From the IMG/VR virus record IMGVR_UViG_3300044701_002789, positions 62,001 through 126,000 of that record: 64,000 nucleotides of DNA. One strand, written 5' to 3'. A model generated the notes under the pieces. That model was not told where the DNA came from. It saw only the letters and a list, made by a program, of their open reading frames with translations, and did not search any database. The position numbers and the translations under genes are program-made. Below are positions 1 through 64,000 of the stretch, piece after piece (within the stretch, counting starts at the first letter, position 1; each line of letters starts with the position of its first letter). The DNA is from a virus.

Positions 1-6
1 GTCAAG

Positions 7-80
7 CACCTCAGGTAGGATTCGAACCTACGGCTAACCGCTTAGAAGGCGGATACTCTAGTCCACTGAGTTACTGAGGC
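7..80 (-). tRNA. tRNA-Arg (anticodon TCT)
   Basis: Read on the minus strand this folds as a complete cloverleaf of 74 nt. The acceptor stem GCCTCAG pairs with CTGAGGT, with one G-U pair at the end. The anticodon loop is CTTCTAA, giving TCT, which reads AGA. The T arm is GTAGG-TTCGAAT-CCTAC. The discriminator is G and no CCA is encoded. It is the last of three clustered tRNA genes. Upstream there is a TTGACA box (98-103) but no good -10 box, so it is probably co-transcribed with the tRNA-Val gene. AGA fits an AT-rich phage in a host that uses this codon less. Confidence 0.93.
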
Positions 81-103
81 AAAAGACAACTTAATGTTGT
101 CAA

Positions 104-224
104 TAGGAACGCTGGGGATTGAACCCAGAACCTCCCACTTATTCGGTATAGAGGGTACTGCCCCCCCATTAACAATCTTTTGATACCGTAAGGTGGGTGC
201 TCTAACCACTTGAGCTACGTTCCC
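104..224 (-). tRNA. tRNA-Val (TAC), anticodon loop interrupted by 47 nt
   Basis: The minus strand gives a standard acceptor stem (GGGAACG with CGTTCCT), a D arm (GCTC/GAGC), an anticodon stem (CCCAC with GTGGG) and a T arm (CTGGG-TTCAATC-CCCAG). The gene is 121 nt, about 46 nt too long. The extra bases, 141-187, lie in the anticodon loop directly after TAC. Removing them leaves the loop CTTACAA, the usual tRNA-Val loop. The insert has complementary ends (CGGTAT, starting in the anticodon, with ATACCG) and an inner GC-rich hairpin. It is far too short for a normal group I intron. The gene may be a pseudogene or may carry an unusual intron. Confidence 0.72.
141..187 (-). other. 47-nt insertion in the tRNA-Val anticodon loop
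   Basis: The segment sits between positions equivalent to tRNA nucleotides 36 and 37. Its ends pair (GGTAT/ATACC), and an inner stem of about 5 bp forms from a run of seven G and CCCTC. What is seen is an intron-like insertion. Whether it is spliced cannot be told from sequence. Confidence 0.6.
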
Positions 225-233
225 AATCAGACA

Positions 234-262
234 ATCGTATGGTATTTATACCAGATTGTCAA
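234..262 (-). promoter_or_regulatory. sigma70-like promoter of tRNA-Val
   Basis: The minus strand reads TTGACA (262-257), a 17-bp spacer, then TACGAT (239-234). Transcription would start about 3 nt before the mature tRNA 5' end. The site lies inside an inverted repeat GACAATC/GATTGTC (230-236 and 254-260). The spacer also contains TATAAATA (250-243), a T4-type late box. Confidence 0.6.
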
Positions 263-345
263 TGGGAGCAGGGGGACTTGAACCCCCACGGGCACTGCCC
301 AACGGATTTTAAGTCCGGTGCGTCTACCGATTCCGCCACGCTCCC
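263..345 (-). tRNA. tRNA-Leu (anticodon TAA)
   Basis: This is an 83-nt minus-strand cloverleaf with the long variable arm expected of class II tRNAs. The acceptor is GGGAGCG with TGCTCCC, the discriminator is A, and the anticodon loop is CTTAAAA, giving TAA. The T arm has loop TTCAAGT. Cyanobacterial tRNA-Leu(UAA) genes usually carry a group I intron, and this phage copy has none. It is preceded by its own promoter. Confidence 0.93.
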
Positions 346-354
346 GATGGGACA

Positions 355-383
355 ATCATAAGGCACGAACCTCAGATTGTCAA
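355..383 (-). promoter_or_regulatory. sigma70-like promoter of tRNA-Leu
   Basis: The minus strand reads TTGACA (383-378), a 17-bp spacer, then TATGAT (360-355). The predicted start is about 3 nt before the mature tRNA. It has the same GACAATC/GATTGTC inverted repeat (351-357 and 375-381) as the tRNA-Val promoter. Confidence 0.7.
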
Positions 384-424
384 GGGGTGGAGTGGAGAGC
401 GGGTGGCGCTCCCTCAACCACCCC
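384..424 (-). other. long GC-rich RNA hairpin between the H1-like gene and the tRNAs
   Basis: GGGGTGG (384-390) is complementary to CCACCCC (418-424), and an inner perfect stem pairs GAGCG (397-401) with CGCTC (407-411). There is no T-run, so it is not a classic terminator. It may protect or terminate the mRNA of the gene to its right, or be a tRNA relic. Confidence 0.5.
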
Positions 425-453
425 TACAAGATACCAGACAGATGGGGTGCCTG

Positions 454-645
454 TCAACCCCCCTTTACCTCTTTCCTGGTGTTCTTCTCTTCTGTGATCT
501 CGGCGCGGCGAGACTTGACTAGTTTAGTAATTTCTTGCAATGCCTTGCGTGCGCGGGTGCCTGCAGCATTATTACCATTAGTAAACTTTTCGTCTTCAAC
601 TTTCCAAGACTCAAAGGCGTCAAGAAGTTCTTGTGATGTAGACAT
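454..645 (-). CDS. histone H1-like (Hc1-type) small DNA-binding protein
   Basis: This 63-aa protein has the signature of the bacterial histone H1-like Hc1 family, a block close to GNNAAGTRARKAL followed by a basic helix (EITKLVKSRRAEI). Such proteins coat DNA. In a phage the role could be DNA compaction or interference with host transcription; this is inference. I chose ATG at 645 because GGAG lies 8 nt upstream, and an in-frame TTG at 657 would place that ribosome site inside the gene. A late box (TATAAATA, 677-670) lies 25 nt upstream. The gene is followed by the hairpin at 384-424 and the tRNA cluster. Confidence 0.75.
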   Translation of the reverse strand: MSTSQELLDAFESWKVEDEKFTNGNNAAGTRARKALQEITKLVKSRRAEITEEKNTRKEVKGG

Positions 646-669
646 AATAATCTCCAATAATTAAAAATT

Positions 670-677
670 TATTTATA
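670..677 (-). promoter_or_regulatory. late promoter box TATAAATA
   Basis: A perfect T4-type late box on the minus strand, 25 nt upstream of the H1-like gene start. Confidence 0.6.
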
Positions 678-681
678 CATG

Positions 682-1095
682 TTATTTGCAGTCTTCTACC
701 CAAGGAGCACACATTCTTATTGGTCCTCCTAATGATTTACACTCTTCAGTATAACATGTGTCATTATTTATAGGTTCTTCAATGTACTTTGGTTCATATT
801 TTTTATTAGCTTCTTTAATAATTCTATCATACTCGGGAGTCACTTTTTCTATTGCTCTATCAATATCTCTATTGATTCTTCTCTCAAGTTTTTTGGGATC
901 TTTGATAATAAAATCATTAATAGGTGTACTAGGATTTACTTCTCTTTGAACTTCATCAAAGAAATCCCAAATAAGTTCTTCTTTAATTCCAGTACAATTA
1001 GATAAAAATGCAATTATAGAGGTAAGAACAACTCCTATAATTGCATAAGTTTTAATATCTGGTTTTTTATTTCCAAAATTAAATTTAAATTTCAT
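682..1095 (-). CDS. hypothetical membrane-anchored protein, 137 aa
   Basis: I do not recognise a family. The N-terminus is basic (MKFKFNFGNKKPDIK) and is followed by one hydrophobic segment (about residues 17-33, YAIIGVVLTSIIAFL). The rest is a charged soluble part with many E, K and D and a probable helix around residues 60-100. Four cysteines in the last 35 residues (DTC, EEC, RMC, DC) could form disulfides outside the membrane. The topology suggests a membrane protein with its C-terminus exposed. It lies 6 nt downstream of the 198-aa gene and is probably co-transcribed with it. Confidence 0.75.
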   Translation of the reverse strand: MKFKFNFGNKKPDIKTYAIIGVVLTSIIAFLSNCTGIKEELIWDFFDEVQREVNPSTPINDFIIKDPKKLERRINRDIDRAIEKVTPEYDRIIKEANKKYEPKYIEEPINNDTCYTEECKSLGGPIRMCAPWVEDCK

Positions 1096-1101
1096 TCAAT
1101 A

Positions 1102-1698
1102 TTATTTTTTCTTTAAGAGTGCTTTACGATATTGTAAATCGGTTCTAGTGCCGGAATCCATACGACCTTGATTAGGTTGATGCTCCCCTGGTTTAGCAGG
1201 ACTTCCAACTCCTTTATAAGAACGATGCGAATAAGCAGCACCACTATGTTTAGAATCACCAGAAATCATCTTTCCGCCTTGAGAACGAGAATTCATATAA
1301 TCAGTTTCTGATTGCCCATGCCTACCTCTCCATAATTCTTGAAGAATACTATCTCTCCAACCCTCACTCATATTTACCATCATTTGCTCTGCTGCTTCTG
1401 AGGTTTCAGCATATCCTTCATCAAGAAGATGGGAGAGGATTATATCGTAGAGGTCGTAACTTTCGCGGTTTGTGTTTTTCTTAACACCTCTTTTATCTGC
1501 ATGGATTTTTTTCCTTACTGGTTCACCTTGGGTGTCCCAATCAGCAGGATGTAAAATATTTTCAAAATCGCGGGATTGTCTGCGCCCTACTCTTTGTCTT
1601 TCAGTTGCATTTCTGTATTTCTCAAGTTTATTTGCCTCACCAAGTTCCTGATCTTGATAAACCTGCGAATAAGCTTCTACTAAATCTACTGCTTCCAT
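1102..1698 (-). CDS. probable internal virion protein with a DEGY-type helical repeat, 198 aa
   Basis: The N-terminus contains LVE-AY, matching the T4 gp21 cleavage rule (L/I-x-E, then a small residue), and it resembles the start of the 503-aa protein at 4353-5864. Residues about 82-122 hold a helical block (DLYDIILSHLLDEGY ... MMVNMSEGWRDSIL) shared with that protein, about 75 per cent alike even at DNA level. The remainder is basic and rich in R, G and S. I infer a capsid-internal protein cleaved during head maturation. A late box lies 20 nt upstream, directly after a terminator. Confidence 0.75.
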   Translation of the reverse strand: MEAVDLVEAYSQVYQDQELGEANKLEKYRNATERQRVGRRQSRDFENILHPADWDTQGEPVRKKIHADKRGVKKNTNRESYDLYDIILSHLLDEGYAETSEAAEQMMVNMSEGWRDSILQELWRGRHGQSETDYMNSRSQGGKMISGDSKHSGAAYSHRSYKGVGSPAKPGEHQPNQGRMDSGTRTDLQYRKALLKKK

Positions 1699-1717
1699 TT
1701 TAACAATACTTTTCTTT

Positions 1718-1725
1718 TATTTATA
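1718..1725 (-). promoter_or_regulatory. late promoter box TATAAATA fused to terminator
   Basis: A perfect late box on the minus strand, 20 nt upstream of the 198-aa gene. Its first bases are the end of the T-run of the terminator at 1726-1747. Confidence 0.75.
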
Positions 1726-1747
1726 AAAAAAGGGACCCTAAGGTCCC
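1726..1747 (-). terminator. rho-independent terminator of the rlpA/lysozyme operon
   Basis: The minus strand forms GGGACC-TTAG-GGTCCC followed by a run of seven T. It lies 10 nt after the RlpA-like gene. Confidence 0.85.
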
Positions 1748-1757
1748 CGCTAAAATA

Positions 1758-2117
1758 TCAAATCACCCGATAACAAACTCTTGCAACTCCATTACTCGGA
1801 GAAGCAATGGATGCAAATGCACCATAAGACAAATCTAAATCACGACTAGCAATAAATGGACCCCTATCAGTCACACGAACAACCACAGACCTACCATTGG
1901 ATTGGTTTGTAACACGAAGGCGAGTTCCAAAAGGAAGCCAACGATGTGCTACAGAATTACCATAAGCATTGAATACATTTCCACTGGCAGTTAATTGTCC
2001 GTGAAATCCATCACCAACTCCATAATGAGAAGCAGTGGTACATCCACTTGCTGCCTTAGACTCAATAGGCAAAAGAACAGAAGAAAGAATAGCAAGAATT
2101 GAAAGTGTTTTAAACAT
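1758..2117 (-). CDS. rlpA: RlpA-like double-psi beta-barrel protein with signal peptide
   Basis: The N-terminus is a clear Sec signal peptide (hydrophobic residues 4-17, likely cut near SKA at 20-22). The mature part is a single RlpA-type double-psi beta-barrel: ASHYG, FHGQLTASG, AHRWLPFGTRLRVTN, VRVTDRGPF and DLSYGAF are the conserved blocks in order. Family members cut glycan strands lacking stem peptides or bind them. The C-terminal SPOR domain of bacterial RlpA is absent, so this is a minimal 119-aa form. It is 17 nt downstream of an exported lysozyme-like gene and ends at a terminator. A role in host wall degradation is inferred. Confidence 0.88.
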   Translation of the reverse strand: MFKTLSILAILSSVLLPIESKAASGCTTASHYGVGDGFHGQLTASGNVFNAYGNSVAHRWLPFGTRLRVTNQSNGRSVVVRVTDRGPFIASRDLDLSYGAFASIASPSNGVARVCYRVI

Positions 2118-2134
2118 AATTGAACTTCCTCACA

Positions 2135-2761
2135 TCAAGAATCAATGGTCGTATACTCAAACTTATTGAGATACTGCATAGCATAAGTTTCTCTTGGTCC
2201 CTTGTGACCCCAACGAATCCACTTAAACGCAAGACGCATATAATCGTTGATAGTACCTCCAGGACGACTCATGCGGTCTCTAATCATCTTCCAGTCAGGT
2301 TCATAAAACATATATTGAACCTGAGTCTCTAAAGTTGATGTATTACCACCATACCTTTTAGCAAAATGACCTAGACCATTGTATCTTGTTGAATCGGTCC
2401 ATTGTAAGATTCCATAACCACCACGATGACACCTATGATATGGAACTCTTGCACCTCCCTCACAAATATTGGGAACAAAGGTAGATTCTTGTTTAAGATT
2501 ACCCATAATTGTAGCAATTGCTACTTTATCACGAATACCTTCATCTTGAAGTGCATTTAAAACATAATGTTCATTTTCATTACACCCGTTACAAGTTATC
2601 CGTCTTTCTTTTGGTGTTTCCGGAGCAACCTCTTTGGTCGCTGTCTCCTGAATTGTGCTAGTTTGATTTAAAGTAGCATAACTCGGTGTTGGCAGTGTTG
2701 CCGCTGATGTTGCAACCGCACCAAGAAGAGATACGGTCACAGTTGTAAGGTTTTTTAGCAT
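2135..2761 (-). CDS. exported lysozyme-like protein (phage tail lysozyme family)
   Basis: Residues 1-29 form a signal peptide ending in PSYA. The core (about residues 63-205) matches the phage tail lysozyme (Phage_lysozyme2) fold: an IATIMGNLKQESTF helix with the likely catalytic Glu92, then GGYGILQWTDSTR. Cys57/Cys60 and Cys100/Cys111 could form disulfides outside the cytoplasm. Unlike baseplate lysozymes it is not fused to a tail protein and carries its own export signal. With the RlpA-like gene directly downstream it makes a two-gene cell-wall cassette, driven by the host-type promoter at 2891-2919. Confidence 0.85.
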   Translation of the reverse strand: MLKNLTTVTVSLLGAVATSAATLPTPSYATLNQTSTIQETATKEVAPETPKERRITCNGCNENEHYVLNALQDEGIRDKVAIATIMGNLKQESTFVPNICEGGARVPYHRCHRGGYGILQWTDSTRYNGLGHFAKRYGGNTSTLETQVQYMFYEPDWKMIRDRMSRPGGTINDYMRLAFKWIRWGHKGPRETYAMQYLNKFEYTTIDS

Positions 2762-2860
2762 TTAGTTTAATAGAACTCTACATCCGTTTAGAAGAAGGGG
2801 TACACCTCTTTTTAGGAGGCATCTTCCACGGCTCTAATTTTCAAATCAAGGACTCATAAT

Positions 2861-2883
2861 AAAAAACCCTGCTCATAACAGGG
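2861..2883 (-). terminator. hairpin plus T6; also the first bases of the lysozyme mRNA
   Basis: The minus strand forms CCCTG-TTATGAG-CAGGG followed by TTTTTT. It can terminate readthrough from the 161-aa gene. The host-type promoter at 2891-2919 predicts transcription starting one or two bases before this hairpin, so the same hairpin would be the 5' end of the next mRNA. Confidence 0.75.
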
Positions 2884-2890
2884 AATTTAC

Positions 2891-2919
2891 ATGATAAGTG
2901 ATTATTTAGGTTTTGTCAA
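2891..2919 (-). promoter_or_regulatory. sigma70-like promoter of the lysozyme/rlpA operon
   Basis: The minus strand reads TTGACA (2919-2914), 17 bp, then TATCAT (2896-2891). The predicted start is near 2884. Confidence 0.75.
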
Positions 2920-2924
2920 GAGAG

Positions 2925-3410
2925 TCACCTTCCAATCTGTCCACCTGAACGAGAAACACCAGTACCTCTACCACCAGGAACTGTTCCGTATCTTCCAGAC
3001 ACTCTGGTATCAGAAGGTTCTGCTGAACCAAGATCTTGACCAGTTTTTATGTTAGTCACTCGTCTTCTTTTGTTACCAGAAACTGTTCCAACAGAACTTG
3101 GCGAATCTGGTCCTATTCTACCTCTAACGCCAGTTTGAGCATATTGACTTCTATGAACTCTGCCAGAATCTTGCGCCCTTTGTGCTGCAGTTCTGGCAGG
3201 TTTACTCGCTTCGTGTCTTTGATCCTTATCGTTTATCGCCTTTGTTATTTGGGTGATTTTTCTTACAGATTTAGACATTGTTTGAGGATTTCTATCCCTT
3301 CGCAACTGAGCAACTTTTTGAGACGCTTTAGGTCTACCTTTTCCCCACCAGTCTATTGTTTCTTGCTCTGATTTTCTTGCTTCTAAAATAAACTCTCTAA
3401 AAGTTTTCAT
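2925..3410 (-). CDS. basic internal capsid protein with capsid-targeting sequence, 161 aa
   Basis: The start MKTFREFILEA closely matches the capsid-targeting sequence of T4 internal proteins (MKTYQEFIAEA), and I-L-E before A is a gp21 protease site. The rest is strongly basic and disordered: K/R/Q-rich to residue 100, then G/S/R-rich repeats ending GRGTGVSRSGGQIGR. I infer a protein packed inside the prohead, trimmed by gp21 and possibly injected with DNA. A late box GATAAATA (3434-3427) is 17 nt upstream. Family identity beyond the N-terminal tag is unknown. Confidence 0.78.
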   Translation of the reverse strand: MKTFREFILEARKSEQETIDWWGKGRPKASQKVAQLRRDRNPQTMSKSVRKITQITKAINDKDQRHEASKPARTAAQRAQDSGRVHRSQYAQTGVRGRIGPDSPSSVGTVSGNKRRRVTNIKTGQDLGSAEPSDTRVSGRYGTVPGGRGTGVSRSGGQIGR

Positions 3411-3426
3411 ATTACACTTTTAGAAA

Positions 3427-3434
3427 TATTTATC
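3427..3434 (-). promoter_or_regulatory. late promoter box GATAAATA
   Basis: Matches the NATAAATA late consensus on the minus strand, 17 nt upstream of the 161-aa gene. Confidence 0.6.
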
Positions 3435-3436
3435 AT

Positions 3437-3787
3437 TTAGACACTGCCTACAGTCTCATTTTCAGACCATTCATCATCATCTTTTTCAATAGAAAAGTAG
3501 TCAATTTCTTCAACACCTTCTGGAATGTTAATCCATTCCTCAAACTCCGCTTGAAGTGCCTTAGCATTACGATGCCTATCTGCTTCATGGAGAAGTTCAA
3601 TTTTCTTGATTGCCCAACCACGCACTTGATTGAGGCATTCATTTTCAATGTTGATGTCCAAGTTAGTTTCTTCCTCTTGTTTAATGGGAGTGGGTTCCTG
3701 AGGAACCTCCGACACCTTGGACTCTACCACATCCTGATCCCTTGTCAAGTGGTTGAGGAAGTTCTTAATCTTTCTGAAAAATTTCAT
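3437..3787 (-). CDS. hypothetical acidic protein, 116 aa
   Basis: The N-terminus is basic and helical (MKFFRKIKNFLNHL), possibly membrane-touching. A glutamate-rich linker (residues 25-50) is followed by a helical region (QVRGWAIKKIELLHEADRHRNAKALQAEFEEW, about 54-86) and a very acidic tail. No family is recognised, though I believe such proteins recur in cyanophages. It lies 26 nt upstream of the 161-aa gene. No good promoter was found directly upstream. Confidence 0.65.
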   Translation of the reverse strand: MKFFRKIKNFLNHLTRDQDVVESKVSEVPQEPTPIKQEEETNLDINIENECLNQVRGWAIKKIELLHEADRHRNAKALQAEFEEWINIPEGVEEIDYFSIEKDDDEWSENETVGSV

Positions 3788-3841
3788 TCCGTTTTTAATC
3801 TATATATGAACCTACATAGTCATATTAGCAATTCTTATCTA

Positions 3842-4267
3842 ATGACCTGGAAATATAACAATCAAGAGTTTACAGAAGTCCCAAAAGACATGGAAGGTTT
3901 TGTTTACCTTATTACAAATCTCACCAATGATAAAAAATACATTGGAAAGAAACACTTTTGGACAAGACAAAAAGATCGTAAAACAGGTCGCAGAAAAAAG
4001 AAAGAAAGTGATTGGAAAAAATATTTTGGTTCTTGTGATGAATTAATTGAAGACGTAAAAAATCTCGGAGAAGATAAATTTCTCCGAGAAATTTTATATC
4101 TATGTCCTCACAAGAAATCTATGAGTTTTTATGAGACTATGGAACAATTCAAAAGAGATGTAATTCTTAGAGAAGACTACTACAATACAAATGTTGAAGG
4201 TAAGTTCTTTAGTAGTGAAGTAGAGAATATTTATGAGATTGTTCTTAAAAGCTCTAAAGCTTTATAA
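3842..4267 (+). CDS. GIY-YIG nuclease, the only plus-strand gene accepted
   Basis: This 141-aa protein starts at MTWKYNN. Residues about 16-34 carry the GIY-YIG pattern (GFVYLITN, then KKYIGKKHFW). A lysine-rich stretch (RKTGRRKKKESDWKKY) and a later Glu follow, as in GIY-YIG nucleases. T4-like phages carry such enzymes as free-standing homing nucleases (seg family), though some act in DNA processing. It runs against every neighbouring gene and lacks an obvious ribosome site or promoter, which fits a mobile gene dropped into an intergenic gap. An in-frame ATG at 3807 is a possible earlier start. Confidence 0.82.
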   Translation: MTWKYNNQEFTEVPKDMEGFVYLITNLTNDKKYIGKKHFWTRQKDRKTGRRKKKESDWKKYFGSCDELIEDVKNLGEDKFLREILYLCPHKKSMSFYETMEQFKRDVILREDYYNTNVEGKFFSSEVENIYEIVLKSSKAL

Positions 4268-4291
4268 ACCATCTTCAAAACCGACAAACCG

Positions 4292-4320
4292 ATCCTAGCA
4301 ATAAAAAAGGGTCTTGTCAA
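4292..4320 (-). promoter_or_regulatory. possible weak sigma70-like promoter inside terminator
   Basis: The minus strand reads TTGACA (4320-4315) in the terminator loop and arm, 17 bp, then TAGGAT (4297-4292). It would run antisense to the GIY-YIG gene towards the 116-aa gene. The -10 box matches at only 4 of 6 positions. Confidence 0.35.
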
Positions 4321-4325
4321 GACCC
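4303..4325 (-). terminator. rho-independent terminator after the 503-aa gene
   Basis: The minus strand forms GGGTCTT-GAC-AAGACCC followed by TTTTTT, 28 nt after the stop codon. Confidence 0.88.
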
Positions 4326-4352
4326 CTTAGAGATGTTATGATTGAAAAATAA

Positions 4353-5864
4353 TCATCTGCCAGATGCTCTCCTTCTGCGAGCACGATAATCAGTAGGAAC
4401 CTCCATATAACCAGATTTACCTTTACCGCGCCTAGAATGATCAATGGAATTTTCATAATCACCATCTGCCTGCTTATGTTCTATATTTTTTTCAGCATTT
4501 AATCTATTAATACTTTTTTTATTTGCTTTAATTCTTTCACGGTCTCTTCTATCATTATTATTTTCACTTTCACCAGATCTTCTTAATTGCGAACCACGTC
4601 TAACCTGTGCTTGAATTGAATCTTTCCATTTTGGTTTATTATACTTTGTTTTCCCATCTTTATCAGTAACTGAGCGAATATCATCTCCAGTAATTCTATT
4701 AGCAATAGATCTTTGAGATCCTCTAACTGATTCATCAAGAATTTCTTCTCTCCACTCTTCACTCATATTTGCCATAATTACAGTTGCTGCTTCCTCGGTA
4801 TCAGCATATCCTTCATCAATAAGATGCTCAAGGATTATATCATAAAGATCTACAGTATCTTCGGAAATATATGATTCTACAAGTTCATAGGTCTCATTGA
4901 CATCAAGATTTTCAATTAAATCATAAGCTTCACTTTCAGTACTAACATATCCTTCCGCAATTAGATCATCAATTAAGAGATCTAGGAGTTCAAAACTTTC
5001 CTTAGCAGTAAGTCTTGCTTCTCTTTTTCTTGCTTCTCGTCTAGACTTTTTATCTTTAAAGGTTCCTGCTGGTTGACCTTGTTGGGGTTCTGTAGGACCT
5101 TCTCCAGCTGCTGCATTTTCAAGTTTTTTAGCAGCGAGTGATCTTCTATTTGCGGTTACAGTTCTTCCTGGGGGAAGTGCGGGTCTTTCTTTAGCAGGTT
5201 GACCAACTCTTGGATTTTCTGGAGTTCCTTCTTTTGCTTTTGGTTTTGCTGCAGGAGTTTCTTTCGGTTCTACTTTAGCGGCAAGATTACGAAGACCACC
5301 AGCTGCTGCTTTTCTGCCAGACTTAATAAATCCTTTGATTTTTTCCTTTGCGGAAGCAAGTTTACCCTTAACCTTCTCAGCACCCCTTTGCACCTTTCTA
5401 CCTGCCTCAGCGGCGCCTCCAGCGGCGGCAGAGACTGCTCCACCAGCAAGAGTCTTTGCTCTACTTCCTGCTTCTTTTGCTCTATCGGAAATATTTTTAG
5501 CAGCGCGAGTAGTTGCAACTTGAAGTCTCTTTACTGCGTGCTTTCTACCAACTCTTTCACGCTCAGCAGACTTCATTCTAGTGGCAGTTGCTGCTGCAGA
5601 TTTCTTTTCTCTTGCCCTTTTATTTGCCAAACGATTCATTCTTGACATTTCACTTTCTTCAGAAAGAATCTCATAGTCAAATACTTCTAGGCATTCATTG
5701 AGTGTTACTTCTCTTTCTGAGAGAATTTCTTCCATAATTTGAGTTAATTCATTATCAGAAAGATCATCAATAAATTCAAAATTTTCTTCTACTGTCAGAA
5801 TATCTTCCCTAAGATCTTCATCATAAACAGCAGTATATGCTTCGTATAGATTAAAAGCGTTCAT
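4353..5864 (-). CDS. H1-like, probably capsid-internal protein with two DEGY repeats, 503 aa
   Basis: Layout: residues 1-20 hold LYE-AY, a gp21-type cleavage motif shared with the 198-aa protein. Residues about 20-75 are acidic. Residues about 75-215 are a lysine/alanine-rich histone-H1-like region (AEKVKGKLASAKEKIKGF), followed by a proline-rich linker. Residues about 290-385 contain two helical repeats (LLDLLIDDLIAEGYVSTES and DLYDIILEHLIDEGYADTE, the second ending NMSEEWREEIL). The tail is basic. I infer a DNA-binding internal head protein matured by gp21. A late box lies 27 nt upstream, fused to the nrdB terminator. No known full-length family is recognised. Confidence 0.78.
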   Translation of the reverse strand: MNAFNLYEAYTAVYDEDLREDILTVEENFEFIDDLSDNELTQIMEEILSEREVTLNECLEVFDYEILSEESEMSRMNRLANKRAREKKSAAATATRMKSAERERVGRKHAVKRLQVATTRAAKNISDRAKEAGSRAKTLAGGAVSAAAGGAAEAGRKVQRGAEKVKGKLASAKEKIKGFIKSGRKAAAGGLRNLAAKVEPKETPAAKPKAKEGTPENPRVGQPAKERPALPPGRTVTANRRSLAAKKLENAAAGEGPTEPQQGQPAGTFKDKKSRREARKREARLTAKESFELLDLLIDDLIAEGYVSTESEAYDLIENLDVNETYELVESYISEDTVDLYDIILEHLIDEGYADTEEAATVIMANMSEEWREEILDESVRGSQRSIANRITGDDIRSVTDKDGKTKYNKPKWKDSIQAQVRRGSQLRRSGESENNNDRRDRERIKANKKSINRLNAEKNIEHKQADGDYENSIDHSRRGKGKSGYMEVPTDYRARRRRASGR

Positions 5865-5890
5865 TTTTTAATTCTTAGTTTACTTTTAGT

Positions 5891-5898
5891 TATTTATA
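5891..5898 (-). promoter_or_regulatory. late promoter box TATAAATA fused to terminator
   Basis: A perfect late box, 27 nt upstream of the 503-aa gene, beginning in the T-run of the terminator at 5898-5922. Confidence 0.78.
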
Positions 5899-5922
5899 AA
5901 AAAGGGGAGTTATAAACTCCCC
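5898..5922 (-). terminator. rho-independent terminator of nrdB
   Basis: The minus strand forms GGGGAGTT-TAT-AACTCCCC followed by TTTTTT, directly after the nrdB stop codon. Confidence 0.9.
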
Positions 5923-5929
5923 AAGTAAC

Positions 5930-7141
5930 TCAAAGTTTAAATCCAGCAAATGTATCATTTTTCATATCTTGTTTAATTCCACCAATCAAATACGTCTCCT
6001 GCTCCGTTTCCTGGGGTGCCACTTGAAGTCCTTTTGAATTAATCCAATGAGAAGTCCAAGGTAAGGGGTTATTATTAGCAGGAATATCATAAAGAGGTCT
6101 GAGACCAATCGCCCGCATACGACGATTAGCAATCCATTCAACATATTGCTGAAGAAGTTTATCATTAAGACCAATCATACTACCATCCTTGAAAAGATAG
6201 TCTGCCCATCTCTTTTCTTCATTTACAGCAAGATCAAACATTCTATAAACCCACTCTTCTTCCTCCTTAGCAATTTGTTGCATTTCTGGATCATCGCCTT
6301 CTCGCCATTTGTTAAGAATATTCTGAGTAATTGCTAGGTGTTGGTTTTCGTCTCTGGCGATAAGGGAAATGATCTTGGCGGATCCTTCCATAAGTTTAAG
6401 TTCACCAAAGGCGAAACTGCAAGCAAAACTAACGTAGAAGCGAATACCTTCAAGAATATTAACGTTTGCAATTGCTCTGTAGAGTTTTCGTTTGACATCG
6501 TTGAGATTTTCCTTTGCGTAATTGACTCCCTCAAGATTATGCTTCCATGTTTCGGAAGTACCATACTGTTGGGCAGAATTAATAAAATCATTATACGCTT
6601 CAGTTACACTCTTGGAACGAACCATAATATGCTCGTCCTTAATAATAGTATCAAACACATCAGAGGGATTTGAATAAACATTCTTGATAATATAAGTGTA
6701 TGAACGACTATGAATCATCTCCATAAATCCCCATACTTCCATACATGCCTCAAGTTCGGGTAGAGAACAGTAAGGAATGAATGCCATTCCCGGTCCTCTA
6801 CCCTGAATTGAATCCAGCATAATTTGATACTTCAAATTAGAAGTGTAAATATGCTTCTGTTCTGGGCGAAGTATTTGATAATCTCCACGATCCTTCTGTA
6901 AAGAAACCTCTTCTGGTCTCCAAAAGTATCCAAGTTGTTGAGTAGTAAGTTTCTCAAAAATTGGATACTTATAGGAATCATATCTCTGAACCCCCAATGG
7001 TTTCCCAAAAAACATTGGTTGCTTTTTAGTGTCCACTTCCTCAGTATTAAAAACCGTCATTCCTTTAACTTCTGTGGAATGATCTGTGGAAGATACCTTA
7101 AATTCCATGCTTGTTTCTTTCTGCGTAGTTTTATTTAACAT
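5930..7141 (-). CDS. nrdB: ribonucleotide reductase class Ia, beta subunit
   Basis: NrdB holds the di-iron tyrosyl radical used by NrdA to make deoxynucleotides. The set of residues is complete: Asp110, the helix EMIHSRSY with Glu141, His144 and radical Tyr148, Glu231 in LEGIRFYVSF, and DENQH with Glu265 and His268. The length (403 aa) is usual for the family, with about 27 extra N-terminal residues. No start codon has a clear ribosome site; ATG at 7141 is annotated, but a later start at MTVFNTEE (residue 28) is plausible. It lies 3 nt downstream of nrdA and ends in a terminator. Confidence 0.96.
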   Translation of the reverse strand: MLNKTTQKETSMEFKVSSTDHSTEVKGMTVFNTEEVDTKKQPMFFGKPLGVQRYDSYKYPIFEKLTTQQLGYFWRPEEVSLQKDRGDYQILRPEQKHIYTSNLKYQIMLDSIQGRGPGMAFIPYCSLPELEACMEVWGFMEMIHSRSYTYIIKNVYSNPSDVFDTIIKDEHIMVRSKSVTEAYNDFINSAQQYGTSETWKHNLEGVNYAKENLNDVKRKLYRAIANVNILEGIRFYVSFACSFAFGELKLMEGSAKIISLIARDENQHLAITQNILNKWREGDDPEMQQIAKEEEEWVYRMFDLAVNEEKRWADYLFKDGSMIGLNDKLLQQYVEWIANRRMRAIGLRPLYDIPANNNPLPWTSHWINSKGLQVAPQETEQETYLIGGIKQDMKNDTFAGFKL

Positions 7142-7144
7142 AAT

Positions 7145-9499
7145 TCAAATAGTGCAACTTTCACAACTTTCTTCATCAGAATTTGAAATATCATCTAAGA
7201 GAGATTCAAGTTTTGCTTTAGCGTCATGAACCACTTCACCATTAAAATTTTCCAAATGGATTTTTCCAGCATGAAGATCAACTACTTCATCGGATTTAAT
7301 GTCATATGTGTTTTGATAATATGCAGTTTTCCAACCATACTTATAGAGTGTAAGAAGGTCTTGTGCCAATACACTCACAGGAACCTCATTGTTTGGATAG
7401 TTCTCTGGATTATAACTGGTATTACCAGAAATTGCTTGGTCAAAGAACTTCTGCATTACCGCAACAACATTAATATAACCACGATTACTCTTCATTTCCC
7501 AAAGAAGAGTATAATGATTCTTTAGAGACTGATACTGAGGAACAATCTGCTTAAGAGGTCCTTTCTTTGATTTTTTAATGGACAAGAAGTCTCTAGGTGG
7601 TTCAATTCCATTTGTTGCATTTGACACAACGGAACTGCTCTCCGAAGGCATTTGTGCGGACAATGTTGAGTGCCTAAGACCGTATTGTAGGATAGATGCC
7701 CTAAGAGATTCCCAATCATGTTGTAGTGGTATTGATGAAATTTCGTCTACTTCTTTTTTATAAGTGTCAATTGGAAGAATTCCTTCAGCATACTTAGTAC
7801 GACCAAAGTATTCACAATGACCCTTTTCTTTTGCAAGTTGATTAGATGCCTTTAATAGGTAATACTGAAAACTTTCAGAAAGACCATGAACCGCATCCCA
7901 TGCCTCTTGAGAATCGTAATTATATCCAAGTTTTGCAAGGTAATGTGCAAGACCAATATAACCAATTCCAAGAGCACGACGACGTTTGGTGAAATTCTCC
8001 GCTGCCTTGACTGGATAATTTTGATAATCAATCAGTTCATCTAGAGAACGAACCGCAAGATCACAAAGTTCTTCTAGTTCTTCATCAGATTTAACTTTAC
8101 CAACGTTGATTGCAGATAGAATGCAGGTTGCAATTTCTGCCTCATTGTCATCATCAATGTGCTGAAGTGGTGTAGTGGGAAGTGTGATTTCCTGGCAAAG
8201 ATTTGACATTGTAATCTGATCCTTAAAGGAACTATGAGAATTACAATGGTCAATATTCATAATGTAGATACGACCCGTCTCAGCACGTTCTTTGAGGAGA
8301 CTAAGAATAAGTTCCTGCGCTTTAACAGTTTTTTTCTTAACGGTTGGATCTTTTTCATATGAAACGTAGAGATCATCAAACCTGTCTGTTCCGAAAGAAT
8401 CATATAATCCAGGTACATCGTGCGGGGAGAAAAGCGTAATTTCACTGTCTTGAATAAACCTTTCATAAAATATCTTACTTAATTGAATTGAATAATCAAG
8501 TTTACGAACACGATTATCTTCAGTACCTTTGTTATTTTTGAGAACTAGAATGTCTTCTATTTCTTGGTGCCAGATTGGAAAGTGGACAGTCGCTGATCCA
8601 CCTCTGATGCCGTTTTGAGTGCAAGATCGGACAGTTGCTTCAAACTTTTTGAGGAAAGGGATAACGCCTGTGTGAATAACTTCTCCACCTCTGATTTTAC
8701 TGTTAATGCCACGGACTCGACCTGCTCCGATACCAATTCCTGCTCTTTGAGCAACATACCTAAAGATTGCAGAATCACCAGACTCAATACTAGGGAGGGT
8801 GTCATCAATATCAACAAGAACGCAACTTGCAAATTGACGAAGTGGGGTTCTAACTCCCCCCATGATTGGTGTAGGAATGTTGATTTTGTGTTTTGAGAGT
8901 GCATCGTAATATCTCTTTACATATGACATTCGTGTTTCTTTTGGATACCTTGAGAACTTTGTCAAGGCAATCATCATATACATGAACTGAGGGGATTCAA
9001 AAACATAACCAGTTGTTCTGTCCTGAACAAGATACTTATCTACTACTTGCCTAAGACCAGCATAAGTAAAAAGAAAATCTCTATCATGATCTATAAAAGA
9101 ATCTGCCTTTTCAATTTCTTCTATAGAATATTGAGTGTAAATATCACTATCATAAACTTCAGCGGAAACGCAATCAATAATATGCTGTTCCAGCGTAGGA
9201 AGTTCCTTCATTCTCCCATATAGTTGTTTACGAATAGCAAACAGTAGTAGTCTTGCAGCAACAAATTGATAATTAGGGTGATCTAAATCAATAAGATCAC
9301 TTGCACTGCGAATTAAAATTTCTTGAATTTCTTTAGTTGTAATTCCATCATAAAATTGAATACCTGATGTCATCTCAACTTGACTCGCAGAGACCCCTGC
9401 AAGACCCTTACACGCCTCTCCAACCATCAAGTGCATCTTGTCTAGGTCTAACGACTCTATACGTCCATCACGCTTTTTTACTTTCGTTCCGTTGCTCAT
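7145..9499 (-). CDS. nrdA: ribonucleotide reductase class Ia, alpha subunit
   Basis: NrdA reduces ribonucleoside diphosphates. The N-terminus keeps the ATP-cone start (VKKRDGRIESLDLDKM). Active-site residues are present: Cys226 (FASCVL), Asn433-Cys435-Glu437 (SNLCQEITLP) and Cys459 (IATCILSA). The C-terminal redox pair Cys779/Cys782 (ESCESCTI) is intact, implying re-reduction by a thioredoxin or glutaredoxin. The 784-aa length is standard. The start overlaps the end of the primase gene by 32 nt, so the primase, nrdA and nrdB form one operon supplying DNA synthesis. Confidence 0.97.
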   Translation of the reverse strand: MSNGTKVKKRDGRIESLDLDKMHLMVGEACKGLAGVSASQVEMTSGIQFYDGITTKEIQEILIRSASDLIDLDHPNYQFVAARLLLFAIRKQLYGRMKELPTLEQHIIDCVSAEVYDSDIYTQYSIEEIEKADSFIDHDRDFLFTYAGLRQVVDKYLVQDRTTGYVFESPQFMYMMIALTKFSRYPKETRMSYVKRYYDALSKHKINIPTPIMGGVRTPLRQFASCVLVDIDDTLPSIESGDSAIFRYVAQRAGIGIGAGRVRGINSKIRGGEVIHTGVIPFLKKFEATVRSCTQNGIRGGSATVHFPIWHQEIEDILVLKNNKGTEDNRVRKLDYSIQLSKIFYERFIQDSEITLFSPHDVPGLYDSFGTDRFDDLYVSYEKDPTVKKKTVKAQELILSLLKERAETGRIYIMNIDHCNSHSSFKDQITMSNLCQEITLPTTPLQHIDDDNEAEIATCILSAINVGKVKSDEELEELCDLAVRSLDELIDYQNYPVKAAENFTKRRRALGIGYIGLAHYLAKLGYNYDSQEAWDAVHGLSESFQYYLLKASNQLAKEKGHCEYFGRTKYAEGILPIDTYKKEVDEISSIPLQHDWESLRASILQYGLRHSTLSAQMPSESSSVVSNATNGIEPPRDFLSIKKSKKGPLKQIVPQYQSLKNHYTLLWEMKSNRGYINVVAVMQKFFDQAISGNTSYNPENYPNNEVPVSVLAQDLLTLYKYGWKTAYYQNTYDIKSDEVVDLHAGKIHLENFNGEVVHDAKAKLESLLDDISNSDEESCESCTI

Positions 9500-10466
9500 A
9501 TTTTTTCCAATTAGTAAATTTGAGTTTTGCTTCCAACCCGAAATAGGTATTGGATTCTACCACATCCTGAACATTAAGTCCAGCAATGTACATTTGATTA
9601 ATATCCTTCTTGTCAATTGAAGAAGGCCAAATCACAACCTTTTCCCCACGATCAATACACTTTTCAATTCTAGAAATAATCTCTAGATTTCTGGGTTCAT
9701 TATCATAAATCCAAACCCTATCTCCAATATTAAGTTCTTCCACATTACCATCTGCTCCACAAAGAGCAATGCAGTTAGAAATAAACTCCGAATCAAATGG
9801 TCCCTCGGTAATGTAAACTGTCTTGTCTTTTTGTATATTATCAAGACCATAGATCTTCGGCGCATCTTCATCTAACATGATGGTGATGTATTTAACTAAT
9901 GGATTTGTTTTTAATGATCTTCCCTGAAACCCGATAAGTTCTTTATTGTAGAAAAGTGGTATTATTATCCTAGGTTCATCATATTTAACATTCTCAAAAG
10001 TTTGTTTAATTGAGTTAACCCATAGTTTAAATTTTTCAGTATAATAGAATTTATCTGAGTTTAATTTTCTACCTTCCAAATACTCTTTGGCAATTAGATT
10101 TTCTGATGCTTTTGGTAAATCTAATTTTTTACTAAATTTTGGTTTATCAAAGTTAAACTTGGGTTCTTCTACAACAAAATTTTTCCCAGTAAAACCAGAC
10201 TTAAATTTCTCCAAACAAAACTGCTTATGTAGAATTGGATCTATCTTTTTGAGAAAATTATTAAAAGACAAGTTTGCGCCACAATTGTGACACTTATAGT
10301 TCGTGTTACTTTTTATGGAATAAAAGTATCCCCTTGCCTTAGATTTATTCTTCTTAGAGTCCCCACAAATGGGACATCTACAATTATAAAGTCCGGGTTT
10401 AACTTTTTTAAATTTTTCTAGACGTGTTGACAATAGATTGATAAACTTATCATCAATCAAATTCAT
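9468..10466 (-). CDS. 61: DNA primase (T4 gp61-like)
   Basis: A 332-aa DnaG-type primase that makes RNA primers with helicase gp41. A zinc-binding domain at the N-terminus has Cys31/Cys34 (CPICGD) and Cys59/Cys62 (CHNCGA). A Toprim domain follows (VYITEGPFDSEFI around 210, then an acidic DNEP motif). It is the first gene of an operon with nrdA and nrdB. A perfect host-type promoter (10491-10519) gives a leader of about 18 nt. It lies 2 nt after the end of the coiled-coil membrane protein gene. Confidence 0.93.
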   Translation of the reverse strand: MNLIDDKFINLLSTRLEKFKKVKPGLYNCRCPICGDSKKNKSKARGYFYSIKSNTNYKCHNCGANLSFNNFLKKIDPILHKQFCLEKFKSGFTGKNFVVEEPKFNFDKPKFSKKLDLPKASENLIAKEYLEGRKLNSDKFYYTEKFKLWVNSIKQTFENVKYDEPRIIIPLFYNKELIGFQGRSLKTNPLVKYITIMLDEDAPKIYGLDNIQKDKTVYITEGPFDSEFISNCIALCGADGNVEELNIGDRVWIYDNEPRNLEIISRIEKCIDRGEKVVIWPSSIDKKDINQMYIAGLNVQDVVESNTYFGLEAKLKFTNWKKYEQRNESKKA

Positions 10467-10468
10467 GA

Positions 10469-10858
10469 TCAGGGTTTCGGATTCTCCTGGATTATAACAG
10501 GAGTCGGGTCGGGTGTCAAGATGTCGCCAAATATATTATTTGGATTGTTGATTATTACGGTTAAAGCAATAATAATTCCCATACCAATCCACATCTTCTT
10601 TTCTATTTCTTGAATTCTAAGCAAAACTGCGTTATGATCGCTGTCCATTTTATCACGGAGTTTGTCAATCTTTGCAAATAATACTTCGTCCGCATTTTCT
10701 TGCTTTTGGATTTTTTGCTCATGTACCGCGAGTATTTTTCCTACGCTAATATTTACCTCGCTTAACTTTTCTATTGCATTATCTATTTTGACAACAACAT
10801 CTTTCAAGTCAACAAGTCTTTGCTCCAAAATAGCGACCTTTACAGATTCTTCTGACAT
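10469..10858 (-). CDS. coiled-coil protein with C-terminal membrane segment, 129 aa
   Basis: Residues about 10-95 form a long heptad-rich helix (AILEQRLVDLKDVVVKI and onward), then one membrane segment (WIGMGIIIALTVIIN) and a short proline-rich tail. The layout is that of XhlA-type haemolysin/holin-associated proteins, but no sequence match can be claimed. I place the start at ATG 10858 (MSEESVKV) because AAGGG lies 8 nt upstream; the ORF is open 13 codons further. Its leader carries a 10-bp hairpin overlapping that ribosome site. Late boxes lie at 10921-10936. The 3' end contains the primase promoter. Confidence 0.75.
   Translation of the reverse strand: MSEESVKVAILEQRLVDLKDVVVKIDNAIEKLSEVNISVGKILAVHEQKIQKQENADEVLFAKIDKLRDKMDSDHNAVLLRIQEIEKKMWIGMGIIIALTVIINNPNNIFGDILTPDPTPVIIQENPKP
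10491..10519 (-). promoter_or_regulatory. perfect consensus sigma70 promoter of gp61-nrdA-nrdB
   Basis: The minus strand reads TTGACA (10519-10514), 17 bp, TATAAT (10496-10491). It lies inside the end of the upstream coding region, and the predicted start is about 18 nt before the primase ATG. Confidence 0.88.
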
Positions 10859-10868
10859 ATCCCATGCC

Positions 10869-10902
10869 CTTAGGTAAGTTTTTATCCTATAACTCACCTA
10901 AG
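10869..10902 (-). promoter_or_regulatory. leader hairpin overlapping a ribosome-binding site
   Basis: The minus strand pairs CTTAGGTGAG (10902-10893) with CTTACCTAAG (10878-10869), ten base pairs with one G-U. The 3' arm includes the first bases of AAGGG, the ribosome site of the 129-aa gene. Confidence 0.6.
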
Positions 10903-10920
10903 CATTTAAACAGTCTAATA

Positions 10921-10936
10921 TATTTATTTATTTATA
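10921..10936 (-). promoter_or_regulatory. tandem late promoter boxes
   Basis: The minus strand reads TATAAATAAATAAATA, holding TATAAATA (10936-10929) and an overlapping AATAAATA, about 65 nt upstream of the 129-aa gene. Confidence 0.6.
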
Positions 10937-10938
10937 AC

Positions 10939-11187
10939 TCACATCATACCCAAAGATTTCACCCAATCTTTGTATCTTTTGTTTACACTTCTTCCATCTA
11001 ATTTACCATTCTTTTTTTTGAAAAATGGAAGAGGATTAGATGTACCTGCATTAGGTCCACGAGAATCTGCATAAGCACTAAATCCTGCAGATCCATTAGG
11101 TGTTCCGGTATTCATAGATGGTCCACCTTCTTCTCTAAGATTCCTAAAATGTCTTACTATTATATCAGTTTTATCCATTTTTGTCAT
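10939..11187 (-). CDS. small protein sharing the mature N-terminal motif of gp23, 82 aa
   Basis: The centre of the protein (PSMNTGTPNGSAGFSAYADS, then RGPNAG) closely follows gp23 residues 59-84 (PSMSTASGTSAGFSGYAAS, then EGPVAG). It is preceded by NLREEGG, a possible gp21 cleavage site. A basic tail (KKKNGKLDGRSVNKRYKDW) follows. I infer a head-associated protein that uses the same surface as mature gp23. It overlaps the end of the 128-aa gene by 17 nt. No database family is recognised. Confidence 0.7.
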   Translation of the reverse strand: MTKMDKTDIIVRHFRNLREEGGPSMNTGTPNGSAGFSAYADSRGPNAGTSNPLPFFKKKNGKLDGRSVNKRYKDWVKSLGMM

Positions 11188-11557
11188 AGATTTTTTGAAG
11201 TTGTTCCAAACAAGTTATATCAACAAGTATATCGTGAATATAAGTCTTAGGGAACTCTGGAAGGCGATTCAGAAATAATATAATAGTTTTTACCTGAGAC
11301 CACATCTCTTTTTCAATTTTGAAAAATAACATAGGAGTTGTGGCCTCACCAAATATATTATAAAGAACAATAAAATGATTTATCAGTAAGTGGGTTTTTA
11401 AGATTCCCGTTTTTTTATATTTTTTCAGTAACCTCTTAATATATTTAAAATGATTTAAATCTTTTTGAAAATCATCTTTGGTTACTGCTTGAGGATTCTC
11501 GTAATTTTTTATTGCAAATAATAAAAAATTATCCTCATTCAATTCATTAAAAATCAT
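11171..11557 (-). CDS. conserved hypothetical protein of T4-like phages, 128 aa
   Basis: A mostly helical protein without membrane segments or known motifs (start MIFNELNEDNFLLFAIKNYENPQA; later EFPKTYIHDILVDITCLEQL). I recall near-identical starts in other cyanophages annotated as hypothetical, in a similar place next to structural genes. It lies 10 nt after the Ig-like protein gene and overlaps the following 82-aa gene, so translation is probably coupled. No function can be given. Confidence 0.75.
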   Translation of the reverse strand: MIFNELNEDNFLLFAIKNYENPQAVTKDDFQKDLNHFKYIKRLLKKYKKTGILKTHLLINHFIVLYNIFGEATTPMLFFKIEKEMWSQVKTIILFLNRLPEFPKTYIHDILVDITCLEQLQKIYDKNG

Positions 11558-11567
11558 ATATTAATTA

Positions 11568-12431
11568 TCATGCGTAGGTAATTGTTGCTGCGGCAGAAAC
11601 AACTGAAACATCTCCAGAAACAATTTCAACAGTATATTCTCTTCCATCGTTTTTATCACTATCGTTTGCAACTGTAAGAATTGCAGTTTGAGTTCCAGAA
11701 TAATCTCCAGCATCAGAAAGTGCATTGGCATCCTCATACCACTGATAAGAAACTGGTGCATAGGAAGGAACTACAGTTACATCAACAGCAAATACTGCAT
11801 CTTCATCTGTTGCAATTCCAACCACATCTTCAGGGTCTGTCGTAATGGTGATGACTGCATCAGCAAAAACTACATCATCAGAAGCATCGCCAGAAGAAAT
11901 GTAAGAAGCAACGGTTCCGCTAGAAATTTCTGACATTGCAACAAGAGTTTCTGATTTAACTCTCAAATTGCCGTGCATATCAATATAAGTGTGGATTCCA
12001 ACCCAACCAGCATGAATACCACCATACTGTGTGGCAATTCCGGATGCTCCTGGGGACAAAAGACCAATTTCATACTTATCCACACCATAAACATCATGCT
12101 TAGGAATTGTGGTTGTTATTCCAACAACATTAGAAGAATAATTTGAATCTTCTAATGTGTAAATTGGTTTTTCTGATATTGTATATGCGACACCAGAAAT
12201 TACTGCACCAGTTAAGTATTGTGTGGTAGCAATAGCAATTAAACGGTCTGAAGTAATTCCAGAAATTACAGCAGACCCAAAAGTTCCACCAACTCCTATT
12301 GTTATTACATCGCCAGTAGAAATACCCGATGCAGTGAATGAAGTTGCAGATCCAATTATTTCTTTAGTTTCATAATTTACTTCTACAGTTCCTGTAGAAT
12401 AAAGACTATCTGCGATTCCCCAAAGTGCCAT
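11568..12431 (-). CDS. virion surface protein with C-terminal Ig-like domain, 287 aa
   Basis: The first about 180 residues are beta-rich and glycine/serine/threonine-rich, like tail or capsid decoration proteins. Residues about 205-287 look like an Ig-like fold: FAVDVTVV, then YQWYEDANALSDAG with the core Trp, TAILTV, and YTVEIVSG. Ig-like domains on phage heads (T4 Hoc type) or tails bind weakly to surfaces. A late box lies 34 nt upstream, fused to a terminator. Head decoration is inferred from position and fold. Confidence 0.75.
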   Translation of the reverse strand: MALWGIADSLYSTGTVEVNYETKEIIGSATSFTASGISTGDVITIGVGGTFGSAVISGITSDRLIAIATTQYLTGAVISGVAYTISEKPIYTLEDSNYSSNVVGITTTIPKHDVYGVDKYEIGLLSPGASGIATQYGGIHAGWVGIHTYIDMHGNLRVKSETLVAMSEISSGTVASYISSGDASDDVVFADAVITITTDPEDVVGIATDEDAVFAVDVTVVPSYAPVSYQWYEDANALSDAGDYSGTQTAILTVANDSDKNDGREYTVEIVSGDVSVVSAAATITYA

Positions 12432-12464
12432 TCTTGTTACCTTTAACTAATTGTTTCGTAGAAG

Positions 12465-12472
12465 TATTTATA
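12465..12472 (-). promoter_or_regulatory. late promoter box TATAAATA fused to terminator
   Basis: A perfect late box, 34 nt upstream of the Ig-like protein gene, starting in the T-run of the terminator at 12472-12498. Confidence 0.78.
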
Positions 12473-12498
12473 AAAAAGGAGAAGTATGTTACTTCTCC
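12472..12498 (-). terminator. rho-independent terminator
   Basis: The minus strand forms GGAGAAGTA-ACA-TACTTCTCC followed by TTTTTT. The stop codon of the 59-aa gene lies in its loop. Confidence 0.9.
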
Positions 12499-12668
12499 TT
12501 TTCATTATTATTTTTTGTTGCCGCCACCAAAAAATGGTGTATAAATTGGTAAAGTGTATTTTCTTTTATATTTGGATTTCTTCCAATATATTCAGATAAT
12601 GCATATAGCACTGCAAAGAATATAGTTAGTCCACTATTTAATAGTAGACAACTATACCAAGTAATCAC
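12489..12668 (-). CDS. small membrane protein, 59 aa, GTG start
   Basis: Reading from GTG at 12668 gives an open frame (VITWYSCLLLNSGLTIFF...) with one long hydrophobic segment (about residues 3-24), then SEYIGRNPNIKENTLYQF and a basic tail ending NNNEKEK. I recall similar small cyanophage proteins with SEYIG. The GTG overlaps the TGA of the upstream 61-aa gene (GTGA), so translation is coupled, and the stop codon lies in a terminator loop, which fits a last gene in an operon. The function is unknown. Confidence 0.68.
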   Translation of the reverse strand: MITWYSCLLLNSGLTIFFAVLYALSEYIGRNPNIKENTLYQFIHHFLVAATKNNNEKEK

Positions 12669-12850
12669 TTCTCAGGGCAATTGGTGAGTAGTTTAGTTCT
12701 TACCATTTGTACTGCAACATTATCAATGTCATTATCAGTGCTTGCAGCATACTTTTCAAGAAGATGAATTACAAATCTTTTGACTTCACAACTTTGCCAG
12801 AACATACCGACAAGACTTTCACCTAATTTTACCAGCACATTAAAGTTCAT
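12665..12850 (-). CDS. hypothetical protein, 61 aa
   Basis: A helical protein with two cysteines. An unusually strong ribosome site (AGGAGG) lies 7 nt before ATG 12850, which makes this a real gene despite its size. There are no membrane segments or recognised motifs (VKLGESLVGMFWQS, then VKRFVIHLLEKYAAS). It is coupled to the downstream membrane protein by a GTGA overlap. It lies 41 nt downstream of the 765-aa gene. The function is unknown. Confidence 0.7.
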   Translation of the reverse strand: MNFNVLVKLGESLVGMFWQSCEVKRFVIHLLEKYAASTDNDIDNVAVQMVRTKLLTNCPEK

Positions 12851-12891
12851 TGGTCTTCCTCCTATGGAAGTGGGTGTAATTATTTAGTATT

Positions 12892-15189
12892 TCAATCACC
12901 TGACCTATAACCACGAATTCCACCTAAACCATCTCTTGAATATACATCATTTTCATATTCTCTTGATGGAGTTGGTTTTGCTTTTTTTCGTGCAAGTCGC
13001 TGCATCGGAGTTGTTTGTTTTGGTTGTCCAGGTGGTTCATATCTACCAGGAACTCCTCTTCTTCTTCTATGTTGCGCGACAGTTCCGCCACTTCTAGTCA
13101 TCATCCCTTCAGGATTTTGTGCATCTTTAACTATTCGCATGGCTCTCCATGCAGGATCTTTTGTATTAGGTCTTGGTTGACCTTTTCTTGATCTTGCCCT
13201 TTCATCAATCATTTCACCTTCCATTTCGTAAGATTGATTTTGATTCTCTGAGGTTTCTGGTGGTTCAATTTTCTTCAATGCCTGCTGATTTGCCTTTGCA
13301 ACTTTTCCCTGCACTTGTGATAATTCTTTTTGGGTTTTTATTTGTTGTGGGGTTGTTGGATTCAAATCTTCTCTCAATCTAGATTGTTGCAATAACTTTT
13401 GAAGTAAACTTATAGTAGCGGCAGATTGTTGTCCTCTTGTTGTTCTAGGCGATTTCTGGCCAGAACTTCCTTTGGGATTAACAATTGCTTCATCTACTTT
13501 TTTGGGAATACCTTCATGCTTTGTTTTAGCAAAGTCACGAATTTTCTTTTCACTCATACTATCTACGATCTTAAGAACTTCAGCACTTGCTTCGGATCTT
13601 GGGGTTTCACCTCTTTTTACTGAAAGAGCAAGACCAAAAAGTTTTTGTTGCTGTTCACTTTCTGCCTTTTCGCAAATCATATTAAATTCTTCTTGAAGTT
13701 CACCAAATGTCCAATCGGAAAGGTCATATCCTTCATCAATCAAATAGGTAATCCACTCTCTAAAATGTGCAGTTCCTTGCTTTTTAAAAGCACCAGAAGC
13801 AGCACTTAGACCCCTACGGATTGCTTCTCCTGCATTTCCTCCAGATTTGCGGGTCTTCATCGCTTCTTTATGCCCTTCCCATGCAGATAAAACACCCCTA
13901 GCAATGGTATCTTTAATAGATCTTTTTTTATCTGGTTGAGATGAAGGTGCTTGAGTTTCTTTTGCCCGTTCAATATTTCTTTCCCTCTGCGAATCTTGTA
14001 ATCTTGTCAATACTTTTTGTCTTTCTGTTGGTTCGGGTTCTTGTTGTGTAGATTTTCTTGCAGATCTCCTTTTTTCATCTGCTGTTTTTTTTGTCGTAGC
14101 AGCACCACCTTTTAAATTAGATGCTCTTTTTCTAGATATTGGTTTTCCAGTAATTCTTTCTCTTGTTCTTGCAGGAAAAACAGTTTCTCCTGGTTTTAAT
14201 TTTCGTTCAATTAATAAACTATCTTCAGCAATATCAAATACCCATTCAACAAACTTTTCCTTTCCAAGTTCTTCAATAACAATTTCTACGCCATTCTCAT
14301 TTAACCCAAAGTTGTAGAAAAACTCAGTGGCAAGTTCAATAGCATTATCAAAATAAGACTCATCAAGTTCAACAGACTCAACAACATAACCACCAAGAAC
14401 AGAAATTTTTTCAGTAACTTCTGGTTTTAAATTTATAGTTTTATCTGCATAATTATCAACTTTTTTTTCTTTTATTTGTTTTTCATTTCGGGATGCTCTT
14501 TCATCAGCAACACCCAGAACTTCTTTAAGATCCTGACGCCAATCTGAAAATCCTTCACTCACTCCATATGTTTTTTTATTTTTAATGGCGTTGCTTCTAA
14601 CATTTCTGCGATTTGAAAGATACTTATCAGTTTTGGTATTAGATTTTCCATCATTATTAATATCACCGTCTTCTTGTCCAACTGGATCCAACTTACCTGC
14701 TCTAGATTTATCGTAATCATTTTTGGAACGATTACTACTAATTTCAACCGAACGAACTGTTGGTTTTGACCTTAATCTAGAAATTTCATCATATGGAACA
14801 TTTCTTTTATCTACAGTGCCATTTTGATAATTAATGGTCACATAAACCATTCTTGTTTCACTTTCTTCAGAAACTGCAACAGATCCACCAACTTTAATTC
14901 CTAGTTTTTCCTTTGCAGTCTTAATAACGTCTGCGCCATAATTTGTTTTTGAAGATCTCATTTGAAATGCCTTTTCTAGTGGAATATTATTTCTTTTCAT
15001 CAGATGACGAACATCATAGATAAATTGGCGAACTTTTTTTTCAAAAGTATCCACATCACCATCGTTATCCAAATCCGATGAAACTGGTTTAGATTTTTTG
15101 GGGGTAGATGCCCCAGGCTTCCCCAATTGTGGTTTAAAAACTTCTTCAAGATATGCGCTATGTAAATCAGTAGCAATATGAGAAAGCAT
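12892..15189 (-). CDS. large disordered virion protein with EF-hand/dockerin-like motifs, 765 aa
   Basis: Residues about 39-50 (DLDNDGDVDTFE) and 176-190 (EDGDINNDGKSNTKTDKY) match calcium-binding EF-hand or dockerin loops. Long stretches are charged and disordered (KRRSARKSTQQEPEPTERQK). Two blocks resemble the helical repeats of the 503- and 198-aa proteins (HFREWITYLIDEGYDLSDW around residue 490). The tail is rich in R, G and P. I believe similar cyanophage proteins are annotated as structural; a head-internal role is inferred from the shared helical block and basic content. A late-type box CATAAATA (15224-15217) lies 28 nt upstream. Confidence 0.75.
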   Translation of the reverse strand: MLSHIATDLHSAYLEEVFKPQLGKPGASTPKKSKPVSSDLDNDGDVDTFEKKVRQFIYDVRHLMKRNNIPLEKAFQMRSSKTNYGADVIKTAKEKLGIKVGGSVAVSEESETRMVYVTINYQNGTVDKRNVPYDEISRLRSKPTVRSVEISSNRSKNDYDKSRAGKLDPVGQEDGDINNDGKSNTKTDKYLSNRRNVRSNAIKNKKTYGVSEGFSDWRQDLKEVLGVADERASRNEKQIKEKKVDNYADKTINLKPEVTEKISVLGGYVVESVELDESYFDNAIELATEFFYNFGLNENGVEIVIEELGKEKFVEWVFDIAEDSLLIERKLKPGETVFPARTRERITGKPISRKRASNLKGGAATTKKTADEKRRSARKSTQQEPEPTERQKVLTRLQDSQRERNIERAKETQAPSSQPDKKRSIKDTIARGVLSAWEGHKEAMKTRKSGGNAGEAIRRGLSAASGAFKKQGTAHFREWITYLIDEGYDLSDWTFGELQEEFNMICEKAESEQQQKLFGLALSVKRGETPRSEASAEVLKIVDSMSEKKIRDFAKTKHEGIPKKVDEAIVNPKGSSGQKSPRTTRGQQSAATISLLQKLLQQSRLREDLNPTTPQQIKTQKELSQVQGKVAKANQQALKKIEPPETSENQNQSYEMEGEMIDERARSRKGQPRPNTKDPAWRAMRIVKDAQNPEGMMTRSGGTVAQHRRRRGVPGRYEPPGQPKQTTPMQRLARKKAKPTPSREYENDVYSRDGLGGIRGYRSGD

Positions 15190-15193
15190 CTTC

Positions 15194-15787
15194 TTATTTT
15201 CGGTTAACTTTATACTTATTTATGAATTTCCTTATATTAAAATCTTTTATTTTTTTAGTTCCAGTCATATCCATAGTATACTGACGATAAGAATCTGTTC
15301 CAGTCTCTCGTTGATCTGCAGGAACTCCAGACTTATCAGTCCACTCAATGACATCTTTAATCCAAGGTTTAAACATCACACTATCTTCAGTGACGCAAAT
15401 TAAATAATTTGTACCTCTACGAATTATCTTTCCAACCAATCCATTATTCAAATTTTCTACCAAATCACCCTCATTAAATATTTCACCATTAATATACTTT
15501 TCTCTAAGATTTTTTTCGTATTCTTCCGAAACTTGATGAGAAGCAGGAACTAAAGGTGACGGTTTAGATCTATCTTGATCCGGATCTCGCTTTCCTGCTC
15601 TTTGATTTTTATTTGAAAATTTTATTCTAATTCCATTTGATTCAGTTTCAGATTCTCCCTCATACTCTCCAGTTTTTGGATTGTACCAACCACCATGACC
15701 ATCAGGAACTAATCCCAATCTCATGGCAGTAAGTTTTGCAAAATTTGGTTTATTTGCTTCTTTAATAAATTGGGAGAATTTTTTCAT
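15194..15787 (-). CDS. probable internal capsid protein with capsid-targeting sequence, 197 aa
   Basis: The start MKKFSQFIKEA matches the T4 capsid-targeting sequence, with a gp21-type site (I-K-E before A). Residues about 20-45 have a small glycine/tryptophan motif (GLVPDGHGGWYNPKTGEY). Residues about 100-150 look like a small beta-barrel (GDLVENLNNGLVGKIIRRGTNY and WIKDVIEW). It lies 4 nt upstream of the 765-aa gene. A late-type box AATAAATA lies 20 nt upstream. The function inside the head is not known. Confidence 0.75.
   Translation of the reverse strand: MKKFSQFIKEANKPNFAKLTAMRLGLVPDGHGGWYNPKTGEYEGESETESNGIRIKFSNKNQRAGKRDPDQDRSKPSPLVPASHQVSEEYEKNLREKYINGEIFNEGDLVENLNNGLVGKIIRRGTNYLICVTEDSVMFKPWIKDVIEWTDKSGVPADQRETGTDSYRQYTMDMTGTKKIKDFNIRKFINKYKVNRK
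15217..15224 (-). promoter_or_regulatory. late promoter box CATAAATA
   Basis: Matches NATAAATA on the minus strand inside the end of the 197-aa gene, 28 nt upstream of the 765-aa gene. Confidence 0.45.
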
Positions 15788-15806
15788 ATATTTTTGATTA
15801 TAATTA

Positions 15807-15814
15807 TATTTATT
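15807..15814 (-). promoter_or_regulatory. late promoter box AATAAATA
   Basis: Matches NATAAATA on the minus strand, 20 nt upstream of the 197-aa gene and just after the mazG terminator. Confidence 0.55.
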
Positions 15815-15820
15815 GATACG

Positions 15821-15846
15821 AAAAAGAGGAGCGTTTGCTCCTCTTT
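15821..15846 (-). terminator. rho-independent terminator after mazG
   Basis: The minus strand forms AAAGAGGAGC-AAAC-GCTCCTCTTT followed by more T. It lies 10 nt after the mazG stop codon. Confidence 0.88.
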
Positions 15847-15855
15847 ATTTACTAT

Positions 15856-16266
15856 TTAGACATCATTTTCTTCACGAACTTCTGATCGGTAAACATCAAA
15901 TGCCCCTTCTGGGTATCTTGCGCTAAGTTTTTCATAATTCATCTGCAAAATTTCATTGAAATTAGTATCCAATGCCATACATGCTTGAGCAATATACCAA
16001 CAAATATCTCCAAGTTCTCTTTTCATATGGAAGATATTTTCTTGATTATAAGGTTTTCCCTGCAAGAAGATTTTTTTCACAACCTCAGTGAATTCTCCCG
16101 CTTCTGCAGTTAATCCCAAAGCAGCAGTCATAAGACGACATGTATCTGCTTCCTGGGTTTCCAAATCAGTCAACCTAGTAACCAATGCTCCAAAATCGCT
16201 ACTAGCGGGCGATGTAGTCTGACGAACAAATTCAATATACTTATCAGAATCAATGTGCTTTTCCAT
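15856..16266 (-). CDS. mazG: MazG-like nucleotide pyrophosphohydrolase
   Basis: A 136-aa protein of the all-alpha NTP pyrophosphohydrolase type. The metal-binding pattern is visible: EAGEFTEVVKK, then KRELGDICWYIAQA (E-x2-E ... E-x2-D). Such enzymes hydrolyse nucleoside triphosphates or ppGpp-like alarmones, and in cyanophages a role in host metabolism has been proposed. I chose ATG 16266, 1 nt after the gp41 stop codon; the frame is open further upstream inside gp41, but that is overlap only. It has its own host-type promoter inside gp41 and a terminator behind. Confidence 0.88.
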   Translation of the reverse strand: MEKHIDSDKYIEFVRQTTSPASSDFGALVTRLTDLETQEADTCRLMTAALGLTAEAGEFTEVVKKIFLQGKPYNQENIFHMKRELGDICWYIAQACMALDTNFNEILQMNYEKLSARYPEGAFDVYRSEVREENDV

Positions 16267-16267
16267 A

Positions 16268-17641
16268 TTAGAATGTAAATCCTCCAAATTTGTTTTTAAA
16301 TGATTGCTTTTGTTGTTCTTCATCATCATACTCGGATTCCTTTCCATTGTCAAGGATATCCTTTTGAGCACTCTGCTCAACATCATATAATCTCATTTTT
16401 GCTCTATCAATTCCAACAACAAATCGTTTATGAAGTGTTGGGTCAGAGTATCTATTCTTCAACTGTTTAACCATAATCTGTCCCATTTCCTCTAATTCTT
16501 CAGTAGATATTAAAGCAAACATGAGATCAGCAGTTGCTGGCAAACCAAAAGATTCTGAAGTGTCTGTCAATTCTGGATCAGAAGAACCATATCCAGATCT
16601 TGTGGTTTGGGTAGCACTAAGGATTGGGACATTAGATTCAACAGCAAGTCCACGAAGTTCTTCGGCAATTGCTTTAATATATGAATATGAATTTATGTTA
16701 CTATTACCCTTATATCTGGATGAAGAACATATGTTCAAATAGTCAATAAAAATAATATCCGGTTTAAATGATTTCTTAAGTGCTAATTCATTTAAGAGTG
16801 CCTTAAAATGTCCAGCATGAGCAGATGCAGTTGGATATTCTTTAATGATCAATGTGCCGTGAGATTTCTTTGCTAGATTTAATACTTTATTTTCAAAAAT
16901 AGTTTTAGGTAAATTGACAATATCAGTGATGTTTACATTGAATAAATTAGCGTCTATTCTTTCTGCAATTTTCTCTTCTGCCATTTCTAGAGTAATGTAT
17001 AACACATTTTTACTTTGTATTAATGCTGAAGCGGCAAAATGACACAACGCTAAACTTTTACCAACACCAGTTCCTGCAAGAATTATATTCAAAGTTTTAT
17101 TAGGAAGACCACCCTTCGTAATTCTATTAAAATACTCCAAATCAAATTCTATCTTATCTTCAGTTTTATGATAAAGTTCGTATCTTTTCTCATAATCCAA
17201 AAGATAATCATGTCCAATGTGATTATCAAAAGACACTGCCAAAGCATCTTGTAAAATTGATGGAATTGCATCCCGGTTAGTCCCTCCAGCAAGTTGAAGG
17301 GACTCCATCAGTGCCAAAAAAATAGCACGATCGCGACACCACTTTTCGGTAGTGTCAATTAACCATTTCTGCTCAACTACAATTTCATCAAGGTTCTTCA
17401 CCAAACCCATGATTTTTTTATAACCTTGTTCAGTTAAATCGGTTCTTTTTTGTATTTCAATAGAAAGAACCTCTTTTGTAGGAACATTATTATAAGTTAA
17501 AACAAACTTAGAAATTTCTTCAAATACAATTTTTTGTTCTTGGTCTTCAAAATATTCTGGGGTAATAAAAGGAAGTACCTTTCTTAAATAATCTTCATTG
17601 TTAATTAGACTCCTGAGAACTAAAAATTCAATCTTCTCCAT
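16268..17641 (-). CDS. 41: replicative DNA helicase (T4 gp41-like)
   Basis: A 457-aa DnaB-type hexameric helicase that unwinds the fork and recruits primase gp61. It has an N-terminal helical domain (about 1-150), then a RecA-type core with Walker A AGTGVGKS (around residues 190-197) and Walker B IIFIDYLNIC. Later motifs include SATQTTRSGYG and DLMFALIST. The ATG at 17641 lies within the end of uvsX (14-nt overlap), so translation is coupled. The last coding part carries the mazG promoter. Confidence 0.94.
   Translation of the reverse strand: MEKIEFLVLRSLINNEDYLRKVLPFITPEYFEDQEQKIVFEEISKFVLTYNNVPTKEVLSIEIQKRTDLTEQGYKKIMGLVKNLDEIVVEQKWLIDTTEKWCRDRAIFLALMESLQLAGGTNRDAIPSILQDALAVSFDNHIGHDYLLDYEKRYELYHKTEDKIEFDLEYFNRITKGGLPNKTLNIILAGTGVGKSLALCHFAASALIQSKNVLYITLEMAEEKIAERIDANLFNVNITDIVNLPKTIFENKVLNLAKKSHGTLIIKEYPTASAHAGHFKALLNELALKKSFKPDIIFIDYLNICSSSRYKGNSNINSYSYIKAIAEELRGLAVESNVPILSATQTTRSGYGSSDPELTDTSESFGLPATADLMFALISTEELEEMGQIMVKQLKNRYSDPTLHKRFVVGIDRAKMRLYDVEQSAQKDILDNGKESEYDDEEQQKQSFKNKFGGFTF
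16325..16353 (-). promoter_or_regulatory. sigma70-like promoter of mazG inside gp41
   Basis: The minus strand reads TTGACA (16353-16348), 17 bp, TATGAT (16330-16325). The predicted start is about 50 nt before the mazG ATG. Confidence 0.7.
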
Positions 17642-18680
17642 CAAGTTCCTCTTCTGTATCTACTTCTAGTTTTAACTTAGAATTTCCATAACTAAATTTA
17701 TGCTTAGCAATCTCGTCTAGTTTATCCATAAGATCCTTAGTAAAATACTTTTCCGGATCAGATAAAATAGTTTTTTCTGCAACTTTCTTCCCATTTATTT
17801 CATATCTACCGGCAGATCTTTTCCACATTCCACCATACTCTCCAAGTTGAAGAAGACCGTAATAACGATCTAATCCTCTTTGATCATAGTACAGTTTGAT
17901 TTCTACCTCTTGGTTCTCTTTACTCAAACGAGATTTATAAGTTCTTGCTCTGATTAAATTACCAACTACATCGGTTCCATCCTTTTCCTTACTCTTAGAA
18001 AGGTATATGATTGTAGAAGCAGCATATCGCAAACCTGAACCACCAGACATTTCTTTAGAAGAATACAAACTCATAGAGTCATATACATGATTGGTAACAA
18101 TCATTGGAATATTTGCTTGTCCCAACTTAAGGGTAAGCATTCGGAATGCTCCCTTAATCAGTTGAGGTTTTGTCATGTCCCTTGTATCCTTCTCTGCTAG
18201 TGTATCAGTAATCTCCTTATTTGTTGATAACATTCCCAGACTGTCTAAAACAAATATACATGGTTTTCTTTCATCTTCCGGTTTTTTCTGATAGATATCA
18301 ACTGCCTTAAGTGTCTTTGCTCTAAATTCTTCAACAGTGACAACATTGATTACGACAACTCTAGAAGTATCTAATCCTCTACTTTCTAACAATGCTTTAG
18401 TTATTGCAGATTCAGTATCAAAATATAAACAATAACCATCTGGATTATTTTCCAAAAAATTCTTAACCATCGCTAAAGCAAAAAAGGTTTTACCTGTTGC
18501 TTGCTCACCTGCAATCGCAGTGATTTTATTTCCAGAAACACCACTGTAAATACTACCAGACACTAAAGCATTGAAGATATAAGATCCAGTATCCACATAT
18601 GTTTCATCTTCAACAATATTTGAAGCAAGTTGTGCGTATTCTCCACCAATTTCTTTTACAAGGTCTTTTAAAAAATCCAT
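17628..18680 (-). CDS. uvsX: RecA-like recombinase (T4 UvsX-like)
   Basis: The 350-aa strand-exchange protein of T4-type recombination-dependent replication. Walker A is GEQATGKT (residues 58-65), Walker B is CIFVLDSLGML, and a DNA-binding loop region contains MSGGSGLRYAAS. It acts with mediator UvsY and helicase UvsW, both in this window. It follows the small 41-aa ORF directly (no gap) and overlaps gp41. Confidence 0.95.
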   Translation of the reverse strand: MDFLKDLVKEIGGEYAQLASNIVEDETYVDTGSYIFNALVSGSIYSGVSGNKITAIAGEQATGKTFFALAMVKNFLENNPDGYCLYFDTESAITKALLESRGLDTSRVVVINVVTVEEFRAKTLKAVDIYQKKPEDERKPCIFVLDSLGMLSTNKEITDTLAEKDTRDMTKPQLIKGAFRMLTLKLGQANIPMIVTNHVYDSMSLYSSKEMSGGSGLRYAASTIIYLSKSKEKDGTDVVGNLIRARTYKSRLSKENQEVEIKLYYDQRGLDRYYGLLQLGEYGGMWKRSAGRYEINGKKVAEKTILSDPEKYFTKDLMDKLDEIAKHKFSYGNSKLKLEVDTEEELDGED

Positions 18681-18806
18681 TTAATTTCTATCCTTATTTT
18701 TAAGTTTATATCTATAAGACCATAATCTACCATAAAGTTCAGAATTTTTATATTTAACTAACTCTATAATTAAATCTAGGTCTTTTTTGGTTATAGGCAA
18801 TTCCAT
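18681..18806 (-). CDS. small conserved ORF between gp43 and uvsX, 41 aa
   Basis: A tiny helical protein (MELPITKKDLDLIIELVKYKN ending KLKNKDRN). ATG 18806 lies 7 nt after the gp43 stop codon, and the stop codon abuts uvsX without a gap, so it is packed as an operon member. I recall small ORFs starting MELP at this place in other cyanophages. An ORF extension upstream would overlap gp43 and is not chosen. The function is unknown. Confidence 0.65.
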   Translation of the reverse strand: MELPITKKDLDLIIELVKYKNSELYGRLWSYRYKLKNKDRN

Positions 18807-18813
18807 TATAAGT

Positions 18814-21312
18814 CTAAGTGAAAAAGGAATCAAGAGTTGCTTTCCTTTCGGAATTCCACCCAATAGATCTCAAAATAGTATTCAACGGTTCAAGAAATCC
18901 CTTTTCAAACTGCGTATCATAATCCACATAAGGAATTAGGTCAAGTTCTTTTGGAAACTCCTGAATAAAAGAAATCACATTCTCATAGATTGGGTTTGGT
19001 TTTTTCAAATAGCAAAATTTTACCTTTTCGCCATTTTGAATCAATGAATACTTTTTATCCAACTCTTTCTTTTTAATATAATAGTTAAAAAGAAGAGCAC
19101 CACGAACTGCTATGGGAGTACTTTTTTCGTAGATTGATTGGACACAACTGTATTTTGTCAGATCATTCACAGATCGGGGGAAAGAAATGTCTTCTGGTGT
19201 TAGAGTTTTAAATTCTGAACGACAGTTTTCCACAAATGAAATTATATCATCTTCAGTTCCGCTCATAAGGATTTTAAAGGAATCTTTTAGCATTTTGCGA
19301 CATGGTGCCGGTGTTGAAGATTTGATTGCTTCAATTCCTTTAATTTTAAGTTTCGGTTCAGAATACCGCACACCTTCACTATCCCATACGCTCAAAATGT
19401 AACGCTTTTTTGCAGTCCAAATGCCACGCTCAGCAATACACTCCCTCTTCATTACCATTTTTTGCTCATAGGCATTTACATAGTCGGCCAGTTTTTGGTA
19501 AGAACTTTCAATATACTTTTCAAATTCCACCTGACAGACCTTATCAAGGAACGAAACAACGCTTTCAGTAATTTTCTCTCTTCCAGCGAATACCTTTTCA
19601 ACCAAAGGACCCATATTGATATAGAGAGAGTCAGTATCAGAAGCAATAACATAGTCTACTCCATCAGTTTTCAACGTCTTGTTTAAATAAGTGTTCATCT
19701 TATTCATAATCCACTGAATGGATACTTGCCCAGAAAGAGTAATGGCCTCAGCATTTTCTAATTTATAGTATCTAAAGTATTGATTTCCGATAGCACCATA
19801 AGCAGAGTTAAGTTGAATTTTTCTTGCCATCTGAATATTATTACATCTGGCAATCTCTTTTATGAGATCTTTCTTCTTTGTTTTTTCATACTCCTGTTCG
19901 GCAGCAAGCATTTTTTTCTTGAATATGGAACGTTCACTATAAATTTTTTCCATCAACTCTGGAAGAAAACCACGAACATCTTTCCTGAACATCGCCCCAT
20001 TTGCACATATGGCATAATTATTATATTTCTCAAAATCAAGTTCTTGATTAAGAATTCTATCAACATTTACTGTAGGATGTTTTTCATCCATAAGTGTTTC
20101 TGGAGAAATATTATATTGCATGATGAGGTGGGGATAAAGTGAGTTCAAGTCAAAACTCACAACCCATTCATAAACACCAGGAATCGGTTCTTTTACATAT
20201 GCTCCAGCATACTTTTCATTCTTTTCTGTTCTGTCTCTTTGTGGAATGACAACATTTCTTTTCTTTAAGTAGTTGTATATAATATTGTCCCACATGCGAA
20301 CTTGAGAAAAAACATCCTCATAGTTTGTTTTTGCATCATATGCCATAGTAATGGCAAGTTCAATAAGTTTTAACTTATCTTCTAGACGGTCTACAAGTTC
20401 TACGTCAACAATGTTATATTCTACAAATTTTTGCCATCCTTTAGTATAAAAATCCTTGAAGGTATCAAACTCCGAGTGGTCAAGTTTCTTTTGCCCCAAC
20501 TCTTGTGAGGCAATGTAATCAAGTCGGTAAGACTCTTGTGGTGGAGTTCCAGGAGACCACTTATACAGTTTTAAATAATCAAGTTGGGTAATTCCGCCTA
20601 TATCTATGCAAATTTGATTCCGATTATTTATCCAAACTTCATTTTGCGTAATGAGACCCCAAGGCGAAAATCTTTTCATTCTCTTTTCACCAAGAACACG
20701 CAACAAACGCCCACAAATATAAGGAACGTCAAAAAATTCAATGTTCCATCCAGTCAAAACTTCTGGAGGATTAAACTCCCAATAATTTATGAAGCGATTA
20801 AGCAAATCATATTCAGAAGCACATTCAATGTATTTTACATTTTTTTGTTTGTTCGTAAAGGGTTTGGTTCCCCAAGTAGTTATTTGTTTGCTTGAATAGT
20901 CCTGAATTGTAATTAGCAGTATTTCTTCATCGCAGGATTTTGTATCCGGAAAACCATTTTCAGATGTAGTCTCAATATCAAGGGTTACTAATTTAATCTT
21001 TGTGATATCAAACTTAATTTCATCTTCCGGATACTTGTCGGAAATATACTGATAGACATATCTTTCATTTCCATATACATTAAAGTTTTCAATTCCATCA
21101 TACTTTTTATATAATTCTCTACATTCTCGCACAGATCCTGGTTTAATTGCTTCTACATATTCACCATCTAAGGTTTTATATTTTGTAGGAATATTTGATT
21201 TCAGAAAAAGAGTAGGTGAATACTCTTCTTTGAACATAACATGCTCACCATTATCATAACCTCTAACCAGGAAATTATTCCCGATCATTTGGACATTTGT
21301 GTAAAATTTCAT
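18814..21312 (-). CDS. 43: DNA polymerase family B (T4 gp43-like)
   Basis: An intact 832-aa polymerase with proofreading. Exo I is TLDIETT (Asp112, Glu114). Later come the palm motif A SFDLNSLYPHLIM, the fingers motif KIQLNSAYGAIGN, motif C ASDTDSLYI and the thumb-side KKRYIL. The C-terminus (LDSFFT) looks like the clamp-binding tail that contacts gp45. Unlike some T4-like phages it is not split or interrupted by an intron. Its start overlaps the stop codon of the upstream Sm-like ORF (ATGA). Confidence 0.97.
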   Translation of the reverse strand: MKFYTNVQMIGNNFLVRGYDNGEHVMFKEEYSPTLFLKSNIPTKYKTLDGEYVEAIKPGSVRECRELYKKYDGIENFNVYGNERYVYQYISDKYPEDEIKFDITKIKLVTLDIETTSENGFPDTKSCDEEILLITIQDYSSKQITTWGTKPFTNKQKNVKYIECASEYDLLNRFINYWEFNPPEVLTGWNIEFFDVPYICGRLLRVLGEKRMKRFSPWGLITQNEVWINNRNQICIDIGGITQLDYLKLYKWSPGTPPQESYRLDYIASQELGQKKLDHSEFDTFKDFYTKGWQKFVEYNIVDVELVDRLEDKLKLIELAITMAYDAKTNYEDVFSQVRMWDNIIYNYLKKRNVVIPQRDRTEKNEKYAGAYVKEPIPGVYEWVVSFDLNSLYPHLIMQYNISPETLMDEKHPTVNVDRILNQELDFEKYNNYAICANGAMFRKDVRGFLPELMEKIYSERSIFKKKMLAAEQEYEKTKKKDLIKEIARCNNIQMARKIQLNSAYGAIGNQYFRYYKLENAEAITLSGQVSIQWIMNKMNTYLNKTLKTDGVDYVIASDTDSLYINMGPLVEKVFAGREKITESVVSFLDKVCQVEFEKYIESSYQKLADYVNAYEQKMVMKRECIAERGIWTAKKRYILSVWDSEGVRYSEPKLKIKGIEAIKSSTPAPCRKMLKDSFKILMSGTEDDIISFVENCRSEFKTLTPEDISFPRSVNDLTKYSCVQSIYEKSTPIAVRGALLFNYYIKKKELDKKYSLIQNGEKVKFCYLKKPNPIYENVISFIQEFPKELDLIPYVDYDTQFEKGFLEPLNTILRSIGWNSERKATLDSFFT

Positions 21313-21563
21313 TTGGTAATATTTTGATACTTTCCGAGAATGATTTCTTTAGGGTTAGTGACAGTAAAAAATTTATCAGAATGTACTAAGAAAGTATCTT
21401 GGGATGAATAGTCAGATAACCATGGAGAAAGAGTACTGTCCGAATTTATTATGAAGGGTTTTATTAGTTTCCAATCAGGATCTCCGAGAACAGCATCAAC
21501 TTCCTCAACTTCACTAATAATTGCGGTTCCATTATCAAATATAAGAATCTTAATTTTTTCCAT
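21309..21563 (-). CDS. small Sm-like beta protein upstream of gp43, 84 aa
   Basis: The pattern KIKILIFDNGTAIISEVEEV, a central acidic turn, then SPWLSDYSS and FFTVTNPKEI resembles the Sm/LSm-like ORFs at 21550-21861 and 33927-34322 (strand, gly turn, strand, PW loop, strand ending in a proline). I chose ATG 21563 because GGAG lies 9 nt upstream; ATG 21572 has it too close. It overlaps both neighbours, so it is translationally coupled to gp43. RNA or nucleic-acid binding is only a guess from the fold. Confidence 0.65.
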   Translation of the reverse strand: MEKIKILIFDNGTAIISEVEEVDAVLGDPDWKLIKPFIINSDSTLSPWLSDYSSQDTFLVHSDKFFTVTNPKEIILGKYQNITK

Positions 21564-21861
21564 TTTGCTCATCTCCAGATACACGGTTTTCGTAAAGTTC
21601 TTTTAATCTATCAACTGGTTCCACTATGGTAACAATCCACTCAGGATGTATTTCCACAGTTCTATCTTTAGATAGAATAGGCCAGTTATTCAAAGTTATG
21701 CTATGAGTAAAATCACCACCATTTAAAGCATAAGATCCTGCTAATTTGACCTCACAAGGATCCTCAAAAATATAATACATTAATGATTCTTGATAATATG
21801 CTTCTTTGATATTGGAGATTAAATTTTCCCCAGATTTTAGAATTGCAAGTTTTACAGTCAT
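21550..21861 (-). CDS. Sm-like conserved phage protein, 103 aa
   Basis: A beta-rich protein starting MTVKLAILKSGENLISNIKE, with IFEDPCEV, then LNNWPILSKDRTVEI and WIVTIVEPVDRLKELYE. The strand pattern and the SG-E turn fit an Sm-like or small SH3-like barrel followed by a C-terminal helix. I recall it as conserved in cyanophages next to gp43. ATG 21861 is 15 nt after the predicted start of a strong host-type promoter, so it is the first gene of the gp43-uvsX-gp41 operon. The function is not known; a regulatory role on the operon is speculation. Confidence 0.72.
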   Translation of the reverse strand: MTVKLAILKSGENLISNIKEAYYQESLMYYIFEDPCEVKLAGSYALNGGDFTHSITLNNWPILSKDRTVEIHPEWIVTIVEPVDRLKELYENRVSGDEQNGKN

Positions 21862-21882
21862 ATCAGTCGTACACCAATACAC

Positions 21883-21911
21883 ATTATACCACAAAAAAAT
21901 GGGGGAGTCAA
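21883..21911 (-). promoter_or_regulatory. strong sigma70-like promoter of the gp43-uvsX-gp41 operon
   Basis: The minus strand reads TTGACT (21911-21906), 17 bp, TATAAT (21888-21883). The -35 box is part of the 3' arm of the hsp20 terminator and the T-run is part of the spacer. Confidence 0.85.
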
Positions 21912-21938
21912 CCTGGATTTTGCCAGGAACTCCCCCAT
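21893..21938 (-). terminator. terminator of hsp20, interleaved with promoter
   Basis: The minus strand forms a 10-bp stem ATGGGGGAGT/ACTCCCCCAT with an inner CCTGG/CCAGG stem, followed by seven T. It lies 28 nt after the hsp20 stop codon. Confidence 0.9.
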
Positions 21939-21965
21939 GCGGCGATGATAGTTAATACTATTTAT

Positions 21966-22400
21966 TTAAAAATAATCTTTTCTTTTATGATGCTCAGGAA
22001 CAATTTTTCTAATATTAATAATTAGAAGTCCATCTTCAAATGTTGCATCTTTTACTTCTGTATCATCTGCCATAGTCCATGACCTCTTAAAAGATCTCTG
22101 CGCTAATCCCTTATGGACATAATCGGTATCAGTTTCCTTATCTTCTTTTTGCCCCTCCACAAAAAGTTTCCCATCTTGGGTATACACATAAACTTCTTTT
22201 TTCTTAAATCCAGCAAGAGCAATTTCAAGTCTAGATTCTACATTACTAACTTGCACAAGATTATATGGAGGATAATTTGTTGTAGTTTCGTGTAACGTCA
22301 ATAAGCGATGAAAATATTCATCCATTCCAATACTGTATCTACCAATTCTATCCATTATTGCAGAAAGATCTGCTGTAGTATATCGGGAAAGATTATTCAT
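21966..22400 (-). CDS. hsp20: small heat-shock protein, Hsp20/alpha-crystallin family
   Basis: A 144-aa chaperone. The alpha-crystallin domain runs from about residue 42 to 137: YNLVQVSNVESRLEIALAGF, VYTQDGKLFVEGQK, RSFKRSWTM, and ATFEDGLLIINI, the standard strand order. The C-terminal I-x-I/V tail is only partly present (INIRKIVP). Cyanophages often carry such a gene, thought to stabilise host or phage proteins. It has a ribosome site AAGGAG 7 nt upstream and a structured leader of about 80 nt after a TATAAT box. Confidence 0.95.
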   Translation of the reverse strand: MNNLSRYTTADLSAIMDRIGRYSIGMDEYFHRLLTLHETTTNYPPYNLVQVSNVESRLEIALAGFKKKEVYVYTQDGKLFVEGQKEDKETDTDYVHKGLAQRSFKRSWTMADDTEVKDATFEDGLLIINIRKIVPEHHKRKDYF

Positions 22401-22484
22401 AATAGTTCTCCTTTTTAAGCGAGTTTGTTTTTGACCCTTTCGGCGCCAATTAACAATGGGTAGATTTTAGTCTCACCCATCACT

Positions 22485-22490
22485 ATTATA
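22485..22490 (-). promoter_or_regulatory. possible -10 box (TATAAT) for hsp20
   Basis: TATAAT on the minus strand, 85 nt upstream of hsp20 and just after the regA terminator. No convincing -35 box is seen at 16-18 bp, so another factor may be needed. Confidence 0.45.
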
Positions 22491-22504
22491 TATTAGATTT
22501 CAAT

Positions 22505-22528
22505 AAAAAGGGGAGTGTAGAACTCCCC
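22505..22528 (-). terminator. rho-independent terminator of regA
   Basis: The minus strand forms GGGGAGT-TCTAC-ACTCCCC followed by TTTTT, 5 nt after the regA stop codon. Confidence 0.88.
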
Positions 22529-22533
22529 ACTTT

Positions 22534-22974
22534 TCATTCGGTTTCCTGAACCTTTACTTTTTTCCCGATATTATATTTTTGCTCAAGTTCCCACTCTCCT
22601 TTCTCCCGATAAGAAATTACCTTGATCTGGTTAAGTGGTGCAATGTCTAATATTTTATCAGTATCAACTACTGCGATTAGACCCCAATCGGAAAGCAAAC
22701 GTATAATTCTATTTCTTCGTTGAATATCGTTTACCGTAAGATTTGCGTGCTTACCATCAAGAGCAAAAAGTTCCTTAAAACTTACAATATAATATCTACC
22801 TTGCTTATGTAAAATGTGGCAAGATTGATACAGTTTCTTTTCTTTTCTTGATGCAACCCCAATCCTTGTCAAAGTCTCACGAACTTTCAAGAAATCATCA
22901 GGTTCATTAAGAATGACCTCCACCATCATGTTTGGAGACCAGTTTACTTGTGGTTCAATTGTTTGATTCGTCAT
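22534..22974 (-). CDS. regA: translational repressor RegA
   Basis: A 146-aa RNA-binding repressor of early mRNAs. Recognisable blocks are VEVILNEPDDFLKVRETLTRI, GRYYIVSFKELFALDGK and RRNRIIRLLSDWGLI, as in T4 RegA, with a C-terminal extension (about 20 residues, basic). It sits in the usual place after gp62, with a 4-nt ATGA overlap. In T4 it binds translation starts of replication genes including its own operon; the same is expected here. Confidence 0.93.
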   Translation of the reverse strand: MTNQTIEPQVNWSPNMMVEVILNEPDDFLKVRETLTRIGVASRKEKKLYQSCHILHKQGRYYIVSFKELFALDGKHANLTVNDIQRRNRIIRLLSDWGLIAVVDTDKILDIAPLNQIKVISYREKGEWELEQKYNIGKKVKVQETE

Positions 22975-23357
22975 TTTGTTCCGCCTGTGTCAAGTCGTTT
23001 TTTTATAAAGTCAATCTGTTCTTTATTTAGAATTTTTAAAGCTTGTAATGCTTTTTCATTATTATAACCATAATATTTTTTTATGTATTCTAAATCCGTG
23101 ACCTTATCTTTTCGGATCCAAGGAGAAAATCTTTTCCTTTTCCTTAAAGTATTTAGATAAAACGCATATTGCATATCTTTATCTATATGACTATTCATGT
23201 TCATTTCATTAGCAAATAATATTGCATCAATATGACCAGATAGACATTTATTTATAATATAAGGTGGATAATCCTTGATGGAAGTTGGATCTTCGTTCAT
23301 CAAGTTCTTTTTAGTATTATTAATAGAATTCAACCAATCCTTTAATTCATGTGTCAT
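22971..23357 (-). CDS. 62: clamp-loader small subunit (T4 gp62-like)
   Basis: A 128-aa subunit that, with gp44, loads the gp45 sliding clamp. The block DYPPYIINKCLSGHIDAILF is characteristic of gp62. It is shorter than T4 gp62 (187 aa), as is usual in cyanophages. It is coupled by 4-nt overlaps to regA downstream and to the DruA-like gene upstream. Confidence 0.9.
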   Translation of the reverse strand: MTHELKDWLNSINNTKKNLMNEDPTSIKDYPPYIINKCLSGHIDAILFANEMNMNSHIDKDMQYAFYLNTLRKRKRFSPWIRKDKVTDLEYIKKYYGYNNEKALQALKILNKEQIDFIKKRLDTGGTK

Positions 23358-24418
23358 CTAATAATCTCCAATTCACTGCCGGGTTCCCATATCTCTAAGG
23401 TAGTTCTCAATCTGTTTTCTTCAATTAGTTTTTCATACCTTTTAGATGATTTTTTCTTCCACCAAGTAATAACATCATTGACATCATGCTTAAACTCAGA
23501 AATATAATACCTTTTCTTTTCTGTTAATTTTTTAGCATTTTCAATTGCAGTATTGAATTGATTCAACTTGGTCTCATCCTTTAATGAATTTCGGATAATA
23601 GAAATCATCTTTTGCTGGATTTTCAATTTTTTGGAAGACTTGTCTGCAGGAACCAATCGTTCCCCATTATTTCTCTCATTGAACCACCAAAAGAAATCTC
23701 TAAATTCATCATCATGGAATAATGGAAGAAAATTACTTTCAGTGTCCCCAATATGTTTGAGATATGGTTTAAGACCATCATACATGGAAACGCCCTTAGT
23801 TGTTCCGTACAATGAAGTAGTCTCAAAATATTTTAAATCTGTACCATACTTTGTATCAAATTGATTTTTGAGTTCTTTAGAGCACGCTAAAAGCGCAAGA
23901 AGTTTACCCCCAAGATAATTATATCCAAATGGTTGAACAGGTACAATATTAAACGCCATCACGAATTCATTATTAATAGTTTCCAGAGGAAGAACTTTAT
24001 TAAAGTATTCGTTTCTTGGTTTTGAGTTAATAGTCGGAGACCCAAATCTAACTACCCCAAGAACCTTTTTAGTGTTAGTTTCTTCAACTATCCATTTATG
24101 GGTTCTACCTGGAATTGCTTCTTCTACGGCATTTGAAGCAGTTAAATTTAAAGTTTCCGAATACAACCACTGATTAAATTTAGATGTAGGTTTGGAACTT
24201 GTATCAACAACATGAATACAAATATCCATATCATTTGGATGCATTTGAAATGCATCAAACATTTCAGTTTCCGCACCAAACAAACATCCAGATCTAGAAG
24301 TTATTCTGTCTTTCTTCACAAAACGAAGATAATCATCAATACGATTAAATTGAGAATAGTAATTTATAAACTTATCTGCCGCATAAATGGCATCTTGTTC
24401 GGTTAAAATCAGTGTCAT
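23354..24418 (-). CDS. DruA-like (DUF4338) protein inside the clamp-loader operon
   Basis: A 354-aa protein. From about residue 105 the order of motifs follows the DUF4338/DruA family: VLGVVRFGSPTI, then MAFNIVPVQPFGYNYLGGKLLALL, KYGTDLKYFETTSLYGT and LKHIGDTES. DruA is a component of the bacterial Druantia anti-phage system; its biochemical role is unsettled. The assignment is from memory of the family and only part of it is matched. The C-terminal 90 residues are lysine-rich. It lies between gp44 (13 nt) and gp62 (4-nt overlap), so it is made with the replication proteins. A nucleic-acid role is inferred. Confidence 0.7.
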   Translation of the reverse strand: MTLILTEQDAIYAADKFINYYSQFNRIDDYLRFVKKDRITSRSGCLFGAETEMFDAFQMHPNDMDICIHVVDTSSKPTSKFNQWLYSETLNLTASNAVEEAIPGRTHKWIVEETNTKKVLGVVRFGSPTINSKPRNEYFNKVLPLETINNEFVMAFNIVPVQPFGYNYLGGKLLALLACSKELKNQFDTKYGTDLKYFETTSLYGTTKGVSMYDGLKPYLKHIGDTESNFLPLFHDDEFRDFFWWFNERNNGERLVPADKSSKKLKIQQKMISIIRNSLKDETKLNQFNTAIENAKKLTEKKRYYISEFKHDVNDVITWWKKKSSKRYEKLIEENRLRTTLEIWEPGSELEIIR

Positions 24419-24431
24419 TTAAATTCACACC

Positions 24432-25376
24432 CTAACGAAATTCGCATTCACACATTAACTCAGTAAGACATGCCAAAAGATTGATCTCTTGGTCCGCAAC
24501 AAATGCACACTGATATTGATACTTTGCAATAATAAGAACCGCAGCAGGAATTGACAATGGAACTAAGTGCTCATAAAATGCGTCATATATTCTTCTCATT
24601 ATCCTGGATGTATCATTATCCAAGTTGGAAACTACCCATTTACGAACTTCCGGAAAGTTCTTAGATTTCATATTTTTGATCAACTCCGTTACAGAAATAT
24701 CAGAGAAAGATGCGAGAATACCCGCATCAATTTTTCCACTTGTAGAATATCTCTGACATTCATTGAGAATACGTCTAAAATCTGGGAAATATTTTGTGAT
24801 CAGTTCAGCGAGAATTTTGTCTTCATATTGAATGTTTTCTAAATCTAAGATTGTTTGCAGTCTTTTAAAGAATGCTCCCGCAAGTTGCGTCTTTTGCTTT
24901 CCTTTAATTGAGAAATCAATTACTGCGCAGCGAGAATGAAGGGGTTCAATAATTTTGTTTTTATAGTTGCATGTGAAGATAAATCTACAGTTATTGTAGA
25001 ACGCTTCAATGTTTGCTCGCAAAAGAAGTTGAACATCATTGCCAGTATTATCTGCTTCATCAATAATAATAACTTTGTGCTTGGAAGATTCAACTAAAGA
25101 TACAGTAGAAGCAAAATTCTTTGCTTGATTTCTCACCGTGTCCAAAAATCGTCCTTCATCAGATCCATTAATAACATATGAATCAACACCCAGTTCATTG
25201 CAAAGCGCCTTTGCAATTGTGGTCTTACCAATTCCAGGAGGTCCAGAAAGCAGAAGATTTGGAATCTCTCCTTTCTCCACAAACTCCTTAAATGTTTTTT
25301 TGATGTCATCAGGAAGAATACAATCCTCAATTACTTGGGGACGATATTTTTCAAATAAAAGAAATTCACTTGTCAT
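24432..25376 (-). CDS. 44: clamp-loader large subunit (T4 gp44-like)
   Basis: A 314-aa AAA+ ATPase. Walker A is GPPGIGKT (residues 45-52), Walker B is IIIDEADN (around 106-113), and the arginine-finger motif SRC is in LHSRCAVIDF. It forms the clamp loader with gp62. It is 8 nt downstream of the 104-aa ORF and about 430 nt from gp45. Confidence 0.95.
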   Translation of the reverse strand: MTSEFLLFEKYRPQVIEDCILPDDIKKTFKEFVEKGEIPNLLLSGPPGIGKTTIAKALCNELGVDSYVINGSDEGRFLDTVRNQAKNFASTVSLVESSKHKVIIIDEADNTGNDVQLLLRANIEAFYNNCRFIFTCNYKNKIIEPLHSRCAVIDFSIKGKQKTQLAGAFFKRLQTILDLENIQYEDKILAELITKYFPDFRRILNECQRYSTSGKIDAGILASFSDISVTELIKNMKSKNFPEVRKWVVSNLDNDTSRIMRRIYDAFYEHLVPLSIPAAVLIIAKYQYQCAFVADQEINLLACLTELMCECEFR

Positions 25377-25384
25377 AATTAAAA

Positions 25385-25699
25385 TTAGTATGCTTCAATG
25401 TTTGGTTGAATGATCGCTTTGTTATATGGATCATTAGGATTTTTTATATTAATATATCTTCTTATTGATGATGACATAATCTTAGCATCAACTCTTTCGG
25501 GTTGTTTAGTAACTGCCACTCCATCAACAAACCATACAGTGTACTCTTCGCAACTATCATTGAAATACTTCAGAATTTGCCAGTGAGTGGTAGTAAATAG
25601 AATATCTTGCTCTAACTCATCAGCAGAAGCATAATTTAGAAAAACAGAATATAGATATGAATCTAACTTTTTTGATGGATTAAAAAGATAATTTTCCAT
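25385..25699 (-). CDS. conserved hypothetical between gp45 and gp44, 104 aa
   Basis: A helical/beta protein (KLDSYLYSVFLNYASADELEQDILF, HWQILKYFNDSCEEYTVWF, then RRYINIKNPNDPYNK). I recall relatives with SADELEQDILF at this same place in other cyanophages. There are no known motifs. The position between clamp and clamp loader suggests a DNA replication link, but this is only context. Confidence 0.72.
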   Translation of the reverse strand: MENYLFNPSKKLDSYLYSVFLNYASADELEQDILFTTTHWQILKYFNDSCEEYTVWFVDGVAVTKQPERVDAKIMSSSIRRYINIKNPNDPYNKAIIQPNIEAY

Positions 25700-25808
25700 T
25701 ATATATTTTTGTCACTAAGTATAAAGAGAATCAAATTCAACCCTAAATTGGGATGCTTTATAGATCCTTTAAGTTTCCAAAGTATTAAAGCTTGAGTAAA
25801 ACTTAGTC

Positions 25809-26474
25809 TCATCCAAATTTGCTGTCAGGTTCAAGAGCAACCCAGTAAGAAACTGGCATGTCAGTGTTTTTAAAATGACAAAGCAGTTTTCTAGAAATCA
25901 CAACTTCATAGTTTCCTGGAAGAATTTTAATATTTTCAATTTTGAAATTAAATACAAACTCTTCATCAGTTTCCCCAACAATAATTGAGAAATCGTTTGA
26001 GGTATCATTCTTTTTATCGCGGACAAGCAATTTAATCACTCCCGCTTCACCAACAACAGAAAGATCTGGCAACTGATAAATTGCAGAAGCCTTGATCAAC
26101 TTTTCAAGTTGCTTAGTATCCACCAAAAAGCAAACATCACTACTAGGAAGAGTAATTTCTTTATCTGGTGGTGTTACTATGACACTAGGTTGTGCAAAGA
26201 AATACTTAGAGCGACTTCTTCCCTCTCGGATAACAACATAACTATCATTCTCAAAATCCAGTTCAGCATCCTTATGTAACAATAGTCCATTGAGAAACTG
26301 GTTGAGATCATAAATACCAAAATCTCTTGGGATCTCTTCTTCAATGGTTGCTTCAGCAAGAATTGTTTTTGAGACACTAATAGTTTTTAAAGTATTTCCT
26401 TGCTTAAAAAATAAAGACTGATTAATATTAGAAAAGTTTTTAATAATAGCAAAGGTGGTTTCAGAAAATTTCAT
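25809..26474 (-). CDS. 45: DNA polymerase sliding clamp (T4 gp45-like)
   Basis: A 221-aa trimeric clamp that tethers the polymerase and, in T4, also activates late transcription with gp55. Typical features are MKFSETTFAIIKNFSNINQSL at the start and, later, VDTKQLEKLIKAS and FNFKIENIKILPGNYEV. The stretch 25700-25808 between this gene and the next holds no convincing gene or terminator. The 3' end is closely followed by an AT-rich region. Confidence 0.92.
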   Translation of the reverse strand: MKFSETTFAIIKNFSNINQSLFFKQGNTLKTISVSKTILAEATIEEEIPRDFGIYDLNQFLNGLLLHKDAELDFENDSYVVIREGRSRSKYFFAQPSVIVTPPDKEITLPSSDVCFLVDTKQLEKLIKASAIYQLPDLSVVGEAGVIKLLVRDKKNDTSNDFSIIVGETDEEFVFNFKIENIKILPGNYEVVISRKLLCHFKNTDMPVSYWVALEPDSKFG

Positions 26475-26484
26475 ATTTTATAAA

Positions 26485-26814
26485 TCAGCGAGAGAATTCA
26501 GTTAGACCGTTATTTTGGCGAGAATAATGCTTATCAAAGTGCATGAGAAGCATCGCATAGTGGATGACTTTCAAAAGATCACGCTTGTTTCTTCCATCCT
26601 TCTCACCATACCGACTTCCATATTTCAGTATATTTGCTTGACAGAAATCTTGGGCAAGTCCTTTTGCCGCCATTAGATCAATTGTTTGAATATCTTTATA
26701 ATCATCGTCAGTTCCACAATAATGACTATTATAAGTAGAGGTCACATAATCTTCAATATCCTTGATGATTTTATCTTCATTATATTTCCAAAGGTGGTTT
26801 GTATTTTCAGACAT
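26485..26814 (-). CDS. DUF3310-like protein, 109 aa
   Basis: The region HYCGTDDD, then LAQDFCQANILKYGSRYG, and RNKRDLLKVIHYAMLLMHF follows the DUF3310 pattern (short helical phage proteins with a HY start and N-x-I-K-Y core). The function of the family is not settled. It is the first gene after a strong host-type promoter and lies 10 nt upstream of gp45, so it is an early gene of the clamp operon. Confidence 0.75.
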   Translation of the reverse strand: MSENTNHLWKYNEDKIIKDIEDYVTSTYNSHYCGTDDDYKDIQTIDLMAAKGLAQDFCQANILKYGSRYGEKDGRNKRDLLKVIHYAMLLMHFDKHYSRQNNGLTEFSR

Positions 26815-26832
26815 AAACGTAAATCAAACATT

Positions 26833-26860
26833 AAAAATGGAGAGGATGTAATTCCTCCCC
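26833..26860 (-). terminator. hairpin plus T5 after cobS; also 5' end of the DUF3310 mRNA
   Basis: The minus strand forms a GGGGAGGA/TCCTCTCC stem with one mismatch, then ATTTTT. The promoter at 26864-26892 predicts transcription starting at its first bases. Confidence 0.6.
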
Positions 26861-26863
26861 AAC

Positions 26864-26892
26864 AGTATACCATCATTTCTGAGGTGTGTCAA
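26864..26892 (-). promoter_or_regulatory. sigma70-like promoter of the DUF3310-gp45 operon
   Basis: The minus strand reads TTGACA (26892-26887), 17 bp, TATACT (26869-26864). Confidence 0.8.
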
Positions 26893-26901
26893 ATACCAGG
26901 A

Positions 26902-27990
26902 CTACTTTTTAGGCATGACAAAATTTGGGTCAATTTTATCGTACAGTTCCAGAAAAGCTTGTTTGGTTTCATCATCAAATCGGTTTATGCAAACCCGAAT
27001 TGCCTTACCTTTATCTCCAAAGATGGCATAAGCTCTGATTATATGAACAAGGCGACGAGTAGAAATGATCTCATCAATTCCACCATCATAAAATGTTTTT
27101 CGTATTACATCTGCCCAATCTACAAGTTTTTCGCAAAAATCATCATCAGTCATTCCTAAGGTATAACAAATAGACTCAAGAATTTTTCTTTCCGATGATT
27201 GTGGGGGATAAGACTGCTCAAACGTAACAGGAAAACGCTCAAGAAATGCTTCATTCAAAACATTAGTTCCAATAAAACGCCCATCTTCGGAACCTTTACC
27301 CTTAGTATTAGCAGTGGCAATTATATTAAATCCTTCTGCTGGAGAAATGTACTTTCCGATTTTCTTCAGAAAGATTCCAGTACCTTCAAGGATAGATTGA
27401 AGACACAAGATCTTATTTGATGCCAAATCAACTTCATCCAAAAGAAGAATAGCACCACGTTCTAATGCTTCAACTACTGGACCATTATGCCATGCCGTTT
27501 CTCCATTTACAAGACGAAATCCTCCAATAAGATCGTCTTCATCAGTTTCAATCGTAATATTGACACGAATAAGTTCCCTCTTTAATTGAGCACATGCTTG
27601 TTCCACACTATATGTTTTTCCATTTCCTGAAAGACCAGTAATAAAAACAGGATAAAACAAACCAGATTTAATAATACCTTTAATGTCATTAAAGTTTCCA
27701 AATTTGACAAAGTTATCATCAACTTCTGGAATAAGGTTTTGTGCATAATCAGGAATAACTGATATGGAATTAAAAGACTTTTCAATCTCATGAATATATT
27801 CTGTGGGTAACTCAAAATTCCACTTACCTTGGCAAATTTTATATTCTTCTATTGTTTGAGTTACAGATTCATAGTCGTATGAATTAATTGCACAAAATGC
27901 TCTAATGTCTCCAGTTGTTACTTCTGTCCCATAAAGAGACTTTAACGAATTTACAAGTTCTTCTTTTGTCACAATAATTTGGTCGTACAT
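26902..27990 (-). CDS. cobS: CobS-like AAA+ ATPase (MoxR type)
   Basis: A 362-aa AAA+ protein. Walker A is GLSGNGKT (residues 119-126) and Walker B is ILLLDEVDLAS (around 186). Sensor region ATANTKGKGSEDG and arginine motif EAFLERFPVTF are as in CobS and MoxR ATPases. CobS is the ATPase of the aerobic cobalt chelatase, and cyanophage versions are usually named so. However, the next gene upstream is a VWA protein, the usual partner of MoxR ATPases, so the pair may instead remodel proteins. It has its own host-type promoter. Confidence 0.9.
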   Translation of the reverse strand: MYDQIIVTKEELVNSLKSLYGTEVTTGDIRAFCAINSYDYESVTQTIEEYKICQGKWNFELPTEYIHEIEKSFNSISVIPDYAQNLIPEVDDNFVKFGNFNDIKGIIKSGLFYPVFITGLSGNGKTYSVEQACAQLKRELIRVNITIETDEDDLIGGFRLVNGETAWHNGPVVEALERGAILLLDEVDLASNKILCLQSILEGTGIFLKKIGKYISPAEGFNIIATANTKGKGSEDGRFIGTNVLNEAFLERFPVTFEQSYPPQSSERKILESICYTLGMTDDDFCEKLVDWADVIRKTFYDGGIDEIISTRRLVHIIRAYAIFGDKGKAIRVCINRFDDETKQAFLELYDKIDPNFVMPKK

Positions 27991-28010
27991 AATTTTTTGA
28001 ACTCCTTTAG

Positions 28011-28039
28011 ATCATATAGTATAAATGGTTAGATGTCAA
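28011..28039 (-). promoter_or_regulatory. sigma70-like promoter of cobS
   Basis: The minus strand reads TTGACA (28039-28034), 17 bp, TATGAT (28016-28011), just after the cobT-like gene. The predicted start is about 15 nt before the cobS ATG. Confidence 0.75.
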
Positions 28040-28043
28040 GTGA

Positions 28044-30101
28044 TTAAGCAATTTGCTTAATAAATTCATTTAAAATTTTCTTGTTGTTTCGTTTAGTCTT
28101 AAGACTATTCATAAATGCACTTTTAATTTCTCTTTTTGTTGCATCACTAGAAACATTGAATTCCGGGGATTCTGAAAGATTACTAGATCCTATCCCAAAA
28201 TAAACATGATATGCAGAATTGAATAGACAAAAAGATTTTTCTTTCTTCCAAGACGACATCGCTTGGGTGTATTCATTTCCATTTTTGTCACAATATTTTC
28301 TAATAAAAGATCCAGAGTGTAATGAATCCAATACTCTAATTCCAATAAAACTAGTATCGGAAAATTTATCAACTAAATTTTTTAATATAGTATCAGTTTG
28401 GTAATTAGTATCTTTTGGGAATAGATATGTTTTTCCAATTTTGCGATCCCTCAAAAAAACTGAGTGTACTGAATCAATTCTACTAGTCCCAATATATGGC
28501 TCGGTTTCCCATTTTCTATTAAATTGCCTATGATAAAACAATTGACTAGAATCGCCATCAGTCAAAACTACACATTGCACTTTTTGAATTTTATTCTGCT
28601 TTTTAAAGATTGGAATAATCTCATGTAAACAAATTAATGCTTCATTTAAGGGAGTGCTGGATAATGCCAACTCTGGAGGTGCTAATTCTGTATTAATGCA
28701 CATACAAACTCTGTAAATATTTTTCATTTGAATTTCTAGATTTAATGAATTTACCTTACTAGTAAATAAATTCATCAAAGAAAATCTAGGATCAATGCAA
28801 AAAATACCAGGAATTTTTGTATAGCAATTTGGTCTAATTTTATATGATGTATTATTTGCTATTGGATAATGCTCAGTGAATGCATAGACTTCAAAAGGAA
28901 TAGAAACTTTTTTACAGAACCAAATGAGGTTGTATAACTGTTTTATAGTATCTAATAGAACCTTACCCATAGATCCAGACCAATCTAAAATAAAAATCAA
29001 CCCATGATTTTTACCCTCAGTGACATTAGTAATTTTTTTAAAAATATCATCATTGAATTTATACATATGAATTTTAGAACAATCTAAAACCCCAGTGGGA
29101 GACACTAAAGATCTTGAGTAAGAATCTGCTGCTTTGCGACACTCAAATTCTTTAACCAGATAATTAACTTCTTTTTGGGCAGAAGTTTTAAAATCTCTAT
29201 ATCTAGAATCTATCCTATTAATGTAAGTTTTATGATTATCTGAAAGATTATTCCAAAAATTTGAACATGTGTTATGTATGGTAATATTATCAATTATTAC
29301 ATTTTTTAAATCAATTTTTGGAACTTCAACATAAACAGTTTCTTGCTTTTGGATTTCACTAAGAAGTTTTTTTATAGATTCTTCAAAAGATTCCATAGTT
29401 TCAACTTTTGGATCATTACCTGAAGAACCATTTTCTTTTGACTCTTCATGATCTTGTGAATCTTGAGAATTGTCCTCATCAAACGCACCAGTTAAACTAT
29501 CCGATTTAGTGGTATTTTCGGAATTTGTTTCTTGTTTAGAGGACTTTTCTTTAGATTCTTTTTTACAATACTCATACAGAACTTTTGAAGCGTATAATAC
29601 TTCATCAAACGTTTCGGCAGAAGCAATAAGATCTACAATATCTTTTTCTTCGCAAGAAAAATTTAGCCTTATAAAATTTCCTATTTTAAAATGAAGATTT
29701 ACCCTGTCTGCAAGATTCATATCATTGATTTCTTTATTTTCAAGAGAAAAGAAATCTTCATCATAAAGTTCTTTGTATCCAATAAAGAAAGACTTTGATA
29801 TTCCTGGATATCTACGCTTGATTAATTTTTCAATCCTGACATCTTCAACCACATTTACAAAATCTTTTGGGATGTCAGTTATTTCCATCCAGTCTTTAGT
29901 TGGAGTTTCTAAGGCATGTCCAACTTCATGTCCAACGAGAAGATCATAAACATTACTACTCGCTTTCTCCCACATAGGGAGAGTTAACACTCTAGTATTG
30001 ACATTGAAAGAAGCAGTTTGTACAGTTTTATGTTCTACAAGAAGATCCTCTGTCGCCAAAAGACGAGCAAGAATTCCTTTGATTTCGTAGTTTACCGACA
30101 T
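28044..30101 (-). CDS. cobT: CobT-like protein with HExxH motif and VWA domain, 685 aa
   Basis: Three regions: an N-terminal domain with GHEVGHALETP (His58-Glu59-His62, an HExxH zinc motif); an acidic, serine-rich disordered stretch (about residues 195-245); and a C-terminal von Willebrand A domain with the MIDAS motif DWSGSM (around residue 390) and later LTDGDSS. CobT chelatase subunits share the acidic linker and VWA domain. The HExxH motif suggests peptidase activity or zinc binding instead. ATG 30101 has GGAAA 8 nt upstream. It is next to the CobS-like ATPase, its likely partner. Confidence 0.85.
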   Translation of the reverse strand: MSVNYEIKGILARLLATEDLLVEHKTVQTASFNVNTRVLTLPMWEKASSNVYDLLVGHEVGHALETPTKDWMEITDIPKDFVNVVEDVRIEKLIKRRYPGISKSFFIGYKELYDEDFFSLENKEINDMNLADRVNLHFKIGNFIRLNFSCEEKDIVDLIASAETFDEVLYASKVLYEYCKKESKEKSSKQETNSENTTKSDSLTGAFDEDNSQDSQDHEESKENGSSGNDPKVETMESFEESIKKLLSEIQKQETVYVEVPKIDLKNVIIDNITIHNTCSNFWNNLSDNHKTYINRIDSRYRDFKTSAQKEVNYLVKEFECRKAADSYSRSLVSPTGVLDCSKIHMYKFNDDIFKKITNVTEGKNHGLIFILDWSGSMGKVLLDTIKQLYNLIWFCKKVSIPFEVYAFTEHYPIANNTSYKIRPNCYTKIPGIFCIDPRFSLMNLFTSKVNSLNLEIQMKNIYRVCMCINTELAPPELALSSTPLNEALICLHEIIPIFKKQNKIQKVQCVVLTDGDSSQLFYHRQFNRKWETEPYIGTSRIDSVHSVFLRDRKIGKTYLFPKDTNYQTDTILKNLVDKFSDTSFIGIRVLDSLHSGSFIRKYCDKNGNEYTQAMSSWKKEKSFCLFNSAYHVYFGIGSSNLSESPEFNVSSDATKREIKSAFMNSLKTKRNNKKILNEFIKQIA

Positions 30102-30122
30102 CAAATATTTCCGATAACGACA

Positions 30123-30275
30123 TTAAGAGCATACAACAAAACCCTTCTTTTGGGAAGGGTTAAGTAGACGGTTTTTCAATTGTCTCCTCCTCGCCTTTGC
30201 TTGACGCAAAGCCTGAGGTTTAAGTTTTCGTTTTTGCTCTTTTTTGGAGTGGTGGTATCGGTTTGGGACTTGCAT
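30123..30275 (-). CDS. possible small very basic protein, 50 aa
   Basis: An open frame from ATG 30275 begins MQVPNRYHHSKKEQKRKL and continues with QAKARRRQLKNRLLN; about 19 of 50 residues are K or R. A perfect late box (TATAAATA) lies 16 nt upstream. Against it: no clear ribosome site, and the terminator hairpin at 30134-30161 lies within the last codons. If real it would be a DNA- or RNA-binding late protein. No family is recognised. Confidence 0.48.
   Translation of the reverse strand: MQVPNRYHHSKKEQKRKLKPQALRQAKARRRQLKNRLLNPSQKKGFVVCS
30134..30161 (-). terminator. probable terminator after gp46
   Basis: The minus strand forms AACCCTTC-CCAAAA-GAAGGGTT followed by TTGTTGT. Confidence 0.7.
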
Positions 30276-30290
30276 GGGACCAAAAGAAAC

Positions 30291-30298
30291 TATTTATA
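30291..30298 (-). promoter_or_regulatory. late promoter box TATAAATA
   Basis: A perfect late box on the minus strand at the end of gp46, 16 nt before the 50-aa ORF. Confidence 0.6.
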
Positions 30299-32003
30299 GT
30301 ATATGGGAAAAATTGCTTCTCTTGTCCACCTGTATGACACTTTCAAATTTGTCCTCAAGTCCAGTTTTATGTGATATTACAAAAATATTTGCATCTGTAA
30401 TTACATATCTGATAATCTTAAGAAATTCATCAGTACCAGAACTATCCAAAGAACTATCAAACACCTCATCAAAAATGATCAAATTGCAAGAAACCGAATT
30501 TTTCAATTTAGCAACTTCTCTCCAAGCAAAAAGTAATGATAAATTAATTCTAGACTTTTCACCTTCACTGAAAGAACTGTAAGAAAAATCTTCATGGATT
30601 GGAGATTGAACACTTTCATTAAATTCATCATCTAAAGTGAAGTTAATATAAAAATCCATCATTTGAAGATATCTATTAATCTGTTGATTTATCAATGGCA
30701 GATATTTTTTGATAATCTTAGTTTTCACTCCACCATCCTTAAGTAATAAATACGAAAAATCATAGTAAGAAATTAATTCTTTTCTACTAGATAATTCCTC
30801 AAAGGTTTCATTTAAACTACTCTCAAATTGTTTCAATTTCTCATGTTCAGTATTTCTATTTTCAAGTTGTTTGGCAATAGTTTGAATTTCCTTTTCCAGA
30901 TCTCGGATTTGTCTCTGATGTCCAGAAACTCTTGTATTATTTTTAGAAATTTCATGGTTTAAATTAGTGATCTCTTTTGAGATTCGGAGAAAATGACTTT
31001 CTTTAATTTCTTCGTCTTTAATTGCATTTTCAAGTTCTTTGTAACCGGTTTTTAACTCTTTTGCTTTTATTTCTACTTCACTAATTTTATTTAAACGAAA
31101 TTCTTCATCAATTTCTTGTGTGCAAGTTGGGCAAATTACATTATTTGAAAAGAACTTATGATCATGAGTTATTGTAGATATTTTTTGAGATATTTTACCT
31201 TTAAGATTTCCAAGTTTTCTAAGTTTTTCTTTAGATTCAGAAACTTCTTCTAAATCTTCAGTTAAAGAAAAAATATCTTCTTCAATTTCAGAACTCTTTA
31301 AAATATAGGCGTCACATTCTTTAGTGAGTTTATCAATTACATTTCTTTTATTATCTATATTTTCTTTACCTCTACTTTCAAGTTCTTCAATAAAGTCTTT
31401 TTGCATTTGGACTTTATCCTTTAAAGATTCTTTTTTTAAATTTAAAGTTTTAATATCATCTTTTATAGTTCTAATCTTTTCTTTAATGATTGCATTCATA
31501 GTGGAAAAGACCTTAATATCTAAGAGATCTTCAATCACTTCTCTCCTGTGTGTGGGGGAGAGTTGCATAAATGGAACAAAATTACTGCTTCCAATTATAA
31601 CAATTTGAGTAAAAGACTTAAAATTCATTTTAAGTACAGTTTGTTCAAACCATTTTTGTTGGTCTACGGAAGAAGATGTTTGATCAAGTAAAGTATTATT
31701 AAAATAAATTTCAAAAATATTTGGTTTTATTCCACGACGAACTTTATAATTATTGGTTCCAATTTTGAATTCAACTTCAACTAAACAATCTTTCTCATTA
31801 ATAGAATTAACCAATTGAGGTTTATTTATTCCTCTAAATGATTTACCAAATAAACCAAATGTTAGTGCATCAAGAAAAGTACTTTTGCCGTAACCATTAC
31901 CACCAATTATTAAGGTAGTTTTAGATTTCTGAAAATCAATCTCAGTGAATTGATTCCCGTATGAGAGGAAATTTTTAAATTTTATTCTTTCAAAAATTAT
32001 CAT
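30294..32003 (-). CDS. 46: recombination endonuclease subunit, Rad50/SbcC-like (T4 gp46)
   Basis: A 569-aa SMC-type ATPase. Walker A is GGNGYGKST (about residues 34-42). A long coiled coil with a zinc-hook CPTC (around 290) follows, then the signature FSEGEKSRINLSLLF and Walker B LIIFDEVFD. With gp47 it resects DNA ends for recombination and, in T4, degrades host DNA. It is 1 nt downstream of the DUF3110 gene. Confidence 0.95.
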   Translation of the reverse strand: MIIFERIKFKNFLSYGNQFTEIDFQKSKTTLIIGGNGYGKSTFLDALTFGLFGKSFRGINKPQLVNSINEKDCLVEVEFKIGTNNYKVRRGIKPNIFEIYFNNTLLDQTSSSVDQQKWFEQTVLKMNFKSFTQIVIIGSSNFVPFMQLSPTHRREVIEDLLDIKVFSTMNAIIKEKIRTIKDDIKTLNLKKESLKDKVQMQKDFIEELESRGKENIDNKRNVIDKLTKECDAYILKSSEIEEDIFSLTEDLEEVSESKEKLRKLGNLKGKISQKISTITHDHKFFSNNVICPTCTQEIDEEFRLNKISEVEIKAKELKTGYKELENAIKDEEIKESHFLRISKEITNLNHEISKNNTRVSGHQRQIRDLEKEIQTIAKQLENRNTEHEKLKQFESSLNETFEELSSRKELISYYDFSYLLLKDGGVKTKIIKKYLPLINQQINRYLQMMDFYINFTLDDEFNESVQSPIHEDFSYSSFSEGEKSRINLSLLFAWREVAKLKNSVSCNLIIFDEVFDSSLDSSGTDEFLKIIRYVITDANIFVISHKTGLEDKFESVIQVDKRSNFSHIL

Positions 32004-32004
32004 A

Positions 32005-32280
32005 TCAAATAAACTCTACGTTCTCCGAATAAGGTGGAATAACAATATCTTCCGATGAAAAAATTTTATATTCATACCCATGAAGATTACACGCTTTTAT
32101 TGCAATCTCTTTTTCCACTTCCATAACACTCATTTTAGGATAATCATCTTCTTCTAATAACAATGCAAAACGTACTGCATCATCCTTTTCCTCAAAAATA
32201 TAAAGAATATGGTTGCCAAGTTCATCAACGCCAGCATAAGCGCCTTGGTCTTCTTTCCCATCTACAGTAATTAAATACAT
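32005..32280 (-). CDS. DUF3110-like protein between gp47 and gp46, 91 aa
   Basis: The block GNHILYIFEEKDDAVRFALLLEEDDYPKM matches the DUF3110 pattern (mostly known from cyanobacteria and plastids): a FE-DD-A-R-A-LLE core, followed by CNLHGYEYKI. The function is unknown. It shares one base with gp47 and lies 1 nt before gp46, so it is embedded in the Mre11/Rad50-type operon. A host origin of the gene is likely but not proven. Confidence 0.78.
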   Translation of the reverse strand: MYLITVDGKEDQGAYAGVDELGNHILYIFEEKDDAVRFALLLEEDDYPKMSVMEVEKEIAIKACNLHGYEYKIFSSEDIVIPPYSENVEFI

Positions 32281-33314
32281 TACACCATTTCCAAAGACTC
32301 TCTATAAACTTCTTCCAGCATATTAATTATAATAGTTTTATCCAAGTCACATTCACTTTCTGAAACATATCTCTGTAAGATTGAAAGAGTATCTTCAGAT
32401 TCAAGTGCTTCAAATTCTTCAGATTCAGTTATTTGGTGATTCTCAACTATTTTTAATTCAGCAACATTTGCAGTATACAGGTTATCAATAAATTTTTCAA
32501 ATTTCTTTTGATCTGTCTTTTTACGGACAATCACCCGAACTATTTTATTTTCATATTCGCGAACATCAAAAGTTTGGTATGGAGTATCTTCATAGTAGAT
32601 ATTATAAAACATTCTATATGGATTATCCACATAAATGTGTTCTGTGGTTTCAGTATCAAAGATAATAAAACCACGATCATCATTTACATCATTCCAATAA
32701 ATTTCATAAGGATTTCCAATATAATATACCTTACCATTGTCTGACCTAGTGTGATAGTGTCCAGAAAAAACCTTGGTAAAATTATCAAATATACCAGAAT
32801 CCAATCCGCTATCCATAATATGCCCACGATAAGGCGCAAACCCATTTAGTTCTAAGTGTCCCATAGCAATTTTACATGAAGTCTTTTTAATTTTGGTAAA
32901 AGACTTTTCACTGTTTTCTACATTTATCCAAGGCAACAAAAGTACATTTAAATTGCCAAGTTTTACTTCTGTAGGTTCTGAATATGTTTTTATATTTGAA
33001 TAATCTTTAAGAAGAAGGTCTGGGGAATTTATTTTATTTGAATTTCGGAAAAAAATGTCATGATTACCAACAATCATGTGGACATTATATTTGGAGAGAG
33101 GTTCTAAAACCACTCTCCTTGTCCAATCTAGTCCCCAGAAATCTATACTTTTACGACTATCAAAGGCGTCTCCCATGTGAATAACAGTATCAATCCCATG
33201 CTGTTCCAGTGTTGGGAAAAATACGTTTTTATAGAAGAGTTCAAAGTAATCGTGAAAAAGTCTTGAAGATTTTCTCGCTGTAAAATGTGTATCAGTGAGA
33301 ATGGCGACAAGCAT
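32280..33314 (-). CDS. 47: recombination endonuclease subunit, Mre11/SbcD-like (T4 gp47)
   Basis: A 344-aa metallophosphoesterase nuclease. The motifs are complete: LTDTHF (Asp8, His10), HMGDAFDSR (Asp49), VGNHD, and SGHYHTRS. It partners gp46. It is 1 nt downstream of gp55, so the late sigma factor and the recombination nuclease share an operon, driven by the promoter at 33840-33868. Confidence 0.95.
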   Translation of the reverse strand: MLVAILTDTHFTARKSSRLFHDYFELFYKNVFFPTLEQHGIDTVIHMGDAFDSRKSIDFWGLDWTRRVVLEPLSKYNVHMIVGNHDIFFRNSNKINSPDLLLKDYSNIKTYSEPTEVKLGNLNVLLLPWINVENSEKSFTKIKKTSCKIAMGHLELNGFAPYRGHIMDSGLDSGIFDNFTKVFSGHYHTRSDNGKVYYIGNPYEIYWNDVNDDRGFIIFDTETTEHIYVDNPYRMFYNIYYEDTPYQTFDVREYENKIVRVIVRKKTDQKKFEKFIDNLYTANVAELKIVENHQITESEEFEALESEDTLSILQRYVSESECDLDKTIIINMLEEVYRESLEMV

Positions 33315-33315
33315 T

Positions 33316-33813
33316 TCAATACCTCATTTTAATATGAACGGATTCCTTGATACTATTATACTCCGAATAATTGGATCCGTCAACACTTGAGTCGTCAGCA
33401 AAGACTTCCGAAAACCCAGTTCTTTCCAATATTTTGTTTTTAATTTCCAATTGACGCTTTTCTCTCTGTATTCTACGGAGAAAGGCATAGTGAATGATCT
33501 GCGTAAAATATGCAAAGGGATTCTGAGACTTTTCTGGGTTGAAATTGTGGAGGTATTGGATGCAGTTTTCAATGCCATCAGAAATCATATCATCCTTAAA
33601 CATATAATTTACAAAATTAGGTTTAAAGGACAAATGGGTGGCAATTTTAAGAATGCATTCGCCAATGTAATTAGGTATTGGGGGTTTTGGATTCCCATTT
33701 TCTTCCGCAACAGCAACCCTTCTCCTATACTCAATAAGAGCCTCTAAAAATTGTTTATTATTGACATAATGTTCAGATCTTTTTCTTTTTTTCATTACTG
33801 CGGTTGAAATCAT
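33316..33813 (-). CDS. 55: late-transcription sigma factor (T4 gp55-like)
   Basis: A 165-aa minimal sigma70-family factor. The sigma region 2 core is visible: DDMISDGIENCIQYLHNFNPEKSQNPFAYFTQIIHYAFLRRI split over about residues 76-117, ending in a basic helix. It directs RNA polymerase to NATAAATA late boxes, many of which occur in this window. An in-frame ATG at 33795 (MKKRKRSEHY) is an equally likely start; neither has a clear ribosome site. Confidence 0.92.
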   Translation of the reverse strand: MISTAVMKKRKRSEHYVNNKQFLEALIEYRRRVAVAEENGNPKPPIPNYIGECILKIATHLSFKPNFVNYMFKDDMISDGIENCIQYLHNFNPEKSQNPFAYFTQIIHYAFLRRIQREKRQLEIKNKILERTGFSEVFADDSSVDGSNYSEYNSIKESVHIKMRY

Positions 33814-33839
33814 AAGAATGCTTAATTCAATATGTAGTT

Positions 33840-33868
33840 ATTATAGCATTTTTAATGGATAATGGCAA
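33840..33868 (-). promoter_or_regulatory. sigma70-like promoter of gp55-gp47-gp46
   Basis: The minus strand reads TTGCCA (33868-33863), 17 bp, TATAAT (33845-33840), matching 11 of 12 consensus bases. Confidence 0.82.
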
Positions 33869-33869
33869 C

Positions 33870-33898
33870 TTGACAGACCATTAAAAAGTGTGTAGAAT
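33870..33898 (+). promoter_or_regulatory. plus-strand sigma70-like promoter, antisense
   Basis: The plus strand reads TTGACA (33870-33875), 17 bp, TAGAAT (33893-33898). Its -35 box is one base away from the -35 box of the gp55 promoter. Transcription would run antisense into the Sm-like gene and uvsW. Confidence 0.6.
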
Positions 33899-33926
33899 AG
33901 GCTTGTCCGGTTTGAAGGTGATGGCT

Positions 33927-34322
33927 CTAGCTATTATTATAAAGCTTTTCTAGGAGTATTTTAGCATCTGTAACACTACTAATGTATCCCATCTTTCTAG
34001 ATAAATTGCTTTTAGTGTTACCCATGTTAGGGTTTTCTGCTTTTTCTATAAATTGTTGGTGTAGTAAAATCATTTCAATATCTTTTGATTCTGACATAGT
34101 AAGTACATCCTTTAAATTTAAAATAAACAAATCATCAGTAGTAGTCTTTAACCAAGGTTCAATCTTATAACCATCTTTACCTAATTTGGATTTATAAGAT
34201 TTAATTACTACTGGATTATTAATAAGAAGAACATTATTGCCATTTTCTTCTGATGGAACTACTCTGGCAAATATTTCTTCACCTGTCTTTAGTTTTATTG
34301 TGGCATAAAAATCATCTTCCAT
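33927..34322 (-). CDS. Sm-like conserved phage protein, 131 aa
   Basis: Residues 1-85 fit a small barrel: YATIKLKTGEEIFARVVPS, LLINNPVVI, KIEPWLKTTTDD and LFILNLKDVLTMSES. This is the same pattern as the ORF at 21550-21861 (GE turn, NP, PW loop, final proline or serine helix). A helical tail follows (EMILLHQQFIEKA). It lies 2 nt downstream of uvsW. The function is unknown; the shared fold within one phage suggests a family with a common ligand. Confidence 0.72.
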   Translation of the reverse strand: MEDDFYATIKLKTGEEIFARVVPSEENGNNVLLINNPVVIKSYKSKLGKDGYKIEPWLKTTTDDLFILNLKDVLTMSESKDIEMILLHQQFIEKAENPNMGNTKSNLSRKMGYISSVTDAKILLEKLYNNS

Positions 34323-34324
34323 AG

Positions 34325-35797
34325 TTATTTTAGTTGAATTGGTATAATTTCGTAATTAAAGTCTTCTTCAGAATATATTTTAACTCGTTCTATAAAATGA
34401 TTTAAAGTATAATTCTTTCTTGAATTATATGTAGTATCATCGGAAATGTCATATAAGGTTGCTTTTTCTTTATTACTACTTTTTCTCAATACTCTACCGA
34501 TAGATTGTAAGTTTCTGATTCTAGATTTGCTTGGTGAAGCAAATATTACATTATGTAGGTTTTTGATAGAAATACCAGTACTAAAAACACCATAAGAAGC
34601 AACAATAATTGCATTATTTTCTCTTTCGGTTATTTCTCTAACTAATTCTCTTTCTGAAACGTTTACTCCACCATGAACAAAAAAGACCTTACGGTTTGAA
34701 TCACTATCACTATTTATGAGTTGGTACAATGGGAGTCCATGAGTTTCTACTCTAGAAAAAAGAATCAAAGTATTACCTTTTAAATCTAAAGCAAGTTTTT
34801 TAATAAAGTTGTTTCTTTTTTCATTAGTAATAATAAACTGAATTTCATCTTCATACTTATCAAATTTTTGTGGTTTATGCTTAAGTACTATACAATGAAT
34901 ATCTAATTTAGATGCTCTACCTTTCTCAATAAGTTCCTTAGTTCCCACTGCTTTGTATGGAGGACCAAATAGACCCGAAATGACCCATTCATGAGTCTTA
35001 GAGTCCTTTCCTCCATTAGATAGGGTTCCTGTGAATCCAAATCTATACTTCGCATTATGAGACTTTTTCATGATGTCTATTAAAGACTTTGATTTGCATC
35101 CATGACATTCATCAACGATTACACAATCATAATCTTCAAAAAATACTTTATTCATATTATAGATGCTTTGCCATGTGGACAAAGTTACTAATTTATCGGC
35201 AATTTTGTCTTGTCCTGAATAAACCATATGGCAGTAATTTTCCGGATCCCAACCATACTCTTGCCAATCTTTATACATTTGATGTATCAGTCCAGTTGTA
35301 GGGAAAACAACCAAGCACTTCAATTTCTTAGAAACATAGTATCTTATTAAAGAGTAAATCATAAAAGATTTACCAGAAGAGGTCGCAGATATGACTGTTT
35401 TTCTATTGTACCTTAAACATTCATATACTGTATTAATCTGGTATTCGTAAGGATCAAGATTAGAAATATACTTCATATATCCCTTAACACCTTCTTCTGT
35501 AATCTCTTCATTGACTTCAAATGGGAGACCATAATACTTATTATCACGGAACTCATATGTATATCCGTAATTTTTTATTTTGGCAATTACTTTATCCAGA
35601 AGTCCAGCATAAATTTCTCCTGTTGCAGTGCTTAGGAGTCTTATTTCTCCATCCCATCCTTTCTTTCTATACTGTGGCATAAACTTTGCCGACTCCACAC
35701 TAAATGTAAAGTGTGGGGCAAGTTCATATAAAATATGAGGTTCACATTCTAGTTTAATGTAAACCTCATTTTTCTTATGTATTATTACGTCACTCAT
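34325..35797 (-). CDS. uvsW: recombination DNA/RNA helicase (T4 UvsW-like)
   Basis: A 490-aa SF2 helicase. The N-terminal double-stranded-DNA-binding part (PQYRKKGWDGEIRLL) is followed by Walker A ATSSGKSFM (around residue 140), the DEAH-box variant DECH, motif III FTGTL and the motif VI region QSIGRVLRKS. In T4, UvsW unwinds R-loops and ends origin-dependent replication late in infection; the late-type box CATAAATA at 35827-35820 agrees with late expression. Confidence 0.93.
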   Translation of the reverse strand: MSDVIIHKKNEVYIKLECEPHILYELAPHFTFSVESAKFMPQYRKKGWDGEIRLLSTATGEIYAGLLDKVIAKIKNYGYTYEFRDNKYYGLPFEVNEEITEEGVKGYMKYISNLDPYEYQINTVYECLRYNRKTVISATSSGKSFMIYSLIRYYVSKKLKCLVVFPTTGLIHQMYKDWQEYGWDPENYCHMVYSGQDKIADKLVTLSTWQSIYNMNKVFFEDYDCVIVDECHGCKSKSLIDIMKKSHNAKYRFGFTGTLSNGGKDSKTHEWVISGLFGPPYKAVGTKELIEKGRASKLDIHCIVLKHKPQKFDKYEDEIQFIITNEKRNNFIKKLALDLKGNTLILFSRVETHGLPLYQLINSDSDSNRKVFFVHGGVNVSERELVREITERENNAIIVASYGVFSTGISIKNLHNVIFASPSKSRIRNLQSIGRVLRKSSNKEKATLYDISDDTTYNSRKNYTLNHFIERVKIYSEEDFNYEIIPIQLK

Positions 35798-35819
35798 AGA
35801 ATCATTAAATTTCTATGAT

Positions 35820-35827
35820 TATTTATG
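35820..35827 (-). promoter_or_regulatory. late promoter box CATAAATA
   Basis: Matches NATAAATA on the minus strand, 23 nt upstream of uvsW. Confidence 0.55.
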
Positions 35828-35829
35828 GG

Positions 35830-36264
35830 TTATCCCAAACCACTAGCAAAACGCATATATTCAATGCTATTTTTTATTTGAAAAGACCTATTGTGTATCA
35901 TTTTTAAAATATCTTGAAGATATGTAAGCATTATGTCATAATATTCAACCTTCAAGGATGCTTGCGATAAATTTTCATCAGCATCCATATATTTTTGTAG
36001 CGCATCTTTATCCCTTATTTTTTTGGGAAAAGGATTTTGAATATAAACATCAGGATCTGCTTTACCAGTATAGTATTCGTATTTCTGATGTCTGATATTT
36101 CTTTTTTGTTGTTCTGCTTTCTTTTTTAAGAGCATTATATTATTATAAATGTCATAGTATTTGGCATGTAAAATTGGGATATTTAAAGATTCTGTATGTA
36201 GATTGTCTGGATCTATTTTAGAATCTTGTTCCCACATCTCTTGTATTTTATCTAAATCAATCAT
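35830..36264 (-). CDS. uvsY: recombination mediator (T4 UvsY-like)
   Basis: A 144-aa helical protein beginning MIDLDKIQEMWEQDSKIDPDNL, the typical start of UvsY, with IPILHAKYYDIY and RNIRHQKYEYYTGKADPDVY. UvsY helps UvsX load on ssDNA covered by single-strand-binding protein. It is 3 nt downstream of the tail-tube-like gene. Confidence 0.93.
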   Translation of the reverse strand: MIDLDKIQEMWEQDSKIDPDNLHTESLNIPILHAKYYDIYNNIMLLKKKAEQQKRNIRHQKYEYYTGKADPDVYIQNPFPKKIRDKDALQKYMDADENLSQASLKVEYYDIMLTYLQDILKMIHNRSFQIKNSIEYMRFASGLG

Positions 36265-36267
36265 AGT

Positions 36268-36828
36268 TTATTTTGTAGGATTTAATGGTTTCCCCGTCTT
36301 GTCCACTATATTATACATCAAATACTTGAATGTGACATCTGCGGTTAAATACTCATTGTCCCTGTTTGTGGCGTCAAACTGGAGAGCACTCAACTGGTAG
36401 GGAAACATGGACTTAAATACTACATTAAAATTGAAGTTTTGACTACTGTTGAGTACCAATAGAGTCCCATCTGAATATAGATTCATATCTGATCTGAAAG
36501 GTTGTTCAAAGATTTCATTAGTCTTTTGCCAATCGTATATTTCTTGAAGACTTTCCGGAAATCCAAGACCCCTCATCCAATTCTGTATTTCCATATAGTT
36601 CTCTAGATTTTCATCAACCAAGAATTTTAATGTAAAATCCTCAAATTCCATTTTGTCACCAGGAACAGGGACATCATTTAAATAGTTTGGTTGATTTGCA
36701 ACTCCCAAAGTAATTCCAGGAATGTTCGCCACATTAGAAAAAAATGCAACCTTTGGCGCTCTATTTAAGGTAAACCTAAAACCAATTGAGGTTAAAAAGT
36801 TCCTATTTTCTATTTGATTTTTTGGCAT
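36268..36828 (-). CDS. tail-tube-like or tail-completion structural protein, 186 aa
   Basis: A beta-rich protein with IPGITLGVANQPNY, EDFTLKFLVDENLENYMEI, MRGLGFPESLQEI and a late TADVTFKYLMYNIVD strand, a pattern close to gp19-type tube proteins (a strand ending in V-F-KY). In cyanophages the gene between gp23 and uvsY is sometimes named gp3 or a structural protein; I cannot decide between them. A possible late box (AATAAATA, 36845-36838) lies very close to the ATG. Confidence 0.65.
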   Translation of the reverse strand: MPKNQIENRNFLTSIGFRFTLNRAPKVAFFSNVANIPGITLGVANQPNYLNDVPVPGDKMEFEDFTLKFLVDENLENYMEIQNWMRGLGFPESLQEIYDWQKTNEIFEQPFRSDMNLYSDGTLLVLNSSQNFNFNVVFKSMFPYQLSALQFDATNRDNEYLTADVTFKYLMYNIVDKTGKPLNPTK

Positions 36829-36851
36829 TTTTTTAGTTATTTATTTCCATT

Positions 36852-36875
36852 AAAAAAGGAGTCCCGAAGGACTCC
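36852..36875 (-). terminator. terminator of gp23 with a UUCG tetraloop
   Basis: The minus strand forms GGAGTCC-TTCG-GGACTCC followed by TTTTTT. The C(UUCG)G loop is unusually stable. It lies 21 nt after the gp23 stop codon. Confidence 0.92.
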
Positions 36876-36896
36876 CTGTAACTTATATGAAATGGT

Positions 36897-38348
36897 TCAC
36901 ATAAGGTTGCGAACTTGTACTCTTCTATAGTATACGTTGCTATTAGGATTAATAGCACCCATACCTTGTGTACGACCTTCCGCAAATGGGTTAGCAACAA
37001 GACCGTAACGAGTCTTGAATCCAATTTTTGGTTGGAAGCTGTTCTCACCAACGGCACGAACCATTTGGAGAGGAACATAAGGACAATAGAAGAGTCCAGC
37101 GTCATAAGGAGAAGAACCCTTATAACCAACAACGTAATACTGGTTAGAACTTACGTTTGCAGCATATGGGTCAATATAGACACGGAACTTACCGAGAAGA
37201 ACACCAGCAAAGGTGTTACCAGTGTCATCAACGTTGAGATTTGCATTAAGAGCAGGAGTGTAATCAAGTACACCAGCCATGCTTAGAGCAGAAGCAACGT
37301 CAGCAGAGCACATGATAACATTACCCTTTCCTCTACGTGTTTGCTGCGCAATAGCGTTAGCGTCACGCTCAATTTGGAAAAGGAGACCTTTGAACTTCTC
37401 AACAGACCAACGACCGTTGGAGTCAACATCAAGGTCAAATGCACCAGCAGTTGCTACGTTTGCCTGAGCACCAGGACGTGCAACCTTGTAAATGGTACGG
37501 ATAACTTCACGGTTAATTTCAGCAAGAATTTCGCTAGACAAAATGTTAGCGAGTTCTGCTTCAGCATTAAGACCATGAATTGCCTTAAGGTCTTGAGCAA
37601 GTTCAAGACTGTACTCAGCTTTCAAAGCACGGGACTTTGCTTCAACGAGAACTTTCTCAATAGAGAAGTTCATTTCGTTGAACTGAGAGTTACCGTAACC
37701 GAGACCTTCTGCGTCAGCAGTGCTCATACCCTGACCAGTGGTATAGGCAAGTTGACCATCTGGGTTCAAGAGACCAGGGTTATCGTTGAAGTTACCTGGG
37801 CTGTTGTTTACACCAGCATTTGTAGTACCGAATCCTACAGTAGATCCAGAACCAACTCTTGCACCATCTACAGATGTGTACTGACCTTGATCTAAATCAA
37901 ACTGACTATTCTGTGCGGAATATGCGGTATCTACTTCGTCGTATAGGTTTTCTGGACCTTGACCTTGGACTTTACCATAGCGTGAACGCATAGCAAAGAT
38001 AAGACCAGTAGGACCATTCATTGGTTGAACGCCAGCGAGGTCATAAGCGACCAAGTTAGGCATTGAACGACGAATGAGACTAATGAGAACGGGGTCAAAA
38101 CCTGCAACTGGGCCTTCAGATGCGGCATAACCACTAAATCCAGCAGAAGTGCCAGAAGCAGTGCTCATGGATGGGGTTTCTGTCAAGAACTCACCATGAG
38201 AGAATGAATTCTGTTCTCTTAAAAATCTTTCTTGGTTTTCGAGCAAGACAGCGGTTACAGCTCTTCTGTGCGAATCTTTGATAGGATCTAATCCATCAAA
38301 GTCAAGAAGCGGTGCCCACTTTTCTTGCAATCTTTCGGATTGAAACAT
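36897..38348 (-). CDS. 23: major capsid protein (T4 gp23-like)
   Basis: A 483-aa HK97-fold capsid protein. The N-terminal prosegment ends near FLTE (Glu57), where prohead protease gp21 would cut; the mature protein would begin TPSMST. Typical blocks are GFSGYAASEGPVAGFDPVL, YDLAGVQPMNGPTGLIFAMR and, near the end, PFAEGRTQGMGAINPNSN. A good ribosome site (GAGG) precedes the ATG. Spelling differs from the AT-rich neighbours with more G/C codons, as expected for a highly expressed gene. Confidence 0.97.
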   Translation of the reverse strand: MFQSERLQEKWAPLLDFDGLDPIKDSHRRAVTAVLLENQERFLREQNSFSHGEFLTETPSMSTASGTSAGFSGYAASEGPVAGFDPVLISLIRRSMPNLVAYDLAGVQPMNGPTGLIFAMRSRYGKVQGQGPENLYDEVDTAYSAQNSQFDLDQGQYTSVDGARVGSGSTVGFGTTNAGVNNSPGNFNDNPGLLNPDGQLAYTTGQGMSTADAEGLGYGNSQFNEMNFSIEKVLVEAKSRALKAEYSLELAQDLKAIHGLNAEAELANILSSEILAEINREVIRTIYKVARPGAQANVATAGAFDLDVDSNGRWSVEKFKGLLFQIERDANAIAQQTRRGKGNVIMCSADVASALSMAGVLDYTPALNANLNVDDTGNTFAGVLLGKFRVYIDPYAANVSSNQYYVVGYKGSSPYDAGLFYCPYVPLQMVRAVGENSFQPKIGFKTRYGLVANPFAEGRTQGMGAINPNSNVYYRRVQVRNLM

Positions 38349-38402
38349 TGCTTTTACCTCTTTGTAAAAATGAAATTGTTTTTGTTTGATTTAATATTAA
38401 AT

Positions 38403-39605
38403 TCAGCGGTTTGCAACTGCTGAAAGAGTTCTGAGATAAGCGTTCATTGAATCTGAGTGGAACTCAGGTGAAACGTCTACACCTTCAGATAGTGTTTCAG
38501 ATGTTGCTAATGGAGCAACTACTCTTGATGGGAAATATGATTCCCTCAAAGTCTCCAGTTTTTCACGATATTGTGCATCACTTTCAAACTCAACACTTTC
38601 AGCAAGTGAAGCGAGCTTTTCTTTCTGTGTGGTAGCTAGACCTTCAGAAATTTCATCAAAGATTCTGTCTGCAACAGATTCAGATAAACGCTTGTTTAAA
38701 TGAATGTTCTTTTCAATTTGCTCGTTGAGTTTAGTCTCCATATCATCAAGTTTTTCTGCCATACTCTCAAGTACATCATATTTTTCTTCAGGTAATTCTA
38801 CATAATGCTCTTCAAAAAGTTGCTTGAGACCACCAAGGAATGACTCAGTGAGTTCTTCCTTGAGTCCGTTTTGAACGGCAAGAACGTTTTCGTTCATCCA
38901 TTCATCGGCAACATATTCTAGATATGCGTCTACACGCTCTTCTAGTTCTCCTGCGATTTCTTGAACTTGTTCTACAAGACGATTCTCGTATTCAACTTCA
39001 AGAGACTCGCGGATTTCATTAACTTTTGTGCGAAGTGCTGATTCAAAAATCAGTCTTGCTTTTTCTTGGAATTCTTCGGAGAGTTCCTCACCTTCAAGAA
39101 GGGCATTGACATCTTCATCAATGTCAAACTCTTCCTTCATATCATCATCTTCTTCTTCCTTTTTCTTTTTCTTAGAATCACCTTTTCCTTCTTCATCTCC
39201 TTCTTCATCATCTTCTTCATCATCTTCTTCTTCGGTAATCACATCTTCATCTTCATCTTCCATATCTTCTTCAATATAATCTTCATCTTCTAGTTCTTCT
39301 TCTTCCTTTACGGCATCAGACTTTTTAATTCCTTTCATAGGATCGGAACCTTTTGCGCCCTTATTTACAATATCCTTGACTTGCTTAAGGGGAGATCCTG
39401 CATCCTTTAGTTCTGCAGAACCATCGTCTGGTTTGTAATTTTGTGGTGTAGGTCCACCCAAATCTATCCAACTAGTAGATTGACCATCGGGAATACCCGT
39501 AGTCAATTTTTGCATAGGATCTGCTGCTTTAGCGTTTGCATTCACAGCAGTTCTGGATTGCTTAGTGCCTACTTCCATTTCCTGTAGATTTTTGCCACGA
39601 GACAT
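38403..39605 (-). CDS. 22: prohead core scaffolding protein (T4 gp22-like)
   Basis: A 400-aa scaffold that is degraded by gp21. It has an N-terminal linker, an extremely acidic low-complexity stretch (about residues 100-165, runs of E and D), then a long helical part. Several gp21-type sites are visible: LLE-G, IFE-S, LAE-S. The C-terminus ends in AYLRTLSAVANR. It is followed by gp23 (54 nt) and preceded by a tandem late box. Confidence 0.93.
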   Translation of the reverse strand: MSRGKNLQEMEVGTKQSRTAVNANAKAADPMQKLTTGIPDGQSTSWIDLGGPTPQNYKPDDGSAELKDAGSPLKQVKDIVNKGAKGSDPMKGIKKSDAVKEEEELEDEDYIEEDMEDEDEDVITEEEDDEEDDEEGDEEGKGDSKKKKKEEEDDDMKEEFDIDEDVNALLEGEELSEEFQEKARLIFESALRTKVNEIRESLEVEYENRLVEQVQEIAGELEERVDAYLEYVADEWMNENVLAVQNGLKEELTESFLGGLKQLFEEHYVELPEEKYDVLESMAEKLDDMETKLNEQIEKNIHLNKRLSESVADRIFDEISEGLATTQKEKLASLAESVEFESDAQYREKLETLRESYFPSRVVAPLATSETLSEGVDVSPEFHSDSMNAYLRTLSAVANR

Positions 39606-39641
39606 TTGAAACTCTCCGTTTAACTTTTAATTAAGTAACTA

Positions 39642-39653
39642 TATTTATTTATA
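39642..39653 (-). promoter_or_regulatory. tandem late promoter box for gp22
   Basis: The minus strand reads TATAAATAAATA, containing TATAAATA (39653-39646) and the overlapping AATAAATA, about 40 nt upstream of gp22. Confidence 0.72.
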
Positions 39654-39663
39654 ATTTAACATT

Positions 39664-40311
39664 TTACAATGAGTTTAAAAACTCATCAAATAGTTCAAGT
39701 TTTTTCTCTTGATACTGTCTTGTTTCAACTAAACGATTTATTTTTGTTCTAGTTTTTTCTATTAACCAAGAATTTCTAGATGCATCATAAATCCATTCAA
39801 CACCTTCCATAATTCCTTGAACAAAGGCATCAGGTGCAGAAGGATCTGCTACAATATCTGCAGCAGTAGCAAGCATGAAATCTTCACCAACTTCTTTATA
39901 ACCTTTATTATTTTCTCTAAGAGAACCAATTCCACGCGAAGAAACACCAAGGGTAACGCCATCATTGAGAAGTGATTCTGCAATTTTTCCCATTGGGGTA
40001 GAAAGAATTTGCGCCTTTCCAATCCAATTATTTCCCTCACATGTAAGAGAAACAATTTTATGAGAAACTCTATCAAGATTTACTGTGGGACCTTCTGGGT
40101 GTCCAAGTTCTCCAAGAGCACGACCTTTTTGAATATAATTTTCATTATAACGTCTCACTTCCTTTTCCATAATTGAAAATGGATACATTCTTCCATTTCT
40201 ATTCACACATTCCGATTGTAAAAAAGGTCCTGTAATATAAAGTCTTTGGGAATCACCCTTACCTTCTTTAATAACTTTAACCTGTTCTATTTCTTCTGTG
40301 ATTAATTTCAT
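39664..40311 (-). CDS. 21: prohead core protease (T4 gp21-like)
   Basis: A 215-aa serine protease that trims capsid and core proteins during head maturation. The conserved GELGHPEGP (His71) and LGVSSRGIG (catalytic Ser124 or Ser125) are present. It should cut after (L/I)-x-E, sites found in gp22, gp23 and several accessory proteins of this window. It is 4 nt downstream of the 88-aa gene. Confidence 0.95.
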   Translation of the reverse strand: MKLITEEIEQVKVIKEGKGDSQRLYITGPFLQSECVNRNGRMYPFSIMEKEVRRYNENYIQKGRALGELGHPEGPTVNLDRVSHKIVSLTCEGNNWIGKAQILSTPMGKIAESLLNDGVTLGVSSRGIGSLRENNKGYKEVGEDFMLATAADIVADPSAPDAFVQGIMEGVEWIYDASRNSWLIEKTRTKINRLVETRQYQEKKLELFDEFLNSL

Positions 40312-40315
40312 TTTC

Positions 40316-40582
40316 TTAGTTGGTGAATCCTACTTTTGATACTTTTATTTCTGCCGATGTCCAAATAACATCTGTTGGAAGTTTTTCCAAAAATTCAACA
40401 GAATTTCCAGGCATTGAAAAGTAGTTACTAGTCGCTGCACCAACTGAAGATGCAATTGCTACCGTAACAATTCCTGAAGTAATATTATGAAGTCTTAAAC
40501 AAGTTGCATTTGATATACTTGATGCCACTCCAGCACTAATTGGAGTAGATATTTCAGATTCAATTATTCTTGTTCTTTGCAT
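40316..40582 (-). CDS. small structural protein beside gp21, 88 aa
   Basis: A hydrophobic, beta-rich protein (STPISAGVASSISNATCLRL, SGIVTVAIASS and FLEKLPTDVIWTSAEIKV). It resembles small phage head or fibre accessory domains that bind through a beta-barrel, but no family name can be given. Its own late box (AATAAATA, 40611-40604) lies 21 nt upstream, and it sits among prohead genes. Confidence 0.7.
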   Translation of the reverse strand: MQRTRIIESEISTPISAGVASSISNATCLRLHNITSGIVTVAIASSVGAATSNYFSMPGNSVEFLEKLPTDVIWTSAEIKVSKVGFTN

Positions 40583-40603
40583 TTTATGAGATTGTATTTT
40601 AAC

Positions 40604-40611
40604 TATTTATT
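40604..40611 (-). promoter_or_regulatory. late promoter box AATAAATA
   Basis: Matches NATAAATA on the minus strand, 21 nt upstream of the 88-aa gene. Confidence 0.55.
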
Positions 40612-40615
40612 TAAA

Positions 40616-40777
40616 TCATTCTCCTTCAGCATCTTCTGCGTTAAACAGAGAAGATGCTACATGTGGTCTTATTGCTTCAATTCTTTCTGCAGCTTTAGCA
40701 AACAAAACATCTTTAATCGTGTCGCTGATTTGAGCAGGTGACTCATCTGCCACAATCATATTCATAAGTTCTTCCAT
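40616..40777 (-). CDS. 67: small prohead core protein (gp67-like), 53 aa
   Basis: The frame reads MEELMNMIVADESPAQISD, then IKDVLFAKAAERIEAIRP and ends NAEDAEGE. The acidic, helical character and the place between portal gp20 and protease gp21 match T4 gp67 (prohead core), though T4's is longer (80 aa). I recall nearly the same ORF in other cyanophages at this site. The stop is TGA. Confidence 0.68.
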   Translation of the reverse strand: MEELMNMIVADESPAQISDTIKDVLFAKAAERIEAIRPHVASSLFNAEDAEGE

Positions 40778-40817
40778 AAAAATTAATATGTTAACTATCT
40801 TTTATTTAGATTCTTTT

Positions 40818-42485
40818 TTATTTTGGAGGTTCTACTGCTTTATCATTAACTAATGGTTCTATTGGAACTTGCCCAGAAGCACCATTTATGTTGTCTCCTG
40901 TAGTAGGCATAGGTAGACCTGTAGCAGGATCAATAGGAGCATTGGGATCAGGAATTTTGCCCTCTTCAATTTCTTGTTGAATGAGAATATCTTCTTCCAA
41001 AATCTCTTCATCAGTTTGACGAAGTATTTTTCTTCTAATATAATTTTGTGAGTAATACTTACCGATATATGGTTCCGCAGTTGCTGCCATATTTAATCTT
41101 TCTGTCATTAACTCAGCTTCTTTTAGTTCTGAGAAATGATTATCATACAGGAAGTCATATTGAATATGTTCCCGCATTATCTTCCAATCTTCTGCAGTAA
41201 TTATATTCTTAAGAATTAATTGTGTTTTTAACATGTCGTTAAACATGTTAGAGAATCTTTTTCGCAATCTACCAACAAACTTAGTAAATTTCAGTTCATC
41301 GCGTAGAATTTCAGAAGAACGCCCAAGATTAAATCCACCTTCTCCCCCAATTCTTGTTGGCGGAACATTTAGTGAACGATAAAGTTTTTCTTGGAAATAT
41401 TTAATATCTGTAATCTCTCCGAGATTTTGACCTCCAGGAAGGGTGGTAATTTCTGTACCTCTACCACCTTCTCTTCTAGGCAACCAAAAGTCTTCAAGCA
41501 TACTCATGAATTTTTTATCATCGCGTAGTTCTCCAGTTGATGCATCATAAACAAGTTTATTTCTATAGCGCATCATAACATCACGAAGATATTGCTCTGC
41601 TTTTGCTTTTGGTAGATTGCCAACATCAATGTAAAAAATTCTACGTTCTGGTGCTCTTGATAATCTATAGATAACCAAACTATCTTCAATCATTCGGAGT
41701 TGATTGAGTGATTTAATTGCTTTATGGAGATATGAGAGACAAGTACCTTTATTTCTATCTACTAGACCAGAAGTGCAATAAGTGATAGAATCTCTTGAGA
41801 ACTTTACCCCACCATTTTGCGATGAAGAAGGTGTTCCAGGTTGACCCCCAAGCGATCCAACAGGATATGATGCTTTGGGAGTATACATAAAAAATTCTTC
41901 AATTTCTGGAAAATTATAATCTATTGGGTCATTTAAGTCATTTTTTATTGAACCCACACCTTCGTTCTTTTTCTTTTTCTGCTTTCTGATGAATCTCATC
42001 TTCATTGCATCAATATAACGAAGTTCTTGTATACCTTCTTGTGGATTTTTTATATCAATTAGTTTATGGTAATAGAGTCTACCATCAATATACCAATTTC
42101 TATAAATTTCATGACATTTTTTATCAAAATCTAATAATTCAAGAATATATTTAAATTCTTCTCTTATTTTTTCTTTAATGCCATCACTGGCGTTTAAATT
42201 TGATAATTCTATTTTTACCGGGGAATCATTAGTATCCGAAACAATTGCTTCATTTACAATATCTTCAATGGCACTATCAACTTCTGGATGAAGTGCCATT
42301 TCACGATATCTTTTTATCATTTCAAATTCGGTTCTATAGACACCTTCAATGTCTACATAAGAACCAAAAAATCCACTAGTCAAATAATGGTCAACCCCGT
42401 CCTCATTATTTTGAGGAACGGGGGACACTACTCCAGGTGATTGGAGATTTTTATCGTCAATTGAAAATCCAAATAATCTTGCCAT
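40818..42485 (-). CDS. 20: portal vertex protein (T4 gp20-like)
   Basis: A 555-aa portal that forms the dodecameric DNA channel and seeds head assembly. Typical blocks are YREMALHPEVDSAIEDIVNE, YRLSRAPERRIFYIDVGNLP, GGRGTEITTLPGGQNLGE and a proline/asparagine-rich tail. The length is usual for cyanophage gp20. It is 29 nt downstream of gp19. Confidence 0.96.
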   Translation of the reverse strand: MARLFGFSIDDKNLQSPGVVSPVPQNNEDGVDHYLTSGFFGSYVDIEGVYRTEFEMIKRYREMALHPEVDSAIEDIVNEAIVSDTNDSPVKIELSNLNASDGIKEKIREEFKYILELLDFDKKCHEIYRNWYIDGRLYYHKLIDIKNPQEGIQELRYIDAMKMRFIRKQKKKKNEGVGSIKNDLNDPIDYNFPEIEEFFMYTPKASYPVGSLGGQPGTPSSSQNGGVKFSRDSITYCTSGLVDRNKGTCLSYLHKAIKSLNQLRMIEDSLVIYRLSRAPERRIFYIDVGNLPKAKAEQYLRDVMMRYRNKLVYDASTGELRDDKKFMSMLEDFWLPRREGGRGTEITTLPGGQNLGEITDIKYFQEKLYRSLNVPPTRIGGEGGFNLGRSSEILRDELKFTKFVGRLRKRFSNMFNDMLKTQLILKNIITAEDWKIMREHIQYDFLYDNHFSELKEAELMTERLNMAATAEPYIGKYYSQNYIRRKILRQTDEEILEEDILIQQEIEEGKIPDPNAPIDPATGLPMPTTGDNINGASGQVPIEPLVNDKAVEPPK

Positions 42486-42514
42486 TATTATAATAACTGT
42501 AATTGTTCAGTTAT

Positions 42515-43117
42515 TTAGGCTGCTTTTGGACTTGTAGGATACCAGAACTGAACTTGGAATTCTACGGTGAATTCTTCAATAGTATCTGATGTTTCGTATG
42601 ATAAATCAATCTGGGAAATATTTGTTGGGAAAATATCAACAAATTCATACTGGGCAAGTATGTTTGCATTTCCGCCAGTACCTTGACCACTCTCTTGAGC
42701 GACTACAGCACGACCAAGTTGTCTTACCGTAGCATTTGTCATATAAGATGCTGGTTCAGTAAGTCCACTATGGTCTGAATATTGACCAACATTTTGCATC
42801 CAAGCTTCAAATACTCTTCTGTACATGAAATCTTCATCATTGATAACTGTAATTGTCCAGGTATCAAATGTTCTGTCTCCAGCAACTTTTAAAATTCTAC
42901 CTCTAAATGGTATATCAATTGGTGCTATATTTGATGCTGGTAAAGCAGCTGCTTTACATAAGAATGTGAATTTTTCAGCATCAAATCCAACACTGTCTCC
43001 TTGGACATTAAGATTAATTCCAGGTAGAGAAGGCATTGTTACCTCAAATAGATTGGGTCTGGCGCCTCCACCAGATAGTTTTGTTTTGAATTGTGATAAA
43101 CCTTTAATGGTTGCCAT
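42515..43117 (-). CDS. 19: tail tube protein (T4 gp19-like)
   Basis: A 200-aa tube subunit around which the sheath contracts. Visible blocks are GGGARPNLFEVTMPSLPG, PIDIPFRGRILKVAGDRTF, WTITVINDEDFMYRRVFE and the final strand FTVEFQVQFWYP. It has a strong ribosome site (AGGAGG) and lies 34 nt downstream of sheath gene gp18. Confidence 0.95.
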   Translation of the reverse strand: MATIKGLSQFKTKLSGGGARPNLFEVTMPSLPGINLNVQGDSVGFDAEKFTFLCKAAALPASNIAPIDIPFRGRILKVAGDRTFDTWTITVINDEDFMYRRVFEAWMQNVGQYSDHSGLTEPASYMTNATVRQLGRAVVAQESGQGTGGNANILAQYEFVDIFPTNISQIDLSYETSDTIEEFTVEFQVQFWYPTSPKAA

Positions 43118-43151
43118 TTTTAGATCCTCCTATTGTAATTAATTATAAAGA

Positions 43152-45338
43152 TCAAACAGAACCTGCAACTTCTTCAAATGAAACACCAGTTCTGGTTGCA
43201 ACAAATGTTAAAGTTACATAATTGATAGACTTAGCTGGTTTTAGGAAAATGTCTGCCCTAAATTCATTATTATCAATAATGTCTGGAGTATTATTGGAGG
43301 CATCGCAACGAACAAGAAATCCGTAAAGACCACGTTTTGCCTGAACATCGCGGAGATATGGTTCAACGACATTGATAAAGTTTGCTCTGGTAATTTCATC
43401 ATTCAATTCAAAGAGTTGAGCCTGCGCAGTTCTCTCTAGTGATTGCTCAATAGTTAAGAATAAGCGACGAACATTAATACGATCAAAAGCGGAAGCGTAA
43501 CCAAGAGCTGTTTTATCACCATAAAGTAAAATTCCAATTCCTGGTTGATTTACAATTGCATTAACTCTTTGTGGATACAATTGATCTCTTTGTGCCTTAT
43601 TTGGATTGTATGCAAGTTTGATTGCATTATTAAGAATTCCTCTTTGTTGTCCAGCTGGTGAGAACCAAGGATAAGCAAAAATGGAAGTTCTTACCATCAA
43701 TCCAGCAACGTCTGGGTTGCAAGGAATATAACGGAATTTATTGTTGAATCTGTCATAAGTGTACTTATAACCTGAATCAAAAACAGCGTATGATGATGAT
43801 GGTAATGGTGCAAAGAATTCAATAATATTATCGGTCTGCGTGTCAGTATTGGTAATATCCACTACCGCTTCGCGGTGAGGAGAAATAACTGCCATGCAAT
43901 CTTTTCTTGAATTTGCAATATCAATCAATGTTCTAGCCTTAGCTTGAGATTGATAGATATCACTTAGACCTGGACCCATGATTAAGTAATCTACTGCAAT
44001 TTCATCTCTATTTGAGAAAAGATTATAAGAAGTGATTAGATCTCCAAGTGTAACATTCATTCCACCATTATCGGAGTAATCTTTACCACCAGTTAAATTA
44101 TAAACTACATTTCCAAGGGCACTAAATGTTTTATCCTGTGCTGGTTCATTCCAGAGACCTTGTGGTGCAGTATAGGCAGTAAAAGAAGAACTAAAACCGA
44201 CTGGAGCAGTATCTTCATTTGCATTTTGATCATCAGAAGGATTGTCGCCAACAAAAAGATACTTTGAATAAAGTGCAATATAATTTTTCCACCAGATTTT
44301 TTGTGGGGAATTTACCGCAGAAATTGCATCAGAAGCTTTTGATAGTCCAATATGCTTTTCTAAGATATTTCCTTGAATTCCTGTAACGGATCCAGTGTCA
44401 TCAATTACAACTACGTGAATTTCATCACTTTTTGAGTTTCTTTCGCCTGCATACTGACTAGTGCCAGGTTTTGGTGCAATTGATCTCCAGAAAACTGAAG
44501 CATTACTTAATTCAATAGTTTGGTTATCATACCAATCAAGAACATTAGATGATCCTAATGTTGCACTAGTAGTTCCTACTCCTGCATTAGTAACAAATGT
44601 TACAACATCACTTGGTCTAAATGATCTCAGATCACTTCTCTGAGCATAAGTGATAGGAATTTCGGCATTAGAACCATCAACTAATGAAACTATTTTAACA
44701 TCAACAGTACGATTAGATGTTGATACGCCAGTTACGATACCTTTTAAGTAACCAGTAAATGTTGTGGTAGTGCCAATTCCAGCCGAAGGTACACTAGTTA
44801 ATGAAGTAGTAACACCATAACCAACTGCTATCTCTTCAATTACGGATGTTGCTATACCAGTAAAAGTTTGATCTGCTTTATCATCAATTACACAAACTTT
44901 TAAGTTATTTGCCCAGGATCCTGGATTTTTTGCTGCAAAAATATAATTTGCAACATCATCTGCATAGTTTGCCTCATAATCATCAAAGTTCTTGATTTTG
45001 AGACTTGGTTCACCTGCAGTTGATACGCCGGATGCATTTCTAATAGCGTTTGCATTCACTAAATTAGAACCACTGGTTCTTACGACCTTAAGAACACCAC
45101 CATAAGAAAGAAAAGAAGATGCACTCATCCAGTATTCGTACTGTGCATCTGTGGAAATTGGTTTTCCAAAAACGTTAATTAACTCTTGCTCTGTAGTGAT
45201 GTCAATTGGTTCATCAATAGGTCCAATTGCAAAAGGTCCTGCAATTGCCCCAATATTATCTAGTACATTATCAGCTCTTCCTACAGTTAAATCAACCTCA
45301 CGGATAAGAACACCGGGAGATAATTGAGGAGTAGCCAT
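43152..45338 (-). CDS. 18: contractile tail sheath protein (T4 gp18-like)
   Basis: A 728-aa sheath subunit. The start SPGVLIREVDLTVG and the C-terminal domain (GRDVQAKRGLYGF-like stretch YLRDVQAKRGLYGFLVRC, then FLKPAKSINYVTLTF) are typical. The late box AATAAATA (45379-45372) lies 34 nt upstream. It is larger than T4 gp18 (659 aa), mostly in the surface domain around residues 170-330. Confidence 0.96.
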   Translation of the reverse strand: MATPQLSPGVLIREVDLTVGRADNVLDNIGAIAGPFAIGPIDEPIDITTEQELINVFGKPISTDAQYEYWMSASSFLSYGGVLKVVRTSGSNLVNANAIRNASGVSTAGEPSLKIKNFDDYEANYADDVANYIFAAKNPGSWANNLKVCVIDDKADQTFTGIATSVIEEIAVGYGVTTSLTSVPSAGIGTTTTFTGYLKGIVTGVSTSNRTVDVKIVSLVDGSNAEIPITYAQRSDLRSFRPSDVVTFVTNAGVGTTSATLGSSNVLDWYDNQTIELSNASVFWRSIAPKPGTSQYAGERNSKSDEIHVVVIDDTGSVTGIQGNILEKHIGLSKASDAISAVNSPQKIWWKNYIALYSKYLFVGDNPSDDQNANEDTAPVGFSSSFTAYTAPQGLWNEPAQDKTFSALGNVVYNLTGGKDYSDNGGMNVTLGDLITSYNLFSNRDEIAVDYLIMGPGLSDIYQSQAKARTLIDIANSRKDCMAVISPHREAVVDITNTDTQTDNIIEFFAPLPSSSYAVFDSGYKYTYDRFNNKFRYIPCNPDVAGLMVRTSIFAYPWFSPAGQQRGILNNAIKLAYNPNKAQRDQLYPQRVNAIVNQPGIGILLYGDKTALGYASAFDRINVRRLFLTIEQSLERTAQAQLFELNDEITRANFINVVEPYLRDVQAKRGLYGFLVRCDASNNTPDIIDNNEFRADIFLKPAKSINYVTLTFVATRTGVSFEEVAGSV

Positions 45339-45371
45339 TTAAAATTCTCCTAACTCAGTTTACCTAAAAAA

Positions 45372-45379
45372 TATTTATT
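45372..45379 (-). promoter_or_regulatory. late promoter box AATAAATA for gp18
   Basis: Matches NATAAATA on the minus strand, 34 nt upstream of the tail sheath gene. Confidence 0.62.
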
Positions 45380-45420
45380 AAAACCTTACTTTTCATTCGG
45401 GAAACGCTGCGTGAACAGAT

Positions 45421-45651
45421 CTACCAGTCAGGATATTCCCACATTTTAACACTTGGAGTATCTTTTCTACTTCCAATGATTCTTTTTTTAGTGCAATTTT
45501 TACATTCATAAGAAAAAGAAGAAGAAACCGGACCTCTATCTTTCCTTGTCCTATAAAATTCATCTATTAAATTTTTAGTCAATCCGCATTTCTTACATCT
45601 TCGTTCATATAAAAATAAATGATCAAGATTTAAATTATCATCTAGATTCAT
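45421..45651 (-). CDS. zinc-ribbon protein directly after gp17, 76 aa
   Basis: Two CxxC pairs are visible (CKKCGLTKNLIDEFY and ECKNCTKKR), spaced as in zinc ribbons found in some HNH nucleases; the HNH residues themselves are not seen. Start ATG 45651 shares one base with the gp17 stop codon (TAATG), so translation is coupled. A link to packaging is inferred only from position. Confidence 0.7.
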   Translation of the reverse strand: MNLDDNLNLDHLFLYERRCKKCGLTKNLIDEFYRTRKDRGPVSSSFSYECKNCTKKRIIGSRKDTPSVKMWEYPDW

Positions 45652-47312
45652 TACAAATAATTCCACATGTATGAAAACTCTGCTTGAGCATCGCCATATT
45701 CATCGGTATACCATCTATCACCATTATTATCAACAAAAGTATTTTCATCATTTATTCCATCAACAATAAATCCAAAAGGAGACATATCTTGCTCTACTTG
45801 ATTTTTTTGTTCTTCATATATCTTTTTTCTTATATCTTGATCGGTTAATTCTTTAAAATAATCTTGAAGGATTAACCAAGCATATATTACTAAGCACATA
45901 ACTAAATCATCATTTCTACCTTCTTCACACTCAAAAGAATTTCCTTTTTGTATAAATGTAGTTAATTCGTTTATGATTTCAAAATCTTCAAATATTAATT
46001 TAGTATCTTCAATTAGAGTTTTTAAATTTAAACATCCAACTTTTTTAGTAGTTTTGGACATTTTTACGCCAAGTTGAACTTTTTTTCCAGAAAAACCTTG
46101 TCCTAATATTTGTCCAGCACGACCCCTCATTGTGCTCATTAAAAGATTAGGATATTCTAAGTCGTAGTGTAGACCTGCAGCAACTTGATCTCCAATATCA
46201 TTTACTTCACAAAGTATAAATGCTTTATTGTAAGAAGTTGCAACTTCTTTTATTATTTGAGGGAATAGAATAGGTCTTATTTGATTGTTTCTATACTTAG
46301 CAACTACCTTATGTGGGAACTGTGAGACATCTATTACCAAAAAGGCAGAATAGTCCTTCTCAACGCCTCTAGCAACGTCTACAGTGACCACATAGGTGTG
46401 ATCTTCCTGTGGGTCTTCATATACATCTAAACCGGCACTAGAAGTCTTTGGATTGGTGAAAACTAAACGATTTAAAACGGGACCAGATATTAGTGTATCG
46501 GAAGATCCTAAAAATAGACATTCAAATTCCTGCCTCCATTGACTTTCGCTGGTGTTTGCAATGGTAGTTTTTTTGAAGTTTTCATCTCTACCCGGAACAT
46601 CAGTCCAATGTACTTCAATGGGAACATATTCGTTTTTATTCTTTTGAGCATCATCCCATAACCGATAAAAATGATTCATACCGTAAGGAGTGCTGACCAC
46701 GATAACCTTAGAAGATAATCCGGAAGTAATTACTGGATATACCGAACTAAAGAAGTTATCTGCAACTTGGTTTGGAACGAACGCAAATTCGTCTAAGAAA
46801 ATAATATTATAAGTTCCTCCACGGATTGATGATGCAGAGGTTGACGCTGCAGTAATTTTTGATTTATTTTCCAGTTCCATAGAACCTTTATTCCATGAAA
46901 CAACACCTTGCTGTAACCATTTTGGTAGGTTCTCATAACCTGTCTGTAGACGATCTAAAAGATCTCTGGCAGTAGATGCTTTGTTGGCAAGAATTGCTAT
47001 ATTTACATTATCATTAAAAATAGCATAATGTAATAAGTATGAAACTACTGTAGTACTCTTTCCAGACTGTCTTGGTAGTTTACATATACTAAAGCGGTTA
47101 TTGTGGAATGTATCTACCATTTTTTCCTGGAAAGGATACATATCAAATCCAGTTAAACCATGGTCAAGTGTTACGATTTTAATATAATTTCTTGCAAAAT
47201 ATACCGGATCTTGGGCACACTTGACCCATTCAATAATTTGATCTTCGGTAAATTCCATTTTGGTATTCGCTTTTTTTAGAAGCGGATTACCAAGATAATA
47301 CTCATCTGCCAT
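45651..47312 (-). CDS. 17: terminase large subunit (T4 gp17-like)
   Basis: A 553-aa packaging motor ATPase and nuclease. Walker A is LPRQSGKS (residues 79-86), Walker B is IIFLDEFAFVP, and the nuclease acidic motifs are in TVDVARGVEKDYSAF and later in GRNDDLVMCLV. It acts with small subunit gp16 at the portal. It is 20 nt downstream of the 84-aa gene. Confidence 0.97.
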   Translation of the reverse strand: MADEYYLGNPLLKKANTKMEFTEDQIIEWVKCAQDPVYFARNYIKIVTLDHGLTGFDMYPFQEKMVDTFHNNRFSICKLPRQSGKSTTVVSYLLHYAIFNDNVNIAILANKASTARDLLDRLQTGYENLPKWLQQGVVSWNKGSMELENKSKITAASTSASSIRGGTYNIIFLDEFAFVPNQVADNFFSSVYPVITSGLSSKVIVVSTPYGMNHFYRLWDDAQKNKNEYVPIEVHWTDVPGRDENFKKTTIANTSESQWRQEFECLFLGSSDTLISGPVLNRLVFTNPKTSSAGLDVYEDPQEDHTYVVTVDVARGVEKDYSAFLVIDVSQFPHKVVAKYRNNQIRPILFPQIIKEVATSYNKAFILCEVNDIGDQVAAGLHYDLEYPNLLMSTMRGRAGQILGQGFSGKKVQLGVKMSKTTKKVGCLNLKTLIEDTKLIFEDFEIINELTTFIQKGNSFECEEGRNDDLVMCLVIYAWLILQDYFKELTDQDIRKKIYEEQKNQVEQDMSPFGFIVDGINDENTFVDNNGDRWYTDEYGDAQAEFSYMWNYL

Positions 47313-47332
47313 AAATCACCACTTTACCTTTT

Positions 47333-47587
47333 TTACCATTTTACAAGATTAGACCAATAAGCTGCCGACATCTTTCCTTTTGCAATGTTTTTTGCATGTC
47401 TTGATTGAAATCTATGTCTACGACTTGCATATTGCTTAGATTCTCCCTTCTTTTTAGGGGATCCTTTTACGCCACGTTGACCAAATCTAATGATTGTTTC
47501 TTTTCCATCTTCACATGCTTTGACGACATGAGATTTTCCAGTTTGAGAATCTCCTACAGGTTGTGCTTTAGGTTTGTTGCAAGGCAT
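47333..47587 (-). CDS. small basic conserved protein before gp17, 84 aa
   Basis: A basic protein (MPCNKPKAQPVGDSQTGKSH, IIRFGQRGVKGSPKKKGES, then ASRRHRFQSRHAKNIAKGK, SAAYWSNLVKW). I recall the FGQRGVKGSP and RRHRF-RHA blocks from phage proteins of unknown function. ATG 47587 has AAGG 5 nt upstream and is preferred; a GTG at 47602 overlapping the upstream stop codon (GTGA) is an alternative. DNA or RNA binding is plausible from charge only. Confidence 0.72.
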   Translation of the reverse strand: MPCNKPKAQPVGDSQTGKSHVVKACEDGKETIIRFGQRGVKGSPKKKGESKQYASRRHRFQSRHAKNIAKGKMSAAYWSNLVKW

Positions 47588-47598
47588 TTCTGCCTTAC

Positions 47599-49152
47599 TC
47601 ACTTTTTTTCATCTAATATTTCAACCTCTTCACCCATAGTTTTTACATAGTTTTTGTTTGATCCAGGTTTTCCTCTATCACCACCTTGATTTGCATAAAG
47701 TAAGGGTTCTCCTGGTTTTAATTCGGAAATTCTATAAGTTACTACTTTAGATCCGGGATAAATTTTTTCAATCTCATAAGATATTTCTGCTCTTGACGGA
47801 ACCTTTGCTTGTGGGAAAAATATTTGAATAGAGTAATATTTACCTCTCCAAGAAAGAGTTACGAAAAGATTATTTCCAGTTTTAGAAGGCATTCTTGTTG
47901 CTTCATTTACTTTAACACATTTATCTTTTCCATTCTCAGTTCCAGCATATCTATAATTTTTCCAACACGCCTTTCCATCAATACCCTGCTCTTTTCCTTT
48001 TTTGTTTTTAGATTCTGTCCAAACTGGATTTTCCTCTTCAATAGTTCCCGCTTTTATGATATCAATAAACTCTGCATAGAAATTACCATTAGCGTCTCTT
48101 ACTGTAGTACTTTCTTTTTGAGTTTCCATTTTTTTCAATTTACTGTAGTAATCTGGAAGTTCATCAAGATGTTGAAGTGCTGTTATTTTTGCCTTTTGTT
48201 TATCTGATGTATGCTCAAGTTCAACTTTAGTTCCCATTTTAATTTGTTTTTCTATGTGCGCTAATGAAACACCATGTTTCCTGGCAATTTCTTCTACAGT
48301 CTTATATGGTTGAGTTGGTCCTTTTGGATCTTTTTCTTCTGAAACTGGACATTCATTCATACCATGTACAGGGCACTTTTTACCCTTTCCTGTGTGTGTA
48401 CATGAACCATCAACTGCTTTACCTATACCAACCTCAGTAGGTTTAATTTTTTGTCCAGGAACTTTGAGACCAGTTGGAAGTGGTTTGCATACCTTATCAG
48501 TATTGCACCAATACATTCCCTTACCACACTTTTCTTCGCCTAGAATTTTTTCTACTAATGAGATTTCTTCTTTTCTAAAATTTGGTAATTGCGCACCAGT
48601 TCCACCTAATTTTTGTGCAACATTTTTAGCAGCATTACTTTCTCCAGCAGTTCCTGGACTATCTATTTTTTTAGTAATTTTATTTTGTTTTGATGCTTTT
48701 TTATGCTCAGAACCTATAGTAAAACTTGTTTCTTCATCAACTTTTTCGTCACTTTGAAGATATTCTGCTGCAGTATCAATATAATCTGCTGCCTTAGTGA
48801 TTTTTGATTGAACCCAAGCAGGAAGTTGCTGTTTTCCTGATTTTATGGATCTTCTGAGGTTTTTAACAGCATTTTCTATAGAGTCCAACTCATTTCTTGC
48901 CATATATCCTTCATCATCTGTTTTCTTACCAGAAGAAATTTCTTTATGGTCTTCGTTTAGTTTTTTCATTTTTTCTTTAATCCAATCGTCTGGTGTTTTT
49001 TTATGCTTATTTTTAAAAGAATTGTGAAGTTCTTTAGCAGTTACCCCATAAGATTTCATTATTTTTCGCATTAACTTATCAATAGAATCGTAAGTAATTT
49101 TGTTTAACTTAACTAGACCAACCTCTAGTTCTTCTACTGCTTTGGATAACAT
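47599..49152 (-). CDS. large structural/accessory protein with DUF5661-like segment, 517 aa
   Basis: Several parts: a helical N-terminal region (about 1-145), a small cysteine-rich block (CGKGMYWCNTDKVCKPLP, then CTHTGKGKKCPVHGMNECP, about 208-270), a DUF5661-like segment (ELEHTSDKQKAKITALQHL ... YYSKLKKME, about 310-345), and a C-terminal domain with a beta-rich core (LFVTLSWRGKYYSIQIFF). The Cys/His pattern could bind zinc. It lies between gp16 and gp17. A virion role is inferred; I do not recognise the whole. Confidence 0.7.
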   Translation of the reverse strand: MLSKAVEELEVGLVKLNKITYDSIDKLMRKIMKSYGVTAKELHNSFKNKHKKTPDDWIKEKMKKLNEDHKEISSGKKTDDEGYMARNELDSIENAVKNLRRSIKSGKQQLPAWVQSKITKAADYIDTAAEYLQSDEKVDEETSFTIGSEHKKASKQNKITKKIDSPGTAGESNAAKNVAQKLGGTGAQLPNFRKEEISLVEKILGEEKCGKGMYWCNTDKVCKPLPTGLKVPGQKIKPTEVGIGKAVDGSCTHTGKGKKCPVHGMNECPVSEEKDPKGPTQPYKTVEEIARKHGVSLAHIEKQIKMGTKVELEHTSDKQKAKITALQHLDELPDYYSKLKKMETQKESTTVRDANGNFYAEFIDIIKAGTIEEENPVWTESKNKKGKEQGIDGKACWKNYRYAGTENGKDKCVKVNEATRMPSKTGNNLFVTLSWRGKYYSIQIFFPQAKVPSRAEISYEIEKIYPGSKVVTYRISELKPGEPLLYANQGGDRGKPGSNKNYVKTMGEEVEILDEKK

Positions 49153-49158
49153 TTTTAT

Positions 49159-49614
49159 TTATTTTTCTGGAGTATTTAACTTATTTTTTAGTAGTTTTGA
49201 AAGTTCTGCAGTAGAACCAACAAACAGAGCATTGGTGACATTAGTTGGTCCAGATGAGCGACTACTACCTTCAATGTCTTTTAGTTTTTTCTGGAGATCT
49301 AAAAGTTTTTCTGTAGCATCTGCAACGTTTTTAATTAATTGACCAGCGACTTCATATGCTCTAGGTTGTTCAGATTCCTGAGCAAGTTCTAAAATCCCAT
49401 TTATCGCTTCTTGCCCCTTTTCTATTATAGAATATAAATTACCTCTAGTGTATTCATAATCTTTTTCAATATCGCTGATATTGGAAGTATTGATTTTTAT
49501 TTTTTCTTGAGAAACTTCAGCATTTGCGTCAATATTCTCATTAACAGTGCTTATATCTACAACTTCTTTTGTTATATTAAAAACATCATCTAAACTGTCA
49601 AAACTTTTAGTCAT
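49159..49614 (-). CDS. 16: terminase small subunit (T4 gp16-like)
   Basis: A 151-aa helical protein. The core YTRGNLYSIIEKGQEAINGIL and the following coiled helix ATEKLLDLQKKLKDIEG, and the tail NALFVGSTAEL, are as in cyanophage gp16. It recognises DNA for packaging with gp17. It overlaps gp15 by 4 nt (ATGA) and is 6 nt upstream of the 517-aa gene. Confidence 0.88.
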   Translation of the reverse strand: MTKSFDSLDDVFNITKEVVDISTVNENIDANAEVSQEKIKINTSNISDIEKDYEYTRGNLYSIIEKGQEAINGILELAQESEQPRAYEVAGQLIKNVADATEKLLDLQKKLKDIEGSSRSSGPTNVTNALFVGSTAELSKLLKNKLNTPEK

Positions 49615-50612
49615 AAAAATTCTCCACTAAACCCAAAATCATCTCCAAATTCAATTAAATCATTATCTGCTTCAGTTATTAACTGTATTTCTGAACCAGA
49701 AACATGATCTGTTATTATGGTATTATAAGATCCCCTAACTACAGTAATATCATTCCCATCTATAGCAGAAACTAACATAGTCTCATCATTTATTGTGATG
49801 TATGATTTTTCTGTAATTGAAGATATATCATTAACTGTAAATTTAGTATCTCCAGGTTCAATATCATTATTTAAAATAGCAACTGTATTTTCCGAGTAAC
49901 TTCTTGTTGCTACTGGGGTTTGGGAATAAGTCAAATCTCTAGTGAGTGAATTTGAATCCCCAGAAACAAATCCCAAAGAAACTTTTTTAATGATATCTTT
50001 TCCAACACCACCAGAAACTGGACCAAACAAATATGTTTTAGCAGTAAAGTTTAAAGTATAAATTAATGCTCTCCTTGTGGAAAAATCTCCTTCATAATCA
50101 TCTTGCATAGTGATACTATCTAATACTATAGGAATATCACGCTTTTCCCCAATAGTCTCTACTAAATCAATAGTTAAATTATATGAAGGTTGAAAATATG
50201 GTAAAATTTGCTCCACAATTTGAAGCATATCATCATTTATTTTACAAAATATAGATAGTTCAAAACTCATATTATAAGGTACTGGCATATACACTTTTTT
50301 CACATCAGTCCTATCTGAAACGGAACTAGTGATAAATGTTTGAGTTGTTGTTAATTTTCTAGCAGCATCATAAGATAGTCCAGTAAACTCAAATGACATT
50401 CTTGGTAAAGTTATTTGAACTGGTTTATTCAAATTTGGTTGTTGTTCTAATCTTGCAAGAAATTTCTGTGTTGGACCATATGCCAAAGGAACTTTTATAG
50501 ACGAAAATACATCATCATTATCATCTTTCTTTTTAATTATAATATTATTGAAAAGAGTTCCAAATCCAATAATAGTTTTACGAAATATTTCGTGATAAAA
50601 GTGTCCAAACAT
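49611..50612 (-). CDS. 15: tail sheath stabiliser / tail completion protein (T4 gp15-like)
   Basis: A 333-aa protein with MFGHFYHEIFRKTIIGFGTL, VPLAYGPTQKFLARLEQQP and LPRMSFEFTGLSYDAARKL, the hallmark blocks of gp15, which caps the tail and contacts the neck. It has a C-terminal extension of about 90 residues with a small beta domain (DTKFTVNDISSITEKSYI, DDITVVRGSY-like stretch), probably surface exposed. Confidence 0.93.
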   Translation of the reverse strand: MFGHFYHEIFRKTIIGFGTLFNNIIIKKKDDNDDVFSSIKVPLAYGPTQKFLARLEQQPNLNKPVQITLPRMSFEFTGLSYDAARKLTTTQTFITSSVSDRTDVKKVYMPVPYNMSFELSIFCKINDDMLQIVEQILPYFQPSYNLTIDLVETIGEKRDIPIVLDSITMQDDYEGDFSTRRALIYTLNFTAKTYLFGPVSGGVGKDIIKKVSLGFVSGDSNSLTRDLTYSQTPVATRSYSENTVAILNNDIEPGDTKFTVNDISSITEKSYITINDETMLVSAIDGNDITVVRGSYNTIITDHVSGSEIQLITEADNDLIEFGDDFGFSGEFL

Positions 50613-50629
50613 TTTCTATACCAGTTAAA

Positions 50630-52057
50630 TTAAGGATTCCCAAAAGGATTTATTTCATCAAAATCCAAAATTTCATCTCCTAAATCTTGGATATCATCAT
50701 TCTGCGCAAATCTATCTATAGTGCCAGATGTATTTATGGTTCTAATATTATAATTTGCTCCAGATGTTTCTCCTACTATGGTTTCTCCGGCAGAGAATTC
50801 TCCTGTAGCATTTGATACTTTTAAAATCTTAGTAACCACATCCCAGGACTTAACTCTTGCACTAATTCCACTTACAGATCCTACTACTTTTTCATTAAAT
50901 TTATATGTTCCCATTCCAACAATAACATCTGGAGGAGATATTTGAATAACAGGTGGTTCTATATATCCCAATCCAGCATTTTCAATTACAATTCTAATTA
51001 CTTGTCCAGAATTATTTATTATAGCATTTGCTGATGCCGCAAAAGATGATACACCAACAAATGAAACTTCTGGAGGTCTTAAATAACCAGATCCTCCATT
51101 TGTGACTGTTATTATTCCAAGTACACCGTCACCTATTGTTGCTACTGCAGTTGCTCCACTACCTCCACCTCCACGAATTACTACTTTAGGTGGTGTAGTA
51201 TATCCAGATCCAGGATTTGTTATATCAATACTTTGAACTCTCAATAATTTACTATCTGGTTCACATAAATCAACTATTCCTCCAATCATAGTAGCAATAC
51301 CAGTTGCTCTTGTTCCGGTGGGGGAAGTTGAAATTGCTACAGTAGGAGTAGATGTATAACTAGATCCTCTATCTGTTACTGTTATAGATCTTACACCACC
51401 ATTAACAATGGTTGTTATAGCACTTGCTGTAGATCCTAATCCAACTAATTGAAGAGTTTGTGTTACTGAATATTGATCCCTATCAGTAACAGTATCACCA
51501 GTACCATCACCATCAGAACCTCCTCCAGAAGGATCATCAATAAAGTCTACGCCAGTATTAATAAGCTCATCTTCATACCTAAACAATTCACATCTTAATT
51601 CATAAACATAATTTTTTTGTAATTGATAAAAAGGTTTTTCATGTTCAACATATTTTATTTCAAAAATTTTATTGCCAAGAGGGAAATATATCAAATCTCC
51701 TTCTTTAGGTCTAGATGATAATTTTACGTCAGGTAAATTTTCAATTAACGCTTGTATGTAAGTCTCCCATCTTTCTTTGGAAATTATTAAATTTAGGTCA
51801 TCTAATTCCTGTATTCCAAACTTTGAAAGTATAGTTCCTTGACCACCATAACCATCATAAGAATCTACATATGCTTCTATTGGATATGCAAAATTAAATT
51901 CGGATTGAACTACCTCTTCAATTACTTTATTCGTAGTTAAATACTGTCTTGGTAAGTAATATACTTCTACACCATAAATCTTAATAGATTCATTGATAAG
52001 ATCTTGCAATAGACCTTGTTCACTTTTTGATCCGTTTAAAAAGAATGGGTTTAACAT
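50630..52057 (-). CDS. 14: neck protein (T4 gp14-like) with glycine-tyrosine repeats
   Basis: The first about 165 residues match gp14 (LLQDLINESIKIYGVEVYYL, DSYDGYGGQGTILSKFG). Then an insert of about 200 residues holds at least four repeats of the type SGYTTPPKVVI / SGYLRPPEVSF joined by GATAVATI-like strands. Such repeats also occur in gp8, gp6 and the giant protein here. The length (475 aa) is nearly twice that of T4 gp14 (256 aa) because of this insert. Confidence 0.92.
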   Translation of the reverse strand: MLNPFFLNGSKSEQGLLQDLINESIKIYGVEVYYLPRQYLTTNKVIEEVVQSEFNFAYPIEAYVDSYDGYGGQGTILSKFGIQELDDLNLIISKERWETYIQALIENLPDVKLSSRPKEGDLIYFPLGNKIFEIKYVEHEKPFYQLQKNYVYELRCELFRYEDELINTGVDFIDDPSGGGSDGDGTGDTVTDRDQYSVTQTLQLVGLGSTASAITTIVNGGVRSITVTDRGSSYTSTPTVAISTSPTGTRATGIATMIGGIVDLCEPDSKLLRVQSIDITNPGSGYTTPPKVVIRGGGGSGATAVATIGDGVLGIITVTNGGSGYLRPPEVSFVGVSSFAASANAIINNSGQVIRIVIENAGLGYIEPPVIQISPPDVIVGMGTYKFNEKVVGSVSGISARVKSWDVVTKILKVSNATGEFSAGETIVGETSGANYNIRTINTSGTIDRFAQNDDIQDLGDEILDFDEINPFGNP

Positions 52058-52059
52058 AA

Positions 52060-52905
52060 TTATCCAATCATATCCAATGGTGGAAGTTCATACGTCAACG
52101 AGAATTTATCCATCAAAGAATCAATTTCTCTTTGTGCATCTTCTACTAGAGGTCTACCATCTATTTCAACGCCACCAGGAAGTTTCATTCCTCTAAATTT
52201 ATTTGAAAGATTATAACCCCATTGCCTTTTTATTAGTGCAGTTGTATACGCTTTCAAAAAAGAATCATTCCAAACTCTAGAATAGTCACTTGGATCTAAT
52301 AATCTAAGGCAATCAATAACTAAATATTGTCCAGGTTTTAAAGAAGACCAATCAATATCTAAGTATAGTCTATTTTGCCTCTTATTAAATCTTATTTGTT
52401 TTTGGGTTGTTAGTAAAAAGTCAATATCTTCCAAATAAGTCTTAACCATTGAATATGTCAATAATTCAGTAGATCCCCAATAATAAAGATCGTTTAAGAA
52501 TAATTGATATTTAATACTAAACATTCCACTTGATATAGAATTGGACCCTTCAAAATGAAATATTTTGTTTACTCCAAAAACATGAGGAGGAATAGACAAG
52601 TAATTACTATTTTCATAAAAATTAAAAGTTGTTGCTTGTCCATCAATAACAGAAGTTGTTGAGGTGGAAGCAATCCCAACACCACTAATTCCTGTTGCCC
52701 TTCCCCTATCAATATCGTCTTGTGTTATTTGATATTTTAAATATGTTTGATATGAACCATCAAAATGTCTTTGATGAAAAAATTGAAGGGCATCATCTAC
52801 TAAGTCATCAATTTGTTCTTCAGCAACATTAATTTCCAAAACAGGATATCCAAGTTTTCTCAAACAATAATCTACTAATTCTTGTTTACTTGATGGTTGT
52901 GACAT
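52060..52905 (-). CDS. 13: neck protein (T4 gp13-like)
   Basis: A 281-aa protein that, with gp14, closes the filled head and joins the tail. Typical blocks are QELVDYCLRKLGYPVLEIN, QIDDLVDDALQFFHQRHFDG and QWGYNLSNKFRGMKLPGGV. It is 2 nt upstream of gp14, and its ATG shares a base with the stop codon of the upstream small ORF. Confidence 0.94.
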   Translation of the reverse strand: MSQPSSKQELVDYCLRKLGYPVLEINVAEEQIDDLVDDALQFFHQRHFDGSYQTYLKYQITQDDIDRGRATGISGVGIASTSTTSVIDGQATTFNFYENSNYLSIPPHVFGVNKIFHFEGSNSISSGMFSIKYQLFLNDLYYWGSTELLTYSMVKTYLEDIDFLLTTQKQIRFNKRQNRLYLDIDWSSLKPGQYLVIDCLRLLDPSDYSRVWNDSFLKAYTTALIKRQWGYNLSNKFRGMKLPGGVEIDGRPLVEDAQREIDSLMDKFSLTYELPPLDMIG

Positions 52906-53069
52906 TATAGTTTTGAAATAACTTCTTGTTGTTTTAAATACAATTTAATATAAGATTTTGCAAAATCTCTTAAAATATTAATATCGTCTATATTATCTAT
53001 CTCTCTAGATATTTTCTCATATTCAAACATTTTAGACATATTTTCTAGTGTTATGGCATCAGGATCCAT
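52905..53069 (-). CDS. small conserved helical protein, 54 aa
   Basis: The frame reads MDPDAITLENMSKMFEYEKI, then SREIDNIDDINILRDFAKSY, and ends KQQEVISKL. I recall very similar short ORFs in cyanophages in this place. The start overlaps the 74-aa ORF and the stop codon overlaps the gp13 start (TAATG), so three genes are coupled. The function is unknown; a small assembly factor is a guess. Confidence 0.75.
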   Translation of the reverse strand: MDPDAITLENMSKMFEYEKISREIDNIDDINILRDFAKSYIKLYLKQQEVISKL

Positions 53070-53283
53070 TGGTCAAATTCCGCAATAAGGTTTTTATTTC
53101 ATTAATATCATCTTTTAGAGAATATATTTGATTCTCTAAATTTTTAATTTTTTCCACACTATTAATTTTATTTTTATATATTTCAACATATTCATTATAA
53201 CCATCAATATCAGTATTAATAATTGCATTATTATCAATATCACGAACCAAATGATCTTTTTCTTTTACTTTTATATGATTCAT
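53059..53283 (-). CDS. small coiled-coil protein, 74 aa
   Basis: It starts MNHIKVKEKDHLVRDIDNNA, a block I recall from cyanophage structural regions, and ends in a coiled coil (IKNLENQIYSLKDDINEIKTLL). It lies 10 nt downstream of the giant baseplate protein gene and overlaps the next small ORF. It resembles trimeric-helix adaptor proteins, but this is inference. Confidence 0.75.
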   Translation of the reverse strand: MNHIKVKEKDHLVRDIDNNAIINTDIDGYNEYVEIYKNKINSVEKIKNLENQIYSLKDDINEIKTLLRNLTNGS

Positions 53284-53293
53284 TTTAATTTAC

Positions 53294-56200
53294 CTATACT
53301 TTGGGTTTGATTGTTGCAATTGCTCTCAATTGACTTATAATTGGTGGCGTTGCTTGATTTGAACTAGACATCACAAGTTTAATTGCAAACCCATCAAAAT
53401 CTGGTAAATCGTCAATTGAATATTCATACTCACGGAATGATCTATCTGAAGATTGTTGAACAAAAGAGTCGGAAGAACCATCATTTTTTGATAAATCAAC
53501 TACTCGTTTAATTCCTTGACCGTCAATACTATAATTTGAATATCCTGGGAATAATTCAAAATATTGAATAGAATTTTCAGCATCACTTCTGAATAATTGG
53601 TACAATACTCTCATATCATTAAACTCATTTCTACTTGCAGTTAAAATAACTTTTAGTGAATTTGCAGGTATTTTAAGTCTTATAGGTTTAGATATGTAAA
53701 TTGCACTATGTTTGTCATTAATCAAACTTCTTACACTGTCATCATCAGCATAGTTAGAATTTTCACCAATTCCTAATGGATTATTAATTAAATTTGAAGT
53801 TAAAATCGCAGATGTTCTTATAGTATCAATAACCGGAGATACTCTAGAATCACTAGAATTCATTAAAAATTCCATAGTAAATGATTTACTTCCTGGAGTT
53901 TCGTTTAGGAAATTAGTTTCATTTATTTCCGAACAGATTATATTTGGATTTGCGAAATATGTAGTCTGATCAATTGGAATATCCACAAAACCTTGATCAA
54001 TGAATGATTTTTCATTGCCTCCAATACTAGTTCCACTGGTCGTTCTTACTCTTGTTGATATATTTGTTTTTGATGGTATAATGTGGGCAATATTTGGTGT
54101 TAAGGCTTCATATTGAATGTTATTTGATAAGAGAGCGCCAGATCTTCCAGTTTGTTCGGTTGATTGGAAATAAAGATCATTTGATCTATTAGTTCCAGTA
54201 CCTTCAGAGTCACTCATGTTCACTTTAATATGATATGAATTTAAATCAATTGCATGTATACTCTTATCAACATTTGTAAAATTATGAACTTTATTTATTC
54301 TTCTTAAGGAAATGCCATTAAATTCATACTTATACACTGGAACATTGGAATCATATGATTGACTTTGCGTGCCATCAATTCCTCTTTCTGTGGCGAAAAT
54401 TGTATTTTCCCCAGTAAGAGAAGTATATTTGATTATTTCATTTCCAATTATTACATATCCTGGATTAGATGTGTTAACTTCTTTTCCTTCAAAAGTTTCA
54501 AATCCCGAATTAGACAATACTGGAATAGTTAATGTTGAAGAATCAATTTGAGTAGATAACTTTGTATTAACTTCAGAAAGTGATGGTCTAACATCACTAA
54601 TTGAAACATAATTTTCGGAAGAATGCATACAATGGTTCATATGATATATTTTCATATGCAAACCATCATAATATTGATCTTCAATTATGTCATTAATAGT
54701 TACTCCAATACCTGTTGGAACTTCGGTTCCAGAAGAGTTTATATAATTTATTGTAGTCATTCCAGAAACGAATGTACCCTGTATATTGTCAATTATAAAA
54801 GAATTATTGACCGAAATAGAATCTACTGTAAGTTTTCCACCAAATCCAACATTTAACCCAAAATTATTTTCCGGAATGATTAAAGAGTCTCCAACAGAAT
54901 ATCCGAATCCTCCATTAGTTATTGTTGCACTTGAAATAGAACCATTATTGACAGTAATATTTGCGACAGCACCTTGACCAGAACCTGTTTCAGTATCTAA
55001 AATTACATTGGTGAAGGTAAATTGTCCGGAAGTTGGAGTATATCCAACACCCACTTGTGAGACTGTCACACCCAATCCAGATTGAGTAATACTACCTCCA
55101 ATTGCTACAAGTGTACCTGTTGCCAAGTTCTGTTTTAGTGTTATTCCAGGTTTTACTGTTGCTTGATTAAATCCTGTAGATCCTAATCCAACTATGATCT
55201 TTTTAGATAATGTTGTAAACTGATTTTCTCCAGTAACAGTTATTTTTTGATTTTTTAAACTCAATGTAGGATTGAAAAATCTAACCAAACCTTCATTTAC
55301 AAAATCTGCTCTATACAACCTATATTTAAGATCTTCTAATTGTGAAGGAGTCCAAGTAGATCCATTTTGGGATTTGAATAGACTTCCTAAAGTAGGTTGT
55401 GCAGATAATTTAATACCAGTTTGTATATCATCCTTACCAAGTTCCGCAACAAATACTCTATATTGAGGACTATTAGAAAGTAAAACTACAGCAAATTCCG
55501 ATGTTTGTTGACTTGCAATGGGCGATTGTCTTACTTCTAATTGTTGAGGACCTGGCAAATAAACTGGTGATGGGAAAGTAAACCTAGTAGCAACTGATCC
55601 ATTTGAAGATACTTCTATTTTGTCTGGAGTATAGGTTACTTCAGAGAATGGGATAACTACATTACTAGGAACTCCTCCACTCATGGTCCTTATTTGTAAA
55701 GTAACTGGAATGGAATCATCTTTAGTTTCAAAGAAAACATCTACGGCAGTTAAGAATATACCAGTATCTTCTCTAACATAAAATGATTGTGCTAGAGGAT
55801 CAACATTTTCCCAAACTCTGGTTTGGAAAGTTGGATTTGTTTGTTGCCTTCTTTGTGTGATTGTTGTTAAATTAGTTGTTGTATTTGTTATTGTAGTTAC
55901 ATTAATATTTCTTGCAGGAATTATAGTAACATTTCTAGTTGTTATGATATTACTTTCTGTTACATTTGAGACTGCAGAAGAAGAAAATTCTGCTTCTGCG
56001 GAACTTTCATTTACAGATTCATTAGAAATTTGCTGCAATGATTGAGTATCAATAACAGTAAATGTGTTTTCTCCATTAATCCATTGTGGATTACCTGGAA
56101 CATTTGGATCTGGAATGAACAAAGATCCTATTAATCTTCCTTGATTATCAGATACTAATCTAATATTTGAAATTCTTGCTATTGCTCCAGATTTTTTACC

Positions 56201-59200
56201 AATCAGCCTCATTCCAGCAGAAATTGATCCAAAATAATTTGTTTCTGATGGCATCTGTAATGATCTAGTATCTACATTTAATACTGTAGATGACTCACTA
56301 TAATCCTCTGGAAACGGACTTTGATTATAGGGATTTAATGCAAATATATCCAACTTTTGTGTGTTATTCTGATCTAGAATTTGACCAGTGGTAAAATCTA
56401 GTACAGGGATAGGATTTGTTATAAATGGAGGATTAGATCCGTCAAAAGGACCAGTTCTGTGATTTGGTTTACATAATCTAAATCTTATTTTATTAGTTAC
56501 AAAATGTGGATCACTTTCAACAGTTTCTCCAATTTCAAATTTACCAGAAATCATTTCAATTTCTAGTAATTTTGGTATTATGTATTTACTAACATCTATA
56601 CCTTCAAAGAAAGAATAGAATCTAGTAACTGGTCTCAAACCTTTTACATCAAATTCAATATTTCTACTTCTTAAAAATCTTACTGGTTCTGTATAGTTAG
56701 ATATAGATTCGGAAGTAGTTGTTGTAGTTAAAATTTCTGGAGGAATAATTATTGTTCTAGTATTACTAGTGGATTCTGTACTTGTAGTATTAACGCGATT
56801 TTCAATAATAGATCCATTATTGCCAGGAACAAATCTAATAGATAATGATCTAGCAGTTGATCTACCAATCTCAGTTAAGAAATTATTTGCAGCATCAGTG
56901 GGCAATAGTCTTCTTATTAGTTCTCTGTCAGCATCTGTTACACGATCTCTAATCACTGCTAAATTAATAATATCAGAACCCACTAAATTTTGAACATTAT
57001 TTGAAAAAATTCTTGAATTTAGATCTGGTCTAAAATCTATATCAATTCCACCAATTCTTCTAATTCCAGTAAGTATGTTTCTAGCATTTGTAATCCAATC
57101 AAAAGGAGGTATTCCAGTTTGTGGTAATGGCGGATTAGTCCACACTTCTCTGTTGACTACAACATTTTGAACCCTTGTTATATTTTCATCGGGCAAAGGT
57201 TCTTGATTATTGACAACTTCATTAAAACTTGTAGTATTGATTGTTCTTTCTTCAACCCAACTATCAATTGGAGGATTTAATTCAATAAGACCTGACCAAT
57301 ATTTTACTAAAAATGGAGTAACACTTTCAGTTTTAGATGCATATGGTTGCTCAAAATATTGAATATTATTATAATTTAATGTAATTAAATCGCCAGTTTT
57401 TCTTATTCCAGGAGAACCTAAATCAGATACATAACTTTGATCCTTATTTGGTTCATAAGTTGTCCCAATACCTTCAATGACCTCAGAACCTAACTGTAAA
57501 TCAATTGAAGTAGTATAATGTAGAGGTCTTAGAGTATTTGTGCTAGTGTCAATGCAAGTTCTAAAACTCGGATTCTGTAAATCATGATATTCATGGGAAT
57601 TAAAATTATCTACAAAAAATCCAGATTTAAATCTATCTAGACCTGTTTCTACATCACGAATAGTGAAATTTTCCGTCTTACTTTCCAACATAGAAAGTGT
57701 GGTAAATTTTTCAACCCTTTCAATTCTATCTTCCAATAAAGATATATCTTGCATTCTATATCTCTTATGGACAGACATATCCACATTTATATTTTTGGCA
57801 TTATAAACATAAGGTGGAATGTAGATAGTTGCAATATCAAATGCATTTGATTTCAATGGTGGTGGAACTGGATTTTCTGAAGGAATTCCCTCAGAAACCT
57901 CAAAAGTTCCATCTGAATTGAGATACACTCTATCAATTCTACCCAAATAGTAAGAATATGATATTACGATATTCTCATCTGGACAAAGAGGATACTTAGA
58001 ATATTGACCAGAGTTATCAAAATTTCTTGAATCAAATTCAAAAGGTGACTTGGTTGATAAAACATAAGGGGCAACGCGAGGTCTTATGTCAATATAATCA
58101 GTAAGTCTTGAATTTTGATAATATGAAATATCATGTTTAAATAAATTTTCTGCATAACTATTTGCAGTTACAAATTCTCCAGTATCTAAAGAATCTATGG
58201 TATAATTTTGAAATACTATTTTTAGTTTTTTCTTAGGTTCTTCAACATTTTTCTTTCTTACAATTCTACTATAATCGTAGATAGTATCTCTTTGTCCATC
58301 ATCAAGTAGATAATTTTGAGTTATATTTTTACTACCATTGAAGAGTTGGGAAACTGTTGATCTAGTATTAGATTCTTTACCAACTATAGTTTCATTTTCT
58401 GCAAATTGGAAAGTATTTAAATAAACATACTCTAAAGAATCTGAATCTATTTTACTTACGACAATTGCAACTGATCCAGTTGTTTCTCCAATAATTTGCT
58501 CTCCAATTATAAAATTTTGATTATTTACCAATGGATTGGTAAATGATGTCAATTTAACCCTTGGAAGAAATGGATCTTCTATTCCATTTGATTCATAAAT
58601 TCCGATAACGCGGATAACATCACAAACATTTAATGAAATTTCGTCATCTTGAACCCTCGTTCCATAAGGAATTCTGTATGAAAGACCATCATTTAAAGTA
58701 GTAGTTCCGATACCCGAAGAATTATATTTTGACCCATCAACGATTAAAGTAGAAACTTTGTTTAACTTTTTAATTTTAGAAGTAGGTTTTAAGTTTATTA
58801 TAGTGGTTATAATATCCGCAGTTCCACTGGATTTGGTCAATCCTCTAAACGTTAATATTTTTCCGGTGGTATCCAAATCATATTTGTCTCTTCTTATGGG
58901 TTCAATAGAACCATCAGAGTAAGTTATAACAAATCTATCTTCGTCAAATGAATCAAAAAATATATCTTTTTCTATAGAATCTATAGTTACACTTATTGTA
59001 CTATTAGAATTTACTGAAACATCTTTGTATATTCTTCTTTGCTTTAACTCACCATCATCAAAATTTATAGAAGAAATATTAGATTGATTTAATCTAGTTA
59101 ATAATGAAGAATTTTCAGAACTCAAAATAGAGGATATTTTTAATACATTTGTCACTTCAAATGTTCCCGTAGTCAAAGTTCCATTACAAACTCCAGAAAC

Positions 59201-61099
59201 TGAAATGATACTAGATACTGTAAAGTTTGTTCCGCCAGCACCAACATTAGTTACTACATTATAAATTGGATCTCCACTAAAACTTGTGCCTGTGTATGAA
59301 ATTATATCACCAATTTTTATAGTATTTGTGAATGTATTCTCTAAACCAGCAGAAACTACACCATTATTAAATCTAAATGTTGTGCCCGGTTTTGCAATAT
59401 AAGATTTTTTATCTAATACTGTGTCACAATTAAATATTTTTCCATCAATATTTGAGTATATAGATTTAATATCATTTATTGAATAATCAGTAACTTCATT
59501 TATTAATCTACTATCTTCTATACTATCTATGATAATAGGTTCATTTTCTAAGAAATTTCCAGAAACATTATATAAAGTTAGAATTTTACTACCAATAGAA
59601 AGATTTTCCGTCAAGTAACCAGATGCATTACTTCGTTTACCTTTAATATGAGTAGATTTTGAGAGGATAGAACTAAATCCGGCAGTTAAACCAATTTTAG
59701 TGTAAGTTTGAATATCAAATAAACGCAAACTTAATCTACTGGTGTTATCAACATAATCACTTTCTGGAACAAAATCATATACTCTTGCTACTCCTATTTC
59801 ATCGCCTGCTGCTACAGATTTATTTAAACCAAGTCTAGAATTGTTAAGACTTACTGTTGCATCCGTCCCTAACCCTATTGCAGCGGATCCGTAGATATTA
59901 TTAACTACGACTAGAGATCCCGCATTGTATGGGATTACTTGATTCTGTAAGGTTTTTGTTGTTCTAGGTTTCTTGACATCAAGTAATCTTGCTGATATAG
60001 TTTCTACATCATACCCATTAACATACGCCTTTCCAGGTCCAATCTGATATACCATCATATCTTCTGATGGTATATTTCCATTTATTGTTTGCTGACCTTC
60101 AAAGTAAATACCATTACTTAGCACCCTATCGTTTAAACTGTCTCTAACAAATAATGTGAATGGTTTTACAAAATAATTTCCAGACTCATCAAAAGTTCTT
60201 TTTGCTAATTCGTCCCTAATTAAGTTATATTGAACATTTGTATTAAAAAATTCTGGTATACCGTTGCTTACTCTTAATAGTTCTACAAAATTAGATGTTT
60301 CAAGGTCATTTAGATCTCTTTTATCTAAGACCAATTCCATTGAAAATCTATCTGCACCAGGGGCGGCATAATTATTAAACCCTTGAGCATTATCCGATAG
60401 AGATTCATCTTGATTTTGATTTACAATACTTTCTATTACATTAAAACCAACTTTATATGATGGGTTTAATGAGTATTGATCAAGTAATATAAACTGTGGC
60501 GATACTCTTGCAAAAATTCCGCGAACAAAATAAATTCCAGAAGCAATGGATACTCCAGATGCTCTAGAAGTTCTAATAACATTAGCAACTCCTTGACCAG
60601 CAGGTATAGAGAAAGACAACTCACCATATGAGAGACTAGACTCTAATACTAATGTTTCACCATCCTGAAATATTTTGTTTTCAAAATTACTTCCACCACT
60701 TTCCAAATATTTAACATAAAGTGTATAGTTATTTCTTTCGGAATTTATATTGCTTAAAACATAAAAAATTTCAGCAGAAACGCCACTTAAGGAACCCCTT
60801 ACCTTTTTCCCAACAAGATCCTTAAAATATACTGATATTGGAATATTTCCAAATTGACTTTCAACTTCAACAGCATTGATAGGATTTTCATACCTGATTT
60901 GTCCAGGTATTACCATGGAACCTTCTTTGAAGATATGACTTCCAAAATTTTCAATCTGATTTTGTAAAATAGATTGTAAATTGGTTAACTCTCTTGCCTG
61001 TATTGGATACCCAGGTTTAAATAATACCTTATAGTAATCCTTAATTGGGTCAAAATCATCATAATAAGGAAAAACATTTAAGTTAGTTTCTTGTGGCAT
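53294..61099 (-). CDS. giant virion structural protein with DUF4815-type N-terminus, 2601 aa
   Basis: By far the longest gene here. Residues about 1-120 (DPIKDYYKVLFKPGYPIQAR, LTNLQSILQNQIENFGSHIF, EGSMVIPGQIRY) match the DUF4815 phage structural domain. The rest is beta-rich with repeated small motifs (GTVSG/GETIVG-like) and a glycine-tyrosine repeat region (about residues 1990-2110). The C-terminus contains fibre-like strands. It lies between gp8 and the small gp13-linked ORFs, so a baseplate or long tail component is likely; a specific T4 number cannot be assigned. Confidence 0.88.
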   Translation of the reverse strand: MPQETNLNVFPYYDDFDPIKDYYKVLFKPGYPIQARELTNLQSILQNQIENFGSHIFKEGSMVIPGQIRYENPINAVEVESQFGNIPISVYFKDLVGKKVRGSLSGVSAEIFYVLSNINSERNNYTLYVKYLESGGSNFENKIFQDGETLVLESSLSYGELSFSIPAGQGVANVIRTSRASGVSIASGIYFVRGIFARVSPQFILLDQYSLNPSYKVGFNVIESIVNQNQDESLSDNAQGFNNYAAPGADRFSMELVLDKRDLNDLETSNFVELLRVSNGIPEFFNTNVQYNLIRDELAKRTFDESGNYFVKPFTLFVRDSLNDRVLSNGIYFEGQQTINGNIPSEDMMVYQIGPGKAYVNGYDVETISARLLDVKKPRTTKTLQNQVIPYNAGSLVVVNNIYGSAAIGLGTDATVSLNNSRLGLNKSVAAGDEIGVARVYDFVPESDYVDNTSRLSLRLFDIQTYTKIGLTAGFSSILSKSTHIKGKRSNASGYLTENLSIGSKILTLYNVSGNFLENEPIIIDSIEDSRLINEVTDYSINDIKSIYSNIDGKIFNCDTVLDKKSYIAKPGTTFRFNNGVVSAGLENTFTNTIKIGDIISYTGTSFSGDPIYNVVTNVGAGGTNFTVSSIISVSGVCNGTLTTGTFEVTNVLKISSILSSENSSLLTRLNQSNISSINFDDGELKQRRIYKDVSVNSNSTISVTIDSIEKDIFFDSFDEDRFVITYSDGSIEPIRRDKYDLDTTGKILTFRGLTKSSGTADIITTIINLKPTSKIKKLNKVSTLIVDGSKYNSSGIGTTTLNDGLSYRIPYGTRVQDDEISLNVCDVIRVIGIYESNGIEDPFLPRVKLTSFTNPLVNNQNFIIGEQIIGETTGSVAIVVSKIDSDSLEYVYLNTFQFAENETIVGKESNTRSTVSQLFNGSKNITQNYLLDDGQRDTIYDYSRIVRKKNVEEPKKKLKIVFQNYTIDSLDTGEFVTANSYAENLFKHDISYYQNSRLTDYIDIRPRVAPYVLSTKSPFEFDSRNFDNSGQYSKYPLCPDENIVISYSYYLGRIDRVYLNSDGTFEVSEGIPSENPVPPPLKSNAFDIATIYIPPYVYNAKNINVDMSVHKRYRMQDISLLEDRIERVEKFTTLSMLESKTENFTIRDVETGLDRFKSGFFVDNFNSHEYHDLQNPSFRTCIDTSTNTLRPLHYTTSIDLQLGSEVIEGIGTTYEPNKDQSYVSDLGSPGIRKTGDLITLNYNNIQYFEQPYASKTESVTPFLVKYWSGLIELNPPIDSWVEERTINTTSFNEVVNNQEPLPDENITRVQNVVVNREVWTNPPLPQTGIPPFDWITNARNILTGIRRIGGIDIDFRPDLNSRIFSNNVQNLVGSDIINLAVIRDRVTDADRELIRRLLPTDAANNFLTEIGRSTARSLSIRFVPGNNGSIIENRVNTTSTESTSNTRTIIIPPEILTTTTTSESISNYTEPVRFLRSRNIEFDVKGLRPVTRFYSFFEGIDVSKYIIPKLLEIEMISGKFEIGETVESDPHFVTNKIRFRLCKPNHRTGPFDGSNPPFITNPIPVLDFTTGQILDQNNTQKLDIFALNPYNQSPFPEDYSESSTVLNVDTRSLQMPSETNYFGSISAGMRLIGKKSGAIARISNIRLVSDNQGRLIGSLFIPDPNVPGNPQWINGENTFTVIDTQSLQQISNESVNESSAEAEFSSSAVSNVTESNIITTRNVTIIPARNINVTTITNTTTNLTTITQRRQQTNPTFQTRVWENVDPLAQSFYVREDTGIFLTAVDVFFETKDDSIPVTLQIRTMSGGVPSNVVIPFSEVTYTPDKIEVSSNGSVATRFTFPSPVYLPGPQQLEVRQSPIASQQTSEFAVVLLSNSPQYRVFVAELGKDDIQTGIKLSAQPTLGSLFKSQNGSTWTPSQLEDLKYRLYRADFVNEGLVRFFNPTLSLKNQKITVTGENQFTTLSKKIIVGLGSTGFNQATVKPGITLKQNLATGTLVAIGGSITQSGLGVTVSQVGVGYTPTSGQFTFTNVILDTETGSGQGAVANITVNNGSISSATITNGGFGYSVGDSLIIPENNFGLNVGFGGKLTVDSISVNNSFIIDNIQGTFVSGMTTINYINSSGTEVPTGIGVTINDIIEDQYYDGLHMKIYHMNHCMHSSENYVSISDVRPSLSEVNTKLSTQIDSSTLTIPVLSNSGFETFEGKEVNTSNPGYVIIGNEIIKYTSLTGENTIFATERGIDGTQSQSYDSNVPVYKYEFNGISLRRINKVHNFTNVDKSIHAIDLNSYHIKVNMSDSEGTGTNRSNDLYFQSTEQTGRSGALLSNNIQYEALTPNIAHIIPSKTNISTRVRTTSGTSIGGNEKSFIDQGFVDIPIDQTTYFANPNIICSEINETNFLNETPGSKSFTMEFLMNSSDSRVSPVIDTIRTSAILTSNLINNPLGIGENSNYADDDSVRSLINDKHSAIYISKPIRLKIPANSLKVILTASRNEFNDMRVLYQLFRSDAENSIQYFELFPGYSNYSIDGQGIKRVVDLSKNDGSSDSFVQQSSDRSFREYEYSIDDLPDFDGFAIKLVMSSSNQATPPIISQLRAIATIKPKV

Positions 61100-61104
61100 A
61101 ACCT

Positions 61105-62679
61105 TTAGAATTGCAAAATGATTTTAATATCTTCTTTTTGATTTTTAGATCTTGTTATGGAAGGTCTATTATCTACATATATTATATTACCAGAATATTT
61201 TTTAACTTCCGGATTAGAAATTCCGTACTGAAATTCTTGACCCAAATAATATACTTTATTATTTATTTGGGTTGTAATACCGGGGGACGAAGGAGTTCCA
61301 AATTCATTATCTATTTCCAAATTGAAATTTTCACCTTGAATTATTAAACTTCCTCCTGCACCGGGAAAAGATGTAAAACTAATTTTTTTAAATCCGTAAT
61401 CTGGACTATCATTTTTAGTTTCATCATAGTTAAACCCATAAGATGATCTATCCTGCCAATACTTCAATATTCCGGTATTTCTATCATACGAAATGACTTT
61501 TCCTACAGCAGTCATTCCTGCCCCTACAGTCTGGGATATTTGACTATCTTGAGGGAAAACCGCATCTTCAATATTTCCTTTTAATTTTATTGCGGACAAA
61601 GAACTAACTTTATCATCAGTTAATAAATCTGTGGAATTATATTTTTTTGGACTTTCCACAATACCAAATCTTGAAATTTGATTTCCTACAATAAAATCTG
61701 GATTTTCGTTATCATTTTCAATTCTAGAATATAATAAGACATTAAAAGATCCAAGTTCACGATAAACGTCATGACCATGCCCACCTTTGGGTGGAATAAT
61801 AACATCAAAAATAGGAGACGAAAAGTTTGGTGTATTTGTATCTATTGATGAATTTTTTAAATTTATTGTTCCATATGTATAACCTTCACCACCATTAGAA
61901 ACTGTCACTGATTCTACTTGCGATTCATTATTAATTACAATAGTAGCAGTTGCTCCAGTACCATCACCATCAATTGGAACATTAGTGTACACCGTATCCC
62001 CAGGACCCAAATTAGATCCTCTGTCAACGATTGTTACAATTTTTAATTGTCCACTTGTTTTCGCATTTAATTTTATGGGTGAACTGGAAGTATCTTCTCC
62101 CCAATTTTTCGGGACAGGAATAAAATTAATACTATCAAATTTAATTATATCACTAGGAGGTATCGTGAATAAGTATTTCCATACATAACCATCACCACTA
62201 TCACCCGCAGATCTTGGTTCTAAATCTGAAAATGTTGGTTCATCTAAAGATGGTCTTCCTTCCGGATTTTCCGGATCTGTTCCGTTATGTAAACATATAT
62301 AAACCTTGTACTCACTATTAATTACATAAAAATTTGAATTATATAAATTTGTAGACTGTGAAGGTAAAGATAATTTTGTTCTACTGATATCATGACGATA
62401 CATGTCATAAGTTATACCAGATTCCCACGTTATTTTTCTTACAACCAAACTAACATCACTAGGTTTTATTTTTTTCAATGCGATCATTGAATCCCAATAA
62501 TCATTCTCTTGATCAAAATTGTCTTTTGGTGATGGTGGAGTTGCATCCCAATTTTCATCATAATCGGTAGCATTTGGAAGACCGATAAAAGTATAATATG
62601 ATCTATCAGTAGATATTAAATTTGAAACAAAATTTTTCGCATTTAATATCCTTAATTGGTCAGTTATAATTGCAGACAT
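61105..62679 (-). CDS. 8: baseplate wedge protein (T4 gp8-like)
   Basis: A 524-aa wedge subunit. Typical blocks: STDRSYYTFIGLPNATDYD, SDVSLVVRKITWESGITYDMY, YKVYICLHNGTDPENPEGRP and GDGYVWKYLFTIPPSD. The middle (about residues 205-285) has a glycine-tyrosine repeat (DGTGATATI, SNGGEGYTYG) as in gp14. A late box CATAAATA overlaps the gp6 stop region 17 nt upstream. It is 5 nt upstream of the giant gene. Confidence 0.92.
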   Translation of the reverse strand: MSAIITDQLRILNAKNFVSNLISTDRSYYTFIGLPNATDYDENWDATPPSPKDNFDQENDYWDSMIALKKIKPSDVSLVVRKITWESGITYDMYRHDISRTKLSLPSQSTNLYNSNFYVINSEYKVYICLHNGTDPENPEGRPSLDEPTFSDLEPRSAGDSGDGYVWKYLFTIPPSDIIKFDSINFIPVPKNWGEDTSSSPIKLNAKTSGQLKIVTIVDRGSNLGPGDTVYTNVPIDGDGTGATATIVINNESQVESVTVSNGGEGYTYGTINLKNSSIDTNTPNFSSPIFDVIIPPKGGHGHDVYRELGSFNVLLYSRIENDNENPDFIVGNQISRFGIVESPKKYNSTDLLTDDKVSSLSAIKLKGNIEDAVFPQDSQISQTVGAGMTAVGKVISYDRNTGILKYWQDRSSYGFNYDETKNDSPDYGFKKISFTSFPGAGGSLIIQGENFNLEIDNEFGTPSSPGITTQINNKVYYLGQEFQYGISNPEVKKYSGNIIYVDNRPSITRSKNQKEDIKIILQF

Positions 62680-62695
62680 TTTACGGTTTTTTATA

Positions 62696-62703
62696 TATTT
62701 ATG
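62696..62703 (-). promoter_or_regulatory. late promoter box CATAAATA for gp8
   Basis: Matches NATAAATA on the minus strand, 17 nt upstream of gp8 and overlapping the end of gp6. Confidence 0.55.
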
Positions 62704-64000
62704 TAGTTGAATACCCGATATATTTTAATCTATTAAATCTTTGGATCACTGGAGAAGTAGATATTCCATTATATCCATAAGATATGAATTCATTTTCGGT
62801 TTTTTCAGTTGAAGAAGAAATTCTTCCCCAACTATATTCGCCATAAAAATCACTGAATCCTAATCCGGTCAAATTATTATATGAAGATACTCCAACAATT
62901 ACTTTGGCAACATATGTTATTCCAATGCCCGGAACTGATGTTTGTGCGATGGAAACTGAAGCAACTTGATAAGTATTATCTATAAAACTATTTCCTATAG
63001 ATAATACATTTCCCGATAAATCTAAAGATTTTAAACCATTACCGAGATTGGAATTTTTAACTATAAAATAATAACCAGTTTGAATACCACTAATTCCCGT
63101 TGTTGCTATCCCCACTTTTACTATATCAGTATCTCTCAAAACCGAATCTTGAGGAATGAATAAATCAAACACAATACCTGTTAATGCGGCACCAACTGAT
63201 ATTGTTGAAATTCCAGTAATAACACCAAAATCTCCTTCATATGAAATATTATCTAAAATTTCGTATTTTGGAGATGGAGACTCAAAAAGAATTTCTGGTG
63301 GTTGCATTTGATCATAACCAAACCCTCCCGTTGATATTGAAACCGAAGATACAGATCCATTTGTAATAAAAGACTGTGCTTGTGCTCTACCGGTAGTTCC
63401 CAACCCAATTGGATTGCTTATAGAAATTGATGGATCAGTGCTATACCCTATACCACCATCATTAATAATAATAGATGAAATAGTTCCTGAAGATGAAACA
63501 ATTGCTGTTGCTGCGGCAGAAGTCACAGAGTCTTGAGATATTATAATAATTTTATTTTGTGGTTTTTCATTTACCCCGTTATGGAAATATTCTTTTTCAC
63601 TATCAAAGAAAGTCTTAACACTTTCCACAAAAATGATGTCAGTACCTAATCCGACATTTTGAATTATATTTGTTGTTGGATATATGTAAGGTTCATAATA
63701 TACCCTATCTTTTCCGACATAATTTCCATTAATAATCTTATCTTCAGTTTGTTTGCACCATAAAACTGGTCTAAAACGAGTAGACTCTCTATCTATTCCT
63801 TGATCATTATAGAAGTTGGTTTTAGTAGTATCTACGTTAGTTATAGATTCTATAATTCTAGTTTTTTCTTGATATAATGGATCATCACTATTAATTGTTA
63901 GTTCATCCCCAATTTTAACAGTTTCTAAAATATCAAAATTAAATGTATCTACATTACTAGTTCCGGTGTAAAAAATTATTGAACACTTATCTTCTGGTTT
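62699..64000 (-). CDS. 6: baseplate wedge protein (T4 gp6-like), C-terminal part, cut by window edge
   Basis: The frame is open to the right window edge (434 codons visible) and continues outside. Visible blocks include DFNFDILETVKIGDEL-like FNFDILETVKIGD, RFRPVLWCKQTEDKIING and YVGKDRVYYEPYIYPT, which I recall from cyanophage gp6. Residues further on carry glycine-tyrosine repeats (DGGIGYSTDPSISI, TGGFGYDQMQPPEI). The N-terminal part is not in the window. It ends 19 nt before gp8. Confidence 0.85.
   Translation of the reverse strand, partial: KPEDKCSIIFYTGTSNVDTFNFDILETVKIGDELTINSDDPLYQEKTRIIESITNVDTTKTNFYNDQGIDRESTRFRPVLWCKQTEDKIINGNYVGKDRVYYEPYIYPTTNIIQNVGLGTDIIFVESVKTFFDSEKEYFHNGVNEKPQNKIIIISQDSVTSAAATAIVSSSGTISSIIINDGGIGYSTDPSISISNPIGLGTTGRAQAQSFITNGSVSSVSISTGGFGYDQMQPPEILFESPSPKYEILDNISYEGDFGVITGISTISVGAALTGIVFDLFIPQDSVLRDTDIVKVGIATTGISGIQTGYYFIVKNSNLGNGLKSLDLSGNVLSIGNSFIDNTYQVASVSIAQTSVPGIGITYVAKVIVGVSSYNNLTGLGFSDFYGEYSWGRISSSTEKTENEFISYGYNGISTSPVIQRFNRLKYIGYSTT

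Follow-up and report, generated by a model that had tools for sequence, protein, structure and literature searches.

The stretch of DNA analysed here (the window; 64,000 nucleotides) covers positions 62001-126000 of G000, a record of 258,362 bases from a large virus of the cyanobacterial type. Near its start, on the minus strand, lies a full-length tRNA gene of 121 nt (224..104), which reaches 53.8 bits with the Rfam tRNA model (RF00005, cmscan; gathering score, 29) and carries a surplus of about 50 nt within its anticodon loop. All stems pair, which bears out the proposal of an earlier note that a tRNA gene with intact stems is interrupted here by a 47-nt insert in the anticodon loop. Plain ARAGORN overlooks this gene; the intron mode of the program recovers the tRNA with a 47-nt insert and, when used for a survey, chiefly fused neighbouring tRNAs. 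Freed of the insert, the tRNA has 74 nt and forms a cloverleaf with all stems, a 7-nt anticodon loop, U33 and a purine at position 37. The coordinates of the gene, its parts and the other features discussed below are given in Table 1.

Table 1. Features of the interrupted tRNA locus and related elements; positions are those of the window unless a record or contig is named
Feature	Position	Strand	Remarks or basis
Interrupted tRNA-Ile(UAU) gene	104..224	-	121 nt; A73 at 104; cmscan and uninterrupted orthologues
5' exon, GGGAACG..CCCACCTTA	189..224 (to 190 if split between CTT and ATAA)	-	alignment with B23 tRNA-Ile
3' exon, TAAGTGGGAGG..CGTTCCTA	104..141 (from 142 if split between CTT and ATAA)	-	identical to B23
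47-nt insert, CGGTATCAAAAGATTGTTAATGGGGGGGCAGTACCCTCTATACCGAA	142..188	-	absent from B23 and L113
Nested acceptor-like stem, 5' strand CGGTATC	182..188	-	6/7 pairs with 150-144
14-nt linker replacing D and anticodon arms	168..181	-	unpaired in fold
T-arm-like hairpin GGGGG-GGCAGTA-CCCTC, directly 5' of acceptor 3' strand	151..167	-	loop shared with unusual tRNA-Pro/Asn/Thr class
Nested acceptor-like 3' strand TATACCG (150-144) and discriminator-like A (143)	143..150	-	likeness to GGCAGTA class
Promoter-like TTGACA-17-TACGAT, just 5' of tRNA	234..262	-	10/12 consensus bases
Terminator-like hairpin followed by TTTT, just 3' of tRNA	85..101	-	sequence
Adjacent genes for metallophosphoesterase, P-loop kinase and T4-Rnl1-type ligase	G000:195382-197847 (L123)	-	outside window
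Second ligase, Rnl2-like ORF	G000:174862-175404		separate from Rnl1 cluster
CAGCAAU inserts in G000	L118 (G000:40001-60000): 15388-15269, 15094-14983, 14920-14802	-	
Other CAGCAAU loci	L009:411-520, L127:597-710, L130, L169, L263, L265, L291, L299, L313, L323, L339		
AGATGAT elements	G000: 61308, 57099, 55443, 55153, 54977; L009:295, 358, 523; many further loci	- (G000)	
GGCAGTA-class tRNAs	L299:8825-8756 (-), L292:9185 (-), L336:2606 (+), L030:2251 (+), L130:7655 (+), L398:5896 (-), L404 near 291-365 (+)		

An uninterrupted form of the gene is present in Synechococcus phage B23 (L009:816-889), where it is annotated as tRNA-Ile-TAT and has the loop CTTATAA; the exons agree with it at 73 of 74 nt, the single substitution lying in the D-loop. 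Contig L113 (3646-3719) has exactly the B23 form, also uninterrupted, and several further contigs contain a tRNA-Ile(UAU) without insert that is 86-93% identical. Because the loop of the uninterrupted orthologues is CTTATAA, the gene is a tRNA-Ile(UAU), and the insert corresponds to 188-142 or 189-143, not to 187-141. The earlier note had read a tRNA-Val(TAC) with the loop CTTACAA and an insert at 141-187, directly after the anticodon. Both points have to be abandoned: tRNA-Val(UAC) results from another cut of the same loop that has no orthologue behind it, the loop being CTTATAA in B23, L113 and other relatives, and these orthologues place the insert inside the anticodon. The alignment of the same tRNA in related phages, which the note had proposed, did reveal uninterrupted copies in B23 and L113, yet with another isotype and shifted boundaries. 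When the insert is written as CGGTATC...ACCGAA (188-142), it separates anticodon bases 35 and 36; the split that is equivalent by sequence, ACGGTATC...ACCGA (189-143), separates bases 34 and 35. The genome, for which ARAGORN lists 29 tRNAs and Rfam 32, has an ordinary tRNA-Val(TAC) and, according to ARAGORN, no second tRNA-Ile(UAU). The AUA codon accounts for 24.7% of the Ile codons in the longer ORFs.

The interrupted tRNA with its insert is found in three IMG/VR contigs from separate datasets, which are 100% identical wherever they were compared; the 47-nt insert is identical in L002, L003 and L005. Since identical DNA was recovered in three contigs from separate datasets, an assembly error, which the earlier note had kept as an alternative, is very unlikely. 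These three insert-bearing contigs are one species. As judged from the sequence, the intact exons together with the promoter-like and terminator-like elements favour a working tRNA-Ile gene, and the motif TACGAT also precedes the tRNA-Ile gene of phage B23. It should be noted that all interrupted copies are identical, and that long tolerance of the insert therefore does not follow from the intactness of the exons.

The insert folds with -14.4 kcal/mol, which is better than shuffled sequences (z -2.06; 4 of 200 as good), into a single coaxial helix in which CGGTAT pairs with ATACCG, followed by a stem of 5-6 bp whose loop is GGCAGTA; on the 5' side, 15 nt bulge out. The complementary ends and the inner hairpin described earlier are hence real, the hairpin being T-arm-like and stacked on the paired ends, and the view of the insert as structured and intron-like holds. 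The acceptor-like stem (6-7 bp) and the T-arm (5 bp) make up a 12-bp minihelix with a discriminator A. Just 14 nt separate the acceptor 5' strand from the T-arm, the D arm and the anticodon arm being missing, and the insert is therefore a tRNA-like minihelix and not a tRNA. The minihelix has no clear partner for a D-loop GG and no CCA, and its T-loop is non-canonical; these traits speak against the excision proposed below.

A BLAST search with the insert as query among the loci collected for this analysis gave a weak match (E 0.089) to a tRNA array in the related contigs L299 and L331. The matched part comprises the T-arm, the acceptor 3' strand and the discriminator of an atypical tRNA-Pro(UGG) whose T-loop is GGCAGTA and which itself scores 35.5 bits as an Rfam tRNA. 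A scan of IMG/VR and a structure scan established that tRNAs with this loop form a real class of full-length phage tRNAs for Pro, Asn and Thr, whose acceptor, anticodon and T stems differ among the members; one is also present in Microcystis phage Mwe-JY26. Their D-loops mostly have no GG pair, and the L299 and L331 copies are unlisted by ARAGORN. The insert has the trait of this class, a 5-bp T-stem with the loop GGCAGUA that is followed by an acceptor 3' strand and a discriminator. Anchored at the discriminator, its 3' side matches the class at 22 of 25 nt, which was reached by none of 300,000 shuffles (best shuffle, 19), and the geometry of acceptor plus T-arm at the insert ends arose in 300 of 1,000,000 shuffles, none of which combined it with the GGCAGTA loop; both sets of shuffles, structural and match, were devised after the tRNA likeness had been noticed. 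Beyond 14-nt matches, the genome was found to have no second copy of the insert; a search of IMG/VR for tRNAs interrupted in the loop after CTTA returned the same species and false matches only, and a scan of 3.8 Mb of tRNA-rich phage DNA, where the architecture occurs once, gave no nested tRNA in other anticodon loops. Taken together, an interrupted tRNA-Ile(UAU) with a tRNA-like insert is well supported.

What becomes of such a gene is a matter of interpretation, and the main rival of splicing by RNase P, RNase Z and the phage Rnl1 ligase (see below) is that the tRNA is dead, a fragment of a neighbouring unusual tRNA gene having been copied into the anticodon loop of tRNA-Ile by illegitimate recombination, with inactivation of the gene. 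We regard this as a serious minority possibility. The insert resembles a fragment of the tRNA-Pro in the syntenic array of the related contigs L299 and L331, and as every copy comes from one species, the insert may be young; the identity of the copies within one species, being no sign of long persistence, also counts against excision. However, exons, promoter and terminator are intact, the insert ends pair exactly at the junction, a loop of 7 nt is restored once the insert is removed, a second tRNA-Ile(UAU) is missing from the phage, and at least three other interrupted tRNAs are kept in the same genome.

The insert could also be a self-splicing element, either a degenerate group I intron, as the earlier note had considered, or a new mini-ribozyme. 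It is structured and its ends are paired, and group I introns do occur in the anticodon loops of cyanobacterial tRNAs. Nevertheless, 47 nt and two helices are too small for a group I core, the terminal G is missing in either split, and the Infernal/Rfam search proposed for this purpose gave no group I match at E values up to 10 (500 bases searched), the structure being tRNA-like. Nor did Rfam families other than tRNA give a credible match at the locus. We therefore consider this reading very improbable, and a group I remnant was rejected.

The other interrupted genes of the record are three or four tRNAs or tRNA-array elements that carry inserts of a different kind, named here after the motif CAGCAAU (32-62 bits for three of them, 22.9 bits for a doubtful fourth). 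This family comprises 72 covariance-model matches (62 distinct) in 92 loci. Its inserts are about 38-47 nt long, are mostly located in the anticodon stem between positions 29 and 30, and have a hairpin AUCU(U/A)G..AGAU and a nearly invariant core ACAGCAAU; they occur in uncultured phage contigs and in the cultured Synechococcus phage B23 and Aeromonas phage Ahp1_CNU-2021, where the tRNAs bearing them are annotated as tRNA-OTHER (the labels tRNA-Undet or Pseudo are also used in cultured phages). An insert in a Klebsiella phage resembles them by eye, with no model match. The family is missing from Rfam, and a scan of a genome collection for its motif gave no match. RNAalifold found no structure in a first MAFFT alignment, in which the 3' arm was split, and a manually assigned hairpin was therefore refitted by means of the model. 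This hairpin covaries: the proportion of paired cells is 85.5%, compared with 71.5% in shuffles, and double changes number 33, compared with 12.7. None of 500 shuffles scored as high, and slid controls lay far lower, although these counts are somewhat favourable because the alignment was fitted to the hairpin and its rows are related. A split between positions 29 and 30 restores perfect anticodon stems in 20 of about 50 tested tRNAs, above any other split; the remaining ones need other splits or have decayed.

That the insert of the window is a diverged member of this family is improbable in the extreme. The two occur in the same genome and share, by eye, the short stretch CGGU-AUC..GAU; however, the covariance model (R1) gives the insert at most 2.8 bits with filters off, compared with 32-62 bits in true members, the insertion lies in the loop and not between positions 29 and 30, and the core motif is missing. 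Membership was ruled out on the basis of this score.

Several further elements were observed in the tRNA arrays. Intergenic elements of the form AGATGAT-TCAGCAATT-hairpin-AAAA (A-rich)-ATCATCT-AG lie before and between tRNAs, and a few of them contain a T-arm. Their stem positions that were left free by the search pattern covary (GAT/ATC, GGT/ACC, AGT/ACT), and from their sequence they look like circular permutations of the CAGCAAU insert. An oddly shaped tRNA-like sequence on the minus strand of L118 (about 15241-15158; G000:55241-55158) has the T-arm ATAAG-TTCGACT-CTTAT and a hairpin TTATCT..AGATAA followed by GTCAGCATC. The minus strand of L093 has, from 4968, a further tRNA-Ile(UAU), interrupted by about 55 nt, apparently between positions 28 and 29; this insert is unlike both the GGCAGTA-type and the CAGCAAU inserts.

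The record also encodes, outside the window, a cluster of RNA-repair genes. Its T4-Rnl1-type ligase (403 aa) matches PF09511 with an E value of 4.5e-35 and has a T4_Rnl1_C domain, and the kinase beside it resembles T4 Pnk (PDB 1ltq, E 1.2e-6). The sole PDB match of the metallophosphoesterase is 4j6o (E 5.7e-4), which we take to be the phosphatase domain of bacterial Pnkp. An RtcB gene was found neither in the whole genome nor in 18 records; the statement of the earlier note that no archaeal-type splicing enzyme is visible stands to this extent, for RtcB. The fold predicted at the splice sites has UUA/UAA pairs plus bulges and not the 3-4-3 motif of the bulge-helix-bulge (BHB) of archaeal and eukaryal tRNA introns. 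Two observations speak against a part of Rnl1 in the splicing proposed below: the ligase is widespread among T4-like phages (1621 records), and an Rnl1-type match is lacking in some intron-bearing phages (Klebsiella phi1_175008, Lak). The Rnl1 proteins of the window phage and B23 are 56% identical, although the exons of their tRNAs share 73 of 74 nt.

Having ligase, kinase and phosphatase genes side by side could point to a protein-dependent intron, in which some endonuclease of the phage or host leaves cyclic-phosphate and 5'-OH ends that are healed and sealed by the phage kinase, phosphatase and Rnl1. T4 mends breaks in the anticodon loop likewise, by means of Pnkp and Rnl1, which rejoin them in vivo (PMC3400036). 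This reading names no endonuclease, however, and leaves the tRNA resemblance of the insert unexplained, and the repair genes serve against anticodon nucleases too. We consider it unlikely.

We find it quite possible, if short of an even chance, that the tRNA-Ile(UAU) contains an insert in the form of a shrunken tRNA that is excised by RNase P and RNase Z, after which the tRNA is sealed by the phage Rnl1. RNase P and RNase Z produce 3'-OH and 5'-phosphate ends, which are those joined by T4-type RNA ligase 1. Host RNase P and RNase Z would be expected to cut a nested minihelix of this type in the transcript, so that the 5' half would end in a 3'-OH and the 3' half would begin with a 5'-phosphate; the T4-Rnl1-type ligase could then join the halves into a normal 74-nt tRNA-Ile(UAU) that would read AUA. 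If the ends had other chemistries, they might be healed by the adjacent kinase and phosphatase. It should be noted that the canonical cuts by RNase P and RNase Z would produce an 8-nt loop, one base in excess, which counts against the mechanism. If RNase Z cut after A143 and RNase P cut between U and A, one base early, the joined halves would give exactly CUU+AUAA, the B23 loop. It has been shown that acceptor/T-arm hairpins are substrates of RNase P, and that an altered T-loop shifts the cut to between N-2 and N-1 (PMC11143913), and also that RNase P and RNase Z release mascRNA and menRNA, which are reduced tRNA-like structures, from longer RNAs (PMC11693755). In our analysis, the combination of RNase P, RNase Z and phage Rnl1 is the most economical mechanism, although its operation as described is tentative and, on balance, doubtful.

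Slightly more doubtful still is whether this amounts to a tRNA splicing route not described before, in which a nested tRNA-like intron would be excised by RNase P and RNase Z, the universal enzymes of tRNA end trimming, and the tRNA sealed by a viral T4-type ligase. No publication was found on the CAGCAAU family or on splicing by RNase P, RNase Z and Rnl1 in a search whose scope did not extend to most subscription journals and preprints. If true, a phage-infected bacterium could splice tRNAs without a splicing endonuclease, and the RNA-repair genes that are usually taken as defence against nucleases may have a role in tRNA maturation. The locus also illustrates how an intron might be born from a tRNA fragment, and it offers a cheap and concrete in vitro test system consisting of RNase P, RNase Z and Rnl1. 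The CAGCAAU family, with at least 72 phage tRNA inserts, some of them in cultured phages, raises the question of intron removal on a larger scale.

The group I introns of cyanobacterial tRNAs are located in the anticodon loop, in tRNA-Leu(UAA) between the first two anticodon bases. The insert of the window is alike in its anticodon-loop position and differs in having 47 nt, no core and no terminal G. The Pnkp/Rnl1 repair system of T4 mends nuclease damage, and splicing of a gene-encoded insert is not known for it; it shares with the proposed route the same ligase family with a C-terminal tRNA domain and a join in the anticodon loop. The mascRNA and menRNA (RF01684; PMC11693755) likewise consist of an acceptor and T-arm with a reduced remainder, and RNase P and RNase Z excise them from a longer RNA. 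In contrast to the insert, they are human nuclear RNAs located at the end of a long RNA and not within a tRNA, their release involves no ligation, and their elbow is canonical and includes D-loop guanosines. Among published systems, the nearest precedent is provided by the tRNA introns of the Lak megaphages, short introns in phage tRNAs that were called enigmatic, one of which, in a tRNA-Thr(TGT), is reported as a possible tRNA gene itself (Devoto et al. 2019, PMC6784885). Since that report, the removal of phage tRNA introns in bacteria without known tRNA splicing machinery has posed a question. In the Prevotella phage Lak-A1 (L405, L406), two tRNAs of 101 and 104 nt contain extra sequence; these long tRNAs have no sequence likeness to the insert of the window, and the Lak introns were rejected as the same family. 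The Lak cases concern other phages and other isotypes; in the locus described here, the insertion site is defined by uninterrupted orthologues, and a repair gene cluster and the class of the source tRNA can be named.

What the first reader, a model, noticed from the sequence alone, without database searches (positions are those of the whole stretch)
23354..24418. Phage homologue of anti-phage protein DruA inside the clamp-loader operon
Motif order follows DUF4338/DruA, a component of the Druantia defence system, yet the gene is coupled to gp62 and follows gp44. It may be a replication factor from which the defence gene derived, a decoy against Druantia, or a weapon against rival phages.
Basis: partly seen in the sequence, partly recalled or inferred. 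Interest (0 to 1): 0.65.

Follow-up and report, generated by a model that had tools for sequence, protein, structure and literature searches.

The report
DruA-like phage gene swapping with DNA-methylase
Marine viruses of cyanobacteria carry, in the middle of their DNA-copying operon, a relative of a bacterial antiviral protein (DruA) that sits in the same place where related viruses carry a DNA-methylating enzyme and is repeatedly swapped with it, which suggests that it, too, chemically marks DNA.

Summary
23354-24418 (-) encodes an intact 354-aa protein ('X') in the order gp44 - X - gp62 - regA of a T4-like cyanophage (258-kb record). X is a true DruA-family protein: Pfam DruA 6e-10, profile match to verified Druantia type I DruA (97%, 1e-11), 20 shared conserved columns, GNAT fold. 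The resemblance is already in print (Phold paper: six Synechococcus phages, including a homologue, S-PRM1). New here: in loci picked by gp44, not by X, the gp44-gp62 interval holds a D12 DNA-adenine methyltransferase in 84 of 116, X in 18, both in 0. On the gp44+gp62 tree of the window's clade the two swap at least 11 times (X as one clade rejected, p-AU 1e-4). Of 32 records with a DruA domain 31 lack the methyltransferase family; 14 of 16 without it have it. The Druantia DruA model's top-ranked PDB match is phage Mu's base-modifying Mom (tied with other GNATs). Best reading (0.5): X is a DNA-modifying acyltransferase-fold enzyme, an alternative to adenine methylation made during replication. 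Not shown: activity, substrate, protection; palindrome avoidance gave no signal. Replication factor, Druantia decoy or weapon are less likely.

The parts
23354..24418 (-). DruA-family GNAT-fold protein ('X'), 354 aa
24432..25376 (-). gp44 clamp-loader ATPase, upstream border of the swapped interval
22971..23357 (-). gp62 clamp-loader small subunit, downstream border; overlaps X by 4 nt
22534..22974 (-). RegA translational repressor, next gene of the operon
22510..22528 (-). terminator-like hairpin after regA (pattern match only; reads as one on both strands)
25809..26474 (-). gp45 sliding clamp, upstream in the replication cluster
18814..21312 (-). gp43 DNA polymerase, downstream in the replication cluster

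Best explanation
X is a DruA-family enzyme with a GNAT (acyltransferase) fold that modifies DNA bases (or the nucleotides that go into DNA) while the phage genome is being copied. It is an alternative to the D12 N6-adenine methyltransferase that most sister phages carry in the same interval before gp62. Shown: family, fold, operon position, mutual exclusion with the methyltransferase, repeated swapping. Inferred: that X acts on DNA, that the donor is an acyl-CoA-like cofactor held at the conserved GGK turn (G170-G171-K172), and that the benefit is protection of phage DNA from host or rival nucleases, with frequent swapping because no single mark protects against all hosts.
For: Interval census of loci chosen by gp44: 84 D12, 18 X, 0 both, 14 neither, of 116 with both borders in view; X abuts gp62 in 15 of 18, D12 in 63 of 84. 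X-anchored loci: 143 of 145 have X in the interval, 0 have D12 there. Swaps: X against D12 needs 11 changes in the 52-row window clade, X as one clade rejected (dlnL 246, p-AU 1e-4), state hardly clustered on the flanking-gene tree (97 of 500 shuffles as low); 18 changes over 130 loci. Records: DruA domain and D12 both 1, DruA only 31, D12 only 14, neither 2, of 48. The D12 genes look intact: DPPY in 88 of 88. Fold is GNAT. The DruA model's top-ranked PDB match is Mu Mom, 8bv8_A, Z 10.1, rmsd 5.0, 180 residues; Mom is at rank 9 in the viral library for both models and is the first hit named as a known DNA modifier.
Against: No significant sequence-profile link of X or DruA to Mom (probability at most about 1%). 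Mom's Z is tied with many protein and small-molecule GNATs, Mom is not among the rows listed for X itself, and unnamed or otherwise named proteins stand above it in the viral lists. The interval is a variable region that also holds 2OG-Fe(II) oxygenases, HNH and other genes, so sharing a place does not prove shared function, and competition for one site can give exclusion without shared function. One record, S-SCSM2R, has both X and a D12 gene elsewhere and one X record has an N6/N4 methyltransferase. Palindrome avoidance does not differ between X and D12 flanks after 16 tests (GATC 0.69 v 0.61, p 0.23). Records for searches were partly chosen by X.
Confidence: 0.5

Rival explanations
1. X is a protein acyltransferase that acts on clamp loader, clamp or a host replication/transcription protein to favour phage replication.
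For: GNAT fold whose listed PDB matches are mostly protein or small-molecule acetyltransferases; operon with gp44 and gp62.
Against: Does not explain why X and a DNA methyltransferase exclude and replace each other; X is also found at other places (S-B68 beside gp47/gp46, HTVC008M after gp43).
Confidence: 0.2
2. The gp44-gp62 interval is simply a hotspot for accessory genes; X is an unrelated accessory gene and its exclusion with D12 is only competition for one site moved by recombination and homing endonucleases.
For: Interval also carries 2OG-Fe(II) oxygenases, HNH, a weak GIY-YIG (SegE) hit, PD-(D/E)XK.
Against: Other accessory genes coexist with X or D12 in one interval, yet X and D12 never do (0 of 116; 0 of 145 X-anchored intervals); 31 of 32 records with a DruA domain show no D12 anywhere, including those whose DruA-domain gene is outside the interval.
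Confidence: 0.17
3. X is a counter-defence protein (decoy or dominant-negative DruA) against host Druantia, or a weapon against rival phages.
For: Real DruA homology; the DruA comparator is from a full DruABCDE system.
Against: The core residues are kept over a wide range of phages (20 columns; 18 of 18 interval copies with GGKL and TTSL motifs), as for an enzyme; a decoy does not explain exchange with D12. Druantia in marine Synechococcus or Pelagibacter was not examined.
Confidence: 0.08
4. X is an ancestral replication factor from which the defence gene DruA was derived.
For: Position in the clamp-loader operon.
Against: Missing from most relatives (X in 18 of 116 intervals; 31 phage records with X against 421 with a D12 relative); eight intervals have gp44 and gp62 with less than 150 bp between them.
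Confidence: 0.05

Closest known systems
DruA of Druantia type I (PF14236 / DUF4338)
   Same: Same family and fold; 20 columns with the same residue in at least 85% of 69 bacterial DruA, 21 second-type phage and 41 X sequences; same order of secondary structure.
   Different: No DruB-E next to it; sits in a phage clamp-loader operon; lacks DruA's insert before the TTS motif and the profile match ends before the C-terminal third.
DruA-like CDS of six Synechococcus phages (Phold, PMC12774648)
   Same: The same protein family: S-PRM1, named there, is hit H20/H21.
   Different: Clamp loader and Mom do not occur in its main text, and exchange with a methyltransferase is not in the passages I read.
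Mom of phage Mu (PF25680)
   Same: GNAT-superfamily enzyme that modifies adenine in DNA (PMC7824862, passages); top-ranked PDB match of the DruA model (tied) and a viral-library match of X.
   Different: No sequence-profile similarity; Mom's Pfam model does not hit X.
Cyanophage D12 DNA adenine methyltransferase (Dam, PF02086)
   Same: Same operon interval, alternative to X.
   Different: Another family by Pfam; not a homologue.
Second phage DruA family (Pelagibacter phages Mosig and HTVC008M)
   Same: PF14236 at 80 bits for Mosig; X against this family 99.8%, 2e-27 over 240 columns.
   Different: 432 aa in Mosig, 380 aa in HTVC008M; other place in the genome.

Membership tests
DruA (PF14236) | Score over Pfam's gathering cut-off | tested here: met
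   39.1 bits v 27; all 41 homologues match at E<=1e-3
DruA (PF14236) | Conserved core residues of Druantia DruA | tested here: met
   20 shared columns incl. R135, G170-G171-K172, Y191, T200, S202, G205, Y213
DruA (PF14236) | GNAT fold | tested here: met
   X model pLDDT 88.1; GNATs fill the PDB matches over residues 59-313; DUF4338 called GNAT in PMC10853773 (passage)
Druantia defence system | DruE helicase and other Dru genes beside DruA | tested here: not met
   Neighbours are gp44, gp62, regA; the N-terminal part of a DruE finds nothing in the 258-kb record, a search without positive control
Mom (PF25680) | Match to Mom profile or detectable sequence homology | tested here: not met
   No Pfam Mom hit at E<=1; hhalign with nine Mom sequences at most about 1%
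Mom (works like) | GNAT-fold domain like Mom's | tested here: inconclusive
   Mom matches the DruA model best but tied and X at E 1.5e-3, TM 0.52 on the target; Mom's 8bv8 is not in the rows listed for X
DNA-modifying enzyme | Modified base in DNA dependent on the gene | not testable with these tools
   Needs nucleoside mass spectrometry or long-read sequencing
T4-type replication core protein | Present in all relatives at this place | tested here: not met
   X in 18 of 116 gp44-gp62 intervals

The most novel reading that the evidence does not exclude
X, and by extension DruA of Druantia, makes an undescribed (perhaps acyl-type, Mom-like) base modification in DNA; cyanophages switch between this mark and N6-methyladenine by exchanging a cassette in the clamp-loader operon, and Druantia type I uses DruA to mark self DNA.
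Probability: 0.25. Interest if true: 0.88.

Novelty: new variant of a known kind. Interest (0 to 1): 0.62.

Why it matters
The papers on Druantia that I reached (listings and passages) give no molecular role for DruA. A natural exchange between a DruA relative and a DNA adenine methyltransferase, needed at least eleven times on the tree of one phage clade, is a comparative clue to its substrate and makes the question testable in culturable cyanophages. It would also point to a modification switch built into the replication operon of common marine phages.

Tried and rejected
Sequence link to Mom: hhalign with 13 Mu-type Moms and with nine more diverse Mom sequences gave at most about 1% probability; rejected as family membership. 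PDB sequence search for X and for a Druantia DruA found no relative. VIA-align for X: Mom's 8bv8 is not among the 50 rows shown, which excludes nothing. Restriction-site signature: a first pooled table seemed to show weaker avoidance of CATG and GGCC in X loci, but with the interval removed and the clade controlled only GGCC (p 0.011) and AATT (p 0.028) stood out of 16 tests, which I treat as nothing. Search for wider Mom diversity in genomes gave no match, with no positive control. Literature: searches for DUF4338, DruA/Druantia/Mom/structure, momylation/GNAT, Druantia mechanism, Mom/DNA modification, cyanophage with DNA adenine methylase and clamp loader (none), cyanophage/methyltransferase/gp62 (three papers on other phages), DruA with phage or defence, 8BV8/Mom/phage Mu; no listed title or abstract start reports an X-D12 exchange, in this open-licence library only. 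Three papers opened with 'find' had no occurrence of the terms asked for.

Rows dropped before counts: of 80+79 gp44-anchored loci, 43 lacked one border and were not counted (25 and 18); L011, which came up again in the second gp44 scan, was not in the census but is in the tree. That tree holds 130 loci: intervals with usable gp44 and gp62 from the gp44 scans, plus L011, the window and named phages, some of which were picked by X. In one search, 76 of 80 DruA, 79 of 79 second-type and 29 of 29 Mom hits passed the length limits and, with one reference each, were thinned to 69, 21 and 13; of the 69 DruA kept, 55 loci with at least 7 kb downstream were counted. In one search one of the 32 DruA records (S-T4) is under Pfam's cut-off.

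Full report
What is there. The ORF at 23354-24418 (-) is intact, 354 aa, between gp44 (24432-25376) and gp62 (22971-23357), with 13 nt before it and a 4-nt overlap after it; regA follows with another 4-nt overlap. The window is part of a 258,362-base IMG/VR virus record. Profiles confirm gp44, gp62, RegA, gp45 and gp43, so this is the replication cluster of a T4-like phage; the nearest named relatives of X are in Synechococcus phages, the closest, S-SM2, of Kyanoviridae.

Family. Pfam DruA hits residues 101-199 at 6.3e-10, above the curated cut-off, and all 41 aligned homologues match it. The DruA used for comparison, on a Pseudomonas plasmid, is part of a full type I system: its five genes match PADLOC DruA, DruB, DruC, DruD and DruE. 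X against three plasmid DruAs gives 97.5% and 6e-12, against 69 bacterial DruAs 97.4% and 1e-11 over 180 columns, and against a second phage family 99.8% and 2e-27. Twenty columns hold the same residue in at least 85% of each of the three sets. Of 55 DruA loci with at least 7 kb downstream, 50 have an open frame of 900 aa or more there, as expected for DruE.

Fold. AlphaFold2 gives X a pLDDT of 88.1. GNAT proteins fill the PDB matches (best Z 10.3, rmsd 2.9, 134 residues). A DruA model (pLDDT 81.7) has the same order of elements and the same four best viral matches: three giant-virus proteins and one phage fragment. Its top-ranked PDB match is Mu Mom, inactive mutant S124A (8bv8_A, Z 10.1, rmsd 5.0, 180 residues), within 1 Z of many other GNATs. 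Mom of a Salmonella phage is rank 9 for both models. Mom is a GNAT-superfamily enzyme that modifies adenine in DNA (PMC7824862, passages). Sequence profiles show no link to Mom. Two depositors' product names point the same way, 'methylcarbamoylase mom' in S-SCSM2R and 'iron-binding protein' in S-CREM1 (that Mom binds iron is recalled, from no call); how they arrived at the names is not stated.

Prior art. The Phold paper (PMC12774648; passages read) reports DruA-like proteins in six Synechococcus phages, TM-score 0.73, and shows the one of S-PRM1, which is hit H20/H21. PMC10853773 (passages) calls DUF4338 a GNAT domain. The resemblance is therefore not new.

The exchange. Five phages without X were opened at the gp44-gp62 interval: four hold a DNA methyltransferase there (S-RIM14, ACG-2014a, S-CAM3, and P-TIM40, where the stretch read ends before gp62) and ACG-2014f does not; Pfam makes all four D12 adenine-specific enzymes. 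I then took IMG/VR loci by gp44 in two scans. Of 159 loci, 116 show both borders: D12 in 84, X in 18, neither in 14, both in 0. All 88 D12 ORFs of at least 250 aa keep DPPY, and all 18 X keep both core motifs. X abuts gp62 in 15 of 18, D12 in 63 of 84. In 145 X-anchored loci with both borders, X is in the interval in 143 and D12 in none.

The two alternate on the tree of the flanking genes. Over 130 loci X needs 18 changes, 8 of them forced by well-supported branches (quick tree, with two long branches meeting at L003 and L332). In the window's clade of 52, on a careful tree, it needs 11 (7 forced); holding X together costs 246 log units (p-AU 1e-4), and its clustering is close to that of shuffled labels (97 of 500 as low). 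Recombination between gp44 and gp62 could inflate the count.

Whole records. Of 48 records, 31 have a DruA domain and no D12, 14 D12 and no DruA, 1 both (S-SCSM2R, its D12 gene far from the interval), 2 neither. The DruA count includes the Mosig record, which has the second family only. ACG-2014f, without D12 in the interval, has it at two other places. N6/N4 methyltransferases (PF01555) are in 6 of 48, one of them a DruA record. Many of these records were chosen because they carry X, some are fragments and a few are duplicates (for example two S-CAM9 records), so the Fisher p of 4e-9 is descriptive only. In the phage collection X has 31 records (one of them, Mosig, by the second family) and the D12 enzyme 421.

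Limits. The interval is a variable region: 68 unassigned ORFs of 150 aa or more lie in the 116 intervals, most of them beside D12; examples scanned were 2OG-Fe(II) oxygenases, HNH, JmjC, a weak GIY-YIG hit and, in one, a PD-(D/E)XK nuclease. X is also found elsewhere: beside gp47/gp46 in S-B68, where gp44 directly overlaps the next gene, which matches gp62, and after gp43 in HTVC008M, whose interval holds a 2OG-Fe(II) oxygenase. In 25 of 27 HTVC008M-type loci neither border is seen around X. Restriction palindromes gave no signal.

Mechanism. Most likely X is translated with the clamp loader and modifies bases as DNA is made, doing the job that a D12 methyltransferase does in sister phages; frequent exchange fits selection for changing the mark. 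The GGK turn at the start of the helix after the central strand lies where GNATs bind the cofactor's phosphates; that placement is my inference from the fold and was not computed. What the exchange shows is equivalence of place and mutual exclusion; equivalence of function is the inference.

Noticed in passing
L002:5551-6849; L326:5974-7116; L242-L321: A second DruA family, 432 aa in Mosig, is common in marine phage contigs (145 related stretches), near recombination endonuclease, peptidase and 2OG-Fe(II) oxygenase genes in the two named phages; HTVC008M carries both families.
   Followed up: partly
BFVD A0A3G4ZXG3, A0A5K0UAJ3, A0A3G4ZRA1: Giant-virus proteins (Faunusvirus, Yasminevirus, Dasosvirus) are the best viral fold matches of both X and Druantia DruA.
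   Followed up: no
gp44-gp62 interval, e.g. L461:1514-2101, L374:5226-5780, L480:4942-5565: HNH, weak GIY-YIG (SegE) and PD-(D/E)XK genes lie in the interval; a 191-197-aa family, one member with the weak SegE hit, occurs in 5 loci, all with X. They could drive the exchange.
   Followed up: partly
L093-L119, L242-L321: GATC is strongly avoided in these mostly pelagiphage-type loci (observed/expected 0.21 and 0.18) but only mildly in cyanophage loci.
   Followed up: no
window 22510-22528: Terminator-like hairpin after regA that reads as one on both strands.
   Followed up: no
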